A program made the translations under genes and the position numbers. The notes below the pieces were generated by a model. That model saw nothing but the letters and a program-made list of their open reading frames with translations. It was not told the origin of the DNA and searched no databases. Below are positions 1 through 64,000 of a stretch of 64,000 nucleotides of DNA, piece after piece. Position 1 is the stretch's first letter, and each line of letters starts with the position of its first letter. This DNA is from Lachnospiraceae bacterium (GTDB taxonomy: Bacteria; Bacillota; Clostridia; Lachnospirales; Lachnospiraceae): positions 22,496 through 86,495 of the forward strand of contig JAFUNK010000022.1 in assembly GCA_017482205.1 (NCBI GenBank), written 5' to 3'.

Positions 1-90
1 GGTTTCGTTTTTGTCCTTGTGTTTGAAGTAACCCTGCATCATGGTTAATTCATATAAATCAGTAAGCAGAGTGAGGTTTTGTCTGTCCAT
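1..90 (-). CDS. pncB: Nicotinate phosphoribosyltransferase, N-terminus only (runs off window)
   Basis: Only the first 30 codons are present, reading leftward from an ATG at position 90; the rest lies outside the window. The translation contains LTLLTDLYELTMMQGYF, which is the characteristic opening of nicotinate phosphoribosyltransferase, the enzyme that joins nicotinate and PRPP in NAD salvage. An AGAAAGGA ribosome site sits about 6 bases before the start. Only the N-terminus supports the name, so the identification rests on that motif. Confidence 0.8.
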   Translation of the reverse strand, partial: MDRQNLTLLTDLYELTMMQGYFKHKDKNET

Positions 91-112
91 AATCAGTTCC
101 TTTCTGTATATG

Positions 113-141
113 TGAAAGAGGCTATTTTGCAACAGCCTCTT
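113..141. terminator. Stem-loop between the GGDEF gene and pncB
   Basis: AGAGGCT and AGCCTCT form a 7-bp stem with a 10-base loop. The T-run after it is weak on both strands, so it may be a weak terminator or a processing structure between the two leftward genes. Confidence 0.4.
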
Positions 142-169
142 CGGATTTATTTATGGTGGCACATAAGCA

Positions 170-1453
170 CTATACAATGACCCGGTTACGTCCGGCTTCT
201 TTGCCTTTGTAAAGGTTGGCATCTGCTTTTTGCAACAGATCCTTAATATTGGTCTGTACACCGCCTTCTGCGAGACCGAAAGTCATGGTAATGTGAAGGT
301 TCTGGTCATCATAAGTAATTGGCAGATTGCGGATTTCATCCAAGAGTAGTTCTGTCTCTTTTCGGGCATCGTTTAAATCTGTATTGTCATATAGGAAGAG
401 AAACTCTTCGCCTCCCCAGCGGGCAACAAAACCTTTGCCCAGCATATGTTTTTTGAGGACTGCGGCAACCTGCTTTAATACAATATCGCCACATTCATGT
501 CCGTAGGTATCGTTAACAGATTTAAAAAAGTCAATATCACCGATAGCAACTACAAAATGTGTACCGTGGATATCTGCCTGCATCTGGGTTTGTTTCAGAC
601 GTTTGTCGGCAAAGCGGCGGTTGTTCAATTCCGTCAGGGTATCCTGTTCTACCAGATTACGAAGAGAACGTTGCATATAAAGGGCAGAATATCCCATATC
701 GCTCAGTTCGTCATGGCGGCGCAAAACACTGGGATCCAACTCTTCCCAAAGGTTTCCGGTAGAAACTTTAGAAAGAAAGGTACGGATTTTCTGCAAAGCA
801 GAAAGAATCTTGCGGGTATGTGCGGAGACGATTATGCTGACAATGAGGACACCACACAATACGATAATTAAAATAGGAAATACGGCATGGAATACGGCTG
901 CGTTTACCTCGGTACAGGGTTTGCCGGCATATACCATTCCCACAATACTGCCGTCGTCGTTACGCAAAGGAGCATAATAAGCAAAATATTGTACATCATT
1001 GATGGTTGTATTGGTATAAAAATGTGGTTGCCCCAAAAGCAGAACATCCTGGGAAATCCGATTATTGACACCGGTTCCCACGATGCGGGTTCCATCTTCA
1101 TTGCAGATAGTAGTCAAAATACGGACATCCTGATAAAAAATAGTAATATCAATCTGGGTCTCTGCTTTTAAGCGGTCGATAATACTAAAATCAGAGGTCA
1201 GTACCTGATTGCCTTTGACAAAGTTGACAGTTTCTTCGCCGACCAGCTTATAATCTCCCGGATAGAGCAGGTCATAAGACATGGTGACTGCGTTGGCGAT
1301 ATTCTGTAATTCTGTATTGACCGCTTTATGCATGGCGGATTTTACGGCTTGATAACTGAATAAGGAAATTACCAGTCCCAGTAAAATAAGAGGAGCAATG
1401 CTCATGGCCTGCAAGGAACGGGCTAATTGTCCTTTAGCCTTTTGGTGCTTCAT
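170..1453 (-). CDS. Membrane-bound diguanylate cyclase with extracellular Cache-type sensor
   Basis: 427 residues. An N-terminal membrane segment (about 16-36) and a second one (about 190-212) enclose an extracytoplasmic domain resembling a single Cache sensor (GTRIVGTGV, YFAYYAPL, GMVYAGKP). A linker leads to a C-terminal GGDEF domain with RWGGEEF as active-site signature, so it should make cyclic di-GMP from two GTP in response to an external ligand. The usual product-inhibition RxxD motif four residues upstream of the VAR-GGEEF block is absent (LGKG there). Start chosen at 1453, with GGAGG about 7 bases upstream. It is transcribed toward pncB, but the stem-loop at 113-141 suggests separate units. 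Ligand unknown. Confidence 0.88.
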   Translation of the reverse strand: MKHQKAKGQLARSLQAMSIAPLILLGLVISLFSYQAVKSAMHKAVNTELQNIANAVTMSYDLLYPGDYKLVGEETVNFVKGNQVLTSDFSIIDRLKAETQIDITIFYQDVRILTTICNEDGTRIVGTGVNNRISQDVLLLGQPHFYTNTTINDVQYFAYYAPLRNDDGSIVGMVYAGKPCTEVNAAVFHAVFPILIIVLCGVLIVSIIVSAHTRKILSALQKIRTFLSKVSTGNLWEELDPSVLRRHDELSDMGYSALYMQRSLRNLVEQDTLTELNNRRFADKRLKQTQMQADIHGTHFVVAIGDIDFFKSVNDTYGHECGDIVLKQVAAVLKKHMLGKGFVARWGGEEFLFLYDNTDLNDARKETELLLDEIRNLPITYDDQNLHITMTFGLAEGGVQTNIKDLLQKADANLYKGKEAGRNRVIV

Positions 1454-1553
1454 TTAGTATCCTCCACAAAGTGATATATTATAATCAGGAAAAGGGAATC
1501 AAATTACAAATATTTTATACAATTATACTGCTGATTTTGGTTTGGCACAAGGG

Positions 1554-1582
1554 TTGTGGGGGAAAAACTTCTATGATATAAT
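1554..1582 (+). promoter_or_regulatory. Putative extended -10 promoter for the 1631 gene
   Basis: TATAAT at 1577-1582 preceded by TGA gives an extended -10. TTGTGG at 1554-1559 is a weak -35 with a 17-base spacer. Confidence 0.5.
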
Positions 1583-1630
1583 TTATATGGGTAACAAAGG
1601 GTAAATGTGGGGTCTTTGGCGGAGGTACAT

Positions 1631-2737
1631 ATGATAGAGATTATTATTATGATTTTAAATCTGTTGTCAGTAGAGGGAACTGTACCGGAAGCGGGGAGTG
1701 TAGCAGTACCCTTGCACAATGTTGTATATGAGGCCGAGTTTACGGAAGAATGGCAGCAGGCGTATTATGAAGTGCTTAAAGAGGTACGTCTTGAGAATGA
1801 AAATTATGAGGGAAATGAAGAATATAGCGACTTTTCCGAAAGCTATTATTTGTATGACATTGATAAGGATGACGTTCCTGAATTGTTAATAGAGTATGGT
1901 CTTGGAGAGTCTGGTTATCATGCAGATGTATATACTTATACAGACGGAGCGGTAGAAAAAGTGGGAGAACTGTCTACAGGACACACAACGCTTTATACAT
2001 GGCCGGAAGAAAATGCCATGATGTATTACTTTGCACACATGGGTGGTGCATATGTGGATAAGATTAGTATTATAGAAGGTGTACTTGTCAGTGAACAGAT
2101 TCATGAAGAATATATTTTGACAGGGGAAGGGGAATGGTATACGGATGAGCAGGAACTGGCTCCCGGTGCCCTGTGTTTGTATAGATATAACACGGAATCA
2201 GATTTGCCTTTAGTGGTCTATGACAGTATTATGAATGATAAGGAATTGCCTTTTATAACCGGTGGCAGTGTAAGCAATAAAGAAGCGAGAGAAATATTAC
2301 TTGCCGTACTGGAAGAAGACGGTATGGTGTATGGTGTTTCGGGAGACGGTTTCGGCGGTGATACCGGGTATGTAAGTTTTTCGGCCTATTGTGAACCGGA
2401 GGGGGCAGCGCAATATGGGGATTCTGCACTCACGATAGAAGATTATACATGGGTGGATTTAAACGGTGATGGTCAGGATGAGTGTATTGTAGATTTGGCG
2501 GAACCTGAGACTGATACATGGCGGCAGGAAATCCGTACCGTGTTAAGTTTGCAGGATGAAGTGGTGTATGCATATTGTTTCAATTATGAGAACGATTATC
2601 TTATTTATGAGGATGGCGTGTTTTATAATGAAGAATACGGTAGTGCCCATAAGATATGCTTTAATAAGGACGAATGTTTCCAATATGCGGCAGAGCCAAG
2701 TGAAGGGGCAGAGGAAGCTGATTGGGAAACTCCATAG
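1631..2737 (+). CDS. Secreted or anchored protein with FG-GAP/calcium-loop-like motifs, function unknown
   Basis: 368 residues from the ATG at 1631, chosen because GGAGG lies 5 bases upstream; an earlier in-frame ATG at 1607 has no ribosome site. A short hydrophobic N-terminus (MIEIIIMILNLL) could be a poor signal segment. Two acidic loops, YDIDKDDVPELLIEYG near residue 80 and VDLNGDGQDECIVDL near residue 280, look like Asp-rich calcium-binding loops of FG-GAP-type repeats. The protein is strongly acidic. It stands alone between a divergent GGDEF gene and the ileS leader. I do not recognise a specific family or function. Confidence 0.6.
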   Translation: MIEIIIMILNLLSVEGTVPEAGSVAVPLHNVVYEAEFTEEWQQAYYEVLKEVRLENENYEGNEEYSDFSESYYLYDIDKDDVPELLIEYGLGESGYHADVYTYTDGAVEKVGELSTGHTTLYTWPEENAMMYYFAHMGGAYVDKISIIEGVLVSEQIHEEYILTGEGEWYTDEQELAPGALCLYRYNTESDLPLVVYDSIMNDKELPFITGGSVSNKEAREILLAVLEEDGMVYGVSGDGFGGDTGYVSFSAYCEPEGAAQYGDSALTIEDYTWVDLNGDGQDECIVDLAEPETDTWRQEIRTVLSLQDEVVYAYCFNYENDYLIYEDGVFYNEEYGSAHKICFNKDECFQYAAEPSEGAEEADWETP

Positions 2738-2794
2738 GTGCGGTGAAGAAAACTGAAAAGTAACCGACAGGCTTTTAAGAAGTGAAAAGATGCC

Positions 2795-2839
2795 TTAAAA
2801 TAAGCAAAAACCATAGTTTAAAATAAGCAAAAACCATAG
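2795..2839. repeat. Two tandem 22-bp A-rich repeats upstream of the ileS promoter
   Basis: The 22-bp unit at 2795-2816 (core AATAAGCAAAAACCATAG) is repeated exactly at 2818-2839, period 23. The second copy ends 8 bases before the -35 box, where an UP element or an activator site would sit. Confidence 0.8.
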
Positions 2840-2846
2840 TTTACCC

Positions 2847-2876
2847 TTGACAATTTGAAAAACACCACTATATAAT
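2847..2876 (+). promoter_or_regulatory. Sigma-A promoter of T-box/ileS
   Basis: Perfect TTGACA at 2847-2852 and perfect TATAAT at 2871-2876, 18-base spacer. Transcription should begin near 2883, just before the T-box leader. Confidence 0.85.
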
Positions 2877-2884
2877 AACTAAAA

Positions 2885-3170
2885 GATAAAAACTGTGACG
2901 GAGACAGTACGCATTTTTTAAAAGTTGCAGCGAGCCGGTGAGGGTGCAAGACCGGTACGAGTAAAGAGATGCAGAATATCACTCCCGAGTTGCAAAGGCA
3001 AAAGGCATTTGCCCAGTAGTCTGCGACGGCTTCCCACCGTTAGAGGGAACCATATAACTTTCCGTGTGTTGTGATTTTTAAAAATTGCAATGGCTGAGGG
3101 AAGCGTATGTTGTAACAGGTGGTAACGAAGCGATTTTTGACCTCGTCCTTTTACAGGACGGGGTCTTTCT
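2885..3170 (+). promoter_or_regulatory. T-box riboswitch, isoleucine-specific
   Basis: The leader shows the usual T-box order: a long stem I region, a candidate specifier triplet ATC (Ile) at 2978-2980 in the context GAATATCAC, the T-box-like block AACAGGTGGTAACGAAGCG at about 3114-3132, and an intrinsic terminator with arms 3139-3148 and 3156-3165 (GACCTCGTCC / GGACGGGGTC) followed by TTTCT. Uncharged tRNA-Ile would bind the specifier and the TGGT bulge, favour the antiterminator and switch on ileS. Folding was done by eye; the specifier agrees with the downstream gene. Confidence 0.9.
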
Positions 3171-3285
3171 GATTCATAGGAAATTCCTATGAATCAAAAG
3201 CCTCCGGTAGGATGCGCACTGCGTCGGAGAGGAAGATGTCGCAATGCGACCCGCCGCAGGCGCGAGAGTCCGCAAGCGGACTCTT
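3171..3285 (+). repeat. Cluster of five short hairpins between the T-box terminator and ileS
   Basis: A perfect 25-base palindrome (GATTCATAGGAA on the left arm, 3171-3195) is followed by CTCCG...CGGAG, GTCGC-aat-GCGAC, CGCC-gca-GGCG and GAGTCCGC-aa-GCGGACTC (about 3266-3283). The stretch is GC-richer than its surroundings and is not part of a normal T-box. It would lie in the ileS mRNA leader. It resembles a small inserted structured repeat; no second copy was noticed in this window. Confidence 0.7.
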
Positions 3286-3314
3286 TGTTCATTTAAAAAG
3301 AAAGGAAGAACATT

Positions 3315-6300
3315 ATGTACAAAAAAGTATCAACTGACCTGAATTTCGTGGAAAGAGAAAAACAGGTAGAACAGTTCTGGAAAGACAACCGGATTTTTGA
3401 AAAGAGTATGGAAACCCGTAAAGAGGGACCTACCTATACCTTCTATGACGGACCGCCTACCGCAAACGGTAAGCCCCACATCGGTCATGTGTTAACCCGT
3501 GTTATCAAGGATATGATTCCCAGATACCGTACCATGAAGGGCTATATGGTACCCAGAAAAGCAGGTTGGGATACCCACGGTCTGCCCGTAGAAATCGAAG
3601 TGGAAAAGCTGTTGGGCTTAGACGGTAAGGAACAGATTGAAAATTACGGTTTAGAACCTTTTATTGATAAGTGTAAGGAAAGCGTTTGGAAATACAAAGG
3701 TATGTGGGAGGACTTCTCCGGTACCGTTGGTTTCTGGGCGGATATGGATGACCCTTATGTTACCTACCATGATGACTTTATTGAGTCCGAATGGTGGGCA
3801 TTAAAGGAAATCTGGAATAAGAATTTACTTTACAAGGGCTTTAAGATTGTACCTTACTGCCCCCGTTGCGGTACCCCCCTTTCTTCCCAGGAAGTGGCAC
3901 AGGGTTACAAGGACGTAAAAGAACGTTCCGCTATCGCACGCTTTAAAGTAAGAAATGAAGATGCATACATTCTGGCATGGACCACAACCCCTTGGACTTT
4001 ACCCTCCAACGTGGCACTTTGTGTAAACCCTGAGGAGACTTACGCAAAGGTAAAGGCTGCTGACGGATATACTTATTATATGGCGCAGGCACTGCTTGAT
4101 ACCGTACTTGGTAAGCTGGCTGTAAAGGCTGACCCTGAAAACGGTGTGGAAGCTAAGGCAGCTTACGAAGTGCTGGAAACCATGACCGGTAAGGATTTGG
4201 AATACAAAGAATACGAGCCTTTATTTGATTATGCAAACGCAATCTGCGAAAAGCAGAAAAAGAAAGCACATTTCGTAACCTGCGACGGTTATGTTACTTT
4301 AACAGACGGTACCGGTGTGGTACATATTGCACCTGCATTCGGTGAAGACGATGCTAAGGTTGGACGTAACTATGACCTGCCTTTCGTACAGCTGGTAGAC
4401 GGTCAGGGTAATATGACGGAAGAAACTGACTTTGCAGGCGTATTCGTAAAGAAAGCGGACCCTATGGTATTAAAGGCGCTGGAAGAAAAGAATTTACTTT
4501 TCGATGCACCTAAGTTTGAACACAGTTATCCTCACTGCTGGAGATGTGACACTCCTCTGATTTACTATGCAAGAGAATCCTGGTACATCAAGATGACTGC
4601 AGTAAAAGAGGACTTAATCCGTAACAACAATACCATCAACTGGATTCCGGAATCTATCGGTAAGGGACGTTTCGGAGACTGGCTTGAAAATGTACAGGAC
4701 TGGGCAATTTCCCGTAACCGTTACTGGGGTACTCCTTTAAATATCTGGGAATGTGAATGCGGTCACCAGCACGCAATCGGCAGCCGTGCAGAACTGGCTG
4801 AAATGAGCGGTAATCCTGAAAATGCAAAGGTAGAGCTTCACAGACCTTATATCGATGAAGTGACCTTAAAGTGTCCCAAGTGTAACGGTACCATGCGTCG
4901 TGTGCCCGAGGTTATCGACTGCTGGTTTGACTCCGGTGCCATGCCTTTTGCACAGCATCACTATCCTTTTGAAAATAAAGAATTGTTTGAAGCACAGTTC
5001 CCTGCACAGTTTATTTCCGAAGCAGTGGACCAGACCAGAGGTTGGTTCTATTCCCTGCTTGCAGAGTCCACTCTGTTATTCAACAAGGCACCTTACGAAA
5101 ATGTAATCGTATTAGGCCATGTACAGGATGAAAACGGACAGAAGATGAGTAAGAGTAAGGGTAACGCAGTAGATCCCTTCGATGCACTGAATACCTACGG
5201 TGCTGATGCAATCCGCTGGTACTTCTACATCAACTCCGCACCCTGGCTTCCGAACCGTTTCCACGGTAAGGCCGTACAGGAAGGCCAGCGTAAGTTTATG
5301 GGTACCCTGTGGAATACCTACGCATTCTTCGTCCTGTATGCGAATATTGATGGTTTTGATGCAACCAAGTATGCATTGGAATATGATAAACTGACCGTTA
5401 TGGATAAGTGGCTCTTATCCAAGTTAAACACCGTAGTCAGTGAAGTGGATGATGATTTGAATAATTACAGAATCCCTGAAGCGGCAAGAGCATTGCAGGA
5501 ATTCGTGGATGACATGAGTAACTGGTATGTCAGAAGAAGCCGTGAACGTTTCTGGGCTAAGGGTATGGAACAGGATAAGATTAATGCATATATGACCCTT
5601 TATACCGCACTGGTAACCATCAGTAAGGCGGCAGCACCTATGATTCCTTTCATGACAGAAGAAATCTATCAGAACTTAGTATGCAGCATCGATGCAAATG
5701 CACCGGAAAGTATTCATTTATGCGACTTCCCTGTAGTGGATCCCGCATTTACCGACAAGCAGTTAGAAGCAGATATGGACATCGTATTAAAAGCTGTAGT
5801 AATGGGTCGTGCATGCAGAAATACTGCAAACATCAAAAACCGTCAGCCTATCAGTACCATGTTTGTAAAAGCTGACCGTGAACTGACTGATTTCTATAAA
5901 GATATCATTGCAGAAGAGTTGAATGTGAAGACCGTTACCTTTACCGATGATGTAAGAGACTTTACTTCCTACACCTTCAAGCCCCAGCTTCGTACCGTAG
6001 GACCTAAATACGGCAAGCAACTTGGCGGTATCCAGAAGACTTTAGGCTCTTTGGACGGCAATGCGGCAATGGATGAATTAAAGGCAAACGGTGCACTGAA
6101 GTTTATGGTAGGGGATGTAGAAGTTTCTCTGGCGGAAGAAGATTTACTTATCGAAATGACCCAGAAGGAAGGCTATGTAACCGAAGCAGACAACTATATG
6201 ACAGTTGTGCTGGATACCAATCTGACGGAAGCACTGGTTGAAGAAGGCTTTGTGCTGGAAGTAATCAGCAAGATCCAGACCATGAGAAAAGATGCAGACT

Positions 6301-6491
6301 TTGAAGTAACTGACCACATCAAGGTTGCATTTACCGGCAACGATAAGGTATCTGAAATCGCCATGAAGAACAAAGATGCCATTGCAGGTAAGGTACTGGC
6401 TGATGAAATGGCTGCCGGTGCTACCCTTGCAGTTTCCAAAGAATGGAATGTAAACGGTGAAAATGTAACAATTTCTGTAGAAAGAGTGTAG
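3315..6491 (+). CDS. ileS: Isoleucyl-tRNA synthetase, long (type 2-like) form
   Basis: 1058 residues. Charges tRNA-Ile with isoleucine in the cytoplasm. Class I signatures are clear: HIGH at residues 55-58 (ANGKPHIGHVL) and KMSKS at 610-614. The editing CP1 insertion and paired cysteines (YCPRCGTPLSS, CWRCDTPL, CPKCNGTM) are visible. The length and motifs such as GWDTHGLPVEIEVEK fit the longer IleRS2 group found in eukaryotes and many Clostridia rather than the roughly 930-residue bacterial type 1. Start at 3315 follows AAAGGAAG. Expression should be controlled by the T-box leader upstream. IleRS2 enzymes are known to tolerate mupirocin better than type 1; whether this one does is inference. 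Confidence 0.97.
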   Translation: MYKKVSTDLNFVEREKQVEQFWKDNRIFEKSMETRKEGPTYTFYDGPPTANGKPHIGHVLTRVIKDMIPRYRTMKGYMVPRKAGWDTHGLPVEIEVEKLLGLDGKEQIENYGLEPFIDKCKESVWKYKGMWEDFSGTVGFWADMDDPYVTYHDDFIESEWWALKEIWNKNLLYKGFKIVPYCPRCGTPLSSQEVAQGYKDVKERSAIARFKVRNEDAYILAWTTTPWTLPSNVALCVNPEETYAKVKAADGYTYYMAQALLDTVLGKLAVKADPENGVEAKAAYEVLETMTGKDLEYKEYEPLFDYANAICEKQKKKAHFVTCDGYVTLTDGTGVVHIAPAFGEDDAKVGRNYDLPFVQLVDGQGNMTEETDFAGVFVKKADPMVLKALEEKNLLFDAPKFEHSYPHCWRCDTPLIYYARESWYIKMTAVKEDLIRNNNTINWIPESIGKGRFGDWLENVQDWAISRNRYWGTPLNIWECECGHQHAIGSRAELAEMSGNPENAKVELHRPYIDEVTLKCPKCNGTMRRVPEVIDCWFDSGAMPFAQHHYPFENKELFEAQFPAQFISEAVDQTRGWFYSLLAESTLLFNKAPYENVIVLGHVQDENGQKMSKSKGNAVDPFDALNTYGADAIRWYFYINSAPWLPNRFHGKAVQEGQRKFMGTLWNTYAFFVLYANIDGFDATKYALEYDKLTVMDKWLLSKLNTVVSEVDDDLNNYRIPEAARALQEFVDDMSNWYVRRSRERFWAKGMEQDKINAYMTLYTALVTISKAAAPMIPFMTEEIYQNLVCSIDANAPESIHLCDFPVVDPAFTDKQLEADMDIVLKAVVMGRACRNTANIKNRQPISTMFVKADRELTDFYKDIIAEELNVKTVTFTDDVRDFTSYTFKPQLRTVGPKYGKQLGGIQKTLGSLDGNAAMDELKANGALKFMVGDVEVSLAEEDLLIEMTQKEGYVTEADNYMTVVLDTNLTEALVEEGFVLEVISKIQTMRKDADFEVTDHIKVAFTGNDKVSEIAMKNKDAIAGKVLADEMAAGATLAVSKEWNVNGENVTISVERV

Positions 6492-6507
6492 AAATACGTT
6501 TTTTGCG

Positions 6508-6525
6508 CCGATATAAAAATATCGG
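6508..6525 (+). terminator. Stem-loop downstream of ileS
   Basis: CCGATAT-aaaa-ATATCGG forms a 7-bp stem, but only TT then an A-run follows, so it is a weak terminator or a 3-prime end structure. Confidence 0.4.
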
Positions 6526-6563
6526 TTAAAAAATAAGGACCGGGGGCGTAAGCCTCCGGCTGA

Positions 6564-6569
6564 TATAAT
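6564..6569 (+). promoter_or_regulatory. Putative extended -10 promoter for glgP
   Basis: TATAAT at 6564-6569 with TGA before it. No convincing -35 box is seen; a GC hairpin (CCGGGGGC-gtaa-GCCTCCGG, about 6539-6558) occupies that place. Confidence 0.45.
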
Positions 6570-6612
6570 GTTTTTGGGGATAAACACAGGCAGAATCTTA
6601 AGGAGGAAAGAG

Positions 6613-9072
6613 ATGCTGACGAATAAAAAGAGATTTGATAAGGAACTATTTAAAAGAAGCGTTCTGTACAATGTAAAGACTTTATACAGAAAAACCCTTG
6701 AGGAGGCAACTCCCCAGCAGATTTTCCAGGCAGTATGTTATGCGGTAAAAGACCAGATTGTAGATGACTGGATGGATACCCAGAAGGCTTATGAAGAAAG
6801 GGATGCAAAGACAGTTTACTATCTTTCCATGGAATTCTTAATGGGTCGTGCATTGGGTAACAACCTGATTAACATGCAGGCATATAAGCCGGTAAAGGAA
6901 GCGTTGGAAGAACTGGGACTGGATTTAAATATGGTAGAGGATATGGAGCCTGATGCAGCACTGGGTAACGGTGGTTTGGGCCGTCTGGCAGCATGTTTCC
7001 TTGACTCTTTGGCAACATTGGGATATCCCGCATACGGTTGCGGTATCCGTTACCGTTACGGTATGTTTAAGCAGGAAATCAGAGACGGTTACCAGGTAGA
7101 GGTTCCCGACAACTGGTTGGAGAACGGCAATCCTTTTGAACTGCGCCGTCCCGAATATGCAAAGACCGTAAAATTCGGCGGTTATGTAAATGTACGTACT
7201 GACGAAAAGGGAAGAAACCACTTCTTCCAGGAAGGCTATCAGTCTGTAAAGGCGATTCCGTTCGATATGCCTATCGTAGGCTACGGCAATGGTATCGTAA
7301 ATACCCTTCGTATCTGGGACGCAGAGCCCGTTGAGTGTTTCCAGTTAGACTCTTTTGATAAGGGTGACTACCAGAAGGCAGTAGAGCAGCAGAATCTTGC
7401 CCGTAACATCGTAGAGGTACTTTACCCCAACGATAACCACTATGCGGGTAAAGAATTACGTTTAAAACAGCAGTACTTCTTCATTTCTGCATCCGTACAG
7501 GAAGCAGTAGACAAATATATGAGAAAGCACCGGGATATTACTAAGTTCCATGAAAAGGTGGCTTTCCAGTTGAATGATACCCATCCTACTGTAGCAATTC
7601 CTGAGCTTATGCGTATCCTGATGGATGATTATGATTTAGAGTGGGATGAGGCATGGGCAGTAACCACTAAGACATGTGCGTATACCAACCACACCATTAT
7701 GTCCGAAGCGTTGGAAAAATGGCCTATTGAGTTGTTCTCCCGTCTGCTTCCCCGTATTTATCAGATTGTGGAAGAAATCAACCGCCGTTTTGTAAAAGAA
7801 ATAATGGAAACCTATCCCGGCAATCAGGATAAGGTACGTAAGATGGCTATTATCTATGACGGACAGGTGCATATGGCACGTCTGGCAATTGTAGCTGGTT
7901 ACTCTGTAAATGGTGTAGCAAGACTGCATACGGAAATCTTAAAGAATCAGGAATTAAAAGATTTCTATGAGATGATGCCTGAAAAGTTCAACAACAAGAC
8001 CAACGGTATTACCCAGAGAAGATTCTTACTGCACGGTAACCCCCTGCTTGCGGATTGGGTAACAGAACATATCGGTAATGAATGGATTACTGACCTTCCT
8101 CAGATTGCAAAGATGAAAGTGTTTGCAGAAGATAAGAAGGCACAGCATGAATTTATGAATATTAAGTACCGCAACAAGGTGCGTCTGGCTCAGTACATTT
8201 TAGAGCACAACGGTGTGGAAGTAGATCCCCGCTCCATCTTTGACGTACAGGTAAAACGTCTCCACGAGTATAAGAGACAGCTTTTAAATATTCTGCATGT
8301 AATGTATCTGTACAATGAGTTAAAGGAACATCCGGAAATGGATTTCTATCCTCGTACCTTTATTTTCGGTGCAAAGGCAGCGGCAGGTTACCGCAATGCG
8401 AAACTGACCATTAAGCTCATTAACAATGTAGCAGATGTGATTAACAATGATGCTTCCTTAAACGGCAAGCTGAAAGTAGTATTTATTGAAAACTATCGTG
8501 TATCCAATGCTGAAATGATTTTTGCGGCAGCAGATGTTTCCGAGCAGATTTCTACTGCAAGCAAGGAAGCTTCCGGTACAGGTAACATGAAGTTTATGTT
8601 AAACGGTGCACTGACCCTTGGTACAATGGATGGTGCAAACGTAGAAATCGTAGAAGAAGTTGGCGAAGAAAATGCCTTTATTTTCGGTCTTTCTTCTGAT
8701 GAAGTTATCCAGTATGAGAACTACGGCGGTTATAACCCCATGGATATCTTCAACAACGATCAGGATATCCGCAAGGTACTGATGCAGTTAATTAACGGTA
8801 CTTATGCACCCGGTGATCCTGATTTGTTCAGAACCCTTTATAACTCCCTGCTCAATACCCAGAGCACTGCAAAAGCCGATACTTACTTCATTCTGAAAGA
8901 CTTCAAGTCCTATGCAGAAGCACAGAAAAAGGTAGAAGCAGCATACAAGGACGAAGAAGGCTGGGCAAAGAGTGCCATCTTAAATATGGCAAGCAGCGGT
9001 AAGTTTACCTCCGACAGAACCATCCAGCAGTATGTGGATGATATCTGGAAACTGGATAAGGTAGTGCTGTAA
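6613..9072 (+). CDS. glgP: Glycogen/starch/alpha-glucan phosphorylase
   Basis: 819 residues from the ATG at 6613, chosen because AAGGAGG lies about 7 bases upstream; an upstream in-frame ATG at 6568 lacks one. The enzyme releases glucose-1-phosphate from the non-reducing ends of storage glucans using phosphate and pyridoxal phosphate. Family signatures include LSMEFLMGRALGNNLIN, GNGGLGRLAACFLDSLATL, FQLNDTHPTVAIPELMR and the PLP-lysine block ASGTGNMKFMLNGALTLG. Length matches the GT35 family. It stands alone, with its own apparent promoter and a strong terminator behind, so it appears monocistronic. Confidence 0.97.
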   Translation: MLTNKKRFDKELFKRSVLYNVKTLYRKTLEEATPQQIFQAVCYAVKDQIVDDWMDTQKAYEERDAKTVYYLSMEFLMGRALGNNLINMQAYKPVKEALEELGLDLNMVEDMEPDAALGNGGLGRLAACFLDSLATLGYPAYGCGIRYRYGMFKQEIRDGYQVEVPDNWLENGNPFELRRPEYAKTVKFGGYVNVRTDEKGRNHFFQEGYQSVKAIPFDMPIVGYGNGIVNTLRIWDAEPVECFQLDSFDKGDYQKAVEQQNLARNIVEVLYPNDNHYAGKELRLKQQYFFISASVQEAVDKYMRKHRDITKFHEKVAFQLNDTHPTVAIPELMRILMDDYDLEWDEAWAVTTKTCAYTNHTIMSEALEKWPIELFSRLLPRIYQIVEEINRRFVKEIMETYPGNQDKVRKMAIIYDGQVHMARLAIVAGYSVNGVARLHTEILKNQELKDFYEMMPEKFNNKTNGITQRRFLLHGNPLLADWVTEHIGNEWITDLPQIAKMKVFAEDKKAQHEFMNIKYRNKVRLAQYILEHNGVEVDPRSIFDVQVKRLHEYKRQLLNILHVMYLYNELKEHPEMDFYPRTFIFGAKAAAGYRNAKLTIKLINNVADVINNDASLNGKLKVVFIENYRVSNAEMIFAAADVSEQISTASKEASGTGNMKFMLNGALTLGTMDGANVEIVEEVGEENAFIFGLSSDEVIQYENYGGYNPMDIFNNDQDIRKVLMQLINGTYAPGDPDLFRTLYNSLLNTQSTAKADTYFILKDFKSYAEAQKKVEAAYKDEEGWAKSAILNMASSGKFTSDRTIQQYVDDIWKLDKVVL

Positions 9073-9092
9073 TAAAATAGTTGATAAATTAA

Positions 9093-9128
9093 AATGCCGG
9101 AGACCTGAGTTTAGGTTTCCGGCATAAA
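9093..9128. terminator. Bidirectional terminator between glgP and the Rpn pseudogene
   Basis: ATGCCGGAGACCT pairs with AGGTTTCCGGCAT around a short loop, with AAAA on one side and AAATTTT on the other, serving both converging genes. Confidence 0.8.
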
Positions 9129-9143
9129 TTTTGTATTTAGGCG

Positions 9144-9867
9144 TTAATATAATTGTTCTAATAAAATGGTCGCTTTCTCATCGGTAATATTGAGTTGCAT
9201 AATCAGCTTGGTTTTGATATCTTCTTTTGTCATACCAAACTCCCGGCAGGTTTCAATCAGTGTTTTAATTACTTCATGGCGTCCTTCTTCTCGCCCTTTT
9301 AAAAATCCGTCTTCCCTTTCGTATGCCAGTTCTTCCCACTTTTGCATAACTTTCACTCCTATCTTTTCCGATGCTTTCACTTGTTGCACATTCTTGTGTA
9401 TCAGTTTGATTTTATCACTCTCTGTTTTTGCTGCCACCGCATCTGTGGTGGTATTTATATAATCCATAAAATCTAAGAACTCTTCTGAAAAATCTTCATT
9501 ATTGGTCCCATGGGTGTTAATAAATATTCTCAGGGCACCATCTGCTATTTGTAATTCAGGGCGTTCCTTGCACCGGCCTTCAAAAGTATAGCGATACAGA
9601 CCATATCCAAATATATCAAAAGGTGCAATCAGGATAAAGCAGGTATCAGGTAATTTATTAAAGTTCGTGCATCCGGGCTCACCGAGTGAAGTTCTGGGGA
9701 AACCCGCAACTCTTTTTCTGTTTCTACTTTGCTTAAAAGTTCTGTTTCCTGTTCTAACAGGATGCTGACTGTGGCAGAATAGACATCAGGGTTTCCATGG
9801 TTTCATCAAACAGAAACCTGTCTGATAAGTTCAGTCCGTCCAATATTGTTTTTACATTTTGTGTCAT
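9144..9867 (-). pseudogene. Broken Rpn-family PD-(D/E)XK nuclease/transposase
   Basis: Reading leftward from the ATG at 9867, the DNA is clearly homologous to the intact gene at 35065-35910. Two lesions are visible by alignment: a 1-base deletion near codon 24 (ATGGAAACCCTGATG against ATGGAAGAACCTGAGG) and an in-phase-breaking deletion of roughly 125 bases near 9680, which removes the segment that in the intact copy carries the D...ExQ catalytic residues. After the deletion a long open frame continues to a stop at 9144-9146 (CFILIAPFDIFG, INTHGTN, VMQKWEELAYERE). No nuclease activity is expected. A separate C-terminal peptide could still be translated from an internal ATG at 9467. Confidence 0.85.
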
Positions 9868-10125
9868 AGTATTCCTCCTTTGGATGCAGGAAAGTACGAC
9901 ATCTGTATTTTCCTGCTTTAAAATAATGTGAGATTTAAAAGCAGGATTTCAAGAATGTAAGAACAGATTGTTCAAAAGATGCAGCACTGCTGCCAGTAAG
10001 GCGTTTTGGATATAACTCTTGCAGATAAATCGCATTACTATAAGTCATTTCTTCAAACACCTTTTATAGAAATCTATTGCTTTGAAATGAGTATATCATT
10101 ATTGCATATAATTTTCAACTCAATT
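9868..10125 (-). promoter_or_regulatory. Promoter and long leader of the Rpn pseudogene
   Basis: On the minus strand TTGAAA (10118-10113) and TATACT (10095-10090) are 17 bases apart, followed by a leader of about 220 bases that closely matches the one at 34813-35064, apart from a diverged middle part. The last 90 bases keep the same stems (CCTGCTT / AAGCAGG, and GCAGGAAAA against a TTTCCTGC arm). AAAGGAGG precedes the ATG. This also accounts for the gene-free stretch here. Confidence 0.7.
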
Positions 10126-10177
10126 TTATATTTTTTAAAATTGAAAAGGGGATGAATAGAGATGTTTGGTGTTATGC

Positions 10178-10206
10178 TTTTCAAAAAAAGAGCCATGAGG
10201 TATAAT
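10178..10206 (+). promoter_or_regulatory. Putative promoter for the methyltransferase gene
   Basis: TTTTCA at 10178-10183 and TATAAT at 10201-10206 with a 17-base spacer. Confidence 0.55.
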
Positions 10207-10260
10207 AAATATTATATGTAGTGAATAAAGGAAATGAAATTTATATCCGTGGAGAACAAA

Positions 10261-11022
10261 ATGAACAAAAGTGAACTACTGTTTTATGATGCGTACGAAA
10301 AATTTTATGCCATGGCAGAAAAATCCAGTGCTTTTCAAAAGTTTTGTAAGGAGGCTTTCGGAGAGGATTTTTCTCAGGATGGATTTAGTGATATAAAACA
10401 AATAGATATGATTTTACAGTATGCTCCCAAAAAAGAAGATGTACATATTTTAGATATAGGCTGTGGTAATGGTAAGATGTTGGGATACTTACAGAATAAA
10501 ACGAAGGCGTACATACATGGGTTTGATTATTCAGAACAGGCAATAAAAACTGCACAGAATTTGTATCCGGTTAAGGCTGAATTCAGAGAAGGTGTTATCG
10601 GTGAGATAGAGTACCCGGAGAATTATTTTGATGTTATTATCTCTATGGATACTATGTATTTTGCAAATGATATGATTTCTTTTGTGGCACAGATAAAAGG
10701 TTGGTTGAAAACTGATGGTGTATTTTTTATAGGGTATCAGGAGGGAGATGTGATACCTAAAACGGAAAATGTTGAAACAACAGAATTAGCAAAGGCCTTC
10801 ATCAGAAACGGGATGGGTTATGAAGCAGTTGATATTACAAGGCAGACGTATGATTTGCTAAAGAAAAAGAGAGAAGCAGCCATAGCTCATCAGGTTGAAT
10901 TTGAAGCAGAGGGACATAAAGACTGGTTTGAGATATTACTGCTTCAAACAGAGTGCGTTACAGAAACCTATGAGGAATTTGCACAAAAGATGACCAGATA
11001 TATTTTTGTGGCAAGAAAATAG
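10261..11022 (+). CDS. Class I SAM-dependent methyltransferase
   Basis: 253 residues from the ATG at 10261, which has GGAG 6 bases upstream; an in-frame ATG at 10234 is only one base from its AAGGA and is less likely. The SAM-binding motif I, VHILDIGCGNGKMLGYL, lies near residue 70, followed by an acidic residue in GFDYSEQA and the post-I strand DVIISMDTMYFAND. Fold and motifs fit a small-molecule methyltransferase of the UbiE/Methyltransf_11 type. The substrate cannot be told from the sequence, and its neighbours (a decayed nuclease gene and a CapA-like lipoprotein) give no clue. Confidence 0.82.
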   Translation: MNKSELLFYDAYEKFYAMAEKSSAFQKFCKEAFGEDFSQDGFSDIKQIDMILQYAPKKEDVHILDIGCGNGKMLGYLQNKTKAYIHGFDYSEQAIKTAQNLYPVKAEFREGVIGEIEYPENYFDVIISMDTMYFANDMISFVAQIKGWLKTDGVFFIGYQEGDVIPKTENVETTELAKAFIRNGMGYEAVDITRQTYDLLKKKREAAIAHQVEFEAEGHKDWFEILLLQTECVTETYEEFAQKMTRYIFVARK

Positions 11023-11080
11023 TAAGAAACTATTGGGAAAGCAGAATTAACGATAGAAATAAAGGGAGAGAGGAGTTCCC

Positions 11081-12376
11081 ATGAAAAAACAAAAAGGAAA
11101 CAAGGTAAAAAACAAATTGCCGGTAACTTTACTACTTGTGTCGTTTGTATTAAGCGGTTGCGGGGGTGCACAGCCCACCGGTGCGGAGGCTACAGAAACC
11201 ATACCCGTAGTACAAGGTGTGGATATACAGGAATGGCTTTCCGGTGTGGCAACAGTTACGGGAGAAGAAACAACCCGGATACAGGCAAATATTTCAGAAG
11301 AGATGGCGGTTATAGACACACAGGTAGTGCCGGAGGTTACGCTTGTTATGGTAGGGGACATGCTGATGCATATGCCTGTCAACAACAGCGGTAAGATGGA
11401 AGACGGCACCATGAATTTTGACCATTTGTTTACCTATACAAAGGACATGATATCTGAAGCGGACATTGCTATTGTAAATCAGGAAGTTATGCTTGGCGGT
11501 ACGGAGCTTGGCATTTCGGGTTATCCTAAGTTTAATACCTATTATGAAGTAGGTGACGCTCTTGTTAATGCAGGTTTTGATGTGGTACTGCATGCCACCA
11601 ATCATACCATGGACCGAGGGAAGGACGGCTTATTAAACTGCTTAAATTTCTGGGAAACCAATTATCCCGAGATGGCAATTTTAGGTATTCAGGATACGGC
11701 GGAAGAGCAGGACGAAATCTATGTCTTTGAGCATCAGGGCATTAAAGTTGCAGTTTTGAATTATACATATGGTTTGAACGGTCTGCCCATGCCTTCGGAC
11801 ATGCCCTTTGCAGTGAATATGATAAAGGAAACACAGATTGCGGAGGACGTAGCAAGGGCAAAAGAAGTAGCCGATTTTGTGGTATTGTGTCCGCACTGGG
11901 GAACGGAGTATGTGTTGGAAGAAACCAGTAACCAACGCTTGTGGGCAGAGTTCTTTTTGGAGTGTGGCGTGGATTTGGTTATCGGCACGCATCCCCATGT
12001 GATTGAGCCGGCAGAGATGTGGACAGACGAAGAAGGTAATGAGATGTTGGTATATTACTCTCTGGGTAACTATGTAAATGCAACGGCTTCCGAAGAGAGA
12101 AACATCGGCTGGAGAATGTTGGGGGCAATGGCAACCGTAACTCTTTCCCGTGATGAAAATGGCGAAGTATATATCAAGGAGTACGGTGCAGAACCATTGG
12201 TGACATATGTGTCATCTGATAAAAAAGAAATCTCTGTTTATCCCATGGATCAGTTTACGGAAGAAATGGCAGCGTCCAGCTTTACCGTAAAACGTGACCC
12301 AAACTTTACCAGAGCACGTATGGAAGAAATCTGGGAACAGGTCTTTGGCGATTTGCCGGAGTATGAAAGGGAATAA
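11081..12376 (+). CDS. CapA-family (PGA_cap) metallophosphatase-fold lipoprotein
   Basis: 431 residues with a lipoprotein signal (LLLVSFVLSGCGG, cleavage before Cys about 26). From residue 85 the PGA_cap domain is evident: VMVGDMLMHMPV, INQEVMLGG-like core, HATNHTMDRGKDGL, VVLCPHWGTEY and VIGTHPHVIEPAEMW, carrying the Asp, Asn and His residues of the calcineurin-like fold. Members are linked to poly-gamma-glutamate capsule synthesis in Bacillus, but in Clostridia most stand alone with unknown substrate. No capBC genes are next to it, so a capsule role is not supported here. The following lipoprotein gene starts 34 bases downstream, probably the same transcript. Confidence 0.9.
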   Translation: MKKQKGNKVKNKLPVTLLLVSFVLSGCGGAQPTGAEATETIPVVQGVDIQEWLSGVATVTGEETTRIQANISEEMAVIDTQVVPEVTLVMVGDMLMHMPVNNSGKMEDGTMNFDHLFTYTKDMISEADIAIVNQEVMLGGTELGISGYPKFNTYYEVGDALVNAGFDVVLHATNHTMDRGKDGLLNCLNFWETNYPEMAILGIQDTAEEQDEIYVFEHQGIKVAVLNYTYGLNGLPMPSDMPFAVNMIKETQIAEDVARAKEVADFVVLCPHWGTEYVLEETSNQRLWAEFFLECGVDLVIGTHPHVIEPAEMWTDEEGNEMLVYYSLGNYVNATASEERNIGWRMLGAMATVTLSRDENGEVYIKEYGAEPLVTYVSSDKKEISVYPMDQFTEEMAASSFTVKRDPNFTRARMEEIWEQVFGDLPEYERE

Positions 12377-12410
12377 TGTTGTAAAATGGTGTACTTGGAA
12401 AGGGATATCT

Positions 12411-12938
12411 ATGAGGAAATTGCTAGGAAGTATTTTAGTGATAATAATGGTTACAATGTTGACCGGATGTGGTGCAGAGAAACTGAAGGAAAAGGAAAAA
12501 GAGAATGAGGATATAAAATATAGCGAAAATATTTTATTGTCCTTGAATAACGGTGCACCGGGATACGGAACCAGGGCAGAGTGCATCGATGCGGAAATAT
12601 TTATTTATACGGACAGAACGGTGAAAGTGGTTGTATATTATCCGGAAGAGTTGGAAATAGCATCCTTGGAACTTTCGGAAGCAGATTACGAAAGAGTGCT
12701 TACCATTGCAGACCCCGAAGAAATCAGTTCTTTAAAAACAGAGGAAGATAGGGAAGTCTGTGACGGCAGTTCTTATCATATCACTCTTTATGATGAGCAG
12801 GATGAAGAAGTTCTTTCTCTGGGAGGATATATGCCTGAGGGAAAGAAATTTTGGGAAATTTACGGCGGCATAAAGGAGATACTGGAACCTTACGGCATTC
12901 ATGAAAGTGTTGTAGCATATCGGGAGAGTGTGGAATAA
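12411..12938 (+). CDS. Small lipoprotein, function unknown
   Basis: 175 residues from the ATG at 12411 (GGAAAGGG upstream); the longer frame that begins inside capA-like coding sequence is unlikely. The signal MRKLLGSILVIIMVTMLTGC has a clear lipobox. The mature part begins with a Lys/Glu tether and contains alternating acidic strands (SYHITLYDEQDEEVLSLGG). No recognised domain. Probably co-transcribed with the CapA-like gene. Confidence 0.75.
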   Translation: MRKLLGSILVIIMVTMLTGCGAEKLKEKEKENEDIKYSENILLSLNNGAPGYGTRAECIDAEIFIYTDRTVKVVVYYPEELEIASLELSEADYERVLTIADPEEISSLKTEEDREVCDGSSYHITLYDEQDEEVLSLGGYMPEGKKFWEIYGGIKEILEPYGIHESVVAYRESVE

Positions 12939-12950
12939 AGGGCAGAAAAA

Positions 12951-13022
12951 TATCGGAAGGAAATAACTGTATCGGAAGGAAATAACTTTTCCGTTGCATA
13001 GAAAGCTACTTTCCTTTATAAT
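12951..13022 (+). promoter_or_regulatory. Promoter with upstream tandem repeat, for the hydratase
   Basis: TTGCAT at 12994-12999 and TATAAT at 13017-13022 are 17 bases apart. Immediately upstream an 18-base unit (TATCGGAAGGAAATAACT) occurs twice with period 19 at 12951-12987, a possible regulator or UP site. The untranslated leader 13030-13130 contains an imperfect stem (ACTGAGAA ... TTCTTAGT). Confidence 0.65.
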
Positions 13023-13140
13023 ATCTAAGGTACTACTGAGAAAAATATGCATTTAACATGCGTTCTTAGTATAGGCTTTAGTTTATGTTCTCAAAAGAAC
13101 CAATAATAATTTATATAAAGCAGACAAATGGAGGATGATT

Positions 13141-15462
13141 ATGATCGAATTACTTAAGGGCGGTGCCTTTTTGGTAAAAGGAACGGAAATCGTTGAGGAT
13201 ACCCCTGAGGCAGTGCAGGTGATTGCTGGCAAAACCGGTAAAACGGTAAGCAAGGAAGAAGCAGCAAAGCAGACTATCGCTTACGATATCTTAGCAAGCC
13301 ACAATACTTCCGGTAACATGGACAAGTTAAAAATTAAATTTGATAAACTGACCAGCCATGATATTACCTTTGTAGGTATTATCCAGACTGCACGTGCGTC
13401 AGGACTGACTAAGTTCCCTGTGCCTTACGTGCTGACAAACTGCCACAATTCTCTGTGTGCGGTAGGCGGTACCATCAACGAAGATGACCATATGTATGGT
13501 CTGACCTGTGCAAAGAAGTACGGCGGCGTGTATGTACCCCCTCATCAGGCAGTTATTCACCAGTTCGCAAGAGAAATGTTAGCAGGCGGCGGTAAGATGA
13601 TTTTAGGTTCCGACTCCCATACCCGTTATGGTGCACTGGGTACCATGGCAATGGGTGAAGGCGGTCCCGAGCTTGTAAAGCAGCTGTTAAACCAGACTTA
13701 TGATATCAATATGCCCGGCGTAGTAGGTGTTTACTTGACCGGTGAACCCGTAATGGGCGTAGGTCCTCAGGACGTGGCACTGGCAATTATAGGTGCGGTA
13801 TTTAAGAATGGTTATGTAAAGAATAAAGTAATGGAATTCGTAGGCCCCGGCGTAGCATCTTTAAGTGCTGACTTCCGTATCGGTATCGATGTTATGACCA
13901 CTGAGACTACCTGTTTATCCTCTATCTGGCAGACAGATGCTGAGATTGAAAACTTCTATGAAGTACATGGCAGAAAAGAAGAGTACAAGGAATTGAATCC
14001 CGGCGAAGTAGCTTACTACGATGGTATGATTGTAGTGGATTTAAGCAAAGTACGTCCTATGATAGCAATGCCTTTCCATCCCAGCAATACCTACACTATC
14101 GAAGAAGTCAATGCAAACCTTTTGGATATTCTGGATGAGACCGAAAAGAGAGCACTGGTGAGTCTGGACGGTGCAGTAGAGTATTCCTTAAAGGATAAAG
14201 TAAAGAACGGCAAGTTCTATGTAGACCAGGGTATTATCGCAGGTTGTGCAGGTGGTGGATTTGAAAACATCTGTGCGGCAGCAGACATCTTAAAGGGCAA
14301 TTACATTGGCTCCGACGGATTTACTTTAAGCGTATATCCGGCTTCCATGCCTGTATATATGGAACTGATTAAGAACGGTTGCGCTGCAACTATTTTGGAA
14401 ACCGGTGCGGTTATGAAGACTGCATTCTGCGGACCTTGCTTCGGTGCAGGCGATACTCCCGCAAACAATGCATTCAGTATCCGTCACTCCACCAGAAACT
14501 TCCCGAACCGTGAAGGTTCTAAGTTACAGAACGGTCAGATTTCCTCTGTTGCACTGATGGATGCACGTTCCATCGCAGCAACTGCAGCAAACAAGGGTAT
14601 TCTTACTCCCGCAACCGAATTTGACGGTACTCTTAATAAGTATCAGTATCACTTTGACAGCAATATTTACGCAAACCGCGTATTTGATTCTAAGGGCGTG
14701 GCTGACCCTGATGTGGAAATCCAGTTTGGTCCCAACATCAAGGACTGGCCTGCAATGGGCGCGCTGCCTGAGAATTTGATTCTAAGGGTAGTCAGCGAGA
14801 TTCATGACCCTGTAACCACAACCGACGAACTGATTCCTTCCGGTGAAACTTCATCCTACCGTTCCAATCCTTTGGGACTGGCAGAATTCGCGCTTAGCCG
14901 TAAAGACCCGCAGTACGTAGGACGTGCAAAAGAGGTCCGGGCAGCTCAGGAAGCTTTGATGGAAGGCAAATGTCCTGGGGAGACGTGTCCGGAACTGGAT
15001 TTGAAGAGTGTGTACGATGCAATCTCTGAGAAATTCCCGGAATTCCCCAAGTTGGTTGCTGAAGCTACATCGCAATTAGGTTTATTGGGCTTTGGTTCCA
15101 CCATCTTTGCAGTGAAGCCCGGTGACGGTTCTGCCCGTGAGCAGGCAGCTTCCTGCCAGAAGGTACTTGGCGGTTGGGCAAACATTGCCAACGAATACGC
15201 TACCAAGCGTTACCGCTCCAACCTGATTAACTGGGGTATGCTGCCATTCTTAATCGAAGAAGGAGACCTGCCTTTTGCGAACTTAGATTACCTCTTTGTT
15301 CCCGGCATCAAGAAAGCCGTAGAAGAAAAAGCAGAAGTAATCAAGGCTTACAAAGTAGGAAACGACGGTCTCACCGAGTTCGACTTAAGATTAGGTGAAC
15401 TGACCGACGAAGAAAGACAGATTATCTTAAAGGGATGTCTGATTAACTACAACAGAGTATAA
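13141..15462 (+). CDS. Aconitase-family hydratase (YbhJ-like)
   Basis: 773 residues from the ATG at 13141, 6 bases after GGAGG; the ATG at 13135 would abut the ribosome site. Homologous to the aconitase superfamily: [20 protein letters not shown] near residue 160 and cysteines suited to a [4Fe-4S] cluster in [14 protein letters not shown] and [14 protein letters not shown]. The C-terminal swivel domain follows. It resembles the E. coli YbhJ-type hydratases, whose substrate is not established, more than AcnA/AcnB. It is likely a dehydratase/hydratase on a hydroxy acid. It has its own promoter and terminator and no citrate-cycle neighbours. Confidence 0.85.
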
Positions 15463-15474
15463 AGACAAAATAAG

Positions 15475-15543
15475 AAGGCTGCCACGCAGGTGCTGTGAGA
15501 CCAAAGATTTTGGGTACATGGCAATGACTGTGGCAGCCTTTTG
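15475..15543 (+). terminator. Terminator with a long loop after the hydratase gene
   Basis: AAGGCTGCCAC (15475-15485) and GTGGCAGCCTT (15530-15540) form an 11-bp stem followed by TTTG. The 44-base loop is unusually large and holds a further weak stem. Confidence 0.7.
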
Positions 15544-15588
15544 TGATAATATAAAATAAGCAAGTTTTTTATATAGGGGAGAAACTAT

Positions 15589-16107
15589 ATGTTATTTTTT
15601 ATCATGCTTCTGGATACGGAAGAAGAGAAAAGTTTTTTTGAAACATTATATTATGAATACCGACAGGGAATGTACGGATTGGCTTACAGTATTTTGGCAG
15701 ACAGTCACGCAGCGGAGGATGCCGTTCATACTGTTTTTTTACGTCTGATTAAACATATTGAGAAAGTAGAAAAATTAGAAAAAGAAAAGCAAAAAAGTTA
15801 TTTGCTTACTGCGGTGAAGCATGCAGCACTGGACATAAAGAGAAAACAGAAACGATATGCTGAAATCCGTATGGAGGAAGTACCTGAGAATTTGTTGACA
15901 GACAGTGAAATGGAGTTTTGGGAAAAAGAACTGGTCATGTCGATTTTGAAACTGCCGATAATTTATAGAGAAGTTTTGCAGTACAAATATGCAGTCGGAG
16001 TTGACAATAAACAGATTGCAGATATGCTGGGGATAACGGAGAGTACAGTGAGGAAACGATTAGAACGTGCGAAAAAGATGTTAAAGGAGCAGCTTCAGGA
16101 TGAGTGA
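15589..16107 (+). CDS. ECF-type sigma-70 family RNA polymerase sigma factor
   Basis: 172 residues. Region 2 is seen in YYEYRQGMYGLAYSILADSH-AAEDAVH and region 4 in the helix-turn-helix NKQIADMLGITESTVRKRLE near the C-terminus; regions 1 and 3 are lacking, as in ECF sigma factors. It would direct polymerase to a small regulon. GGGGAG lies 7 bases before the ATG at 15589. The gene overlaps the next by 8 bases, the usual arrangement of a sigma factor with its controlling membrane partner. Target promoters are unknown; the lipoprotein genes downstream are candidates. Confidence 0.88.
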   Translation: MLFFIMLLDTEEEKSFFETLYYEYRQGMYGLAYSILADSHAAEDAVHTVFLRLIKHIEKVEKLEKEKQKSYLLTAVKHAALDIKRKQKRYAEIRMEEVPENLLTDSEMEFWEKELVMSILKLPIIYREVLQYKYAVGVDNKQIADMLGITESTVRKRLERAKKMLKEQLQDE

Positions 16108-16801
16108 TATAAAGAAAATAGAAATTACAGATGAATTGCTGCAAAAGTATGTTTCGATAGCAGATAAAATTTTATATAAAGATATTCCAATGCAGGGTAC
16201 ATATGAGTTTTCAGAAAAATTTGAAAGCCGAATGGAAAAACTGACCGGAAGAGCAGAACATTCAAAATTTTATCGTACAATTGCGGACATGGGGCGTCGT
16301 GTGGCAATCATTATACTTGCAGTTTTAGTATTGGGATTTACTGTAACAATGAGTGTAGAAGCACTTAGGGAGAAGTTCTTTTCCTTTATTAAGTTTGAGA
16401 GAGAAGACGGATTCTGGGAATGGCACTTTTCCTATGAAGACGAAACAGAAGCGGAAGAAAGTTATTTAAGGGCACCGCAATACATACCACAAGGCTATAC
16501 ATTGGTTGATTATTGTCATGAGTTCCCTGTATGGTATGAAATGTATGAAGGACCAAATGGGGAGATGATTATGATTGATAACCAAAGGGTGGAGGACGGA
16601 ATGACGATGGTAACAGATTCAGAGTATGATGTGGAGGAGCAGATTGTTATACAGGGGCATGATGCTACGCTGCTTACTCGTTGTGGAGATGGGGCCTATT
16701 ATGCTTTATTCTGGTTTGAAAAGAGTATGTTTTATCAGGTTTATACTACGATAGATGTACCTAAAGAGGAGGTAATAAAGGTAGCCGAGAATATGAAGTA
16801 A
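16100..16801 (+). CDS. DUF4367 membrane protein, likely anti-sigma partner
   Basis: 233 residues. A cytoplasmic N-terminus of about 70 residues is followed by one membrane helix (VAIIILAVLVLGFTVTM, about 70-88) and an extracytoplasmic domain with the DUF4367 pattern (YIPQGYTLVDY, IVIQGHDATLL, YYALFWFEKSMFYQVY). Proteins of this shape encoded directly behind ECF sigma factors commonly hold the sigma factor at the membrane. The 8-base overlap suggests translational coupling and matched amounts. The signal sensed is unknown; the anti-sigma role is inferred from position and topology. Confidence 0.8.
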   Translation: MSDIKKIEITDELLQKYVSIADKILYKDIPMQGTYEFSEKFESRMEKLTGRAEHSKFYRTIADMGRRVAIIILAVLVLGFTVTMSVEALREKFFSFIKFEREDGFWEWHFSYEDETEAEESYLRAPQYIPQGYTLVDYCHEFPVWYEMYEGPNGEMIMIDNQRVEDGMTMVTDSEYDVEEQIVIQGHDATLLTRCGDGAYYALFWFEKSMFYQVYTTIDVPKEEVIKVAENMK

Positions 16802-16913
16802 AAAAGCAAAGTAATGATATTAAAAAATAATTTATAAAAATTTTTCTTTCAATGTCACAAATTGGAAATTTTCCTCGTTTCATTTATGTAGGGAACTATA
16901 GGAGGGAACTGTT

Positions 16914-17795
16914 ATGAGGCAAACAAAAAAACTGATTAAGTTGAATTTGTTAATATTGATATTGCTTTTTTGTGGTTGTGGCATGAATATTGAGAAAACT
17001 CAAGAAAGTATATCCAATGATTTAGGAAATGAAAAAATAGAGCAATCGGAAGAATTATTACAATCTGAACAAATGGATTTGCCCGAAACTAGCATTGTAC
17101 AAGGACAAATCTCTATGGAAGATATTATCCGTCTTTCAGAAAAAGAAAACTTGACAGTAGAAGATGTCACGGAGTGGAGCGATATACAATCCATGGGAAC
17201 AAATGATTTCTATTATGAATTTTCATATGAAGGTGTTCCTTATCGATTGGATATAATAGAGGACAGTGATGGTAGTCTTGCATCAGTACGACTCGTAGAT
17301 ATGAACACGTATCTTTCCATTGATATTCGAACAGGAAGTATAGATAACCTGCTTGCAAATGTAGTTTCTGTATCGGACTATTTGACGATTTCTTTACCGG
17401 ATGGCTGGACAGTAGGCGATTATGATATCTACTTAGGGGGACATTTTGGCGGTAGTCAGATTCTGGACAAACAAGGCAATTCAGTGGGGGATATTTTGAT
17501 TATGCATGGATTGAATCCAGCCTTTTCAAGTAATGAATTGATTGATATCGGTAATTATGATAACAATGTATGTTTTCTGGAAAAGGAGGCACTTACGCAA
17601 ATTTACGTGCCCTGCATATTGACTTTAATGTCTGAAGAAAGTGAAGGCGTGAAAAGAGAGTACAGATGTGCCTACTTCGCACAAGAAGGTTGTGATATTT
17701 ATTATCAGATTAAAGTAAACAGTGATTATATATCAGGTGAAGAGATGATTGATCTACTTGAAACGGTTGTTTTTACAGAAAGAGCTTTTTACTGA
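16914..17795 (+). CDS. Lipoprotein, function unknown
   Basis: 293 residues with the lipobox signal NLLILILLFCGCG (Cys about 22). The first part of the mature protein is an acidic linker rich in Glu, Gln and Ser (about 25-75); the remainder looks like a beta-rich globular domain (DFYYEFSYEGVPYRLDII, SLPDGWTVGDYDIYLGG). GGAGGG precedes the ATG at 16914. A stretch here (17160-17198, encoding EDVTEWSDIQSMG) reappears as a damaged copy behind the next gene. No known family recognised. Confidence 0.75.
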   Translation: MRQTKKLIKLNLLILILLFCGCGMNIEKTQESISNDLGNEKIEQSEELLQSEQMDLPETSIVQGQISMEDIIRLSEKENLTVEDVTEWSDIQSMGTNDFYYEFSYEGVPYRLDIIEDSDGSLASVRLVDMNTYLSIDIRTGSIDNLLANVVSVSDYLTISLPDGWTVGDYDIYLGGHFGGSQILDKQGNSVGDILIMHGLNPAFSSNELIDIGNYDNNVCFLEKEALTQIYVPCILTLMSEESEGVKREYRCAYFAQEGCDIYYQIKVNSDYISGEEMIDLLETVVFTERAFY

Positions 17796-17894
17796 AAATG
17801 TACAGTGGTGAGAAATGGTGCGAGTGAAACTTATACAGTAACCAGTGGGCAAAAAACATGTAACTAGCAAATAGTGACAAAGGAGGAAAAAGTG

Positions 17895-18752
17895 ATGAAG
17901 AAAAAGATAAGTATGTTACTGGCAGTAATGCTTTTAAGTCTGTGTGGCTGCGGAGGACAAAAATACCCTGATTATTTTCAAAAGATAGTCGATGCCCATG
18001 AACAGGGGATTGAAACAGGAAGGGATGATGGGTTACAACGGTCTTATGAGGAAACATATAGCAAAGATACGATAAATGCTTATGCAGATACCGTTCCCAG
18101 ACCGAAATTAGGTGAATTTAACTATTACCTAAACTGGCTGAAAACAGAGGATGGAACGGTTTTAGAAAATATTTCTTTTGATTTAAAGCCCTATATGCAG
18201 GATGCACAAAATGGGGAATGCGGGACAGGCGGCGTGTTTTATGAAGATAAAAAGGTATTCATTGCCATTAGTGTTTCAGAATGGGAGTTTCCTAATGAGT
18301 GCATAGTGGATAAAACCTTGTTATTAGAATTTAGCACAGAAAACCCGGATGAATATGTTGTGACAGAATTTAACATATCTTCTTCTTTTGAATGGCCCTA
18401 TCGTGTGGCAGATAAGCTTTGTTTTCGGAATGGAGCAGGTACTCCGATTTATCAGATAGATATGGAAACCAAAGAAGTATATGATTGCAGCAGGGAACTT
18501 GAAACAGCCAAGGAATATGCGGAAAGTATGTCTGAAAAATTTGGCAAAGAAGTATCTTTATATTGGCTGTCAGCTAAAGATTATGTGGATGGTGTAATGG
18601 TTTATTCCGGTACAGTGCAGGAAGAAATGGATTCGGAAAACCTTGCCAGTATTTATCTGGCATATGAAGGAGAAACATTGGTGGGAGTGCTGATGATTGA
18701 TAGTGCTACCGAAGAAATAACATATATTACACCAGAAGATGTCACAGAGTAG
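17895..18752 (+). CDS. Lipoprotein, function unknown, with an apparently acquired 3-prime end
   Basis: 285 residues from the ATG at 17895, 8 bases after AGGAGG; the frame extends upstream to a GTG at 17874 but without a ribosome site. Signal MKKKISMLLAVMLLSLCGCG has a lipobox. No recognised domain; the mature part begins with YPDYFQKIVDAHEQGIETGR. The last four codons (EDVTE then TAG) and the following bases match an internal stretch of the previous lipoprotein gene, with Trp TGG replaced by the stop TAG, so the present C-terminus may have arisen by recombination or duplication. Confidence 0.75.
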   Translation: MKKKISMLLAVMLLSLCGCGGQKYPDYFQKIVDAHEQGIETGRDDGLQRSYEETYSKDTINAYADTVPRPKLGEFNYYLNWLKTEDGTVLENISFDLKPYMQDAQNGECGTGGVFYEDKKVFIAISVSEWEFPNECIVDKTLLLEFSTENPDEYVVTEFNISSSFEWPYRVADKLCFRNGAGTPIYQIDMETKEVYDCSRELETAKEYAESMSEKFGKEVSLYWLSAKDYVDGVMVYSGTVQEEMDSENLASIYLAYEGETLVGVLMIDSATEEITYITPEDVTE

Positions 18753-18774
18753 AGCGGTATATAATCTATGGGAC
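18735..18774 (+). other. Relic duplicate of an internal segment of the 16914 lipoprotein gene
   Basis: About 39 bases match 17160-17198 at 34 positions (GAAGATGTCAC.GAGT.GAGCG.TATA.AATC.ATGGGA). All five differences are transitions. The copy contains the stop codon of the 17895 gene and then runs into noncoding sequence. Confidence 0.7.
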
Positions 18775-18817
18775 AAGTAAAATGCTTTTATAACATATGT
18801 GTAAAAGGGGAAATTTT

Positions 18818-19264
18818 ATGAAAAAAATGAAGCGATGGATGACTTTCAGTAGTATATTGGTCTGTATTTTCTTAACAGGCTGTGGAATAAAATCGCCTGT
18901 AGGAGAAACTAAAACCGTAGTTCCCGGAGGCGTAGTGGATTTTGATGAAAGTGACAAATTAGATGCTATTTATTATAATGGGCAATGCTATTATGGGTTG
19001 GCAATGGTTGTTGGTATTGACAGAGGTGAAGAACCGGAGGATTTTGAATATATTGGTGAATTGAGTTCTGTAATAGAGGGGTATATATCCCCCACGGAAG
19101 AACTAAGTGCGAATATAGATATTGGGGGCGAACTCTATCATTATACTGACGAAGAAGGGAAACATTACTTTGTTACGCCTCATAGGAGCTTGCAGGACGT
19201 AGAGTATTATAGGGGGATTTGTCAGGCAACTACGCGTAAGCCGCCATATTATGATGTGGAATAA
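18818..19264 (+). CDS. Small lipoprotein, function unknown
   Basis: 148 residues from the ATG at 18818, with AAGGGG 7 bases upstream. Signal KRWMTFSSILVCIFLTGCG is lipobox-containing. The mature domain (AIYYNGQCYYGLAMVVG, YIGELSSVIEGYISPTEEL, GGELYHYTDEEGKHYFV) looks like a small beta-sandwich often seen in Clostridia but without a name I can give. Part of the lipoprotein row behind the ECF sigma factor. Confidence 0.72.
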   Translation: MKKMKRWMTFSSILVCIFLTGCGIKSPVGETKTVVPGGVVDFDESDKLDAIYYNGQCYYGLAMVVGIDRGEEPEDFEYIGELSSVIEGYISPTEELSANIDIGGELYHYTDEEGKHYFVTPHRSLQDVEYYRGICQATTRKPPYYDVE

Positions 19265-19352
19265 TATAGACATATATTTTTAGGCGTTTTATAATTATGA
19301 TTACCAATACTGAGAAATAGTTTGTAGTCATATGAGTAAAGGGGGTATTCCG

Positions 19353-19748
19353 ATGAAAAAATGGTTTGCGATAAGCAGTATGTTAATTCTTCTTTGCTAT
19401 GCCGGTTGTGGCAAAGAGAAAATACCGGAGAAAATGGATTTAAGTCTTACTGCTGAACTGGCACAGGAACAGGAAATTTTAGATACGTTTTTGCCGGCAA
19501 GCAGTGAAGAAGTGATATATGATGACCCACAGACTGTGGGAGCACCCTACATTCCCGAAGGTGCATGGTGCACGGAGGTTTCTGCAAATGAAGTTGTAGT
19601 ATGTATAGATTATCGCATAGATGATATCCGCTATATTGTTTCATATTACAGTAACGGAACTATAATGAAGGATGCCCGCGCAATGGACGGGGATAAGATT
19701 TACTCCGTGCGGAGTGATAAAGAAGGCGTAGAGATTACAGATTTATAA
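19353..19748 (+). CDS. Small lipoprotein, function unknown
   Basis: 131 residues from the ATG at 19353 (AAGGGGG upstream). Signal MKKWFAISSMLILLCYAGCG with lipobox. The mature part is short and acidic and ends in a beta-rich segment (CIDYRIDDIRYIVSYYSNG). No family recognised. It closes the lipoprotein row and is followed by a strong terminator. Confidence 0.72.
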   Translation: MKKWFAISSMLILLCYAGCGKEKIPEKMDLSLTAELAQEQEILDTFLPASSEEVIYDDPQTVGAPYIPEGAWCTEVSANEVVVCIDYRIDDIRYIVSYYSNGTIMKDARAMDGDKIYSVRSDKEGVEITDL

Positions 19749-19765
19749 TTTATATGTGGAATAGA

Positions 19766-19794
19766 AAAAGGACTGCCAAGCGGGCAGTCCTTTT
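19766..19794. terminator. Bidirectional terminator
   Basis: AAAAGGACTGCC-aagc-GGGCAGTCCTTTT: strong stem with A-run and T-run on either side, ending the lipoprotein row on the plus strand and the DUF368 gene on the minus strand. Confidence 0.88.
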
Positions 19795-19832
19795 ATGTGC
19801 GAAGAACTTAATTCGGTGTTTGGGGATGCGTT

Positions 19833-20678
19833 TTACTCTACCGCATACTTCTGATTAAACTTATCCAGCAACAATGCTGCCACAATACCCATAACAATAC
19901 AAACAATATTAATCAGACAGCTTGTAACAGAAGTGGTAAAGCTACCAAACGGAATAATCATAATGGTTGCAGCAATTACAATACCTACGATTGCGTGGAA
20001 AGCAACGGAGTAATGTTTCTTAAATAAAGTATCCACGGCTTTTGCAAACAGGATAACGGTTGCCAGACCGCCGATACCACCGGGAATCAGTACAGAGAAG
20101 TTAAGGTCTCCGATACCGGATACAAACGGCTCATACAATCCCAAAGGCATAAGCAGGGTGGAGAAACTCATACCCGGTGCAATAACGCTTAATGCCAGAC
20201 AGAAACCGCAGAAAATGTACCAGCCGAAGTTGGGGGTAATTTCAACAGAAAGGACTCTTAAGCCAATCAGTAATGCAAAAATAAAAATCATGGCAATTAC
20301 TAAAGATATGTAGGAGCCTTTGCTGCGTCCTTTTTCGCCTGCTTCTCTGAACAGGGAAGGTAACATACCGGTAATCAAGCCCACGAAGAGGCATACGGAA
20401 GGTGCCTCGTATTTTTCCAAAAGGAAGCCCAGTAATTTGGCGATACCGAGGAAACCAATCACACCACCGATGCCGATGGGAATCAGCTTCGGTACATGGG
20501 TCTTAAACTTGCGGAATGGGTCTGCCAGAAACTCCATAATGGTTTTGTAGATACCGAAGATAACACAGAGTACACCGCCGGAGATACCGGGCAGTACAGC
20601 ACCCAAACCAATAAACGCTCCTTGGAAAATTTTTAGTACAAATTTTGATATAGAAAAACTTTTTTCTTTTTCCTGCAT
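19833..20678 (-). CDS. DUF368 membrane protein (PopT-like undecaprenyl-phosphate translocase family)
   Basis: 281 residues, about eight hydrophobic segments, and the family opening GAFIGLGAVLPGISGGVLC together with the internally repeated block SVIAPGMSFSTLLMPLGLYEP. DUF368 proteins have been shown in other bacteria to return undecaprenyl phosphate, the lipid carrier for wall polymers, across the membrane. That role fits a genome region rich in envelope genes. GAGGTGA precedes the ATG at 20678. Transcribed alone, leftward, away from a long structured intergenic region. Confidence 0.9.
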   Translation of the reverse strand: MQEKEKSFSISKFVLKIFQGAFIGLGAVLPGISGGVLCVIFGIYKTIMEFLADPFRKFKTHVPKLIPIGIGGVIGFLGIAKLLGFLLEKYEAPSVCLFVGLITGMLPSLFREAGEKGRSKGSYISLVIAMIFIFALLIGLRVLSVEITPNFGWYIFCGFCLALSVIAPGMSFSTLLMPLGLYEPFVSGIGDLNFSVLIPGGIGGLATVILFAKAVDTLFKKHYSVAFHAIVGIVIAATIMIIPFGSFTTSVTSCLINIVCIVMGIVAALLLDKFNQKYAVE

Positions 20679-20719
20679 AACTTCACCTCATAAATTTTAA
20701 TAGCCGTGAGTTGTAAACG

Positions 20720-20783
20720 GTTGTCTGTGGATTTATATTTTCTAAGGCAAAAAAGGCATAGAAAATATAAATTCGCAGACAAC
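20720..20783. repeat. Long hairpin (25-bp arms) upstream of the DUF368 gene
   Basis: GTTGTCTGTGGATTTATATT... (20720-20744) pairs with 20759-20783 across a 14-base loop with only two mismatches, both G-T compatible. It lies 40 bases before the start of the leftward gene, so it could be in its leader. Confidence 0.8.
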
Positions 20784-20861
20784 TTTATACAAACCACATC
20801 AATAATAATATATGATATTTTTAGATTTGTCATGTATATATGAAAAATTTTATATTTTTAT

Positions 20862-21180
20862 GGATAGAAGAATGGTTTTCCTTGATTCTATATGAGTTTT
20901 TTTAGAGAGATATTAGATAGAAATTTGTTTTTGGGTCTTTCTATCCTATGATAATAGTGATTTTGCAAGACTATATCAGATAGAAATTCGTTTTGAGTGC
21001 ATTCTATCCTACGGTGATAGCGGTTGCTACGCTGATTTTATAGGATAGAATTTTGGTTTTGGCTGAATATATATAATTTTTTATCAGTTTCAATCATATA
21101 TATTTTGTGTTTTATGAGATTCTATATAATTGTTGCTGATTTTTTGATGGATAGATTCCGAAGTTTTTCAATATCTATAT
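20862..21180. repeat. Array of imperfect repeats each able to form a GATAGAA/TTCTATC hairpin
   Basis: GATAGAA begins at about 20863, 20915, 20978 and 21043 (spacing 52-65 bases); the first three are followed after 14-16 bases by TTCTAT(CCTA). Between the arms lies a shared GTTTTG-type segment. A further degenerate unit near 21148-21175 (GGATAGATTCC). No open reading frame. Not a CRISPR: the units are imperfect and the arms themselves are the conserved part. Confidence 0.7.
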
Positions 21181-21212
21181 AAGTTATATTAGATTTTCAG
21201 TTATATGTCGTG

Positions 21213-21262
21213 AACAGGCAGACAGTGGTATGTAACAGACAGACGGTGGTACGCAACAGGCA
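21213..21262. repeat. 21-bp tandem repeat, 2.4 copies
   Basis: AACAG.CAGAC.GTGGTA.G starts at 21213 and 21234, and a partial third copy (AACAGGCA) at 21255. The period is exactly 21 bases, two helical turns. Confidence 0.7.
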
Positions 21263-21332
21263 TCAGGCTGCAACAAACAATAAATGTATAAATTCCCTCA
21301 TGTGACTAAATAATTCCCCAAACCCGCCGATA

Positions 21333-21375
21333 AATATATTACAAGTGCTTATGGCCAAAGCATTTGTAATATATT
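21333..21375. repeat. 18-bp-arm hairpin
   Basis: AATATATTACAAGTGCTT and AAGCATTTGTAATATATT flank a 7-base loop (one mismatch). No T-run follows, and no gene runs into it, so it is not a plain terminator. It is the last structured element in the 20.7-21.4 kb gene-free stretch. Confidence 0.75.
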
Positions 21376-21493
21376 ATTATGAGTCGCCACGGATGGTATG
21401 CAAAGGGAAAAGGACGCCCCGCGTATATCATTTTTTGTTTTTATTAATCATGGAGGGGAGATAAAGGCAAGGGACTTAAGAAAGGGGCACTAT

Positions 21494-22612
21494 TTGATCA
21501 TTGATTCCAGTACAATAGGAATGGAATCCGCCAGAAGATATACATCTTCTACAACAAGATACAGCCGTTTTGTGGTAAAGGATTACAACGGAGCGGCAAC
21601 ACACGGAATGCAGAATACGATGAGTGATTTATTGAATTCCGGTTCGGGAGAGGAACTTCCCGAAGAAAAACAAACATCTGCAGAGCCGGATGCTAACACT
21701 GCGACAATGGATACCATTGAAAATCTCAGGCAACAGGTAGAGAGTATGAGGACAGGAAGGGTAAATATCCGTCCTGCTGCCACAAGTACTGCTGAGAACT
21801 TTAAGCATTTAACTGTCCGATACATTTTCAGTATGTTATTCGGACAGGAAAAAGCAAATAAGATTCTTGGTGAGGACTATATGGCGGGCACATCTCTTAC
21901 CGGGGCAAGCTCCATGGTTTCTTTTTCGTCTTCTACGGCGTCAGCCAATGTATTGACATTACAGTCAGAGCAATGCTATTCGGAAAAGGAGAGTACCTCT
22001 TTTTCTGCAAAAGGAATTGTAAAGACTGCGGATGGCCGGGAAATATCTATTAATGTAGATGTGGGTATGAGCAGAAGCTTTACCCAATATTTTAAAGAGG
22101 AAATGGAGATTATGCCGGTAAATACCTGTGATCCGTTAGTGCTGAATTTTGATGGAAATCCGGCAGAAGTCACAGACCAGAAAATCTTTTTTGACATCGA
22201 TGGTGATGGCGATGAGGATGAGGTTTCCAGACTTTCGGAAGGCAGCGGTTATCTGGCATTGGACAAAAACGGGGACGGAACCATCAATGATGGCAAGGAA
22301 CTGTTTGGACCGCAGTCAGGCAGTGGATTTGAGGATTTGGCTGCCTATGATGAAGATGGTAACGGGTGGATTGATGAAGCAGATTCCATCTGGTCCAAAT
22401 TAAAAATTTGGTGTCAGAATGAGGACGGCACCAATACGCTTTACAAATTGTCCGAAAAGGGCGTAGGTGCTATTTGTCTTCAGAATGCCGCAACTGATTT
22501 TGCACTGAACAATGCGGCAAACCAGACCAACGGTTACATCAGGAGTACAGGCATTTTCCTTTATGAAGACGGGAATGTGGGTACGGTGCAACATTTGGAT
22601 TTGGCACAATAG
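21494..22612 (+). CDS. EF-hand-like (calcium loop) protein, likely secreted or surface-associated
   Basis: 372 residues from a TTG at 21494, chosen because AAAGGGG lies 6 bases upstream; the ATG at 21398 gives 32 extra residues without a ribosome site. The N-terminus is Ser/Thr-rich without an obvious signal peptide. Residues about 210-320 hold successive Asp-rich loops: FFDIDGDGDEDEV, LALDKNGDGTINDGKELFG and AAYDEDGNGWIDEADSIW, a pattern shared by a family common in Lachnospiraceae and related to calcium-binding loops of RTX/VCBS proteins. Function unknown. A strong terminator follows at 22659-22703. Confidence 0.78.
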   Translation: MIIDSSTIGMESARRYTSSTTRYSRFVVKDYNGAATHGMQNTMSDLLNSGSGEELPEEKQTSAEPDANTATMDTIENLRQQVESMRTGRVNIRPAATSTAENFKHLTVRYIFSMLFGQEKANKILGEDYMAGTSLTGASSMVSFSSSTASANVLTLQSEQCYSEKESTSFSAKGIVKTADGREISINVDVGMSRSFTQYFKEEMEIMPVNTCDPLVLNFDGNPAEVTDQKIFFDIDGDGDEDEVSRLSEGSGYLALDKNGDGTINDGKELFGPQSGSGFEDLAAYDEDGNGWIDEADSIWSKLKIWCQNEDGTNTLYKLSEKGVGAICLQNAATDFALNNAANQTNGYIRSTGIFLYEDGNVGTVQHLDLAQ

Positions 22613-22658
22613 TTGTGTATATGCAGTAACAGAATAAAAAAGAATCGTCAAAGTTTTC

Positions 22659-22703
22659 AAAAAAACCATGCAAGGCAAAATATTGTCGAAGCGTGGTTTT
22701 TTT
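22659..22703 (+). terminator. Terminator after the EF-hand-like gene
   Basis: AAAAAAACCATGC and GCGTGGTTTTTTT form the stem, 19-base loop, with a seven-T tail. Confidence 0.85.
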
Positions 22704-22820
22704 CCGCTTTTGGAATAAAACACTATTTTAAGGCAAGACTATCCGTACAAGAAAAAAATAATCTGTAAACAACAGATGGATATAGGCCAAAAAGGGTGTA
22801 AGAAAGGAAGCGGATGGATT

Positions 22821-23792
22821 ATGAAAAATCAGAACAGAAACGTGGGCGGTAGAGGAAACGCCAAAAAAGAAAAGGCAATTATGATAGCTTCTTCTGTATT
22901 TGTGCTGGCAGCACTGACAATGACAGGTATTTATGTCAATAATAATAACAAAGAGTCACAGAATGACGGCTACAATATTGATTTTGATATGTTGGAGAAT
23001 GAGGCACAGGACAATCAAAACATTGTAGAGCAAAAATGGGACGAAATCGAAGAGCAGGCAGGAGACAGCTTTTTGGCAGTGCCGGAGGATGATTTAGATT
23101 ATGCACCGGTAGAAAATGTGGATTCCGGTATGGTGGAAATTCCGGGACTGACAGATAATGGAGTATGGGAAGGTTATGTGCAGCCGGAAGCAGTGGAAGA
23201 TAAAGAACCGGTAGAGGAAGATATTGCGGTAGAAGAGGAATTGGATACAACCAAAGATATTTTGGAAGAGGAAGTAACAGAACAGTCTTTGGAAGAACTG
23301 GAGGATGCACAGGATCAGGCGGCTATGAATGCAGACGCAGGTGTCAGTGTACAGGAGGAGATTTCCTATGAGCCGGATTTCGTATCGGGGGATACTTTGG
23401 TATGGCCTGTGTCAGGTAGTGTGTTGATTCCTTATAGCATGGACAAGACGGTGCGTTTTGCTACACTGGAACAGTATAAATACAATCCGGCCATGGTTCT
23501 TGCGGCAACGGAAGGCGATATTATTTCAGCAGTGGCAGGTGGGCGTGTGACAGATGTATTTTATGATGAAGAAATCGGTAATGCGGTAACGGTTGACATT
23601 GGAAACGGCTATGAAGTCACTTACGGACAATTAAAGGACATTGCGGTGGCAAAAGGTTCTTATGTGGAAAAAGGAAGTCTGTTAGGTTATGTGGCAGCAC
23701 CTACCATATATTACAACGTAGAAGGTACAAATGCATATTTTAAACTGACATTAAATGGAGAGCCGGTGGACCCTTTGGGACAGCTGCAGTAA
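22821..23792 (+). CDS. Membrane-anchored M23/LytM-domain protein lacking the zinc ligands
   Basis: 323 residues from the ATG at 22821 (GGATGG region upstream). One membrane helix near residues 22-40 (IMIASSVFVLAALTMTGIYV), then about 150 very acidic residues, then a C-terminal LytM/M23 fold (VWPVSGSVLIPYSMDK, AGGRVTDVFYDEEIGNAVTV, GNGYEVTYGQL, YVEKGSLLGYV). The His and Asp of the HxxxD site and the HxH of active M23 peptidases are replaced (YNPAMV; YFKL), so it is probably a non-catalytic binding domain. The topology recalls SpoIIQ, a forespore protein with a degenerate LytM domain in Bacillus; that equivalence is inferred. The amidohydrolase gene follows after 7 bases. Confidence 0.8.
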   Translation: MKNQNRNVGGRGNAKKEKAIMIASSVFVLAALTMTGIYVNNNNKESQNDGYNIDFDMLENEAQDNQNIVEQKWDEIEEQAGDSFLAVPEDDLDYAPVENVDSGMVEIPGLTDNGVWEGYVQPEAVEDKEPVEEDIAVEEELDTTKDILEEEVTEQSLEELEDAQDQAAMNADAGVSVQEEISYEPDFVSGDTLVWPVSGSVLIPYSMDKTVRFATLEQYKYNPAMVLAATEGDIISAVAGGRVTDVFYDEEIGNAVTVDIGNGYEVTYGQLKDIAVAKGSYVEKGSLLGYVAAPTIYYNVEGTNAYFKLTLNGEPVDPLGQLQ

Positions 23793-23799
23793 AAAGAAT

Positions 23800-24975
23800 A
23801 TGTATATTACAGGCGGGCGGATTCTGACCATGGCAGGTCAGATATATGAAAACGGAACAATTCGGATAGAAAACGGAAAAATTAAAGAAGTAAAGGAAGG
23901 CACGATGAAAAAAGTGCCTTCCGTTTCAAATGAAAAAGTACTGGATGTGCACGGCGCATGGGTAATGCCGGGGTTGATTGAAGCCCACTGTCATATGGGT
24001 ATTATGGAAGAAAAGAAAGGTATGGAGGGCGATGATTGCAACGAAAATGTGGATCCCTGTACCCCTTATCTTAGGGCAATAGATGCTATCAATTCCATGG
24101 ATGCGGCATTTGATGATGCAGTGAGGGCGGGAATTACTTCGGCCATGATAGGACCGGGCAGCTCCAATGTGGTAGGAGGTCAGTTTGCTTTTGTCAAAAC
24201 AAAGGGGCGTTGCATAGATGATTTAATTGTCAAAGCACCGGCAGCTATGAAGGTGGCATTTGGTGAAAATCCCAAGGTCAATTTTTCGGGGCAGGGAAAA
24301 AGTCCCGTAACCAGAATGTCCATTGCGGCAGTACTCAGAGAAGAGCTGTTTAAGGCAAATCAGTATAAAGCAGACAAAGAAAAGGGCGGTGAGGATTTCA
24401 AAGCGGATTTCCGCATGGAGCCATGGATACCGGTCTTGAACGGAGAAATTCCTCTGAAGGCACATGCACACAGAACGGACGATATTTTTACGGCCATCCG
24501 TATTGCAAAAGAATACGGTCTTAGAATGACTCTGGACCATTGTAGCGAAGGGCATCTGATTGCAGAGAGGCTGGCAAAAGAAGGCTTTCCTGCCATTGTA
24601 GGACCGGATTTATCCAGCCGTAGTAAGATTGAAGTACAGAACGTAGCATTTAAAACAGTAGGTATCTTGAATAAAGCAGGGGTACAGACTGCTATTTGTA
24701 CGGACCACCCGGTATCTCTGATACAATCCCTGCCGTTATGTGCGGGGCTGGCTGTAAAGGCAGGGCTTTCCTTTGAAGAAGGGCTGAAAGCCATTACCAT
24801 AAATCCTGCCATTATCTGTGGCGTAGCTGACAGGGTAGGAAGTCTGGAGCCGGGAAAGGATGCGGACATCGCCATTTTTGACGGTAACCCTATGGAAATT
24901 GCGACGAAAACCTTATACACAATCATTGATGGAAATATTGTGTATGATGCTTATAAAGAGGAAAGTAAAAAGTAA
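23800..24975 (+). CDS. Amidohydrolase (imidazolonepropionase-like family)
   Basis: 391 residues from the ATG at 23800. The metal-binding HxH is in GLIEAHCHMGIMEE near residue 65, with later ligands in PLKAHAHRTDDI, LDHCSEGHLIAE and the catalytic Asp in CTDHPVS. The C-terminal cap SLEPGKDADIAIFDGNPMEI is typical of the superfamily. It should hydrolyse a C-N bond in a small cyclic or amide substrate, which cannot be specified. The gene starts 7 bases after the LytM-like gene with no strong ribosome site, suggesting translational coupling. Confidence 0.88.
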   Translation: MYITGGRILTMAGQIYENGTIRIENGKIKEVKEGTMKKVPSVSNEKVLDVHGAWVMPGLIEAHCHMGIMEEKKGMEGDDCNENVDPCTPYLRAIDAINSMDAAFDDAVRAGITSAMIGPGSSNVVGGQFAFVKTKGRCIDDLIVKAPAAMKVAFGENPKVNFSGQGKSPVTRMSIAAVLREELFKANQYKADKEKGGEDFKADFRMEPWIPVLNGEIPLKAHAHRTDDIFTAIRIAKEYGLRMTLDHCSEGHLIAERLAKEGFPAIVGPDLSSRSKIEVQNVAFKTVGILNKAGVQTAICTDHPVSLIQSLPLCAGLAVKAGLSFEEGLKAITINPAIICGVADRVGSLEPGKDADIAIFDGNPMEIATKTLYTIIDGNIVYDAYKEESKK

Positions 24976-25027
24976 GTGTCTGACTGCAACATGAAGAAAC
25001 AATGAAGAAACATGAAAGGTAAGGTTC

Positions 25028-25056
25028 TTTACCCCGGATATGATTCGTGATATAAT
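25028..25056 (+). promoter_or_regulatory. Promoter of the lipoprotein-ddl-murF unit
   Basis: TTTACC at 25028-25033 and TATAAT at 25051-25056 with a 17-base spacer and a TGA extended -10. Confidence 0.6.
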
Positions 25057-25096
25057 AACTAAATGTATGTCGGATTATCAAGGAAAGGAGACTGCC

Positions 25097-26470
25097 ATGC
25101 AGAAGAGGTTCAGACTGCAAAAAAGAATAGTGTGTGCATTGATGTGCATATTTATGGTATCGGCAGTCTTTGGGGGCTGTGGGCAGGAAAAAACACCTGC
25201 TGTTTCCGAAAATTCGGAAACCGTACAGGGGCCTATCAGCATGGAACCGGCTCCTGTACTGGATTATGAAGTCCCGGTACTGATGCCGGGAGTTTTGGTG
25301 GACAGAATCGGGTATGAAGCATCGGGCACCAAATTGATGATTGTAAGAGGCAATAATCTGCCGAAGGAGTTTTCCATAGTAGATGCCACAACCGGTGAGG
25401 TTGTATTTACAGGTAAATTAGAAGAACAGATGTATGATGAAGAAAACGATGAATATAATAGTTATGGGGACTTTTCTGCGTTTACCGCAGAAGGGACCTA
25501 TTACATAGATTGTGATGTGGTGGGGCGGTCCTATCCTTTTGTAATAGAAGAGAAATTGTATGAAAATCTGATGGCAGAAACCATAGCAGAACTGACAGCG
25601 GCAGGAAAGAATCTGGAAAGCGGAGATTTGGCAGAGGTCTGCGAATGTGTGTCCGTATTGCTTTTATCCTACGAATTGTTTGGAGATGTTTACAATAACG
25701 GTACGGCAGAAGGTGCAGAGCCACAGTTTATCAGTCTGATGAAAGAATATATTATCTGGCTCTTGGCACAGCAGGACAGTCAGACAGGAGCAGTGTTGAC
25801 GGACGGACAGATAGATAAGGAATTGACGGCATGGTTTTCAGCAGTGTTGGCAAAGTTCAGTTATACATATCAGAAATTTGATAATACCTATGCAACTGTG
25901 TGTCTGCAGGCAGCAGACAGAGCATGGAATTATCTGCAAAAAGAAGAAGATGTACCTGTAGAAACGATGTTTTATGCGGCTGCGGAGCTTTATCGCGCAA
26001 CAGGACAGTATGCATATCACAAAGAAGTGAAAAATCTGGGTAGTGGTGTAATTTTGGATGCAGACTGTAAGGCACAGGTATTGGGAGCATTGACTTATGC
26101 TTTTACCAAGCGTAATGTAGATGTGGATATTTGTGCAAATATGATGCAGGTACTTTTTGCACGGGCCGAAGAGATTGCAGTGGGAGCCAAAGAAAATATT
26201 TATATGACGGGTAGCAGCTTACAGGAGGGGGAGGAAACCCTTCTTTGGGATATGATACTGGTGGCAACCATAGATTATGTAATTACGAATCATGAGTATG
26301 CAACCATGATAGAAGACCATTTACATTATTTGTCAGGCGAAAATGAAAAGGCAGAGTGCTTAGTAAGCTGGTCTGCAAAATACGACGGTATGGAAGCGGA
26401 TAGCGTTGATAAACTGGCAGGATATGTAATGATGTTAAGTGAAATATTAAGCCACAGGCAGGAGGAATAA
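25097..26470 (+). CDS. Lipoprotein with GH9-type N-terminal Ig-like domain
   Basis: 457 residues from the ATG at 25097 (AAAGGAG upstream). Lipobox in MCIFMVSAVFGGCGQ. After it, residues about 65-165 match the cellulase N-terminal Ig-like domain (PGVLVDRIGYEASG, FSIVDATTGEVVFTG, GDFSAFTAEGTYYIDCD). The rest is helical with Trp/Tyr-rich turns, as in a six-hairpin glycosidase barrel, but I see no intact GH9 catalytic signatures. It may be a degenerate or divergent glycan-binding or hydrolase protein at the cell surface. It heads an operon with ddl (3-base gap) and murF, suggesting a wall-related role. Confidence 0.72.
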   Translation: MQKRFRLQKRIVCALMCIFMVSAVFGGCGQEKTPAVSENSETVQGPISMEPAPVLDYEVPVLMPGVLVDRIGYEASGTKLMIVRGNNLPKEFSIVDATTGEVVFTGKLEEQMYDEENDEYNSYGDFSAFTAEGTYYIDCDVVGRSYPFVIEEKLYENLMAETIAELTAAGKNLESGDLAEVCECVSVLLLSYELFGDVYNNGTAEGAEPQFISLMKEYIIWLLAQQDSQTGAVLTDGQIDKELTAWFSAVLAKFSYTYQKFDNTYATVCLQAADRAWNYLQKEEDVPVETMFYAAAELYRATGQYAYHKEVKNLGSGVILDADCKAQVLGALTYAFTKRNVDVDICANMMQVLFARAEEIAVGAKENIYMTGSSLQEGEETLLWDMILVATIDYVITNHEYATMIEDHLHYLSGENEKAECLVSWSAKYDGMEADSVDKLAGYVMMLSEILSHRQEE

Positions 26471-26472
26471 AC

Positions 26473-27525
26473 ATGAATATCGTAGTACTTGCAGGAGGAA
26501 TCAGTACAGAAAGGGATGTGTCTTTAAGTTCTGGAAAAATGATTTATCGGGCAGTAAAAAAGAATGGACACAAGGTGATCCTTTTAGATGTATTTTTAGG
26601 CTATAAGGGTACGGATATTGATACTGTTTTTGATAAAGAAGAGGACTGGGAAAGTCTGGTTGCCGGTGTAAAAGAGCAAGGCATACAGGAAACCAATCCT
26701 GATTTGGAGCAGATAAAGGCATTGCGTCCTGATTGGAGAACCAATTTCTTTGGTCCCAATGTGATTGCTATCTGTCAAAAGGCAGATGTGGTCTTTATGG
26801 CATTACATGGAGAAAACGGAGAAAACGGTAAGATTCAAGCGTATTTTGACTTGATGGGCATTACCTATACTGGTACGGATTATGTGAGTTCCGCTATTTG
26901 TATGGACAAAGGACTTACCAAAGATATGTTTATCAGATACGGCATTCCGACACCCAAGGGCATCCGTTTAAAGAAAGGGGAGGCAGATGCTAAAAGTGTG
27001 CCTTATCCCTGCATCGTAAAAGCAAGCTGTGGCGGTTCCAGTGTAGGTGTAAGCATAGCACGGAATGATGCAGAATATGAAGAGGCGAAAAAAGTAGCCT
27101 TTACCTATGATAAAGAGGCGATTATTGAACAGTATATTGAAGGCCGGGAGTTTTCGGTAGGTGTGTTGGACGGGAAAGCACTTCCTATTATTGAGATAGC
27201 TCCTTTAGTCGGTTTTTATGATTATAAGAATAAATATCAGGCAGGCAGTGCCGTAGAAACCTGTCCCGCTGAGATTTCTCCTGAAAAGACAGCAGAAATG
27301 CAACACTATGCGGAAGAAGCTTTCCGGGTGCTCAGACTTAAGAATTATGCCCGCATGGATTTCATGATGAGTAAAGCAGGTGAAATTTATTGTCTGGAAG
27401 CCAATACCCTGCCGGGTATGACACCGACATCTCTTCTGCCTCAGGAAGCTGCGGTAATCGGATTGAATTATGAAGCGCTTTGTGAGAAACTGATTGAAAT
27501 ATCTATCAGAGATTGTGAGAAATAA
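26473..27525 (+). CDS. ddl: D-alanine--D-alanine ligase
   Basis: 350 residues. Joins two D-alanines with ATP, supplying the peptidoglycan stem terminus. ATP-grasp signatures: ALHGENGENGKIQAYFDLMG, KASCGGSSVGVSIA, YIEGREFSVGVL and LEANTLPGMTPTSLLPQEA near the C-terminus. The omega-loop FYDYKNKYQ has the Tyr associated with dipeptide-making ligases rather than D-Ala-D-Lac enzymes. GGAGG lies before the ATG at 26473. murF starts one base after its stop, so ligation and the next cytoplasmic step are co-expressed. Confidence 0.96.
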   Translation: MNIVVLAGGISTERDVSLSSGKMIYRAVKKNGHKVILLDVFLGYKGTDIDTVFDKEEDWESLVAGVKEQGIQETNPDLEQIKALRPDWRTNFFGPNVIAICQKADVVFMALHGENGENGKIQAYFDLMGITYTGTDYVSSAICMDKGLTKDMFIRYGIPTPKGIRLKKGEADAKSVPYPCIVKASCGGSSVGVSIARNDAEYEEAKKVAFTYDKEAIIEQYIEGREFSVGVLDGKALPIIEIAPLVGFYDYKNKYQAGSAVETCPAEISPEKTAEMQHYAEEAFRVLRLKNYARMDFMMSKAGEIYCLEANTLPGMTPTSLLPQEAAVIGLNYEALCEKLIEISIRDCEK

Positions 27526-27526
27526 A

Positions 27527-29092
27527 ATGCAGAATATAACAATGCAGAATATGACATTACAGAATATGGCTGATGCCTGTAACGGTACTCTTTATTGTAA
27601 AGAGAAAATCAAAAATCGGGAAATTACCTGTGCCGTTATCGATTCCAGAAAAATAGAACAGGGAGGTCTTTTCTTTGCCACCAAAGGGGAGAAAGTAGAC
27701 GGTCACCGTTTTATCGGCCAGGTGTTTGAAAAAGGGGCACTTTGTGTAATAACAGAGAAAACCCCTGAACAGGTGCAGACAGAATGTGAAGTACCTGTAG
27801 AAAGCTGGGGAGCTTACATTCTGGTAGAAGATACTTTTACTGCCTTAAAGAAGATTGCAGCTTTTTACAGAGAACAACTTAAGATTCCTGTGGTAGGCAT
27901 TACCGGAAGTGTAGGAAAGACCAGTACCAAGGAGTTTATTGCAGGCGTATTGTCTGTACATTACAATGTTTTAAAAACGGAAGGCAATTTCAACAATGAG
28001 GTCGGCCTGCCACTGACTCTGCTTCGTATCCGCAGGGAGCATGAAGCAGCAGTTGTGGAAATGGGTATCAGTGATTTTGGCGAAATGAGCAGACTGGGTG
28101 CCATGGCACGTCCCAATATCTGTGTGATTACCAATATCGGTCAGTGTCATCTGGAAAATCTCCATGACAGAGCAGGTATTTTTAAAGCCAAAACAGAAAT
28201 TTTTGATTATATGTCCGAAAACGGAGAAGTCTGCTTAAACGGTGAGGACGACATGCTTGCCGCAGTCAGTGAAGTAAACGGAAAAACAGTGCATCACTTC
28301 GGACTTTCTGAAAATGCAGGGCTGGAAGTGTATGCAACCGATGTAGAAAATCTGGGGTTATTAGGCAGTCGTGCAGTTATGCATATTTGCAGGAAAGAAA
28401 CAGATCCTGTTGCAGGAAATGGGAGTGCGGAAACCGCTGTTGAAAGTGCGGGGCAGGAACCTTGCACAGACATTGTCTGTCCCATAGAAATCCCCCTGCC
28501 GGGACAACATATGGTAATCAATGCCATGGCAGCGGCACAGGTTGGACAGTTATTGGGACTCACCGTAGAAGAAATAAAAGAAGGCATTAAGAGTGTAAAG
28601 CCCGTAGGCGGCAGAAGTAATATACTCAAACTCGCTGACAAAATCGTAATTGATGACTGTTACAATGCCAATCCGGTTTCCATGAAAGCAGCACTGGAGT
28701 TGTTAAAAACAGCAAACGGACGTAAAGTGGCGGTTATGGGAGATATGTTTGAACTGGGTGAAAATTCAGATGCCATGCATGCCGGGGTAGGTGCATATGC
28801 CGTAGAGCAGGGCATGGATGTCATCTGTTGCGTAGGCGAAAATTCCTGCCATATGTACGAAGCGGCAAGAGCGAACATTACCGATACGAAGGCAAATGCA
28901 GCAAGCATCGCTGAAAAGAATTCTATAGAAACGAATGTAGAAACGACTGTTTACTACTTTGCTACAAGGGAAGACCTGCTGGCAAAATTATCAGATATCT
29001 TACAACCGGGGGACACTATTTTAGTAAAAGCCTCCCACGGCATGGGATTTGATAAGGTGGTAGAGGCATTAAAGGGTGACGGGGAAAACTAA
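27527..29092 (+). CDS. murF: UDP-N-acetylmuramoyl-tripeptide--D-alanyl-D-alanine ligase
   Basis: 521 residues. Adds D-Ala-D-Ala to UDP-MurNAc-tripeptide, the last cytoplasmic peptide step of wall synthesis. P-loop GITGSVGKTSTKEFI near residue 127, EGNFNNEVGLPLTLLR, the C-terminal ligase domain DDCYNANPVSMKAALELL. Start at 27527 follows the ddl stop by one base with only a weak GAGA site, implying coupling. The first codons are a 15-base unit repeated (MQNIT-MQNMT-LQNMA), so the ancestral start was probably near the last unit. Two low-complexity insertions (around residues 290-320 and 450-475) are not usual. The last codons (KGDGEN, stop) lie in a large palindrome. Confidence 0.95.
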   Translation: MQNITMQNMTLQNMADACNGTLYCKEKIKNREITCAVIDSRKIEQGGLFFATKGEKVDGHRFIGQVFEKGALCVITEKTPEQVQTECEVPVESWGAYILVEDTFTALKKIAAFYREQLKIPVVGITGSVGKTSTKEFIAGVLSVHYNVLKTEGNFNNEVGLPLTLLRIRREHEAAVVEMGISDFGEMSRLGAMARPNICVITNIGQCHLENLHDRAGIFKAKTEIFDYMSENGEVCLNGEDDMLAAVSEVNGKTVHHFGLSENAGLEVYATDVENLGLLGSRAVMHICRKETDPVAGNGSAETAVESAGQEPCTDIVCPIEIPLPGQHMVINAMAAAQVGQLLGLTVEEIKEGIKSVKPVGGRSNILKLADKIVIDDCYNANPVSMKAALELLKTANGRKVAVMGDMFELGENSDAMHAGVGAYAVEQGMDVICCVGENSCHMYEAARANITDTKANAASIAEKNSIETNVETTVYYFATREDLLAKLSDILQPGDTILVKASHGMGFDKVVEALKGDGEN

Positions 29093-29301
29093 ACCATATT
29101 CCGAGGAACCACTTTTTAAATACTTTTGTAAAAAATCAATCCACATATTTTAGAAAAAATGCTCACATTTCAACTGCTCGAAGCGAAGCAAGTTTTGAAA
29201 TGTGGGCATTGTATTATTTCTAAAATATGTGGATTAGATTTTTCTTAAAAGTATTTATCTGTGGTGGCCGGAATATGGTTTAGTTTTCCCCGTCACCCTT
29301 T
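29071..29301. repeat. 231-bp palindrome joining the 3-prime ends of murF and plsC
   Basis: Outer arms 29071-29103 and 29269-29301 are perfect 33-bp reverse complements; each includes the last codons of its gene (AAGGGTGACGGGGAAAACTAA), so both proteins end in KGDGEN. Further in, ATAATACTTTT-like segments and CAATCCACATATTTTAGAAA / TTTCTAAAATATGTGGATT pair, then AATGCTCACATTTCAA pairs with 29195-29210 around a small central loop. It should act as a bidirectional terminator, but is far longer than needed. Confidence 0.9.
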
Positions 29302-30056
29302 CCTGACTCACTACTTTCCGGGAAGTAGGCAGCTTTGTTTCTAAAATAGGTTTCTGCGATAATTCCCTGTACTTTTGTACCAATAGCACGTTTTTCCTCT
29401 TTGGAAAGTTCGTCGATATATACCGGTTTGCCGTACTCAATGACAACAGTAGCTTTTTTGATTCTGGGGAAGTGGTCCTCCAAAACCGCTGCAGAGTTGA
29501 CAATAGTCATGGGAATAATGGGAGCACCGGCTTTTTCTGCAATTTTGAAGCTTCCTTCATGGAAGGGCAGGAAAGAGTCTGCGGTTTTGTTACGGGTTCC
29601 TTCCGGGAAAATGCAGATGGAAATACCGGATTTTACCTTTTCAATCGCTGTTAAAATCGTCTTCATGCCTTCCTTGATATTGTCACGGTCGAGGAAAAGA
29701 CAGTGTAGATAACGCATCCATGTAGCCAGCAGAGGTACTTTTCGCATCTCTTTTTTTGCAACGTAACCTGTGGGGCGAGGTACGCGGGGATAGGTTAGAA
29801 TAATATCAAAAAAACTGCGGTGATTTCCTGCATAGAGTACGGCAACATCTTTGGGAATATTTTCCTCACCTAAGGCAATTACTTTTGTACCTGACAGAAA
29901 AGTAATGACTCTAAATGCCCAGTTTACAATTGCAAGAGAACTGCGGCTTTTGATATCCATATTAAATTTCCCAATAATCCATTCCACCAGCATGATGGGA
30001 ATAGAACAAATCAGGAACAGTATTACGAAAGTAAGTACAAGTATCAGTCGTATCAT
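29280..30056 (-). CDS. plsC: 1-acyl-sn-glycerol-3-phosphate acyltransferase
   Basis: 258 residues. Transfers an acyl chain to lysophosphatidic acid, making phosphatidic acid at the inner membrane face. Acyltransferase motif I is NHRSFFDI (NHx4D) near residue 80, and motif III is FPEGTRNK near residue 150; PIIPMTIVNSA is motif IV. An N-terminal hydrophobic segment (LILVLTFVILFLICSIPIML) anchors it. GGGAG precedes the ATG at 30056. Its final residues KGDGEN are identical to those of the convergent murF because both lie in the palindrome; only the part before is family-typical. Confidence 0.93.
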   Translation of the reverse strand: MIRLILVLTFVILFLICSIPIMLVEWIIGKFNMDIKSRSSLAIVNWAFRVITFLSGTKVIALGEENIPKDVAVLYAGNHRSFFDIILTYPRVPRPTGYVAKKEMRKVPLLATWMRYLHCLFLDRDNIKEGMKTILTAIEKVKSGISICIFPEGTRNKTADSFLPFHEGSFKIAEKAGAPIIPMTIVNSAAVLEDHFPRIKKATVVIEYGKPVYIDELSKEEKRAIGTKVQGIIAETYFRNKAAYFPESSESGKGDGEN

Positions 30057-30088
30057 AAAAATCTCCCTGTCTAAACTAAGTTATCCCT

Positions 30089-30117
30089 ATTATACTAAAG
30101 CCTTTTTGGGAAAGCAA
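30089..30117 (-). promoter_or_regulatory. Putative promoter for plsC
   Basis: On the minus strand TTGCTT (30117-30112) and TATAAT (30094-30089) are 17 bases apart. Confidence 0.5.
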
Positions 30118-30184
30118 GCAAAAGCTAAGTGTTATAGGGAACGGACAGAATAGTGAACCAGTCTTTGTGAAATTTTTAAAACAC

Positions 30185-30219
30185 GAAAAAACCGCCGCAG
30201 GCAGAAGCCCGCGGGCGGA
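30185..30219 (-). terminator. Terminator after the PrcB-like lipoprotein gene
   Basis: On the minus strand CCGCCCGCGGGC-ttct-GCCTGCGGCGG is followed by TTTTTT: strong GC stem and T-run. Confidence 0.85.
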
Positions 30220-30226
30220 TGGCTGA

Positions 30227-30664
30227 TTAGTCAAATATTACGGTTTTATCAAGCAGTTCTGTTTTTACCACAAGGAACGGATAAGAAGGCGCGGAACCGG
30301 TGGTATCACCTGCAGAAGGACCTAACAGGCTGGTGCCTATGTAAATAGAATCCTCTGTCAGATACAAATCATCTACGGCAATACTGTAACCGCCGGTGCT
30401 TTGTTCGCCATAGCCCACACAGATATATAGGGCATCGGTATCCGTATAGGTGATTTTGAATTCGCCAGTTTTTCTTTCTTCGATTAGGGCTTTTAATTCC
30501 TCCGGCAGGAGTTCTTCGCTGACAATGGTAAAATCCAAATCCCGGAGTTTGGCAGGCTTCTCGTTGCCTGCACCGCAGCCGCTCAAAGCGCACAACAGAA
30601 ATGACAAAATTGCCACAAGAAAAAGATATGTCCATTTGGGGAATGTTTTTACAGAAGTTTTCAT
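30227..30664 (-). CDS. PrcB-domain-like lipoprotein
   Basis: 145 residues. Signal YLFLVAILSFLLCALSGCG carries a lipobox. The mature domain ends with TGGYSIAVDDLYLTEDSIYI ... SYPFLVVKTE, the pattern of the PrcB C-terminal domain. In spirochaetes PrcB is an accessory subunit of the PrtP protease complex; here no protease partner is adjacent, so a general periplasm-facing binding role is all that can be said. Divergent from pyrC. Confidence 0.75.
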   Translation of the reverse strand: MKTSVKTFPKWTYLFLVAILSFLLCALSGCGAGNEKPAKLRDLDFTIVSEELLPEELKALIEERKTGEFKITYTDTDALYICVGYGEQSTGGYSIAVDDLYLTEDSIYIGTSLLGPSAGDTTGSAPSYPFLVVKTELLDKTVIFD

Positions 30665-30739
30665 TTTTTACCTGTTTTTATCATTTGTATCATTTTATGT
30701 GAAGTAAATAAGTAGTATGCATACAATAAAGAAATATGG

Positions 30740-30745
30740 TATAAT
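30740..30745 (+). promoter_or_regulatory. Putative extended -10 promoter of the pyr genes
   Basis: TGG followed by TATAAT at 30740-30745; the -35 box is weak (TATGCA at 30716-30721). The leader to pyrC is only about 40 bases, leaving no room for a PyrR attenuator. Confidence 0.5.
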
Positions 30746-30788
30746 GTACGCGAAGCAAAAACCAAGCGGCTGCGAAAGGAAGACAACC

Positions 30789-32123
30789 ATGTTATTGATT
30801 GCAAATGCATATCTGATGAACCCGGCTGACGGGACAGAAAAGTATTGTGATATTTTAATAAAAGAGAACCGTATTGTGAAAATCGGGGAGCGTCTGTATG
30901 AAGGATTGACAAACGGACAGGCTGATATGGCGGGTTTGTTATCTTGTAATGGCGAAGGTGGTTTGGAGGAAGAATTGCAGATAATAGATGCAACGGGACT
31001 GATTGCGGCCCCGGGGCTTGTGGATGTACATTCCCACTTCAGAGACCCCGGTTTTACCTACAAAGAAGATATCGAAACCGGTGCCAAGGCTGCAGCTAAG
31101 GGCGGTTACACCACTGTGGTGCTGATGGCAAATACCAAGCCGGCGGTGGATAACGAAGAGACTCTTTCCTATGTTTTGGAAAAAGGAAAAACCACCGGCA
31201 TCCATGTAGAAACCTGTGCAACCGTAACCATGGGCATGCAGGGAAAAGAAATGGTTCCCATGGAACTGCTTTTTGAAAAAGGCGCAGTAGGATTTACCGA
31301 TGACGGTGTTCCTATTTTGGACGAAACACTGGTAAGAGAAGCCATGCTTATGGTGAAGAAATTAAATGTACCTATCAGTTTTCACGAAGAAAACCCGGCG
31401 TATATTAAAAATAATGGTGTCAATGAGGGAAAAGCGTCGGCATATTATGGTATTGGCGGCGCCGACCGTCAGGCAGAGATTGATTTGGTAGGCAGGGATT
31501 TGGAAATTGCTTTGGAAACCGGTGCCTGCATAGATGTGCAGCACATCAGTACCAAAGAAGCGGTTGAACTGGTACGGCAGGCAAAGAAGCGTGGAGGTGA
31601 CATTCATGCGGAAGCAACCCCCCATCATTTTACATTGACGGAGGATGCAGTGATTCAGTACGGTACATTAGCCAAAATGAATCCGCCCCTGAGAGAAGAG
31701 GCTGACCGTATGGCGGTGATAGAAGGATTGAAAGATGGTACTATTGACTTGATTGCTACGGACCATGCTCCTCACAGCAAGGAAGAGAAAGACAAGCCTA
31801 TTACAGAGGCACCCAGTGGTATTCTGGGACTGGAAACGGCACTGGGACTGAGTATTACCCAGCTTGTGGACGCAGGACATCTAACTATGATGGAGCTTCT
31901 TGAAAAGCTGACCTGTAATCCTGCAAACATGTATCATCTGGATGCAGGGTATCTTGCGGAGAATGGTCCTGCGGATATTGTGTTATTTGACGTGAATAAG
32001 CAATGGACAGTAAAAGAATATGCTTCCAAATCAAACAACTGTCCTTTCACCGGCTGGACCTTAAAGGGAGAAGTACAGTACACCATTTGTAGCGGTAAAG
32101 TTGTATATGAAGCAAAGGGCTGA
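30789..32123 (+). CDS. pyrC: Dihydroorotase
   Basis: 444 residues from the ATG at 30789 (AAAGGAAG upstream); upstream in-frame ATGs lack a site. Catalyses cyclisation of N-carbamoyl-aspartate to dihydroorotate in pyrimidine synthesis. Class I dihydroorotase motifs: GLVDVHSHFRDPGFTYKEDI (metal-binding HxH), GGYTTVVLMANTKP, and DLIATDHAPHSKEEK with the catalytic Asp. First of three clustered pyrimidine genes (pyrC, pyrK, pyrD). A short extra stretch near residues 40-60 (GQADMAGLLSCNGEGGLEEE) is not typical of the family. Confidence 0.95.
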   Translation: MLLIANAYLMNPADGTEKYCDILIKENRIVKIGERLYEGLTNGQADMAGLLSCNGEGGLEEELQIIDATGLIAAPGLVDVHSHFRDPGFTYKEDIETGAKAAAKGGYTTVVLMANTKPAVDNEETLSYVLEKGKTTGIHVETCATVTMGMQGKEMVPMELLFEKGAVGFTDDGVPILDETLVREAMLMVKKLNVPISFHEENPAYIKNNGVNEGKASAYYGIGGADRQAEIDLVGRDLEIALETGACIDVQHISTKEAVELVRQAKKRGGDIHAEATPHHFTLTEDAVIQYGTLAKMNPPLREEADRMAVIEGLKDGTIDLIATDHAPHSKEEKDKPITEAPSGILGLETALGLSITQLVDAGHLTMMELLEKLTCNPANMYHLDAGYLAENGPADIVLFDVNKQWTVKEYASKSNNCPFTGWTLKGEVQYTICSGKVVYEAKG

Positions 32124-32217
32124 TACACGGCTGACAGTGTGGGACCAACATAGACCAATAGAGAAGAAATTCGGTTGAAGTGTGAAAAGACCGGATAAAC
32201 CAGAAAGGATAAAGAAC

Positions 32218-32991
32218 ATGCAGAAAAAGAAACTGACTGCGGTGATAACATCGCAAAAAGAAATTGCACCGGGAATATTTGATATGTGGATTGCCACAGA
32301 ACTGGCGAAGGGAGCAGTGCCGGGACAGTTTATCTGTCTCTATCCCAAAGATAAGAGCACACTGCTTCCCAGACCTATCAGTATCTGTGAAGCAGATAAA
32401 GAAAAGGAACAGTTAAGAATTGTTTATCGTGTGGCAGGAAAAGGTACTGCGGAATTTTCTGCATACAAAGAAGGCGATACCGTAGAAGTACTGGGGACCT
32501 TGGGGAACGGTTTCCCTGTGGAAGAAGCCACCGGTAAAAAAGTGTTCTTAATGGGTGGGGGTATTGGTATTCCCCCCATGCTGGAACTGGCTAAGAATAT
32601 GCAGGCAGACAAGCAGATTGTGGTAGGTTACCGTGATGACAAGACCTTCTTAAGAGAGGATTTGGAAAAGAACGGTACGGTATATATTGCAACCGAAGAC
32701 GGTAGTGTAGGCACCAAGGGCAATGTAATGGACGCCATCCGCGAGAACGGATTACAGGCGGATATGATTTTTGCCTGCGGTCCCATGCCCATGCTTCGTG
32801 CAATCAAGAAGTATGCGGAGGAAGCAGGCATTCCTGCATACATCTCTTTGGAAGAGCATATGGCCTGTGGCGTAGGTGCATGCCTGGGCTGTGTGGTAAA
32901 GACCAAAGAAAAGGACCACCACTCCCACGTACACAATGCAAGAATTTGTACGGACGGACCGGTATTTGAAGCAAGGGAGGTAGACATCTAA
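32218..32991 (+). CDS. pyrK: Dihydroorotate dehydrogenase B, electron-transfer subunit
   Basis: 257 residues from the ATG at 32218 (AAAGGA 8 bases upstream). Carries FAD and a [2Fe-2S] cluster and passes electrons from the PyrD subunit to NAD+. Signatures: LLPRPISICEAD (flavin site), LMGGGIGIPPMLELAK (nucleotide site), and the cluster cysteines in HMACGVGACLGCVVKTKE plus a later C in ARICTDGPVF. The stop overlaps the pyrD start (TAATG), giving coupled synthesis of the two subunits. Confidence 0.95.
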   Translation: MQKKKLTAVITSQKEIAPGIFDMWIATELAKGAVPGQFICLYPKDKSTLLPRPISICEADKEKEQLRIVYRVAGKGTAEFSAYKEGDTVEVLGTLGNGFPVEEATGKKVFLMGGGIGIPPMLELAKNMQADKQIVVGYRDDKTFLREDLEKNGTVYIATEDGSVGTKGNVMDAIRENGLQADMIFACGPMPMLRAIKKYAEEAGIPAYISLEEHMACGVGACLGCVVKTKEKDHHSHVHNARICTDGPVFEAREVDI

Positions 32992-33893
32992 TGAATACAA
33001 GTGTAACAATTGCAGGCGTAACTTTTAAAAATCCCGTAATGACAGCTTCCGGTACTTTCGGTTCCGGTATGGAATACGGTGAGTTTGTAGATTTGAACCG
33101 TTTGGGTGCAGTAGTAACCAAAGGCGTGGCAAACGTACCTTGGCCCGGCAACCCCACACCCCGTGTGGCAGAAGTTTACGGTGGTATGTTAAACGCCATC
33201 GGTTTGCAGAATCCCGGTATTGATGTGTTTATTGAAAGAGACATTCCTTTCTTAAAGCAGTATGATACCAAGATTATTGTAAATGTATGTGGAAAAACAG
33301 TAGAAGATTATGTGGAGGTTGTGGAAAGACTGGCTGATACAGATGTGGACATGCTGGAAATCAATGTGTCCTGCCCTAACGTAAAAGAAGGAGCAATCGC
33401 CTTCGGTCAGAAAGCAGATGCACTTTTCGGTATTACTTCTGAAATCAAGAAGCATGCCAAGCAGCCTGTTATTATGAAATTAAGCCCCAATGTAACAGAT
33501 ATTACCGAAATGGCAAAAGCGGCAGAGGCAGCTGGTGCAGACGCCTTATCATTAATCAATACCATTACCGGTATGAAGATTGATATCCACAAGCGCACCT
33601 TTGCTTTAGCAAATAAGACCGGTGGGATGTCCGGTCCTGCCATCAAACCTGTGGCAGTGAGAATGGTTTATCAGGTTGCCAATGCAGTACAGATTCCCAT
33701 TATTGGTATGGGCGGTATCAGCAACGCCGAGGATGCTATCGAATTTATGTTAGCAGGTGCAACCGCCATCAGTGTGGGTGCCGCAAACTTTATCAATCCT
33801 TATGCAACTGAAGAAATTGTACAGGGGATTGAAGATTATATGCAGAAGTACAATGTAGCGGATATCAAGGATTTGATTGGTGCAGTGAAATAG
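32991..33893 (+). CDS. pyrD: Dihydroorotate dehydrogenase B, catalytic subunit
   Basis: 300 residues. FMN enzyme of class 1B oxidising dihydroorotate to orotate. Family motifs: NPVMTASGTFGSGMEYGEF, LEINVSCPNVKEGAIAFG with the active-site Cys in NVSCPN, PVIMKLSPNVTD, and the FMN phosphate site GMGGISNAEDAIEFMLAGA. It overlaps pyrK by one base and ends at a terminator. pyrE and pyrF are not in the window. Confidence 0.96.
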   Translation: MNTSVTIAGVTFKNPVMTASGTFGSGMEYGEFVDLNRLGAVVTKGVANVPWPGNPTPRVAEVYGGMLNAIGLQNPGIDVFIERDIPFLKQYDTKIIVNVCGKTVEDYVEVVERLADTDVDMLEINVSCPNVKEGAIAFGQKADALFGITSEIKKHAKQPVIMKLSPNVTDITEMAKAAEAAGADALSLINTITGMKIDIHKRTFALANKTGGMSGPAIKPVAVRMVYQVANAVQIPIIGMGGISNAEDAIEFMLAGATAISVGAANFINPYATEEIVQGIEDYMQKYNVADIKDLIGAVK

Positions 33894-33902
33894 AAACGTC
33901 AG

Positions 33903-33930
33903 AAAGGGTTGTTGGGAAGCAACCCTTTTA
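33903..33930 (+). terminator. Terminator of the pyr genes
   Basis: AAAGGGTTG-ttgggaag-CAACCCTTTT, 9-bp stem with a short T-run. Confidence 0.85.
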
Positions 33931-33939
33931 TATCAGATT

Positions 33940-34419
33940 ATGGATGATTTTAATGAGGTGTTTATGAGTGTATTCATGGAAAAATATGAAAGCTTTCTTA
34001 TGGAATTTGCTAAAGGAAAAACGATGGTGCTTTCCTCATCTGAAAATAATAAAGTAACATCCAGAATGATGAGTATTGTACATAATAACGGATTATTTTA
34101 TTTTCAAACAGACAAGACTTTTAGAAAATATCATCAATTGATTAGTAATCCACAAATTGCATTATGTGCTGATAACATTCAAATAGAAGGTGTTTGCAAG
34201 GAAATAGGTCATCCAATGGACAATGCTGCATTTGGCAGTATATATAAAGAATGCTTTTGTGGTTCGTTCAATAGATACTCATCATTGAAAAATGAAAGAT
34301 TATTTGTTGTTGAACCGACGTATGTGGAGCGTTGGATATACATCGACGGCGTTCCGTTTATGGAAACTTTTGATGTGGAAAAGCAAGAATATAAATTAAC
34401 TAAGTACGAAGGTGTGTAA
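33940..34419 (+). CDS. Pyridoxamine 5-phosphate oxidase-like flavin-binding fold protein
   Basis: Up to 159 residues. The split-barrel pattern KVTSRMMSIVHNNGLFYFQTDKTFRKYHQL, ALCADNIQIEGVCKEIGHP fits the PNPOx-like superfamily, which binds FMN or F420 and reduces or oxidises small molecules; specific activity unknown. The start is uncertain: 33940 has no close ribosome site, while an ATG at 33964 follows GAGGTG by 3 bases. AT-rich compared with the pyr genes before it. It begins just after their terminator. Confidence 0.78.
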   Translation: MDDFNEVFMSVFMEKYESFLMEFAKGKTMVLSSSENNKVTSRMMSIVHNNGLFYFQTDKTFRKYHQLISNPQIALCADNIQIEGVCKEIGHPMDNAAFGSIYKECFCGSFNRYSSLKNERLFVVEPTYVERWIYIDGVPFMETFDVEKQEYKLTKYEGV

Positions 34420-34453
34420 CTTACAATTGAGCGAGCTCTTTTGCGAGCGATGA

Positions 34454-34474
34454 CAATTGAATGTAATTCAATTG
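34454..34474 (+). terminator. Stem-loop after the flavin-fold gene
   Basis: CAATTGAA-tgtaa-TTCAATTG, perfect 8-bp stem but no T-run directly behind; a longer weak pairing TAACTTA ... TAAGTTA encloses it. Weak terminator or mRNA end. Confidence 0.4.
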
Positions 34475-34551
34475 CATGGACTAAAATCAGTTTTATAAGT
34501 TAAAATTTTTTATATGACCAAAAGGACAAAAAAGAAAGGCAGGAAAATACT

Positions 34552-34782
34552 ATGGGTTTAAATCCAATGCAGTTACTGGGATTAAAAAACGACCTGGAAA
34601 AGTTTAAAAACAATCATCCCAGATTTATACAGTTCATTCAGGCGATTGCACAGGATGGATTGAAGGAAGGCACTATTTTGGAGTGCAAGGTAATTACGCC
34701 GGAAGGCAGGGAAATGCAGACCAATATTAAAGTGACGCAGGAAGATTTGGAATTGTTTCAGAAACTGAAATCCATGCAGTAG
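34552..34782 (+). CDS. Small conserved-looking protein, function unknown
   Basis: 76 residues, GGCAGG before the ATG. Sequence opens MGLNPMQLLGLKNDLEKFKNN and ends with a possible C-terminal helix; between them a short beta hairpin (GTILECKVITPEGREMQTNIKV). No signal peptide or membrane segment, so cytoplasmic. It resembles small helper proteins seen in Lachnospiraceae genomes, but I cannot name it. Confidence 0.65.
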   Translation: MGLNPMQLLGLKNDLEKFKNNHPRFIQFIQAIAQDGLKEGTILECKVITPEGREMQTNIKVTQEDLELFQKLKSMQ

Positions 34783-34812
34783 GAATTTTACAAAAAAAGA
34801 AATAAAATATAG

Positions 34813-35058
34813 TTGAAAATATGATGAAATAATGATACAATTATTTCAAAGCAATAGATTTCTATAAAAGGTGTTTACAGGCATAGACTCATGGTACTGA
34901 ACAATATGTAACGAGGCTATTTTGCGGACAACTTACTGGCAGCAGGGCTGCATCTTTTGAACAATCTGTTCTTACATTCTTGAAATCCTGCTTTTAAATC
35001 CAAAACATTTTTAAGCAGGAAAATACAGGTGTCGTACTTTTCCTGCATTCAAAGGAGG
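34813..35058 (+). promoter_or_regulatory. Promoter and conserved structured leader of the intact Rpn gene
   Basis: TTGAAA (34813-34818) and TACAAT (34836-34841), 17-base spacer, then a leader of about 220 bases. Near its end three complementary segments compete: CCTGCTT (34987-34993) with AAGCAGG (35013-35019), and GCAGGAAAA (35015-35023) with TTTTCCTGC (35038-35046), the second stem ending 4 bases before AAAGGAGG (35051-35058). The same segments exist before the broken copy at 9.9 kb. Confidence 0.65.
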
Positions 35059-35064
35059 AATACT

Positions 35065-35910
35065 ATGACACAAAATGTAAAAACGATACTGGACGGACTC
35101 AATTTGTCAGACCGGTTTCTGTTTGATGAAACCATGGAAGAACCTGAGGTCTATTCCGCTGCAGTCAGCATTCTGTTGGAACAGGATATTGAACTTTTGA
35201 GTAGAGTGGAAACCGAGAAAGAGTTACGAATATCATCTGAACTTCGTTCCATCAGGTTGGACGTAGTGGGTATGGATACGGATAAAAAAGTATACTATAC
35301 GGAAATGCAGAAAAGAGATACGAAAAATTTAAAGAAACGTAGTCGCTACTATCAGGGGCAGATGGATGTATCTTTATTGGAACCTGGGTGTACGGATTTT
35401 TGCAAGCTACCGGATACTTGTTTTATATTGGTGGCACCGTTCGATATTTTTGGAAGGGGAAAATATCGTTATACTTTTGAAGGGCAATGTAGAGAATGTT
35501 CTGATTTAAAAATTGAGGATGGAGCACTGCGGATATTCATCAACACCCATGGAACTAACAAGGAAGAATTCTCTAAAGAATTTCTGGATTTTATGGAATA
35601 TATCAATGCTACAACAGACGAGGTGGCAGACAGGACAGAGAGTGATAAAATAAAACTGATACATAGAAATGTACAGAAAGTGAAAGCATCGGAAAAGATG
35701 GGAGTGAAGGTTATGCAGAAGTGGGAAGAACTGGCATACGAAAGGGAAGACGGGCGAATAGAAGGACGAGCAGATGGTGCAAAAGCACTGGTAGAGATAG
35801 GACAGGAGCTTGGTTGGCCTAAAGAAGAAATAAAACGCAGATTACTTCAGAAACTGGCAGTTTCTGAAGAGAACGCTGAAATTTATTTAGAAGAGTTTTA
35901 TGTGGAGTAG
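35065..35910 (+). CDS. Rpn-family PD-(D/E)XK recombination-promoting nuclease / putative transposase
   Basis: 281 residues from the ATG at 35065, 6 bases after AAAGGAGG. The nuclease core is SIRLDVVGMDTDKKVYYTEM followed by QKRD: Asp of strand 2, then ExQ, the PD-(D/E)XK pattern of the PDDEXK_2 group. Conserved blocks RSRYYQGQMD, FILVAPFDIFGRGKYRYTFEG and FINTHGTNKEEF follow, with a charged C-terminal helical region. Rpn proteins are DNA endonucleases that stimulate RecA-independent recombination in E. coli; horizontal spread is common. A broken relative sits at 9144-9867 on the opposite strand. Confidence 0.88.
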   Translation: MTQNVKTILDGLNLSDRFLFDETMEEPEVYSAAVSILLEQDIELLSRVETEKELRISSELRSIRLDVVGMDTDKKVYYTEMQKRDTKNLKKRSRYYQGQMDVSLLEPGCTDFCKLPDTCFILVAPFDIFGRGKYRYTFEGQCRECSDLKIEDGALRIFINTHGTNKEEFSKEFLDFMEYINATTDEVADRTESDKIKLIHRNVQKVKASEKMGVKVMQKWEELAYEREDGRIEGRADGAKALVEIGQELGWPKEEIKRRLLQKLAVSEENAEIYLEEFYVE

Positions 35911-35937
35911 TAATATTGATAACAGGATATAACAGAA

Positions 35938-35974
35938 AAGCCTTTTGCCTAAATTGTGGCAAAAGGCTTATTTT
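35938..35974 (+). terminator. Terminator after the Rpn gene
   Basis: AAGCCTTTTGCC-taaattgt-GGCAAAAGGCTT followed by ATTTTG; 12-bp perfect stem. Confidence 0.82.
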
Positions 35975-36015
35975 GTGTGTTTGAAAATTAAGAAGTACAA
36001 GAACATTATCTTTTA

Positions 36016-37311
36016 TTACTTCACAACCCCTAACGCCAGAATACTAAAACATTTCTCTGTACTGTCTTCCGCCATACGTATTTCTACAATGTGGGTGGTG
36101 CTTTCTTTTTCCCGTAAAATACACTCAATGGCAGGATTGTTCCAGCCGTCGGAGGAATTGGCGTACAGGCTGGTGACATATTCGCCGTCTATGTAGACTT
36201 CGGCAGTGCCGTAAGCAGCATTGGCGGTATCCTTGTAGACAAGGTAAAGAGCTTCACCGGTATATGTAAAGGTAAAAGCGGTGTTGGAAGTATCTTCGCC
36301 GGTGTATTTCCAACCGTTATTAAAGGAAGGCAGGTCGCCGGTTTCGGTAAAGGAGCCTAAGGAGTCTATGGTGATAGCATCCGTATTCATTGTGCGGTCA
36401 ATCATCATTAGGGAGGTGTGGTCAAAGCCCTTGATAAAGTGTGGTTCCAATACGTATTCCGAATCTGTTTCGGCGGCATCTGCCGCTTTCAGATAATCAA
36501 TAATAAAAGAAGCATACATGGCATGCCCCCACTCATTGGGGTGGGATTCGTCGTTGGACCAGTCATCCCATGAAATGTCGCCGCTCTCAATATAATCCCA
36601 GATAGCATTTTTGACACTGATACGGGTTAAATCATACTGGAAGCCCACCAGATTCATATTGTCCTGGCAGGTGTAGCCGCTTTCGATAACGGACATTAAA
36701 AGAATCACAGCAGGATTATTCTCCTGACTTAAAGCTTTGTATACCAGGCTTTCGTAGCCGGTGTTGTCGATGGTGGAAGAACCGTCATTTACTGCAAATT
36801 CAATAAAAATCAGGTCCGGCTCGTAAGCAAAGAGGTCACGGTCGGAACGAAGCAGTCCCAGAGAAGAAGGTGTGCCGCTTAAACCTGCATTGACATAGTG
36901 AATATTGTCACCGGTTCCGTAATTTTCAGAGAAAAAGTCGTAGACCAGCTTGGCATAAATTTCACTGGTACCGGCATTGTAGCCTTCCGTAATGGATCCA
37001 CCGATAAAACCCAGTGTCACATCTTCTCCTGCACGGGCTCTTTCGATAACATTCTTTAGGCGATAGTTATTTCCTGCCGCCAGCAGGGAATTGGCAATCA
37101 TGGTTTCTTCCATGGTAAGGGCGCCTAAGTTACCAGCAGAAGCGTCGGTCAAAACATCAGCATTGTTGCTTGTTCCCGAATCGTCAGTATCTTCGCCGGA
37201 CTGAGAATTACCCGTTTGAGTAGTGGAATCGGTATCATTAGTTGTATTCTTGCCGCAGGCGCTTAAAATGCATATGATACAAAGCATAAAAGTCAATAAT
37301 TTTCTTTTCAT
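36016..37311 (-). CDS. SGNH/GDSL-family esterase lipoprotein
   Basis: 431 residues. Signal MKRKLLTFMLCIICILSACG with lipobox, then a Thr/Ser/Asp-rich tether of about 60 residues. The catalytic domain shows LGFIGGSITEGYNAG (nucleophile Ser in GGSIT), a Gly in NAGLSGTPSSLG, the oxyanion Asn in IEFAVNDGSS and the Asp/His pair near DESHPNEWGHAMYASF. A C-terminal beta-sandwich follows (about 310-431). Such enzymes remove acyl groups, usually acetate, from polysaccharides, so it may deacetylate plant or wall glycans outside the cell. A stand-alone leftward gene. Confidence 0.85.
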   Translation of the reverse strand: MKRKLLTFMLCIICILSACGKNTTNDTDSTTQTGNSQSGEDTDDSGTSNNADVLTDASAGNLGALTMEETMIANSLLAAGNNYRLKNVIERARAGEDVTLGFIGGSITEGYNAGTSEIYAKLVYDFFSENYGTGDNIHYVNAGLSGTPSSLGLLRSDRDLFAYEPDLIFIEFAVNDGSSTIDNTGYESLVYKALSQENNPAVILLMSVIESGYTCQDNMNLVGFQYDLTRISVKNAIWDYIESGDISWDDWSNDESHPNEWGHAMYASFIIDYLKAADAAETDSEYVLEPHFIKGFDHTSLMMIDRTMNTDAITIDSLGSFTETGDLPSFNNGWKYTGEDTSNTAFTFTYTGEALYLVYKDTANAAYGTAEVYIDGEYVTSLYANSSDGWNNPAIECILREKESTTHIVEIRMAEDSTEKCFSILALGVVK

Positions 37312-37447
37312 GTGAAATCCTTTCAGAAAAACATAGTTTAACTAATACGGTGGAGGCAATATAGCAAAACAATTTTTCACCCCAAAAGTGAGCCTATCAT
37401 TATCAATGTAAATATTTTATCATAGAGCCGGAAGTATAAGCAAGCAG

Positions 37448-37476
37448 ACATATTTTACATAAGCACTTCATATAGT
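37448..37476 (+). promoter_or_regulatory. Sigma-E-like promoter for the SPOCS/LysM gene
   Basis: ACATATT at 37448-37454 and CATATAGT at 37469-37476 with a 14-base spacer, close to the Bacillus sigma-E consensus (KMATATT, 14-15, CATACAMT). Confidence 0.5.
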
Positions 37477-37508
37477 AATTATAAGCAACATATATGGAGG
37501 TAGCAGAA

Positions 37509-39074
37509 GTGGAGCTGATTAAGAAAAATATACATATGGACCGCGTCAGGTGCAAGAGTGCCGGTCAGGTAACACTGGAGGAGGACATCAATATCCCTGA
37601 CAGTAAGCCGGATGTGGCTGCCCTGATTTATGAAAAGGGAAAGGTACAAATAGAAGAAGTCAAACCCACAGAAGATCATGTAAATATTCGTGGAAGACTT
37701 CTTTTTTCTGTTTTATATCAGACAAGGGAAGAAGGCCAGAAATTAGTTTGTGTGGAAGGAAAAATACCTTTTGAGGAGCAGCTTTATATGGAGGGCGTAA
37801 GAGGAAGTGATGCGGTGGATGTAAAGGCCGTATTGGAGGATTTAACCGTAGGCATTATCAATTCCAGAAAGCTTTCCGTGCAGGCGTTGTTTTCTCTGAA
37901 AGCAAAAGTGGAAGAACTTTATGATGAAGAAGCCCCCGTGGATATTTATTTCGATGAAGAGGGAACTCCTTTACAGTACCGCAAAGTGAAGATGGATTTG
38001 GCACAGGTAGCTATCCGGAAAAATGATATTTTCAGGCTGAAGGAGGAAATTTCCCTGCCTCAGAACTATCCCAATATTTTTCACATTATATGGGATAGCG
38101 TAACATTGGAGGAAGTGGAATTTAAATTGATGCCGGAAAATATTTCCGTACAGGGTGATGCAAGAGTCTTTGTGCTCTATGAGGGCGAGGGTGAGGATAT
38201 GCCAATCCGCACCTTTGAAACGGTAGTGCCGTTTAGCGGAACCATAGAATGTCACGGTTGTATGGAAAATATGCTTCCGGACATCAGTTATGAAATCGGA
38301 CACAAGGAGTTGGAGGTCAGACCCGATTTTGACGGAGAGCAGAGAATGCTTGGGCTGGACTTAGTAATGGACATTGCGGTGAAACTCTATGAAGAGGATA
38401 CCGTAGAGATGGTTTCAGATGTTTACGGTGTAACCAAAGAAGTGGAGAGTGTGGAAAAGCCGGTAGAACTGAAAAAACTGCTTATGCGTATCGGTGGCAA
38501 GAGTAAGGTAACCGACAGGTTGAAAATAAATAATGCCGATGCAAGACTGTTACAGCTTATTCACAGTGAAGGAGAAGTACAGATTGATAACAAGCAAATT
38601 ACAGAAGACGGTATTTTGCTGGAAGGAACTTTGACACTGCAGATTATGTATATTACCGGGGATGATGCAGCACCTTACAATTGTATGCAAGGCATCATTC
38701 CGTTCAGCTATACTTTGGAAGTCCCTGGTATTGCAGTGACGGACAGCTTTCTGGTGCACGCCACCGTAGGGCAGTTGCAGGTGGTGATGATAGACAGTGA
38801 AGAACTGGATGTAAAGGCAATTCTGGATTTTCAGGCTATCGTATTCCGCCATATGCCGCAAATGCTGATTTCCGATATTAAAGTGTCTGAACTTGACAGA
38901 AATAAAGTGGAAGATTTACCGGGAATGGTGGTGTATGTGGTGCAGCCGGAGGATAATCTGTGGAATATAGGCAAGCGTTACTATGTGCCGGTAGACCGAA
39001 TCAAAGAAGTCAATGAGCTGGCTTCCGATGAGGTGAAACCGGGAGATAAATTGTTGATTGTAAAAGGGGCATAG
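37509..39074 (+). CDS. SPOCS (DUF3794) and LysM protein, spore-envelope morphogenesis type
   Basis: 521 residues from a GTG at 37509, 8 bases after GGAGG; the ATG at 37494 overlaps that site. The N-terminus MELIKKNIHMDRVRCKS is standard for the family. Three SPOCS/DUF3794 domains (about 1-140, 160-290, 325-440; repeated INIPDSKPD-like, GRLLFSVLYQ, VPFSGTIECHG) are followed by a C-terminal LysM (YVVQPEDNLWNIGKRYYVPV). LysM binds peptidoglycan and SPOCS domains occur in spore coat morphogenetic proteins such as SpoVID. A mother-cell role in spore envelope assembly is inferred, supported by the sigma-E-like promoter. Confidence 0.88.
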   Translation: MELIKKNIHMDRVRCKSAGQVTLEEDINIPDSKPDVAALIYEKGKVQIEEVKPTEDHVNIRGRLLFSVLYQTREEGQKLVCVEGKIPFEEQLYMEGVRGSDAVDVKAVLEDLTVGIINSRKLSVQALFSLKAKVEELYDEEAPVDIYFDEEGTPLQYRKVKMDLAQVAIRKNDIFRLKEEISLPQNYPNIFHIIWDSVTLEEVEFKLMPENISVQGDARVFVLYEGEGEDMPIRTFETVVPFSGTIECHGCMENMLPDISYEIGHKELEVRPDFDGEQRMLGLDLVMDIAVKLYEEDTVEMVSDVYGVTKEVESVEKPVELKKLLMRIGGKSKVTDRLKINNADARLLQLIHSEGEVQIDNKQITEDGILLEGTLTLQIMYITGDDAAPYNCMQGIIPFSYTLEVPGIAVTDSFLVHATVGQLQVVMIDSEELDVKAILDFQAIVFRHMPQMLISDIKVSELDRNKVEDLPGMVVYVVQPEDNLWNIGKRYYVPVDRIKEVNELASDEVKPGDKLLIVKGA

Positions 39075-39077
39075 TAT

Positions 39078-39108
39078 AAAAAAGAGTCCGTGTGTGCGGA
39101 CTCTTTTT
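39078..39108. terminator. Bidirectional terminator
   Basis: AAAAAAGAGTCCG-tgtgtg-CGGACTCTTTTT between the converging SPOCS and alcohol dehydrogenase genes. Confidence 0.88.
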
Positions 39109-39111
39109 ACG

Positions 39112-40269
39112 TTACAGGCAGGCTTTTAAAATACTTACTACATCTTCTTTGGTAAGCGGTACATAAGCGTTTGCCAGACCACCGAAGCGGACCGCTTTTT
39201 CAGCCATGATTTCAAATTTGGAGTCGTCGATACCAAGCTCAGTCAGAGTCATGGGGATACCGCATTCTGTAAAGAATTCTTCGGTAGCATCAATTGCCAT
39301 ATTAGCACATTTATAGGCATCCGGCTCGGTGATATTCCAGACATTTCTGCCATATTCACAAAACTTTCCTACGGTCTCATCATTTAAAATATAACGGAAC
39401 CATCTGGGAGTCACAATAGCGAGACCTACACCGTGGGTAATATCGTAATAAGCACTCAGTTCATGCTCAATGGGATGACAGGTCCATGCACCGCCTTTAC
39501 CGCTACAGGGCAGACCGTTTAAAGCTAAGGTGCTTGCCCACATCAGGTTGGCACGGGCTTCGTAATTGTCAGGCTCGTCCAGAGCAATAGGACAGTAATT
39601 GATACAGGTTTGTAACAGACCCTCTGCAATGCGGTCAGTTAAAAAAGCACGTTTTTCATTCTGGAAATACTGTTCGAATACATGGGACATAATATCTGCG
39701 GTTCCTGCGGCAGTCTGCTTTGCAGGAAGAGTAAATAAATATGTGGGATCACAAATGGAAGCCTTGGGAATAAAATCGTGGGAAGCAGTTCCCAGTTTTT
39801 CGTTGGTTTCCATGTTGCTGATAACAGCATTTTTATTCATCTCAGAACCGGTAGCAGCCAAAGTCAATACAGTCACAATAGGAAGCACTTTGCCGATTTT
39901 TTCGGGATTCGTAACCAAATCCCAAGGGTCGCTGTCATATGCAGCACCGCCTGCAATTACCTTGGATGCATCGATTGTACTGCCACCGCCAACTGCGAGG
40001 ACTACATCAATGTCATGTGTTTTACAGAGTTTGACACCCTCCCTTACAGAAGTGATTTTGGGGTTGGGCTCCACACCGGACAGTTCGTACACTGTAAAAT
40101 CTGCAAGCAGCTCCATTATTTTATCGAAAAGACCGTTTTTTTTGATACTGCCGCCGCCATAAACCATCAGTACTTTCTTGCCATATGGAGCTAAGAGCTT
40201 AGGCAAAGTATTGATTTGGTCTTTGCCAAAACGGATATCTGTATAAGCGTGAAATCTGAAATTGTTCAT
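39112..40269 (-). CDS. Iron-containing alcohol dehydrogenase (BdhA/YqhD-like)
   Basis: 385 residues. NAD(P)-binding GVEPNPKITSVREGVKLC and AVGGGSTIDASKVIAGGA; metal ligands in GTADIMSHVFEQYF, HPIEHELSAYYDITHGVGLA and following His residues. Family members reduce short aldehydes or butyraldehyde to alcohols with NAD(P)H during fermentation; NADPH preference, as in YqhD and BdhA, is suggested but not proven by the motif. CCTCC (ribosome site) lies before the ATG at 40269. Confidence 0.92.
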   Translation of the reverse strand: MNNFRFHAYTDIRFGKDQINTLPKLLAPYGKKVLMVYGGGSIKKNGLFDKIMELLADFTVYELSGVEPNPKITSVREGVKLCKTHDIDVVLAVGGGSTIDASKVIAGGAAYDSDPWDLVTNPEKIGKVLPIVTVLTLAATGSEMNKNAVISNMETNEKLGTASHDFIPKASICDPTYLFTLPAKQTAAGTADIMSHVFEQYFQNEKRAFLTDRIAEGLLQTCINYCPIALDEPDNYEARANLMWASTLALNGLPCSGKGGAWTCHPIEHELSAYYDITHGVGLAIVTPRWFRYILNDETVGKFCEYGRNVWNITEPDAYKCANMAIDATEEFFTECGIPMTLTELGIDDSKFEIMAEKAVRFGGLANAYVPLTKEDVVSILKACL

Positions 40270-40300
40270 ACGAAACCTCCCATATACAATGATAAATATA

Positions 40301-40316
40301 ATGATAAGTTTATCAT
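40301..40316. promoter_or_regulatory. Perfect palindrome upstream of the alcohol dehydrogenase gene
   Basis: ATGATAAGTTTATCAT, 7-bp arms around GT, in the likely promoter region. Possible operator; regulator unknown. Confidence 0.35.
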
Positions 40317-40419
40317 AGCATATGCAGGGGATTTTACCAAGGGTTGAGTGCAGGTTTTGGCTGTGATAAAATGGAAAGAGACAGAAGAAATCGTAGTTTG
40401 GCAGATGGTGGAGAGAAAT

Positions 40420-40923
40420 ATGAAGTTATTGATATTTGGCAGTGTGGGAAGTGGAAAAAGCACGCTTGCAAGGCAGTTATCCGAGAAATATAATATACCA
40501 TGTTTTGAGGGCGACAGTATCTGCCACGGGTTTGAAGGAGAAGAACGGCATAAGCGTTCTAATGAGGAACAGCAGGAAATTATCAGGCGGATAAATAGGG
40601 AAAATGAGAACTGGATTGTGGAAGGCGTTTACAGAGAGAGCCAGAAGAGCCTGTGGGATATGGCGGAGAAAATACTTTTTCTGGATACGCCGCTCTCTAT
40701 AAGATATTTTAGAATTATCAGGCGTTTTATCAGACAAAAACTGGGCAGGGAAGCCTGTAACTACAAGCCAACCTTTAAGATTTTTAAATATATGTTTAAA
40801 TGGACAAAAGACTTTGAAGCAAATAGGCCCATGTATGAGGAAATGCTGGAAGAGAGAAAAGAGAAGGTTATATGGGTGAAAAAAGTGGAGGCAGAAACAC
40901 TATGGGAGCAGATAAGCAAATAG
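40420..40923 (+). CDS. P-loop nucleotide kinase-like protein (topology modulation/FlaR type)
   Basis: 167 residues from the ATG at 40420 (GTGGAGAG upstream). Walker A is LIFGSVGSGKSTLARQLS at the N-terminus; EGDSIC and the lid-like run of Arg/Lys (YFRIIRRFIRQKLGREA) follow, as in small adenylate-kinase-fold ATPases called topology modulation proteins. Substrate unknown. The next gene starts inside its end, so the two are translationally linked. Confidence 0.8.
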   Translation: MKLLIFGSVGSGKSTLARQLSEKYNIPCFEGDSICHGFEGEERHKRSNEEQQEIIRRINRENENWIVEGVYRESQKSLWDMAEKILFLDTPLSIRYFRIIRRFIRQKLGREACNYKPTFKIFKYMFKWTKDFEANRPMYEEMLEERKEKVIWVKKVEAETLWEQISK

Positions 40924-41771
40924 CCGTACTGGCGGATATTCACGGTAATTACATAGCGTTGCAAAAATGTGTAGAGTATGTTCGGGAGAGGGGGATAGAT
41001 ACCTTCTTATTTCTGGGCGATTATGTAGGCGAACTGGCATATCCCCAAAGAACCATGCAACTTTTGTATGAATTACAGGACAAGTATCACTGTTATTTTA
41101 TCAAGGGAAACAAAGAGGATTACTGGATACATTATCATAAGATAGGCGGACAGGACTGGAAGGAAATAGATTCTACGACGGGTTCCATGGTGTATACTTA
41201 TCGGCATTTGTCAGAAAAGGATATAGAGTTCTTTAGGGAAATGTCGCATGTTCAGGAAGTTGTATTTCAAGGTCTGCCTGCAATTACCATTTGCCACGGT
41301 TCACCCCGCAAAGTAAATGAAAAGATGCTGGCAGATGATGAAAAAACTTTTGCCATCATGGAAGAGAATACAGCAGACTATATTCTGTGCGGACACACCC
41401 ATGTGCAAGGACAAATCCGGTATAAAAATAAAGTTGCATACAATCCGGGCTCGGTGGGTGTTTCTTTACATGGGAATGGTAGGGCGCAGTTTATGATTTT
41501 GCATGGAGCAAAGGGAGAATGGACAGAAGAATTTGTAAGTCTTGCATATGATGTGCAAAGTGTAATAAGGCAATTATATGAGGAAGAACTGCATATCAAG
41601 GCTCCCTGCTGGTGCAGGGTTACTAAAAATTTACTGTTAACCGGAGAAACACCGCACGGAAGTGTGTTGGCAAGAGCAATGCAGTTGTGTACAGAGGATA
41701 TGGGAAAATGCAACTGGCCCAATGTACCTGAAAAGTATTGGCAGCAGGCAGTGAAGGAAATGGTGGGATAA
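40902..41771 (+). CDS. Calcineurin-like metallophosphoesterase
   Basis: About 289 residues from the ATG at 40902 (GTGGAGG 10 bases upstream); an ATG at 40872 with AGAAGG is an alternative. The dinuclear metal site is complete: VLADIHGNY (DxH), FLGDYVG, KGNKEDYW, ICHGSPRK and CGHTHVQG. It resembles YfcE-like phosphodiesterases, with an extra C-terminal helical part. Either start overlaps the P-loop gene. Substrate unknown. Confidence 0.85.
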   Translation: MGADKQIAVLADIHGNYIALQKCVEYVRERGIDTFLFLGDYVGELAYPQRTMQLLYELQDKYHCYFIKGNKEDYWIHYHKIGGQDWKEIDSTTGSMVYTYRHLSEKDIEFFREMSHVQEVVFQGLPAITICHGSPRKVNEKMLADDEKTFAIMEENTADYILCGHTHVQGQIRYKNKVAYNPGSVGVSLHGNGRAQFMILHGAKGEWTEEFVSLAYDVQSVIRQLYEEELHIKAPCWCRVTKNLLLTGETPHGSVLARAMQLCTEDMGKCNWPNVPEKYWQQAVKEMVG

Positions 41772-41822
41772 CACAATTCGATGATGAAAAAAAGAATACA
41801 AATTTGTGTAAAAGTGACATTG

Positions 41823-41928
41823 TATAATAAAGTGTGACATGATAGACTCTCCTTATGGGAAACTAGAGAACTAGGCGGCTTACCCTCTTTAATCGGAGGG
41901 GCTACCCTCCGGACGAAGGAAAGGAGGG
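41823..41928 (+). promoter_or_regulatory. Promoter and switch-like leader of the small toxin gene
   Basis: TATAAT at 41823-41828 (weak -35). The leader has four alternately complementary runs: CCCTCT 41883-41888, GGAGGG 41895-41900, CCCTCC 41905-41910 and GGAGGG 41923-41928. The last is the ribosome site of the 30-residue ORF, so pairing of run 3 with run 4 would close it, and run 2 with run 3 would open it. Confidence 0.6.
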
Positions 41929-41936
41929 CGTTGCTA

Positions 41937-42029
41937 ATGGTTACATATACTGATTTAATTCAGTTTTGTATATTCATTGTAGCCCTTGTGGGTCTGTGTT
42001 ATCAGATATTCAAGGGCAAACGAAAATAG
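41937..42029 (+). CDS. Putative holin-like / type I toxin small membrane peptide
   Basis: 30 residues: MVTYTDLIQFCIFIVALV continuing GLCYQIFKGKRK. A single membrane helix (about 7-23) with a strongly basic tail is the form of the 'putative holin-like toxin' family and of TxpA/BsrG-type type I toxins, which damage the membrane when over-produced. AAAGGAGGG lies 8 bases before the ATG. The opening MVTY is common in that family. A convergent promoter and a terminator stem behind the ORF suggest an antisense RNA antitoxin. It is independent of the flanking core genes. No function has been shown for this copy. Confidence 0.68.
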   Translation: MVTYTDLIQFCIFIVALVGLCYQIFKGKRK

Positions 42030-42114
42030 CCGCCACTACTGCAATAGTGACGGCTGACGTAAAACGTTAGTTGAACATTTAAGGGTAGACCGCTTCTCTA
42101 GCTTTCCCTTTTCT
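42020..42114 (-). ncRNA. Candidate antisense RNA antitoxin
   Basis: On the minus strand, TTGACA (42149-42144) and TACTCT (42126-42121) are 17 bases apart. A transcript from about 42114 would run through AAGGGAAAGCTAGAGAAG and reach the stem AGCCGTCACTA-ttgca-TAGTGGCGGCT (42054-42028), then TATTTT. It overlaps the 3-prime end of the toxin message, as in txpA/RatA. Exact ends are estimates. Confidence 0.45.
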
Positions 42115-42355
42115 ATTTTTAGAGTAGTCTATAATAGCGTATTTGTCAATGGTTTTGTTGAAGTAAAATCACAGCTCTTGGGAATCTTTGTAAGATTGTC
42201 AAACCTTGACGAACTACTTTAAATTGTATATAATTAAATACAATCCTTGTATACAAAAAACAAAATATGTACAAGGAACAATAAATATTAAGAACAGAAG
42301 TGCATGTCAAGATTAGCTATAGGACAGATTTCACAGTATAGAGACGGAGACAAAG

Positions 42356-43222
42356 ATGGACACCTTAAAAATAGAAGCCTACGCAAAAATAAATTTAGGA
42401 CTGGATGTAGTAAGACGTTTAGAAAACGGTTACCATGAAGTGAAGATGGTGATGCAGACTGTCGGTATCGGGGATACGATTACCCTGACAAAAACAGAAG
42501 AGGGTATTACGGTTACTACTGACAGTGGCGAAATTCCGGCAGATGAAAACAATCTGGTCTATAAAGTAGCCAAGCTTTTGAAAGAGACTTGCGACATCAA
42601 AGAGGGTGTTGCCATTCATCTGGAAAAGCGGATTCCGGTGGCGGCAGGAATGGCTGGCGGCAGTACTGATGCGGCAGCAGTTTTTAAAGGTATGAACGAA
42701 TTGTTTTCCTTAGGACTGTCACAGGAAGAACTGCAAAAGCTGGGCGTGAAGCTGGGAGCGGATATTCCCTATTGTATTCAGGGAGGTACTGCACTGGCAG
42801 AGGGTATCGGCGAAAAACTGACAGCCCTGCCCGATGCACCGAATTGCTTTTTACTGGTGGCAAAGCCGGATATCAATGTATCTACCAAGTATGTGTATGA
42901 AAACCTGAATTTACCGGGACTTAAAAAGCATCCCGATATTGACGGTATGGTAGAGGCGATTAAAGAGGGAGATTTGGAGGGCGTGATTGCTCGCATGGAT
43001 AATGTGCTGGCAAGTGTAACCGAGGAAAAATATCCGATTATCACAGAATTAAAAGAATTTATGGAACAAAACGGTGCGAAGAAAGCTTTGATGAGTGGCA
43101 GTGGACCTACCGTGTTCGGTATTTATGATAAGGAAGACGCAGCAATGGCGGCAAGTAAAAAACTGGCAGAAAAAAATCTGGTAAAGCAGATTTTTGTAAC
43201 AACGTTTCAGAGAAAGGAGTAA
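42356..43222 (+). CDS. ispE: 4-diphosphocytidyl-2-C-methyl-D-erythritol kinase
   Basis: 288 residues. ATP-dependent kinase of the MEP isoprenoid pathway, which makes the precursors of undecaprenyl carriers. GHMP signatures: EAYAKINLGLDVVRRLENGY at the start, PVAAGMAGGSTDAAAVFKGM (ATP loop) near residue 95, and KKALMSGSGPTVFGIYD near the C-terminus. GGAG lies 6 bases before the ATG. The GntR regulator follows after 5 bases. Confidence 0.96.
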   Translation: MDTLKIEAYAKINLGLDVVRRLENGYHEVKMVMQTVGIGDTITLTKTEEGITVTTDSGEIPADENNLVYKVAKLLKETCDIKEGVAIHLEKRIPVAAGMAGGSTDAAAVFKGMNELFSLGLSQEELQKLGVKLGADIPYCIQGGTALAEGIGEKLTALPDAPNCFLLVAKPDINVSTKYVYENLNLPGLKKHPDIDGMVEAIKEGDLEGVIARMDNVLASVTEEKYPIITELKEFMEQNGAKKALMSGSGPTVFGIYDKEDAAMAASKKLAEKNLVKQIFVTTFQRKE

Positions 43223-43227
43223 GTGAT

Positions 43228-43923
43228 ATGCAGGACAATTTGCAGGTAAAAATGGATGAATTTCTTCCGCTTAGAGATGTGGTATTTAATACCCTCAGGC
43301 AGGCAATACTGACCGGAGAGTTAAAGCCCGGTGAGAGGCTGATGGAGATTCATCTGGCAAACAGACTGGGTGTCAGTCGTACTCCTATCAGAGAAGCAAT
43401 TCGTAAGTTAGAGTTGGAAGGTCTTGTTACCATGATTCCCCGCAGAGGTGCAGAGGTGGCACAAATTACAGAGAAAAGCCTGAAAGATGTGCTGGAGGTA
43501 CGCCGTTCCCTGGATGCACTCAGTGTAGAACTGGCATGTGATCGTATCGGTGAAGAGGCTTTAGAAGAACTGCGTAAGGCTTGTGATGCTTTTGAAGCGG
43601 CAACCCGAACAAAAGACACGAAAAAGATTGCACAGGCAGATGTGGCACTCCATGATATTATTGTGCAGGCAACGGACAATTCGCGTCTGGTGCAATTGGT
43701 AAACAATCTTTCTGAGCAGATGTACCGCTACCGTTTTGAATATATCAAGGATGAAAGCTCTCACGAACAGTTGATTGAGGAGCACCGTATCATTTTCGAA
43801 AGTATCAGACGCAAGGATAAAGAGACCGCGGCAAATACAGCAAAGCTCCATATTGATAATCAGGAAAAATCCATTATGAAGCAGTTGCGGATGGAAAAGA
43901 ACAGCAGAAGACATTCGCTGTAA
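43228..43923 (+). CDS. GntR-family transcriptional regulator with FCD domain
   Basis: 231 residues. N-terminal winged helix (VVFNTLRQAILTGELKPGER, NRLGVSRTPIREAIRKLELE), then an all-helical FCD ligand domain (VLEVRRSLDALSVELACDRI, DVALHDIIVQATDN, EEHRIIFESIRRKD) with His residues suited to bind a metal. FadR-subfamily regulators usually sense organic acids or acyl compounds; this effector is unknown. Five bases behind ispE with AAAGGAG, so probably in the same unit. Confidence 0.9.
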   Translation: MQDNLQVKMDEFLPLRDVVFNTLRQAILTGELKPGERLMEIHLANRLGVSRTPIREAIRKLELEGLVTMIPRRGAEVAQITEKSLKDVLEVRRSLDALSVELACDRIGEEALEELRKACDAFEAATRTKDTKKIAQADVALHDIIVQATDNSRLVQLVNNLSEQMYRYRFEYIKDESSHEQLIEEHRIIFESIRRKDKETAANTAKLHIDNQEKSIMKQLRMEKNSRRHSL

Positions 43924-44027
43924 TGCTTGCGAAAAAGATTTTCTTTTGTGCAAACATTGAATAAACAGCAAAAATGTGGCGACACTCCTAAGTGAAAAGA
44001 ATTCCGGTGGGAAGAAGGAGTGTTATG

Positions 44028-44363
44028 ATGAAAAATTTATTTTTAGAGAAATGTTTGAGCGTAAAGCAGAATATAGTAATAAAGACAAATATATTCTTAC
44101 AAAAGTGTGCGACCGTACAGAAAAGCAGAGCCTTACGAAGTGTGGCGGTAACAGTTGCAATGATTGGATTTTTGGGCTTTTTATATCCGGAACTGTGCAT
44201 TACAGAAGACACCTGCAGGGTGGTATATGTAACAGAAGACGGTAAAGAAGAGGAGATTCCGGTAGAGGAAGGCAGTGAGTTGTACTATCAGCTCTTGTCA
44301 GCAGAGCCGGAAGAGATTAAAATGAAGAGCAGACTGCTTGAGTGGTTGCGTAGTATTTGGTAA
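44028..44363 (+). CDS. Small single-pass membrane protein, function unknown
   Basis: 111 residues from the ATG at 44028, 7 bases after GAAGGAG; the ATG at 44025 is equally in frame. Basic N-terminus, one membrane helix (SVAVTVAMIGFLGFLYPEL, about 40-58), then a short acidic outer or inner domain (VVYVTEDGKEEEIPVEEGSE). It lies directly before murI, so a wall-related role is possible but unproven. No family recognised. Confidence 0.65.
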   Translation: MKNLFLEKCLSVKQNIVIKTNIFLQKCATVQKSRALRSVAVTVAMIGFLGFLYPELCITEDTCRVVYVTEDGKEEEIPVEEGSELYYQLLSAEPEEIKMKSRLLEWLRSIW

Positions 44364-44437
44364 AAGCGTGTTTGCCTGAGCGCTTCGTCCCTCCCGGTGG
44401 GAATGCGTTCAGTCAGATTACGGAAAGGCATGATGGT

Positions 44438-45280
44438 ATGAGTTTAAAAATCGAGGACACAGATCGAAGTAAGGCCCCAATTGGGGTGTTTGATTCCGGT
44501 ATTGGTGGTTTGACGGTGGTGCGGGAAATTATGCGCCAGATGCCAAACGAAAGAATTGTATATTTCGGAGATACGGCAAGAGTACCCTACGGCAGTAAGT
44601 CCAAAGAGACGGTTACCCGGTATTCCCGCCAGATAGTGCGTTTTTTGGAAACACATGACGTTAAGACAATTGTGGTGGCATGTAATACAGCCAGTGCCTA
44701 TGCGTTGGACGAATTGGAAAAGGAAATCGATATCCCTATGATTGGTGTGGTGAAGCCGGGGGCCAAGGCAGCGGCAGAGACCACCCGGAACGGTAAAATT
44801 GGGGTAATTGCCACAGAGGCAACTATCGGAAGCCGGATTTACAATCAGTACATAGAAGAATTGAATCATGGGGTTACCATCTGGGGAAAAGCCTGCCCGC
44901 TTTTTGTGCCTTTGGTAGAGGAGGGCTTATTACAGGACCCTGTAACCGATGAAATTGCCAAGAGATATTTGTCGGAGTTGATTGATTTGGATATTGATAC
45001 CCTGATTTTAGGCTGTACCCATTATCCTTTGATACGTTCCACTTTAGGAAGAGTGATGGGCGAGAATGTGACATTAGTCAATCCTGCGTATGAGACGGCA
45101 ATTGAACTGAGGGAGATGCTTAAGGCTAAGGGGCTTCTGAATGAAGAAGAACCGGGGCTTGGCAGTAACCGATATCAGTTCTATGTCAGTGATACCACGG
45201 AGAAATTTATCCGCTTTGCCAATTCCATTATCAAATACGGTATCCTTTCGGCAAAACAGGTGAATATCGAGGAGTATTAG
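44438..45280 (+). CDS. murI: Glutamate racemase
   Basis: 280 residues from the ATG at 44438; the open frame extends to 44357 without good support. Makes D-glutamate for peptidoglycan without cofactor. Both catalytic cysteines are present in VVACNTASAYALDEL and LILGCTHYPLIRSTL, with IGVFDSGIGGLTVVREI at the N-terminus and YFGDTARVPYGSKS. GGAAAGG precedes the start. The DUF1934 gene follows. Confidence 0.95.
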   Translation: MSLKIEDTDRSKAPIGVFDSGIGGLTVVREIMRQMPNERIVYFGDTARVPYGSKSKETVTRYSRQIVRFLETHDVKTIVVACNTASAYALDELEKEIDIPMIGVVKPGAKAAAETTRNGKIGVIATEATIGSRIYNQYIEELNHGVTIWGKACPLFVPLVEEGLLQDPVTDEIAKRYLSELIDLDIDTLILGCTHYPLIRSTLGRVMGENVTLVNPAYETAIELREMLKAKGLLNEEEPGLGSNRYQFYVSDTTEKFIRFANSIIKYGILSAKQVNIEEY

Positions 45281-45343
45281 GCTTGACCACAGAATTGTAC
45301 AGAAGATATGAAAGTATGCTGGTCAGGCGGAATGTGAGGAGTT

Positions 45344-45772
45344 ATGACAAAAGAAGTGTTGTTGGCCATTACAGGTATGCAGTTTGACCTGACGGCTGAG
45401 GAAAGCAATATACAGACCATAACGGCAGCGGAATATTATGAGCGAAACAACAGCCGTTATGTGTTGTTTGAAGAAACTGATGAAGAAAGTGGACAGAAAA
45501 CCAAGGGCATGTTGAAATTTAAAGATAATCTGTTAGAGGTTACCAAAAGCGGGTTTGTCAATGTGCATATGATTTTCGAAGAAAATAAAAAGAGCCTGAC
45601 GGACTACGCCACGCTCTTTGGAAATATACTGATAGGGATTGATACCAGAAAAATTACCCTGACCGAAGAAGAACACAAAATATGTTTGGATGTAGAGTAT
45701 GCACTGGAAGCCAATTATGAGTTCCTGGCAGACTGTAAAATCAATATTGAAATCTCGGAAAGGGAAAGCTAA
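45344..45772 (+). CDS. DUF1934 protein, calycin-like beta barrel
   Basis: 142 residues, cytoplasmic, no signal. Alternating strands (YVLFEETDEESGQKTKGML, LEVTKSGFVNVHMIFEENKK, ALEANYEFLADCKINIEIS) match DUF1934, a small beta-barrel family near arginyl-tRNA synthetase or murI genes in Firmicutes. Function unknown. Confidence 0.82.
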   Translation: MTKEVLLAITGMQFDLTAEESNIQTITAAEYYERNNSRYVLFEETDEESGQKTKGMLKFKDNLLEVTKSGFVNVHMIFEENKKSLTDYATLFGNILIGIDTRKITLTEEEHKICLDVEYALEANYEFLADCKINIEISERES

Positions 45773-45782
45773 ACAGCCTTAA

Positions 45783-45826
45783 GGCCGGTGCACCATTATT
45801 TAATGGGTTTTGCACCGGCTTTTTCC
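45783..45826. terminator. Terminator overlapping the end of the convergent 158-residue gene
   Basis: GCCGGTGCA (45783-45791) and TGCACCGGC (45813-45821) followed by TTTTT. The right arm encodes the final codons of the leftward gene (AGAKPIK). Confidence 0.8.
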
Positions 45827-46272
45827 TGCAATTTATCAACGGTACGTGCATACCAGCCCTTTTTCTTGGGGGGAGCAACCTGAACCTTGCCGTGCAGACC
45901 CTTTACATCCATGATGTAAATGCCGCTGACGGTTGCTTTTACTTCTTTTTTGACAGGAATAGAGTCAAAAATCTTTTCATCACTGATTAAAGAAACTACC
46001 TGAGGACCGACTTTAGCCTTTACCACAGGGAATTTAGCCAGATTCATTCGTTTAGGCATCTGGGCATAAACTGACTGCGGAAGTCCGGCATCTTTCAATT
46101 TCATTCGTTTTTTGTCAATGATAAGCATGGAAACGGACTGCTTGTTCTGCTCCATGAGAACCTGCTGTTCTTCCTGCTTTTTCTGCATCTTTTTACCTAC
46201 AAAATATAATACTGCTAAAATGGCAGTGATTACTACAACAATAACAATAACTACAATCCATCCTGTTGGCAC
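45796..46272 (-). CDS. Single-pass membrane protein, function unknown
   Basis: 158 residues from a GTG at 46272, 7 bases after AGGAGG. N-terminal helix (GWIVVIVIVVVITAILAVLYF), then a charged coiled region (KKMQKKQEEQQVLMEQNKQ) and a basic globular part (MKLKDAGLPQSVYAQMPKRM, VVKAKVGPQVVSLISDEKIF). It looks like a conserved Lachnospiraceae protein, but I cannot assign a role. Divergent from cls. Confidence 0.7.
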   Translation of the reverse strand: MPTGWIVVIVIVVVITAILAVLYFVGKKMQKKQEEQQVLMEQNKQSVSMLIIDKKRMKLKDAGLPQSVYAQMPKRMNLAKFPVVKAKVGPQVVSLISDEKIFDSIPVKKEVKATVSGIYIMDVKGLHGKVQVAPPKKKGWYARTVDKLQEKAGAKPIK

Positions 46273-46373
46273 GGGGAAACCTCCTAAAATTTATTATGCA
46301 ACAAATATTGTAGCATTCTTTGGAATATTAGGCAATACGCTTTTTTGGGGTATTTTTTATTTACCCTGTGTGG

Positions 46374-46379
46374 TATACT
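46374..46379 (+). promoter_or_regulatory. Putative extended -10 promoter for cls
   Basis: TGG followed by TATACT at 46374-46379; -35 box not evident. Confidence 0.4.
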
Positions 46380-46428
46380 TTAAACGAGAAAATAAATCGG
46401 ATCGGATAGCCAAAGCGGAGGAAGCAAT

Positions 46429-47901
46429 ATGCAGCAGATATGGGAAGCGACTGTTGTGGTAACAGAGTTTATCTTCAGTCATCTTGTGTTTTTTAACTTA
46501 ATATTTGCGATTGCCATTGTATTCTTCCAACGTAAAAATCCCAAAACGGTCTGGTCGTGGCTGTTACTTTTATTTTTTATGCCCATTGTGGGATTTGTTT
46601 TTTATCTGTTTCTGGGTGCGGACATGCACAAGAGAAAGATGTTCAAAATAAAAGAAATAGAGGACAAGCTGAACGAGGCTATCCGCAAACAGGAATATCA
46701 GCTTAAAAATGATGAATTACAGGCACATATTCCGGATATTGAAGGGTATTCGGATTTGGTTATGTTCAATCTTGATACCACCGGTGCGGTATTGACGGAT
46801 ACCAATGATGTAGATATTTTTACGGACGGCAATGCCAAATTTGATGCATTGCTTGAAGATATGAAAAAGGCAAAGTCCTTTATCCATATCCAATACTATA
46901 TCATTAAGAATGATGTGCTTTTTAACAGGGTAAAGGATGTGCTTTTGGAAAAAGCAGCACAAGGCGTAGAGGTCAGAATTCTCTTTGATGCCATGGGATG
47001 TCGTTCCGTTAAAAAGAAGGTTTGGAAAAAACTAAGGCAAAGCGGTATCAAGACAGCGGAATTTTTTCCTATCCGTTTAAGAAGACTGCATCTGCGTATC
47101 AATTACCGCAACCACAGAAAGATAGTGGTAATTGACAATAAGATTGCCTATGTGGGTGGTTTTAATATCGGCAAGGAATATATCGGGCTGGATAACAAGT
47201 TCGGATATTGGCGGGACACCCATCTGCGTATCAGGGGAGAGGCTGTTATGGGGCTGGAACTGCGGTTTTTGCTGGATTGGAACTATGCGGCAGAAGAAAA
47301 TCTTTTCACCGACGAAAAATATATGTCTGGTTTTGAAGCAGGATGCAGGGATAATTGCGATATGCAGATTATTTACAGCGGTCCGGATACTTCTCTGCAA
47401 CCCATACGTGATAACTATCTTCGACTGATAAATAAAGCAAAGAAAAAAATTTATATCCAGACACCCTATTTTATACCGGACGAAGCGTTACTGACGGCAT
47501 TGCTGATTGCCCTTCATTCCGGTGTGGAGGTCAATCTGATGATACCCTGCAAGCCGGACCACATGTTTGTATATTGGGCAACATGGTCCTATATGGGCGA
47601 GCTGGTTATGGCAGGTGCCAACTGCTACATTTACAACAACGGTTTTCTGCATACCAAAGCCGTTATGGTGGATGATAAAGTATTCTGTTGCGGAACTGCC
47701 AATATGGATATCCGTAGCTTTGCATTAAATTTTGAAGTGAATGCGGTAATCTATGATGAAGCTAAAACCAAAGAAATGACGGAATATTTTGCCGAAGATG
47801 TTAAGCAGTGTACCTTGGTAACCAAGGATATGTATGCAAGCAGGTCACTGATAATACGCCTGAAAGAACAAATCAGCAGATTGATGTCACCTCTTTTATA
47901 A
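46429..47901 (+). CDS. cls: Cardiolipin synthase (phospholipase D family)
   Basis: 490 residues. Two N-terminal membrane helices (VFFNLIFAIAIVFFQ; WSWLLLLFFMPIVGFVFYLF) then two PLD motifs: NYRNHRKIVVIDNKIAYVGG near residue 225 and GFLHTKAVMVDDKVFCCGTA near residue 405, each with HxK and Asp. Condenses two phosphatidylglycerols into cardiolipin at the membrane. GGAGGAA precedes the ATG. Length normal. No overlapping neighbours. Confidence 0.95.
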   Translation: MQQIWEATVVVTEFIFSHLVFFNLIFAIAIVFFQRKNPKTVWSWLLLLFFMPIVGFVFYLFLGADMHKRKMFKIKEIEDKLNEAIRKQEYQLKNDELQAHIPDIEGYSDLVMFNLDTTGAVLTDTNDVDIFTDGNAKFDALLEDMKKAKSFIHIQYYIIKNDVLFNRVKDVLLEKAAQGVEVRILFDAMGCRSVKKKVWKKLRQSGIKTAEFFPIRLRRLHLRINYRNHRKIVVIDNKIAYVGGFNIGKEYIGLDNKFGYWRDTHLRIRGEAVMGLELRFLLDWNYAAEENLFTDEKYMSGFEAGCRDNCDMQIIYSGPDTSLQPIRDNYLRLINKAKKKIYIQTPYFIPDEALLTALLIALHSGVEVNLMIPCKPDHMFVYWATWSYMGELVMAGANCYIYNNGFLHTKAVMVDDKVFCCGTANMDIRSFALNFEVNAVIYDEAKTKEMTEYFAEDVKQCTLVTKDMYASRSLIIRLKEQISRLMSPLL

Positions 47902-47989
47902 AAAAGACTTTTAAGAATGTGTTTTTTGTGGTATATATAGATAGATGTTGTCCGTAAGTTTTAAGCGGATTGAGTGAAAGGAAAAGAAG

Positions 47990-49045
47990 ATGAAAAAGAA
48001 AATAGCAGCAATATTTGCATTATTACTGGCAGTGGGGACATTGGCAGGATGTGGGGACGGAGACCTTTTGCAGGATGTAAAAGTGTCCAAATATATTGAA
48101 TTCAGCCAGCCTTACACGGGCTTAAATCTGACCATTCCCGCTCAGGAGGAAGTAAGGGATGAAGATGTAGAATGGCTTGCATTGAATGCATATGCCAATG
48201 CAGTAACTGCAGAAGACGGTGTGACCAACCGTGCAGTAGAAATGGGCGATACGGTCAACATTGATTATTCCGGCACAGAAGACGGTGTGGCATTTGAGGA
48301 CGGTACAGCCACAGACCAGAGTCTGGCAATCGGCTCCGGCAGCTTTATTGACGGTTTTGAAGATGGACTGGTAGGCGTTATGCCCGGTGAAACGGTAGAG
48401 TTAAACCTGACTTTCCCGGAAAACTACAATCCGGAGATGGCAGGTAAATCAGTAGTATTTACCGTTACCGTAAATTATATTTACCCCGGCAACACCGCAG
48501 ATATGAAGGACGAAGTTGTTGCAGAGATGACCGGTGGTGAGTTTACCACCGTTGCAGATTTCTTGGGATATTGCAGGGAATACCTGGAATTTAATGCAAA
48601 TTACGATTATACCATCAGCAGAGAAAATGAAGTTATCAGCGCACTGGAAGCTATTGTAGTTTGTGAAGAAGCACCTGAGAAACTGGTGGAAAGATATGCG
48701 GCAAACGTAAGAGCGTCCCTTGAAGAGCAGGCAGCACAGTATGGTGTGGATGTGGAAACTTTCTGTAGCTATTATTACCAGACAGATGCTGAGACTTATA
48801 TTAACGAAATGGCAGACGCAAGTGCAAAGCAGGCAATGATGTTCCAGTACATTGCCAATGAGGAAGGTTTGAATGTTTCCGATGAAGAACTGGAAACTTC
48901 CTTACAGCAGTTTGCGGAAGAAAACGGAGTGGATTCCGTGGAAACTCTTTTACAAACAACTGAAAGAGAAGAGTTCAGAGAATACTTTATGTTTGAAAAG
49001 GTAGTGGATTTTATCATTGCCAATGGTAATGTAACAGAAGGCTAA
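47990..49045 (+). CDS. Trigger-factor-like FKBP peptidyl-prolyl isomerase lipoprotein
   Basis: 351 residues. Signal KIAAIFALLLAVGTLAGCG has a lipobox (Cys about 21). Residues about 75-165 form an FKBP domain (MGDTVNIDYSGTEDGVAFE, GSGSFIDGFEDGLVGVMPGE, ENYNPEMAGKSVVFTVTVNYI) as in trigger factor, followed by a helical chaperone-like C-terminal part; the ribosome-binding N-terminal domain of true trigger factor is missing. It would fold or hold exported proteins outside the membrane. AAAGGAAAAG precedes the ATG. Confidence 0.87.
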   Translation: MKKKIAAIFALLLAVGTLAGCGDGDLLQDVKVSKYIEFSQPYTGLNLTIPAQEEVRDEDVEWLALNAYANAVTAEDGVTNRAVEMGDTVNIDYSGTEDGVAFEDGTATDQSLAIGSGSFIDGFEDGLVGVMPGETVELNLTFPENYNPEMAGKSVVFTVTVNYIYPGNTADMKDEVVAEMTGGEFTTVADFLGYCREYLEFNANYDYTISRENEVISALEAIVVCEEAPEKLVERYAANVRASLEEQAAQYGVDVETFCSYYYQTDAETYINEMADASAKQAMMFQYIANEEGLNVSDEELETSLQQFAEENGVDSVETLLQTTEREEFREYFMFEKVVDFIIANGNVTEG

Positions 49046-49078
49046 GATTAAAAAATAATGATAGAGAGGTTTAAAACA

Positions 49079-50470
49079 ATGGATTTAACAGATATCAAAG
49101 ATTTATACCGCGACAGAGAAAGCTATATCGGTAAAGAAATTACTGTAGGCGGCTGGGTAAGAAGCAACAGAGACTCTAAAACCTTTGGATTTATCGTATT
49201 AAACGACGGTACTTATTTTGAAACCCTGCAGGTAGTTTACAGTGACAAACTGGCAAACTTTGAAGAACTTGCCAAATTAAATGTAGGTTCCGCACTTGTG
49301 GTAAAAGGTACTATTGTGGCAACCCCGGAAGCTAAACAGCCTTTTGAAATGCAGGCAAGTGAAGCATGGGTAGAAGGTGTTTCCGGTGCGGATTATCCTT
49401 TGCAGAAAAAACGTCACAGCTTTGAATATTTAAGAACCATTCCTCATCTGCGTGCAAGAACTAATACCTTCCAGGCAGTATTCAGAGTGCGTTCCCTGAT
49501 TTCCTATGCAATTCACAGCTTCTTCCAGGAGAGAGGCTTTGTCTATGTGCACACTCCCCTTATCACAGGCAGTGACTGTGAAGGTGCAGGGGAAATGTTC
49601 CAGGTTACTACCATGGACTTGAACAATATTCCTTTGACGGAAGACGGAAAAGTGGATTTCAGTCAGGATTTCTTTGGCAAGAGCACAAACCTTACCGTTA
49701 GTGGACAGCTGAATCTGGAAACCTATGCTTTTGCATTTAAGAACGTATACACTTTCGGACCTACCTTCCGTGCAGAAAATTCCAATACCACCCGCCATGC
49801 GGCAGAATTCTGGATGGTAGAGCCTGAAATCGCATTTGCAGACTTAAAGGATGATATGATTCTGGCAGAAGCGATGTTAAAATATGTTATCCGTTATGTC
49901 ATGGAAAATGCACCTGCGGAAATGGCATTCTTTAATCAGTTTGTAGACAAGGGACTGATTGAAAGACTGGAGAATGTGGTAAACTCTGACTTTGGCCATG
50001 TGACTTATACAGAAGCTATCAAGATTCTGGAACAGCACAATGATGAATTTGAGTACAAGGTATACTGGGGCTGTGATTTGCAGACTGAACATGAAAGATA
50101 CCTGACAGAAAAAGAATTTAAGAGACCTGTATTCGTAACAGATTATCCCAAGGAAATCAAAGCTTTCTATATGAAGTTAAACGAAGACGGAAAAACCGTT
50201 GCGGCTATGGACTGTTTAGTGCCCGGTATCGGTGAAATTATCGGTGGCAGCCAGAGAGAAGACAGTCTGGAATTACTGGAACAGAGAATGGATGAACTGG
50301 GGCTTAACAAAGAAGATTACGGATTTTATCTGGATTTGCGTAAATATGGTTCTGCACGCCATGCAGGTTTCGGACTTGGGCTGGAACGTTGCGTAATGTA
50401 TCTGACAGGTATGGGTAACATCAGAGACGTGCTTCCGTTCCCCAGAACTGTAAACAATTGCGAACTGTAA
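49079..50470 (+). CDS. asnS: Asparaginyl-tRNA synthetase
   Basis: 463 residues from the ATG at 49079 (GAGAGG 9 bases upstream). N-terminal OB fold for the anticodon ([20 protein letters not shown]) and a class II catalytic core: [40 protein letters not shown] (motif 2) and [20 protein letters not shown] (motif 3). The TRHAAEFWM block and EIIGGSQRE distinguish AsnRS from AspRS. Charges tRNA-Asn directly. No T-box seen before it. Confidence 0.96.
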
Positions 50471-50511
50471 TATACACCTGATGCCGTAACCCCCACAAAG
50501 GACGTGATTAT

Positions 50512-51747
50512 ATGAAAAAAGCGGCGGTTAAAATTATCAACTTAATACTTGTGGCGGTACTGGTTGCAACATGGACTTTAGAGACACAGGCAACCAATAT
50601 ACAGGATATCAAGGACGATTTGGAGGAAGATAATGAAGCTCTGGACGCCTTGAATGATGAACTGTTGGCATTGCAGGATGAACAGGATCTTTTAGAAGAA
50701 ATTATTTGTGACTTGGATTCCGAATTGCTCAATACCATGACGGAGATTGGGCTTTTAGAAGAAGCAATTGCGGCAAAAGAAGCCGATATTGCAGTAAAGG
50801 AAGCCGATATTGCACAAAAAGAGGCTGATATTGCGGTGGCACAGGGTGAATATGAAGATGCCAAGGCCACCGAAGAAAAGCAGTATGCGGATATGGTACA
50901 GCGCATACAATATGTATATGAACAGGGGGATACGGATTATCTGGAATTGTTGTTTTCCGCAGAAAGTTTCAGCAGCTTCTTGAATCGGACCAGTTATGTG
51001 GAAGCTATTTATGAGTATGACCAAAAAATGCTTGCAGAATATAAAGCAACATGTGAACTGGTAAAGGCTCTTTGGGATCAGTTGGAACTGGACAAAGCAC
51101 AACTGGAGGCAGACAAAGCACAGTTGGAGCTTGAAAAAAACCAACTGGAAGCAGATAAGCTGGATATGGAAGATCAGATAATTTATTTGGACGATCTTTT
51201 GGCTAAAAAACAGGCAGAATCCGATAATTTTGCGGCAGAGATTGCCCGCGCCAAACAGGAAGCTAATGCACTGAAAGTGAAAATTCAGCAGGAAGAAGCG
51301 GAACTGAGACGGCTGGAATTGGAACAACAGAGGCAGAATGCAGCAAACGGCAGCTATCAGGTATCCCAGTCATTGGAGGACATTATTAACAATGCCAGTG
51401 GTAGTGAGTTGGGCAAACAAATTGCCCGTTACGGTTGTCAGTTTATTGGGAATCCTTATGTATGGGGAGGAACCAGTCTGACAAACGGTGCGGACTGTTC
51501 CGGTTTTGTATATCGTATCTACAAGGATTTCGGATACAATATAAGCCGTACTTCTTATTCCCAGCGTAGTGAGGGTGTGGGTGTAGATTATGCCAATGCC
51601 CAGCCGGGAGATTTGATTTGTTATGACGGACACATTGGTATTTATATAGGTGGTGGCTATATTGTACACGCCAGCAACAAGAAATCAGGCATCAAAATAA
51701 GTAAGGCAACATATCGTACAATTTTGGCAGTACGAAGAATTATTTAG
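50512..51747 (+). CDS. Secreted NlpC/P60 peptidoglycan endopeptidase with coiled-coil N-terminus
   Basis: 411 residues. Signal peptide (LILVAVLVATWTLETQA), then a long coiled coil (about 30-275) with in-frame repeated segments (KEADIAVKEADIAQKEADIA; LDKAQLEADKAQLELEKNQL), as in PcsB/CwlO-like hydrolases that are activated by FtsEX. The C-terminal NlpC/P60 domain has Cys329 (ADCSGFVY), His374 (GHIGIYIG) and a polar third residue (VHASNKKSG). It cuts peptide cross-links of the cell wall outside the membrane. The following gene starts at its stop codon. Confidence 0.92.
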   Translation: MKKAAVKIINLILVAVLVATWTLETQATNIQDIKDDLEEDNEALDALNDELLALQDEQDLLEEIICDLDSELLNTMTEIGLLEEAIAAKEADIAVKEADIAQKEADIAVAQGEYEDAKATEEKQYADMVQRIQYVYEQGDTDYLELLFSAESFSSFLNRTSYVEAIYEYDQKMLAEYKATCELVKALWDQLELDKAQLEADKAQLELEKNQLEADKLDMEDQIIYLDDLLAKKQAESDNFAAEIARAKQEANALKVKIQQEEAELRRLELEQQRQNAANGSYQVSQSLEDIINNASGSELGKQIARYGCQFIGNPYVWGGTSLTNGADCSGFVYRIYKDFGYNISRTSYSQRSEGVGVDYANAQPGDLICYDGHIGIYIGGGYIVHASNKKSGIKISKATYRTILAVRRII

Positions 51748-53630
51748 TGAAAATTATGAAAAGTATGAAAGAACAGAGTAAGAGAATTGGAAAAATCACG
51801 CTGGCACTTTTTGTGCCGGTTGTGATTTTTTACCTTTTTGAGTGGTATACCCACAACCCGTGGGAGGATATCCGGTGGGATATCCAGTTATTGAATATCT
51901 TCTTTTTTGAGATGGTTATGATACTCCTGTACAGTCTGATTGGCAGACTGCATGTGGCACTGGTGCTGGAAACGGTAGTATTTATGATATATGGGCTGGC
52001 AAATTATTTTGTCTTATCGTTTCGTTCCCAGCCGATTATGCCATGGGATTTTTTATCGTTGGGAACCGCGGCAACGGTAGCAGGAGATTTTTCTTATATA
52101 GTAGATACACAGGCAGGCATTGTATTGGCACTGTTTATACTGCTGATTGTATTGGAACTGCTGTTTTGCAGAAATCAATTAAAACTGACATTGGGACGTT
52201 TGTATCGGGGTCCCCTTAAAAGTTGGGCGTTTAGGGCACCTGCTGCAGCGGGAACACTGGCACTTTTGGTAGGCTTTGTGGCACTGCTTCACAATGAAGA
52301 GTTTGTGCAAGAGGAAATCCGTATGTACGACAAGCTGTTTACACCTACCGTTATGAGTGAGCGGGATGGCACGGCAGTGGCATTTTTGTTGGAATTACAG
52401 TACATTGCAGTGGATAAGCCGGAAGGATATGATGCAGAAGAGGCTGCGGAATGTCTGGCAGGACTTGCAGAAGAAAACGTTGTTTTACCTCAAGAAGCAC
52501 CTATGGTGTGGACAGATATGCCCAATATAGTAGTAATTATGGATGAGGCTTTTTCTGATTTGGCTGTATTGGGTGAGTTTGAAACCAATGAGGATTATAT
52601 GCCCTTTATCCATTCTTTACAGGCAGGAGCACAGGATACGGTCAGTGGTACATTGCACGTGTCGGTGAAGGGTGGTAATACTGCCAATACGGAATTTGAG
52701 TTTTTGACCGGACATACCATGGCATTTTTGCCGGAGGGAAGTATTCCTTATCAGCAATATATTGATACAGAGCAGGCTTCCCTGGCATCATGGCTGAAAG
52801 AGTTGGGATATTCTACATTGGCGGTACATCCCTATTATGCATCCGGCTGGGACAGAGAACTGGTATATCCGTTGATAGGCTTTGAAGATACGGCATTTAT
52901 TGATAAGTTTTCCAATGCGGGCAAAGTGCGGAAATATGTCAGCGACGGGGCAGCATTTGATTATATTATCAGTCAGTATGAAAACAAAGAAGAAGGAAAG
53001 CCCTTTTTCTGTTTTGAAGTTACCATGCAGAACCATTCCGGTTATACCGAAGTGTTTGAAAACTTTACGCCGGATATTAGAGTGGAAGGTGCAGAGTCAA
53101 AATCTTTGGAGCAGTATTTGTCGCTGTTAAAAGAAACCGACAGTGCAGTAGAGGATTTATTAGATTACTTTGCAGCACAGGAAGAAGAAACCATAGTGGT
53201 ATTCTTCGGAGACCATCAGCCGGCAGATTCTGTGGCAGAACCCATCTGGAATTTGCAGGGTAAAACCGGTAGTGAGCTGACTGATGCAGAAAATGCTCTA
53301 CGCTACGAAGTACCCTTCTTTATCTGGGCAAATTACGATATAGAGGAACAGACAGGCATAGAAATCAGTGCCAACTATTTAAGTACTCTGGTGCTGGAAA
53401 CGGCAGGACTGCCTATGCCGGCATACCAGACCTATCTGGCAGAACTGCGGGGGGAGGTTCCTATCCTTACATCCCGTTATATGGTAACGTCGGACGGATA
53501 TGCAGGAGTGCCTGATGGCTATGAAGCGTATTTGGAAGAGTTGGAGAATGTTTCGGAGACAGAGCAAAAGAATCTGTTGACCCGATATAGACAATTACAA
53601 TATTACTTGTTGTTTGATGGAGAAGAATAA
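51747..53630 (+). CDS. LTA synthase/phosphoglycerol transferase family membrane protein
   Basis: Up to 627 residues. Start uncertain: a GTG at 51747 shares its first base with the upstream stop (TAGTG), and an ATG lies at 51756; neither has a strong ribosome site, so coupling is likely. About five membrane helices occupy residues 18-195. The extracellular sulfatase-fold domain shows NIVVIMDEAFSDLAVLG (metal Glu), GGNTANTEFEFLTGHT with the nucleophile Thr, and VVFFGDHQPADS. Members move glycerol phosphate from phosphatidylglycerol to a lipoteichoic-acid-like chain or to other glycans. Confidence 0.88.
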   Translation: MKIMKSMKEQSKRIGKITLALFVPVVIFYLFEWYTHNPWEDIRWDIQLLNIFFFEMVMILLYSLIGRLHVALVLETVVFMIYGLANYFVLSFRSQPIMPWDFLSLGTAATVAGDFSYIVDTQAGIVLALFILLIVLELLFCRNQLKLTLGRLYRGPLKSWAFRAPAAAGTLALLVGFVALLHNEEFVQEEIRMYDKLFTPTVMSERDGTAVAFLLELQYIAVDKPEGYDAEEAAECLAGLAEENVVLPQEAPMVWTDMPNIVVIMDEAFSDLAVLGEFETNEDYMPFIHSLQAGAQDTVSGTLHVSVKGGNTANTEFEFLTGHTMAFLPEGSIPYQQYIDTEQASLASWLKELGYSTLAVHPYYASGWDRELVYPLIGFEDTAFIDKFSNAGKVRKYVSDGAAFDYIISQYENKEEGKPFFCFEVTMQNHSGYTEVFENFTPDIRVEGAESKSLEQYLSLLKETDSAVEDLLDYFAAQEEETIVVFFGDHQPADSVAEPIWNLQGKTGSELTDAENALRYEVPFFIWANYDIEEQTGIEISANYLSTLVLETAGLPMPAYQTYLAELRGEVPILTSRYMVTSDGYAGVPDGYEAYLEELENVSETEQKNLLTRYRQLQYYLLFDGEE

Positions 53631-53653
53631 CCGCCAATACATTATAATTTAGC

Positions 53654-53682
53654 TGGATTATACCCATGCTTTCTGTTATAAT
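53654..53682 (+). promoter_or_regulatory. Putative extended -10 promoter for the CAP/cellulase genes
   Basis: TGGATT at 53654-53659 and TATAAT at 53677-53682 (17-base spacer) with TGT before the -10. Confidence 0.5.
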
Positions 53683-53744
53683 GTACAAGGATAAGTATAA
53701 TCAGTGAAAAAGACACACAATATATAGAGAGGTTTTAGCATTAA

Positions 53745-54563
53745 ATGCAGAAAAAAGCGGAGAGTCTGTTTGTGGGACTGTGTCTTATGGCGGTGGCAGT
53801 TTTATGTGGCATCGCTATTGGCAGTTCATACACAGAAAAAAACATACAAACTACATATTCCGTTGCGGCAGATGGAGTGCCGGCTGTGTTGCGGTTAATG
53901 GATGAGAACGTAAAAGAGAGCATCAGTACCATTAGTGCAGTAGCAGAAAACACTGTACAGGTACAAAAGGAAATGTTGTTGACAGCACGGGAAAGGGCAG
54001 AAGCAGAAGCTTTAGCAGCAGAACAGGCGCGAGTGGCAGAACAGGCGCGAGCAGAAGCAGAAATCCTGACAGCAGAACAGGCAGAAACAGTGGTAATGCC
54101 CGCAGAGGTCATGGTGACTATTGAAGATGAGGAAACCGCGACGGCGGCTATTACCGTTGAGAGTGCAGGAGAGAATAACCCGGGGGAAGCAGATTTGCAG
54201 GAAAAGATGACGGCATCGGAACTGATGCAGTGTATCAATGCAGAACGGAGTGCTGCAGGGATGGCACTGTTTAACTGGAGTGATGAGCTGGCAGCAGCCG
54301 CAGGAGTCAGAAGTGTGGAAGCAGTCTCCCGATTTGAACATGTCAGACCGGACGGTTCGGATTTCTTTACGGTAAGTGAACTGGCAATGGCAGAAAATCT
54401 GGCAAGAGGTGATTTACAGACTACCGCACAGGAAATAGTGGACAAGTGGATGGAATCCACAGGAGGTCACAGACAAAATATTTTGGACAGTGGATTGTAC
54501 ACTATCGGAATAGCTATTTACGAAAAAGACGGACAACTTACGATTTGTGCATTGTTTGGTTAA
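53745..54563 (+). CDS. Secreted or membrane-anchored CAP-domain protein
   Basis: 272 residues. N-terminal signal/anchor (LFVGLCLMAVAVLCGIAIG), an Ala/Glu-rich coiled region (ERAEAEALAAEQARVAEQAR) encoded in part by a 15-base direct repeat near 54017-54052, then a CAP/SCP domain (MQCINAERSAAGMALFNWSD, AGVRSVEAVSRFEHVRPDG, AENLARGDL, GGHRQNILDSGLYTIGIAIY) with the usual Glu and His residues. CAP proteins are extracellular; molecular role here unknown. The cellulase gene starts 34 bases downstream. Confidence 0.88.
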   Translation: MQKKAESLFVGLCLMAVAVLCGIAIGSSYTEKNIQTTYSVAADGVPAVLRLMDENVKESISTISAVAENTVQVQKEMLLTARERAEAEALAAEQARVAEQARAEAEILTAEQAETVVMPAEVMVTIEDEETATAAITVESAGENNPGEADLQEKMTASELMQCINAERSAAGMALFNWSDELAAAAGVRSVEAVSRFEHVRPDGSDFFTVSELAMAENLARGDLQTTAQEIVDKWMESTGGHRQNILDSGLYTIGIAIYEKDGQLTICALFG

Positions 54564-54597
54564 TGGAAAAACAAGCGCAAACGGAGAGGAATGTAAA

Positions 54598-56307
54598 ATG
54601 AAAAAGAAGAGAATGTTGGCGTTACAATTGGCAATATTGTTGGCAATGTCACTTTTTTTGCAGGGATGTCAGAAAGATAATGTTACGCAGGAAACGGTGG
54701 GAACCACACAGGTGGAAACCGTGGTAGAACCGAATAATACAGAGGTTTCCGGCGAAACAACGGAAAGTACCGGCGAAACAGTTGCGGAGTCTGAAACGGT
54801 GGAAACAGCGGATAGTAAACCCGAGGAAACGGATACCGCGGAAAATGATGCAGCAGAAACCGGAACGGTAGAAACGGATGAGCCGCAGGAAACGGCAACT
54901 CCCAAACCGGAAGACAATATGCCTAAACTGGCAACGCCGGCTACCTGTGGTGCACTGCAGGTTGAGGGCACTCAGCTTGTGGACAGTGACGGCAATCCGG
55001 TGCAGCTTAAAGGTATCAGCACCCACGGCTTGGCGTGGTTCCCCGGCTACGTCAATAAGGAATGTTTTAAGCAGTTGCGTGAAGAGTGGAATGCCAATGT
55101 CATTCGTCTGGCAATGTATACCGCGGAAAGTGGCGGATACTGTAGCGGTGGTGATAAAACTGCGCTGAAACAATTGATTCACGATGGGGTGGCTTATGCC
55201 ACAGAACTGGATATGTATGTCATTATTGACTGGCATATTCTTTCGGATAATAATCCCAATACATATAAAGAGGATGCGAAGGCTTTTTTTACGGAAATGG
55301 CAGAGACCTATGCGGATTATAATAACGTAATTTATGAAATCTGTAATGAGCCTAATGGCGGCACAAGTTGGAGCGAAATCAAATCTTATGCGGAAGAAGT
55401 TATTCCGGTTATCAGACAGTACGATGAGGATGCGATTATTATTGTAGGTACGCCCAATTGGTCCCAGTATGTGGATCAAGCAGCTGCCAATCCGATTACC
55501 GGTTATGATAATATCATGTATGCCCTGCATTTTTATGCGGCAACCCATACAGATTCTTTGCGGAATACCATGACTGGGGCAATCGAGGCGGGACTTCCTG
55601 TATTTGTTACGGAATATGGTATCTGCGATGCCAGCGGCAACGGTGCCATTGATACATATCAGGCAAATGAGTGGGTAAAAACCATGAACAGTTACAACGT
55701 CAGTTATGTGGCATGGAACTTATCCAATAAAAATGAAAGTTGTGCAATGATTAGCAGTGGTTGTAACAAAACTTCCGGCTTTTCAGAAAGTGATTTAAGC
55801 ACTTGCGGAAAGTGGGTTTATGAGATGTTGACTGATAAAAATGCGGCAGAATTACAGGGCACACCTGCACAGGGCAATAATGCTTCCCAGTCCGCAAACA
55901 ATCAAGGCACAAACTCTTCCGGAAATAACCAGAACAATGCCTCCAGTCAGGGGAATAGCGGTTCGGGCGGTAATTCCACAGCAGGCACAGCTACGACTTT
56001 AACCAATGGAGGTATTACCGTTACTGCAGAAGTGGCAAACAGTTGGGAGTCTGAAGGAAAAACTTTTTATCAATATAACCTGACTTTGCAGAATACTTCG
56101 GGAACAGATTGCACAAACTGGAATATAACACTTAATTTCAGTGGCAATATCAGTTTCTCTGACGGTTGGAGCGGCAATTACACTGCAAGTGGCAATGTGT
56201 TGCAGATTAGTAATGTGGATTATAACGGAAGCATTCCAGCAGGCGGCTCCGTAAAAGATATCGGCTTTATCATCAGTGGACCTTCAGGACTGACAGTGTC
56301 ACAATAG
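54598..56307 (+). CDS. GH5 cellulase lipoprotein with C-terminal carbohydrate-binding domain
   Basis: 569 residues from the ATG at 54598 (GGAGAGG upstream). Lipobox in LLAMSLFLQGCQ, a Thr/Glu-rich spacer of about 80 residues, then a GH5 catalytic barrel (about 115-420): GISTHGLAWFPGYVNKE, acid/base Glu251 in EICNEPNGG and nucleophile Glu339 in FVTEYGICD. An Asn/Ser/Gly linker leads to a beta-sandwich with features of a family 2-like cellulose-binding module (NLTLQNTSGTDCTNWNITLN, SDGWSGNYTASGN). It likely cleaves beta-1,4-glucans at the cell surface. No cellulosome dockerin seen. Confidence 0.9.
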   Translation: MKKKRMLALQLAILLAMSLFLQGCQKDNVTQETVGTTQVETVVEPNNTEVSGETTESTGETVAESETVETADSKPEETDTAENDAAETGTVETDEPQETATPKPEDNMPKLATPATCGALQVEGTQLVDSDGNPVQLKGISTHGLAWFPGYVNKECFKQLREEWNANVIRLAMYTAESGGYCSGGDKTALKQLIHDGVAYATELDMYVIIDWHILSDNNPNTYKEDAKAFFTEMAETYADYNNVIYEICNEPNGGTSWSEIKSYAEEVIPVIRQYDEDAIIIVGTPNWSQYVDQAAANPITGYDNIMYALHFYAATHTDSLRNTMTGAIEAGLPVFVTEYGICDASGNGAIDTYQANEWVKTMNSYNVSYVAWNLSNKNESCAMISSGCNKTSGFSESDLSTCGKWVYEMLTDKNAAELQGTPAQGNNASQSANNQGTNSSGNNQNNASSQGNSGSGGNSTAGTATTLTNGGITVTAEVANSWESEGKTFYQYNLTLQNTSGTDCTNWNITLNFSGNISFSDGWSGNYTASGNVLQISNVDYNGSIPAGGSVKDIGFIISGPSGLTVSQ

Positions 56308-56376
56308 ATAGCTTTTGGGCGGTTAGAACCGGAGCGGGCTGATAGAAAGTGTTGGTATCAGGCGGAGGTAGAGGAA

Positions 56377-57360
56377 ATGTGCACAGCAGTTACTTATAAA
56401 ACGGCAGATCATTATTTTGGAAGGAATTTGGATTTGGAATATTCCTACCACGAGACAGTAACCATAACGCCCCGCAAGTACCCGTTTTCATTCCGACTGG
56501 CAGGAAGTCTGAGGGAACATTATGCCATGATAGGTATGGCATATGTGGTGGAAGATTATCCGCTTTATTATGATGCTACCAATGAAAAAGGCTTGAGCAT
56601 GGCAGGATTGAATTTTCCCGGTAATGCAGATTATAAGCCGGAAGAAAAAGGAAAAGACAATGTAACTCCGTTTGAATTTATTCCTTGGATATTGGGACAG
56701 TGTGCCACCGTATCGGAGGTAAGAAAGCTTTTGGAGCGGATAAATCTGGTAAAGCTGAATTTTAGCGAAAAGCTGCCGTTATCGCCTTTGCATTGGATGA
56801 TTTCTGATAAGGAAGAAAGCATTACTGTAGAGTGTGTCAAAGATGGGCTTTTTGTGTATGACAATCCCGTAGGCGTGTTGACTAACAACCCACCTTTTCC
56901 CATGCAAATATTTCAGTTAAATAATTATAAGCATTTATCTCCGGTTTCTCCTAAAAATACCTTTTCAGATAAAGTGCAATTGGAAAATTACAGTTTAGGA
57001 CTGGGGGCTTTAGGGCTTCCGGGAGATTTGTCTTCTGCATCCCGTTTTGTGCGGGCAGCCTATACCAAATTGAACTCTCTTTCGGGTGAGTCAGAGTCAG
57101 AAAGTATCAGTCAGTTCTTTCATATTCTGGGTTCTGTGGCACAAAGGCGAGGTTCTGTCAAGGTCAGAGAGGGCGAATATGAAATTACGGTATATAGTTC
57201 CTGTTGCAATACTGACAAAGGTATTTATTATTACACAACCTATGAGAATAGCCAAATAACGGGTGTGGACATGTATGCGGAGCAGTTGGAAAGTGATAAG
57301 TTAGTGAGTTATCCGCTTGTGACAGGGCAGCAGATATGTTGGCAGAATGTCCAAAAATAA
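56377..57360 (+). CDS. Bile salt hydrolase (choloylglycine hydrolase family)
   Basis: 327 residues. N-terminal nucleophile enzyme: Met removal exposes Cys2 (MCTAVTY). Arg16 and Asp19 (FGRNLDLEYSY), Asn79 (SMAGLNFPG), an Asn in VGVLTNNPPF near residue 170 and an Arg in SASRFVRAAY correspond to the catalytic set. Asn79, rather than Tyr, and overall similarity to the Clostridium perfringens enzyme favour a bile salt hydrolase over penicillin V acylase. Cytoplasmic, as no signal is present. It deconjugates glycine or taurine bile acids, indicating a gut habitat. GGAGG lies upstream. Confidence 0.92.
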   Translation: MCTAVTYKTADHYFGRNLDLEYSYHETVTITPRKYPFSFRLAGSLREHYAMIGMAYVVEDYPLYYDATNEKGLSMAGLNFPGNADYKPEEKGKDNVTPFEFIPWILGQCATVSEVRKLLERINLVKLNFSEKLPLSPLHWMISDKEESITVECVKDGLFVYDNPVGVLTNNPPFPMQIFQLNNYKHLSPVSPKNTFSDKVQLENYSLGLGALGLPGDLSSASRFVRAAYTKLNSLSGESESESISQFFHILGSVAQRRGSVKVREGEYEITVYSSCCNTDKGIYYYTTYENSQITGVDMYAEQLESDKLVSYPLVTGQQICWQNVQK

Positions 57361-57386
57361 TACACAGACATAAGGATGAAATAGTT

Positions 57387-58940
57387 ATGAAAAAAATACT
57401 GAAAGATAATAAATGGTTTTGTATTATGCTGGTAGCATATAGTATCTATTATCTGTATAGAATGTTTGCAATGACACCATGGTATGATGAATTGTTTACG
57501 TATCTTTCTTTTATTGATAAAGGTGCGTGGTATTCCGCTACACATTGGCCATTACCCAATAACCATGTATTTTTTTCAATGCTGGCTTCATTTTTCAAAA
57601 TAGGTGGCGTATATGTGGGATTAAGGGGCGTGTCTTGGATTGCAGCAGTGGGAACCCTGATATTTTTGTATGCATTTTTTAAAAGAGTTTTTGGATTAAA
57701 AATAGCATTGGCGGGTGTGGCTTGTTATACCGTTTTGCTGGCGAGTAATAAGTTGGCTGTTCAGGGGAGAGGGTACTCTCTGGCTACATTTTTTTTGGCA
57801 CTTGCTATTTTTAGTGCATATATGATTATCAGTAACAATGCCAAAAAGAGATATTATGTATGCTTTTCCATTGCGTTATATTTGGGGTTGTATACTCTGA
57901 TGTCCAGCGTGTACTGGGTGGTCCCTGTATGTATATGTAGTGGAATTATATTGCTTTTATTGCGCAAAATAAAAGAACTTTTAAAGTTAATATCAGCCTC
58001 AATTATGGCAGCAGGAATGACATTGGTATCCTATTCAGTTTTATGGATATCTATGGGAGCACAACAAATCAGCGCAGATCCGAATACGGAGCATTACCAG
58101 GCAAAATTGTGGGATATTATAATAGAATATCCACGAACCTGTTGGATGTTAGGGTTTGAGTATATGTTGAACGATGGTAATTTGCAGAGTATTGGAGACA
58201 GAGGGGTCTTTTTACATGATTTTAAATATTTTGCAAGGGATATTCTGCGTACATTTTTCTATGCATCTTCTCTGAATGTATGGTACATATTTTTAATAGT
58301 CATTTGTGCTTTGCTGATAGCTTTTGTAGTAGCATTGATATGGAAACTGCGAAAAAAGAATTCAGAAAAGGTAATGCAATTATATCCTATGACATTGTGC
58401 AGTATTACTTTTTTGGTTATGTTTGTGATTCTGTATGTACAATGTGTTTATCCCTTTGAGCGTGTCTTTTCCTTTTTGGGCATTTGGCTGGCGACTATGT
58501 TTGCGGTAATGCTATACGGAATCAGGGCAGTACTAAATAAAATACCTGCATACGAAAAAATAAGACCGTATATGCTTGGGGTAAATATAGTACTTTTTGT
58601 GGGAAGCATTTTGTGCCTTATGATAAGTCCTGAGCACAATAAGCCATATGACAATCTGGACCATTATGCATATGATGCAATACAACATGTGGATTGGGAA
58701 AATTATGATACTTTTGCTGCAATTGATGCATATTCGCACCAGCAGGTCAGATATCATTGTGTTTTTAAAGAGAAGTATGAACTTGAGGAAAGTTTAACTG
58801 AACCGGAAATCATAATTATGAAGACTGATTTATCAAATCAGCAATGGAGTAATATGATGAACGCAGAACAAATAGCAGCGTGGGAACTTGAAAACAGGAC
58901 AATTATTTACGAGAATGAGTACTATATAGTGTATAGATAG
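57387..58940 (+). CDS. Polytopic GT-C-type glycosyltransferase-like membrane protein
   Basis: 517 residues from the ATG at 57387; the frame overlaps the hydrolase gene if extended to 57336. About eleven hydrophobic segments. The first loop carries MTPWYDELFTYLSFIDKG, with the acidic DE expected in GT-C (ArnT/PMT-like, family 39) transferases that use polyprenyl-phosphate sugars; a later loop has HWPLPNNHVFFSML. A C-terminal soluble tail of about 90 residues follows. Acceptor unknown. AT-richer than its neighbours. Confidence 0.75.
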   Translation: MKKILKDNKWFCIMLVAYSIYYLYRMFAMTPWYDELFTYLSFIDKGAWYSATHWPLPNNHVFFSMLASFFKIGGVYVGLRGVSWIAAVGTLIFLYAFFKRVFGLKIALAGVACYTVLLASNKLAVQGRGYSLATFFLALAIFSAYMIISNNAKKRYYVCFSIALYLGLYTLMSSVYWVVPVCICSGIILLLLRKIKELLKLISASIMAAGMTLVSYSVLWISMGAQQISADPNTEHYQAKLWDIIIEYPRTCWMLGFEYMLNDGNLQSIGDRGVFLHDFKYFARDILRTFFYASSLNVWYIFLIVICALLIAFVVALIWKLRKKNSEKVMQLYPMTLCSITFLVMFVILYVQCVYPFERVFSFLGIWLATMFAVMLYGIRAVLNKIPAYEKIRPYMLGVNIVLFVGSILCLMISPEHNKPYDNLDHYAYDAIQHVDWENYDTFAAIDAYSHQQVRYHCVFKEKYELEESLTEPEIIIMKTDLSNQQWSNMMNAEQIAAWELENRTIIYENEYYIVYR

Positions 58941-58957
58941 ACAGAAACTGAATGTTT

Positions 58958-59036
58958 CCCTCAGAACACGAAAAAGCAAAGAAACAATCATAGCGGTTGT
59001 TTTCTGTGCATACAATGTAAAAAAGTGTTCTGAGGG
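58958..59036 (+). repeat. Inverted repeat around the spoIIID promoter that can mask its ribosome site
   Basis: CCCTCAGAACAC (58958-58969) is the exact complement of GTGTTCTGAGGG (59025-59036), and an inner pair AGAAACAA / TTGTTTTCT exists. The right arm contains most of the GAGGGG ribosome site of spoIIID. Confidence 0.75.
58988..59016 (+). promoter_or_regulatory. Sigma-E-type promoter of spoIIID
   Basis: Perfect CATACAAT at 59009-59016 and TCATAGC (5 of 7 to KMATATT) at 58988-58994, exactly 14 bases apart. spoIIID is a known sigma-E target in Bacillus and Clostridia. Confidence 0.72.
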
Positions 59037-59044
59037 GATTTCTT

Positions 59045-59308
59045 TTGAAGGATTATATTGAAGAACGCGCCATCAACATTGCGAATTATATTATCGAATG
59101 TAACGCCACTGTGAGGCAGACTGCGAAAGCTTTCGGGGTGAGTAAGAGTACAGTACATAAAGATGTAACGGACCGCCTTATGCAAATCAATCCCACACTT
59201 GCAAAACAGGCGAGGTGCGTATTAGATGTAAATAAGTCGGAACGCCACATTCGGGGCGGACTGGCAACCAAAGAAAAGTATTTACACCAGCATGGGGTAA
59301 TTTCATAA
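59045..59308 (+). CDS. spoIIID: Sporulation transcriptional regulator SpoIIID
   Basis: 87 residues from a TTG at 59045, 7 bases after GAGGGG. Helix-turn-helix ATVRQTAKAFGVSKSTVHKD and the following DRLMQINPTLAKQARCVLD, then the basic C-terminal helix ERHIRGGLATKEKY, match SpoIIID closely over the full length. It acts in the mother cell after engulfment, activating and repressing sigma-E genes and enabling sigma-K. A sigma-E-like promoter lies directly upstream. Confidence 0.96.
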   Translation: MKDYIEERAINIANYIIECNATVRQTAKAFGVSKSTVHKDVTDRLMQINPTLAKQARCVLDVNKSERHIRGGLATKEKYLHQHGVIS

Positions 59309-59338
59309 AGCGAATGGATAAAAAATAGCACCGTGAGT

Positions 59339-59397
59339 AAAGAGTCTGCTTATGTAATCTGTTGTCGACAGAAAATGCGTAGGCAGCTCTTTGTTTT
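59339..59397 (+). terminator. Terminator of spoIIID
   Basis: AAAGAGTCTGC (59339-59349) and GCAGCTCTTT (59383-59392) with a smaller inner stem CTG-ttgtcga-CAG, followed by GTTTTT. Confidence 0.75.
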
Positions 59398-59409
59398 TAG
59401 AAAAAAATT

Positions 59410-59438
59410 TTGACATTCATAATATGCAGGAATATAAT
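59410..59438 (+). promoter_or_regulatory. Strong sigma-A promoter of guaA
   Basis: TTGACA at 59410-59415 and TATAAT at 59433-59438, perfect boxes with a 17-base spacer. The 40-base leader leaves no room for a guanine riboswitch. Confidence 0.9.
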
Positions 59439-59479
59439 AAAAATCTAAAAAACTACAGACTACTTTCAGGAGGACAAGC

Positions 59480-61024
59480 ATGGACAAAGAATTAGTAGTA
59501 GTTATCGATTTTGGCGGGCAGTATAACCAATTGGTGGCAAGGCGCGTCAGAGAATGTAATGTGTATTGTGAAATTTATTCTTACAAAACAGATTTGGAAA
59601 AGATAAAAGCAATGAATCCTAAAGGAATTATCCTGACCGGAGGTCCCAGCAGCTGCTATGAAGAAAATGCGGCAACCTGCTCTCCGGAGCTGTTTGCACT
59701 GGGCATACCTGTATTGGGACTTTGCTATGGAGCACAGTTAATGAGTCATGTGTTGGGGGGGCGAGTAGAACGTGCGGCAGCCCGTGAATACGGAAAGACT
59801 GCGTTAAAAGTGGACAACACCTCCAGGCTTTTTGAAGGTGTATCTGAAAATACCACTTGCTGGATGAGTCACTTTGATTATATTGCAAAAATGGCACCCG
59901 GATTTCGGGCGATTGCAACTACGGACAATTGTCCCGTTGCAGCGGCAGAGTGTGTAGAGAAAAATCTTTATGCGATTCAGTTTCATCCGGAAGTGTTACA
60001 CACGCCGGAAGGTTCCAAGATGCTTTACAATTTTGTACGTGGTATCTGTAATTGTCGCGGCGACTGGAGAATGGATTCGTTTGTGGAAGAGCAGATTAAT
60101 GCTATCCGTGAAAAAGTAGGGAAGGGAAAAGTGTTGTGTGCCTTGTCGGGTGGCGTGGATTCCTCTGTGGCAGCAGTTCTGTTGTCCAAGGCAGTGGGGG
60201 AGCAGCTTACCTGTGTTTTTGTGGACCATGGACTTTTGCGTAAAGACGAGGGGGACGAAGTAGAGGCAGTATTTGGTCCCAATGGCAATTACAATTTGAA
60301 TTTTATCCGTGTGAATGTACAGGAACGATTTTATGAGAAGCTTGCCGGTGTATCAGAACCGGAGCAGAAACGCAAGATTATCGGTGAAGAATTTATCCGC
60401 GTATTCGAGGAAGAAGCAAAGAAAATCGGTGCGGTGGATTTTTTAGTACAGGGTACGATTTACCCTGATGTAGTAGAAAGTGGGCTGGGCGGTGAATCCG
60501 CAGTTATTAAATCACACCACAACGTGGGCGGTTTACCCGATTGCGTCGAGTTCAAGGAAATTATTGAGCCACTACGCAGTCTTTTTAAAGATGAAGTCCG
60601 TAAAGCGGGACTGGAACTGGGCATTCCTGAATACCTTGTGTTCCGCCAGCCATTTCCCGGCCCCGGTCTGGGTGTCCGCATTGTAGGTGAAGTGACAGCG
60701 GACAAGGTTCGCATCGTGCAGGAAGCAGATGCCATTTATCGTGAAGAAATTGCAAAGGCCGGCTTAGAGAGAAGTATAGGGCAATATTTTGCGGCATTGA
60801 CAAATATGCGTTCCGTAGGAGTAATGGGCGACGAACGCACTTATGATTATGCCGTGGCTTTGCGTGCAGTCAATACCATTGATTTTATGACCGCCGAAGC
60901 GGTGGAAATTCCTTTTGGCGTGTTGCAGACGGTGATGAGCAGGATTATTAATGAAGTCAGAGGGGTTAACAGGGTGTTTTATGATTTAACCAGTAAGCCG
61001 CCTGGGACGATAGAGTTCGAATAA
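59480..61024 (+). CDS. guaA: GMP synthase (glutamine-hydrolysing)
   Basis: 514 residues. Converts XMP to GMP with glutamine. The amidotransferase half has [17 protein letters not shown] (nucleophile Cys) and [14 protein letters not shown] (His/Glu). The synthetase half has the ATP pyrophosphatase loop [19 protein letters not shown] and the dimer domain ending [18 protein letters not shown] precedes the ATG. Its 3-prime end is the left border of AT-rich, phage-like DNA; guaA ends are known integration sites for mobile elements in several bacteria. Confidence 0.97.
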
Positions 61025-61031
61025 TACAAAT

Positions 61032-61078
61032 GAGCCAAGTAATGCCGTATTTACGGCGTTTCTTGGCTCTTGTTTTTT
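61032..61078 (+). terminator. Terminator of guaA
   Basis: GAGCCAAG (61032-61039) and CTTGGCTC (61062-61069), with the inner stem GCCGTATTTACGGC, followed by TTGTTTTTTG. Confidence 0.85.
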
Positions 61079-61126
61079 GTAGTGACAATCAAATGACAAT
61101 AATTTTTGGAAAAACTAGCTGAATGG

Positions 61127-61657
61127 TTATCTTCGCGTCCAGGAACATTTAGCAATATTTCTTCGTGGATCGTCTTCTAGTGAGTATGTGCGAATAATTT
61201 TTTTTACAAAGTACATTTCTTCTAAATAGGGTCTAACGGATTCTACATCTGTTTCAAAATGTTCGGCTATTTGCTCTGTTGTAGTGAAAATTTTGATGCA
61301 TATGAAACGATAGATATCTTCTTCAGAAATAGCTTTCTTTTTCACATCTGTCTCAGGAACTTGGTTCTTAATTTTTTCTATTTCTTGTAGGAGTGCAGTA
61401 TTAGCAACGTTAACATTAGATTCATTTTTTGTGATTTGATGTTGTATAAAAACTACTGCGATTGGAATGACAATGCCACAAAACCATGTTCCACATGCAC
61501 TAATGGCATCCCAGTTATTGATAAGGTTAGGATTATATGTAATTCTAAAACCTAAGCAATAGAGTGTGACAGCGATAATTGCTTCAGTGATAAGAACTAA
61601 AATAAGTGTTTTTTTCACTATTGTTGAAAGTATTTTCTTTATGAAATTCATGTTCAA
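61127..61657 (-). CDS. Two-helix membrane protein with C-terminal winged-helix-like domain
   Basis: 176 residues from a TTG at 61657 (AAAGGAG 6 bases upstream); an ATG at 61651 is an alternative. Two hydrophobic segments (LILVLITEAIIAVTLYCLG and WFCGIVIPIAVVFIQ) are followed by a short coiled coil (NVNVANTALLQEIEKIKNQ) and a segment resembling a small winged helix (FTTTEQIAEHFETDVESVRP). Last gene of the element's leftward unit, 85 bases after the barstar-fusion gene. No known family; it might be a membrane effector or sensor. Confidence 0.6.
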   Translation of the reverse strand: MNMNFIKKILSTIVKKTLILVLITEAIIAVTLYCLGFRITYNPNLINNWDAISACGTWFCGIVIPIAVVFIQHQITKNESNVNVANTALLQEIEKIKNQVPETDVKKKAISEEDIYRFICIKIFTTTEQIAEHFETDVESVRPYLEEMYFVKKIIRTYSLEDDPRRNIAKCSWTRR

Positions 61658-61742
61658 TGTACGCTCCTTTCGTTTATCTTTATTTACATATCGGAGAAAT
61701 TTAAAAATCAGTCTTTTAATGTACTAAATTTATATATATAAC

Positions 61743-62345
61743 CTAAAACGCATGCTCGGTATATAGTTCCAAATATTTATTGTTGCTTTCGTGGTTTTCT
61801 ATAATGGATATAATTTTATTGAAATATTTTTCGCCTAATGCTTGTCTGCTTTTCTCGGCATAAATCCAAACAATATGAAGCGGTTCTTCATATTCGTGAA
61901 TGCCAAAACCACCCCAAAGCAAGTCGTTAAAAGCGTTCAGATTACGTCCTGTTTTAAAGTCAATCTTATATGTCAATTTTTGCTCTATTTGGTAAAAAAA
62001 ATCATTAAGTGTATGGATATCGCGTCCGTCAATGAATATCCATTTTTCGGCATTTGCATCAAGAATGGGATTTAATATTTCGGTAACTTTGAAAGTACCC
62101 ATTACTTTTGAACCCTCATATATATCCAAACACTTATCAAGCCATAATGAATTTGCATAATACTTTGGAGAAATAAAAGTGACGGAGGCTGGAATTGATT
62201 CGTCCAAAGAAATTGGATTATCAAAGTTAAGGACACAACTTGCCCAATAGTCATCTTTAATTATTGTAGTAGGACGAATACCGGGGAAAATGGGAGTGGT
62301 TCTATCGGTATTTGTTAATATTCCTTTTGCATCTATATTGAGCAT
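61743..62345 (-). CDS. EF-Tu-barrel-like domain fused to a barstar-like domain
   Basis: 200 residues, AAGGTGGG before the ATG. Residues 1-95 look like an EF-Tu domain 3-type beta barrel (GIRPTTIIKDDYWASCVLNF, VTFISPKYYANSLWLDKCLD, VMGTFKVTEIL). Residues about 102-195 resemble barstar, the barnase inhibitor: IFIDGRDIHTLNDFFYQIEQ, then GRNLNAFNDLLWGGFG where barstar has YGENLDALWDCL, and LHIVWIYAEKSRQALG. Barstar folds bind and block small ribonucleases, so an immunity or antitoxin role is plausible. The gene just upstream (62365-62664) is the natural partner candidate. Confidence 0.7.
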   Translation of the reverse strand: MLNIDAKGILTNTDRTTPIFPGIRPTTIIKDDYWASCVLNFDNPISLDESIPASVTFISPKYYANSLWLDKCLDIYEGSKVMGTFKVTEILNPILDANAEKWIFIDGRDIHTLNDFFYQIEQKLTYKIDFKTGRNLNAFNDLLWGGFGIHEYEEPLHIVWIYAEKSRQALGEKYFNKIISIIENHESNNKYLELYTEHAF

Positions 62346-62364
62346 ATAATTCCCACCTTTCTAA

Positions 62365-62664
62365 TTATTGGAAATCGCCTTTTTCTAATAATTCGTTTGC
62401 CATTCTCTTAATATCTGTAGAACTTAAACCTATGGTATTTTTACTTAGGTTTAAAGGATTCATATTAACTATTTCTTGTAGCCAAGCTTTATGGAAATCC
62501 TTTCCTTTATTGTATTTAGAAATTCTTGGTTGAGTAGTTGCAACTCTATCCCAATTAGTATGTTCTTTATCAATATGTTGGTAATACGCATAGGATACAA
62601 ACCAAGAAGCTCCCATTCCTGTTAATATTTCTCCGCCTTCAAATGAAAAATTATGTGATGCCAT
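62365..62664 (-). CDS. Small protein of unknown function, candidate partner of the barstar fusion
   Basis: 99 residues, GGAGGAG before the ATG at 62664. Sequence features: SFEGGEILTGMGASWFVSYA near the start, a His/Lys/Arg-rich centre (HTNWDRVATTQPRISKYNKG) and a C-terminal helical part. No signal or membrane helix certain. I do not recognise a family and cannot confirm toxin-like catalytic residues. Nineteen bases before the barstar fusion and 14 after the Xre gene, so all are likely one message. Confidence 0.6.
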   Translation of the reverse strand: MASHNFSFEGGEILTGMGASWFVSYAYYQHIDKEHTNWDRVATTQPRISKYNKGKDFHKAWLQEIVNMNPLNLSKNTIGLSSTDIKRMANELLEKGDFQ

Positions 62665-62678
62665 ATGCGTTCTCCTCC

Positions 62679-63320
62679 TTAATCCTTTTTCGGTTTCCTC
62701 TTCCTCTTCACATATGAGAAATCCGGAAACAAGTCTTTTAGCAATTCAGCTGTTTCTTCTGCGTCTTCATCTTCATTCATATTCTGAACCATTACCTGAT
62801 CGTCATCATCAAGGTTCAACGAAACTGTATATTCTTTATCTGGTTCTACCGGATTCATCGGGAATTTTATCTCTTTAAGATAGTATTCCGATTCTGTTAT
62901 TTCGCCGTCTTCCAGTCTGTCTCGCAAGCGTGCCCAATACTCAACCATCTTTCGGAAGTTATCAAGGTCTTCTTGAGGACGGGGACCGGTGCTTGAAAGT
63001 CTTTCTTCAAATTTGAAAATCAACTCCCCATCTTTCATAGTAGGGCGTAGTCCGTATGCCCACTCGATATCAAACAGCACATGAAGTGCGCTGAATATAT
63101 TAGCAACATCAGGATCAGATAACGCATAAAAGCTGACATTAAGATTGCTGGCTATGTTTAATAGCGTTGCTGCATCCGGATATCTGTTTCCGAGTTCATA
63201 GTTACGGATGGTAGATTCATTTAATCCACATTTATCCGCTAATTCTTTTTGTGTCATATCAGATGCAATTCTAAAGTTTCTAATCAAATAGCCTACCCGG
63301 CTAGTGAAATTTTCGCCCAT
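62679..63320 (-). CDS. Xre-family transcriptional regulator of the element
   Basis: 213 residues, GGAG before the ATG at 63320. N-terminal helix-turn-helix ASDMTQKELADKCGLNESTI and RNYELGNRYPDAATLLNIAS, as in phage CI-like repressors; the rest is a non-peptidase C-terminal domain ending in an acidic stretch and a basic tail (VKRKRKPKKD). Directly upstream are three similar 22-bp sites covering both divergent promoters, so it probably represses itself and the excisionase/integrase genes. Confidence 0.85.
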   Translation of the reverse strand: MGENFTSRVGYLIRNFRIASDMTQKELADKCGLNESTIRNYELGNRYPDAATLLNIASNLNVSFYALSDPDVANIFSALHVLFDIEWAYGLRPTMKDGELIFKFEERLSSTGPRPQEDLDNFRKMVEYWARLRDRLEDGEITESEYYLKEIKFPMNPVEPDKEYTVSLNLDDDDQVMVQNMNEDEDAEETAELLKDLFPDFSYVKRKRKPKKD

Positions 63321-63407
63321 TTAACTGCTCCTTATAAGTTTAATCGTTGTTTGGTTCTACACGAAAACAATACGTGTAAATCGTGCGATTACATATAGTA
63401 TAGCACT

Positions 63408-63507
63408 AACAGTACAAAAATGAAATGTTTTTTGCAAAATAGTATTGACAGTACAGAAATGAACTGTTAATATATAAAACAATAAAACCGTTCGAAAATG
63501 AACTGAA
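63408..63507. promoter_or_regulatory. Three 22-bp operator-like sites at 39-bp spacing
   Basis: Sites at 63408-63429, 63447-63468 and 63486-63507 share CAGTACA.AAATGAA.TGTT in two copies and CCGTTCGAAAATGAACTG in the third. Starts are exactly 39 bases apart. The first lies over the leftward promoter (TATACT at 63402-63397), the second over the rightward -35 box. Confidence 0.75.
63445..63473 (+). promoter_or_regulatory. Promoter of the excisionase-integrase genes
   Basis: TTGACA at 63445-63450 and TAATAT at 63468-63473, 17-base spacer, overlapping the second operator. Confidence 0.65.
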
Positions 63508-63538
63508 TAATAAAATTGAAGAGAGGAGGTTTGGATTT

Positions 63539-63739
63539 ATGGAGAATAAGCGATTTTTTACAGCAACAGATGTACAGGAAATGCTGGGAGTATCGTTATC
63601 ATATGCATACAAGTTGATACGAAAACTGAATGCAGAGCAGGAAGCAAAAGGTCTTGTGACAATAAAAGGGCGTATCAGCAGCAAGTATCTTATGAAACGA
63701 ATTTACGGCTTATCTGACGAAGAGAAGGAGGTGGGATAA
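63539..63739 (+). CDS. Excisionase-like small DNA-binding protein
   Basis: 66 residues, GAGGAGG before the ATG. Helix-turn-helix FFTATDVQEMLGVSLSYAYK followed by LIRKLNAEQEAKG and a winged basic part (IKGRISSKYLMKRIYG), typical of small excisionases or MerR-type wings encoded next to tyrosine integrases. Its stop touches the integrase start. It would control the direction of recombination. Confidence 0.78.
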   Translation: MENKRFFTATDVQEMLGVSLSYAYKLIRKLNAEQEAKGLVTIKGRISSKYLMKRIYGLSDEEKEVG

Positions 63740-64000
63740 GTGGCTGTGATTAAGAATCAAAAGACCGGAATGTGGGAAGTGCGTACTTACTATAAGGACT
63801 GGACCGGAGAGCGAAAACAGAAATCCAAGAGGGGCTTTGCAAAGAAAAGCGAGGCCCTGGAATGGGAACGGAATTTCAAATTGAATGAAGAACATATCAT
63901 CAGCATGAAATTTTGTAGTTTTGTGGAGATCTATTTGAAGGATTTGGAGTCACGAATAAAGAAGAACACATTTCTTACCAAGAAGCACATTATAGAGACG
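63740..64000 (+). CDS. Tyrosine-type integrase, N-terminal part (runs off window)
   Basis: 87 codons visible from a GTG at 63740, with GGAGGTG 6 bases upstream and the excisionase stop directly adjacent. The N-terminal arm-binding domain is recognisable (KNQKTGMWEVRTYYKDWTGE, KKSEALEWERNF), followed by the start of the core-binding helices (FCSFVEIYLKDLESRIKKNT). The catalytic domain lies outside the window, so activity cannot be judged. Confidence 0.85.
   Translation, partial: MAVIKNQKTGMWEVRTYYKDWTGERKQKSKRGFAKKSEALEWERNFKLNEEHIISMKFCSFVEIYLKDLESRIKKNTFLTKKHIIET

Follow-up and report, generated by a model that had tools for sequence, protein, structure and literature searches.

A holin-like type I toxin-antitoxin candidate from the Lachnospiraceae with covarying toxin message ends

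The gap in front of ispE in the window (the whole 64,000-nucleotide stretch of Lachnospiraceae DNA analyzed here) carries a type I toxin-antitoxin candidate of a known kind, well supported at the sequence level by a PF16935 peptide and a conserved antisense gene. An earlier note on this DNA had proposed such a candidate. The main point missing from that note is that the leaders of the toxin message and of the antisense RNA form an inverted repeat, giving a covarying helix between the 5' and 3' ends of the toxin mRNA. The homology of the peptide, the architecture of the module, and the covariation of the 5'-3' helix were established in this analysis; a switch at the Shine-Dalgarno (SD) sequence and the polarity of that switch are predicted from folding. 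On balance, we favor a PF16935 holin-like type I module in which the antisense RNA takes the mRNA 3' end and restores an OFF fold. The features of the module are as follows.

41820..41848, plus strand: predicted toxin mRNA promoter, with a -35-like TTGTAT (41820-41825) and an extended -10, TGA-TAGACT (41840-41848); from alignment to relatives
41857..41879, plus strand: 5' arm of the long-distance helix, GGGAAACTAGAGAA (41857-41870) and GCGGC (41875-41879); from the inverted repeat and covariation
41882..41889, plus strand: anti-SD segment a, ACCCTCTT, predicted partner of the SD when not captured by the 3' end; from partition-function folding
41895..41910, plus strand: predicted leader hairpin b/a', GGAGGGG (41895-41901) with ACCCTCC (41904-41910); from folding
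41923-41928, plus strand: SD GGAGGG, 8 bases 5' of the ATG; from sequence and folding
41937..42029, plus strand: toxin ORF, ATG to stop, 30 residues, PF16935 putative holin-like; from the ORF list and Pfam score
42083..42119, plus strand: 3' arm of the long-distance helix (42083-42108) and T-rich tail, putative mRNA terminator; from fold and covariation
42055-42028, minus strand: antisense terminator stem, 12 pairs followed by a T run; from the terminator scan
About 42114 to about 42020, minus strand: antisense RNA, predicted antitoxin, about 95 nt; from model R1, built on 46 loci including the window
42121..42149, minus strand: antisense promoter, -35 TTGACA (42149-42144) and -10 TACTCT (42126-42121); from sequence and alignment to relatives

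A holin-like peptide gene upstream of ispE

The toxin ORF lies in a gap of 584 bases (about 580 bp in the earlier note) between the end of a phosphoesterase ORF at 41771 and the start of the ispE ORF at 42356, both labels being that note's own gene names. It encodes MVTYTDLIQFCIFIVALVGLCYQIFKGKRK, a peptide so short that gene callers easily miss it. The membrane helix and basic tail described earlier were borne out by a 17-residue hydropathy maximum of 2.22 and a KGKRK tail, and the ribosome site reported before the ORF was found as the SD listed above. A short peptide that is hydrophobic, spans the membrane once, and ends in a charged tail is what is expected of a type I toxin.

The only Pfam match of the peptide was Hol_Tox (PF16935), which it matched over profile positions 1-34 of 34 at 28.3 bits, against a curated gathering cut-off of 23.3. 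By score, the peptide is thus a member of the holin-like toxin family to which it had been likened; the family label, “putative holin-like toxin,” is silent on antisense RNA and on mRNA fold. The small-peptide homologues on which the earlier note had made its claim depend were found both by Pfam and by protein searches of genomes. Within the peptide, dN/dS was 0.24 (22 codons, 91 loci), so that it looks to be under purifying selection. NCBIfam PepG1 (NF041589), the profile for the toxin of sprG1/SprF1 from Staphylococcus aureus, showed weak similarity over residues 7-30 at 20 bits, far below its cut-off of 70; for sprG1/SprF1, 3' complementarity has been described (PMC8167048). This kind of peptide is not new, because an earlier survey cited in a review of the Clostridia had already given TxpA-like sequences in Clostridium bolteae (PMC6563280).

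A convergent antisense RNA gene

Opposite the toxin gene runs a predicted antisense RNA gene with its own promoter, terminator, and match to model R1, and its product would be complementary to the toxin mRNA, as in type I systems. The convergent consensus TTGACA promoter of the earlier note stood in part: the -35 is perfect and its spacer is 17 bases, but the -10 is poor, so that only the -35 is consensus. This promoter was not among the sites listed by a promoter scan of the 2-kb region. The terminator stem that had been seen just behind the ORF is there, with its T run, and predicted ends at 42114 and 42020 agree with the length of about 95 bases first suggested. The likeness to a txpA/RatA layout also held, in that an antisense RNA with these putative ends covers the 3' part of the mRNA and the two RNAs would pair through their 3' parts. 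An antitoxin of the txpA/RatA type would be expected to match a described RNA family; an Rfam search of the window gave no match at gathering score. The best hit at the E-value threshold, gyrA (19.9 bits versus 45), covers the terminator and was taken as chance.

The terminator scan alone proves nothing, because it gave 2 sites in the 2-kb region and 1.5 in shuffles. The stem columns were mostly invariant in an alignment of 46 loci (A2), partly as the loci had been found by this stem. The layout is nevertheless more than chance because it recurs in relatives. An extended -10 (TGnTAnnnT) was present within 30 bases 5' of the sense leader in 83 of 91 loci (shuffle mean, 3.7) and before the antisense leader in 87 of the 91 (shuffle mean, 5.3). 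The 91 include the window, whose own antisense promoter falls by eye outside the 87 and whose sense promoter is, by inspection, of weak consensus. Judged by these alignments, the antisense gene is conserved.

Two smaller observations concern the antisense side. In columns 58-73 of A2, just 5' of the terminator, is a small stem (e.g., ACCTC-TTAC-GAGGT) that is variable, complementary by eye, and misaligned. R1 also matched weakly on the opposite strand at L215 (contig C18 of the window's own genome), L085, L180, and L068, perhaps due to the symmetric terminator and a toxin side that resembles the antisense side.

The predicted toxin message has covarying ends

When relatives were compared, the toxin leader and the antisense leader were seen to begin alike, mostly as GGGAAA-CC-ANAG...GCGGC...ACCC. 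On the DNA, these shared leaders are an inverted repeat with copies about 220 bases apart. Read on the minus strand, 42083..42119 is the antisense leader; on the plus strand, this second copy reads as an imperfect hairpin with a T-rich tail behind it, which is why we place the end of the toxin mRNA there. The terminator scan of the 2-kb region did not list a terminator at this copy. Because the antisense leader looks on the plus strand like an mRNA terminator, the antisense gene probably lies wholly inside the 3' part of the mRNA. Because both leaders share one sequence as an inverted repeat, the toxin leader is complementary to the putative 3' end of its own mRNA.

Our set of 127 complete loci gave 116 with enough flank, of which 114 were distinct. 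By local alignment, the inverted repeat beat 200 of 200 dinucleotide shuffles in 65 of the 114 distinct loci, the window included, and was reached by at most 2 of 200 shuffles in 78 of them. This local alignment took the place of a comparison of RNAduplex energies between whole flanks and shuffles, which discriminated poorly because pairing is always found over long stretches (all 30 shuffles were beaten in 74 of 114 loci). With no use of the repeat score, a loose expression picked out 79 of the 127 loci, 63 of which had the same stretch in both leaders. The toxin mRNA of the window, with its start inferred to lie near 41855 from the sequence of its relatives, folded over 41855-42122 at -103.1 kcal/mol with its ends paired (z, -7.1; 0 of 200 shuffles as good).

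For covariation, we used an alignment of 91 loci (A1). The 23 of 114 loci left out were 9 from diverged subfamilies and 14 with a repeat score below 20. Over an 18-pair helix, 94.6% of cells were paired, compared to 91.0% with the 3' letters dealt anew (0 of 500), the percentage paired being raised by the choice of loci at a repeat score of at least 20, which favors pairing. Sliding the partner by 1 to 3 columns left 31 to 59% of cells paired. Both sides had changed at 9 of the 18 pairs, versus 3.5 in shuffles. The window forms 17 of the 18 counted pairs and has a C-G to U-A double change common to 2 of the 91 loci.

The most variable pair was UA in 38 loci, GC in 32, CG in 7, AU in 4, GU in 2, UG in 2, another combination in 3, and a gap in 3. 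On a tree made from the ORF and terminator columns only (about 120 columns), parsimony gave 31 changes on the 5' side of this pair and 30 on the 3' side. Among 45 disjoint nearest-neighbor pairs of loci, both sides differed in 19 and neither in 20; in 17 of the 19, both members still pair. The remaining 6 differed at one position, 3 at the 5' one (including one gap) and 3 at the 3' one, and 4 of these 6 were G-U steps. The consensus fold of the antisense RNA alone (46 loci) had 13 pairs and double changes in none of them, so that the covariation is not accounted for by a hairpin of this RNA in that fold. The covariation of the 5'-3' helix is strong, and across these relatives the ends of the toxin message appear to have been kept complementary by evolution.

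Diverged loci were folded as well. At least 22 pairs between the 5' and 3' ends were present in the best fold of 5 of 11 (L018, L020, L021, L029, and L054), and the other 6 had fewer (0, 0, 0, 3, 3, and 9). These low counts arise partly because the promoters in the 11 loci were picked automatically and several picks look wrong. Thus, folding suggests that subfamilies with quite different leaders can keep the 5'-3' closure. The five loci that close are PF16935 loci, and each could be a subfamily of its own.

A predicted switch at the Shine-Dalgarno sequence

A helix between the ends of a toxin mRNA poses the question of whether closing the message turns translation on or off. The leader contains, in order, ACCCTC (a), GGAGGGG (b), ACCCTCC (a'), and the SD GGAGGG, and 81 of the 91 loci had recognizable segments and were used for segment folding. 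The main hairpin was b-a', with a mean pairing of 0.76 without the 3' end and 0.82 with it. Pairing of a with the SD averaged 0.71 without the 3' end and 0.28 with the true 3' end but 0.70 with shuffled 3' ends (81 loci). The leader paired with its tail at 0.68 for true tails and 0.35 for shuffled ones.

The SD itself was unpaired at a mean of about 0.02 to 0.03 in the 3'-truncated form and 0.18 at full length (81 to 91 loci). In the window, it was unpaired at 0.32 at full length, 0.02 when 3' truncated, and 0.03 when the segment lying opposite the antisense RNA was masked. Compared to truncation, the true 3' end raised this value by more than 0.1 in 48 of 91 loci, lowered it in 1, and left it within 0.1 in 42; compared to shuffled 3' ends, the value went up in 45 of 81 loci and down in 0 of 81. 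These values come from thermodynamic folding on predicted ends, without kinetics, and the predicted release is partial. The folds suggest competition for the 3' end between the leader and its near copy, the antisense RNA, with the SD shut as a consequence.

The mechanism that we favor would run as follows. The toxin mRNA would extend from about 41855 to 42120, with the 5' part of its leader complementary to its own 3' end. In the closed, full-length message, the 3' end would hold the leader and leave the SD partly free. The antisense RNA would start with a near copy of the leader, complementary to the same mRNA 3' end, and on capturing that end would let the anti-SD of the leader return to the SD, giving the OFF fold in which translation stops. 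The long antisense-mRNA duplex would probably be cut by RNase III. Were the antisense gene lost or silenced, the peptide would be made and would act on the membrane, and the module may have an addiction-like role; the toxicity of the peptide and its prevention by the RNA are predictions from sequence. There is precedent for the last step of the fold, as SR4 binding at the 3' end of bsrG mRNA extends an SD-hiding stem (PMC6562991).

The reverse polarity, which we consider unlikely, is known from hok and from AapA1 and AapA3 (PMC6733600, PMC8167048). On this reading, the closed 5'-3' mRNA would be a stable, inactive store that 3' processing opens and renders translatable, and whose opened form the antisense RNA catches. 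The 5'-3' helix itself has equal support under this polarity; however, the folded SD is more hidden when the message is 3' truncated (0.03 versus 0.18 over 91 loci and 0.02 versus 0.32 in the window). It is less probable still that the antisense RNA only triggers RNase III decay and the helix protects the ends with no control of translation. RatA does work solely via RNase III, with the mRNA fold unchanged (PMC6562991), and the long 3' complementarity would suit such a role, but here an anti-SD is part of that switching region of the leader, and its predicted pairing with the SD falls when the true 3' end is present, as given above (0.71 to 0.28, 81 loci).

We attach very little probability to the view that the leaders are alike through a common binding factor or gene conversion of the inverted repeats, with pairing as a by-product. 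In several loci, L177 and L020 among them, the likeness does extend as far as the -10 region, but a binder of fixed sequence leaves unexplained that four bases change in step at one site (all four occur at the variable pair), and conversion leaves unexplained why the two copies differ in the segment that separates the helix parts. Nearly negligible is a silent, unexpressed relic in the window's genome with drifted -10 elements: the antisense TACTCT and the sense TAGACT are off the family pattern, but the ORF, the SD, both helix arms (17 of 18 pairs, with the double change common to 2 of 91 loci), and the terminator are intact.

Relation to known systems

Capture of the mRNA 3' end by the antisense RNA, the reading that we favor, shares parts with several described systems. 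As in txpA/RatA and bsrG/SR4, type I systems of Bacillus subtilis, a small toxic peptide would be paired with an antisense RNA on the mRNA 3' end (PMC6562991); unlike here, the parts of that source on these systems describe neither a 5'-3' helix nor a leader-copy antisense RNA. As in hok/Sok and aapA/IsoA, the toxin mRNA would be closed by a 5'-3' long-distance interaction (PMC6733600), which covariation and fold point to here, given the putative mRNA 3' end. In the hok and AapA mRNAs, that interaction is the OFF state with the SD hidden (PMC6733600), whereas here it is predicted to free the SD, which in silico was more accessible in 48 of 91 loci when the 3' end was present. Our module differs also in its peptide, which matched only Hol_Tox in Pfam, and in a host that its named relatives suggest is Gram positive. 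Fst/RNAII (par of pAD1) likewise has a short membrane peptide, convergent RNAs, 5'-end repeats, and a terminator between them (PMC8167048). Its repeats are direct, making the leaders mutually complementary; those here are inverted, making the leaders alike. With this arrangement and a Pfam match only to Hol_Tox, Fst-type direct repeats were rejected.

More tentatively, and with somewhat more doubt than belief, we propose an antitoxin RNA that duplicates the toxin leader as a free molecule and competes with it for the mRNA 3' end, a polarity that is the reverse of that of hok/AapA, and a class of such modules in gut Lachnospiraceae. If so, a 3' end bound to the leader would mean a closed ring with an open ribosome site, and one bound to the antitoxin would mean an open ring with a shut site; the leader sequence could drift provided that both copies drift together. 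Among the matches listed in a search of the open-licence PMC literature, judged by title and abstract opening, there was no description of a covarying 5'-3' helix with a leader-copy antisense RNA for PF16935 loci.

Distribution, copies, and decay of the module

The window's genome (28 contigs totalling 2.16 Mb, 74% complete) contains three copies of the module: that in the window, one on contig C18 that is 79% identical, and one on C11 that matches only the C-terminal half of the peptide. R1 scored them at 88.3 bits (window, in the model), 73.9 bits (C18), and 79.5 bits (C11), the latter two not being in the model. A further PF16935 match in this genome, L048 (C15:83288-83371), scored 35.4 bits without a strong R1 match and is probably another subfamily.

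PF16935 matches were found in 61 of 200 genomes of the family, 58 of them over the cut-off. A separate protein search at an E value of 0.01 matched 18 of 61 genomes (own genome included), 17 of these 18 being in the window's genus. Within the genus, R1 matched at least 43 of 101 genomes, one of them with at least 9 copies, and across the phylum it matched at least 3 of 398, the own genome included; the R1 counts are lower bounds, as part of the first-look candidates were scored (150 of 662 in the own-genome search and fewer per genome elsewhere). A pattern scan of named genomes gave at least 119 stretches and at least 125 places. Among 80 titles of the matches listed, most named Lachnospiraceae or genera belonging to that family, and one was a metagenome-assembled genome labelled Bacteroidales.

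Searches of phage and plasmid DNA gave no match. Protein searches gave 7 phage records at an E value of 1 or worse and 1 plasmid record at an E value of 2 with the product name putative holin-like toxin. With the DNA searches empty and protein matches only at 1 or worse, a phage or plasmid home was unsupported.

Among the matches listed by the pattern scan, 92 of 125 places had an open toxin frame by a rule that required a motif but no start codon; two of these 92 (L078 and L095) look as though their N terminus has been replaced. Manual inspection divided the remaining 33 into 7 intact by eye (two of which stop one or two codons short), 3 truncated where a contig ends, and 23 with a broken or missing toxin. 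An antisense match of at least 66 bits, a score that takes in the antisense leader, was kept in 17 of these 23; the scan had required the terminator, so only retention of the unsearched 5' antisense part counts. L091 and L160, two of the 17, have nearly the same sequence. The sense leader expression was found in 1 of the 23. Such retention of the antisense gene is consistent with harm when the antitoxin is lost before the toxin. Antisense genes that outlive their toxin were seen at L003/L213 (own genome, C11), L063, L070, L085, L091, L103, L123, L133, L136, L155, L157, L160, and others. Modules also occur in tandem or close together, at L162 (three loci, at 6033, 6403, and 6783), at L068, and at G106:C1 1653175, 1653576, and 1653977, where PF16935 matches are 401 bases apart.

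A possible insertion in front of ispE

The ispE protein was present in 96 of 101 genomes of the genus, and the module lay upstream of ispE in 2 of 30 fetched loci, the window and L183. In L183 (2200-3800, minus strand), the ispE promoter region, about 48 bases, flanks the module at either end (0 of 500 shuffles); in L184, a relative without the module, it is found only in front of ispE. By sequence, the arrangement in L183 looks like insertion with duplication of the target. No such duplication was detectable beside the module in the window (139 of 500 shuffles). In the window, 42206-42256 contains a strong sigma-70-like promoter before ispE, TTGACG-17-TATAAT (11 of 12), and near-palindromes around ATTGTATATAATTAAATACAAT and TTGTATACAA overlap and follow this promoter and could be an operator.
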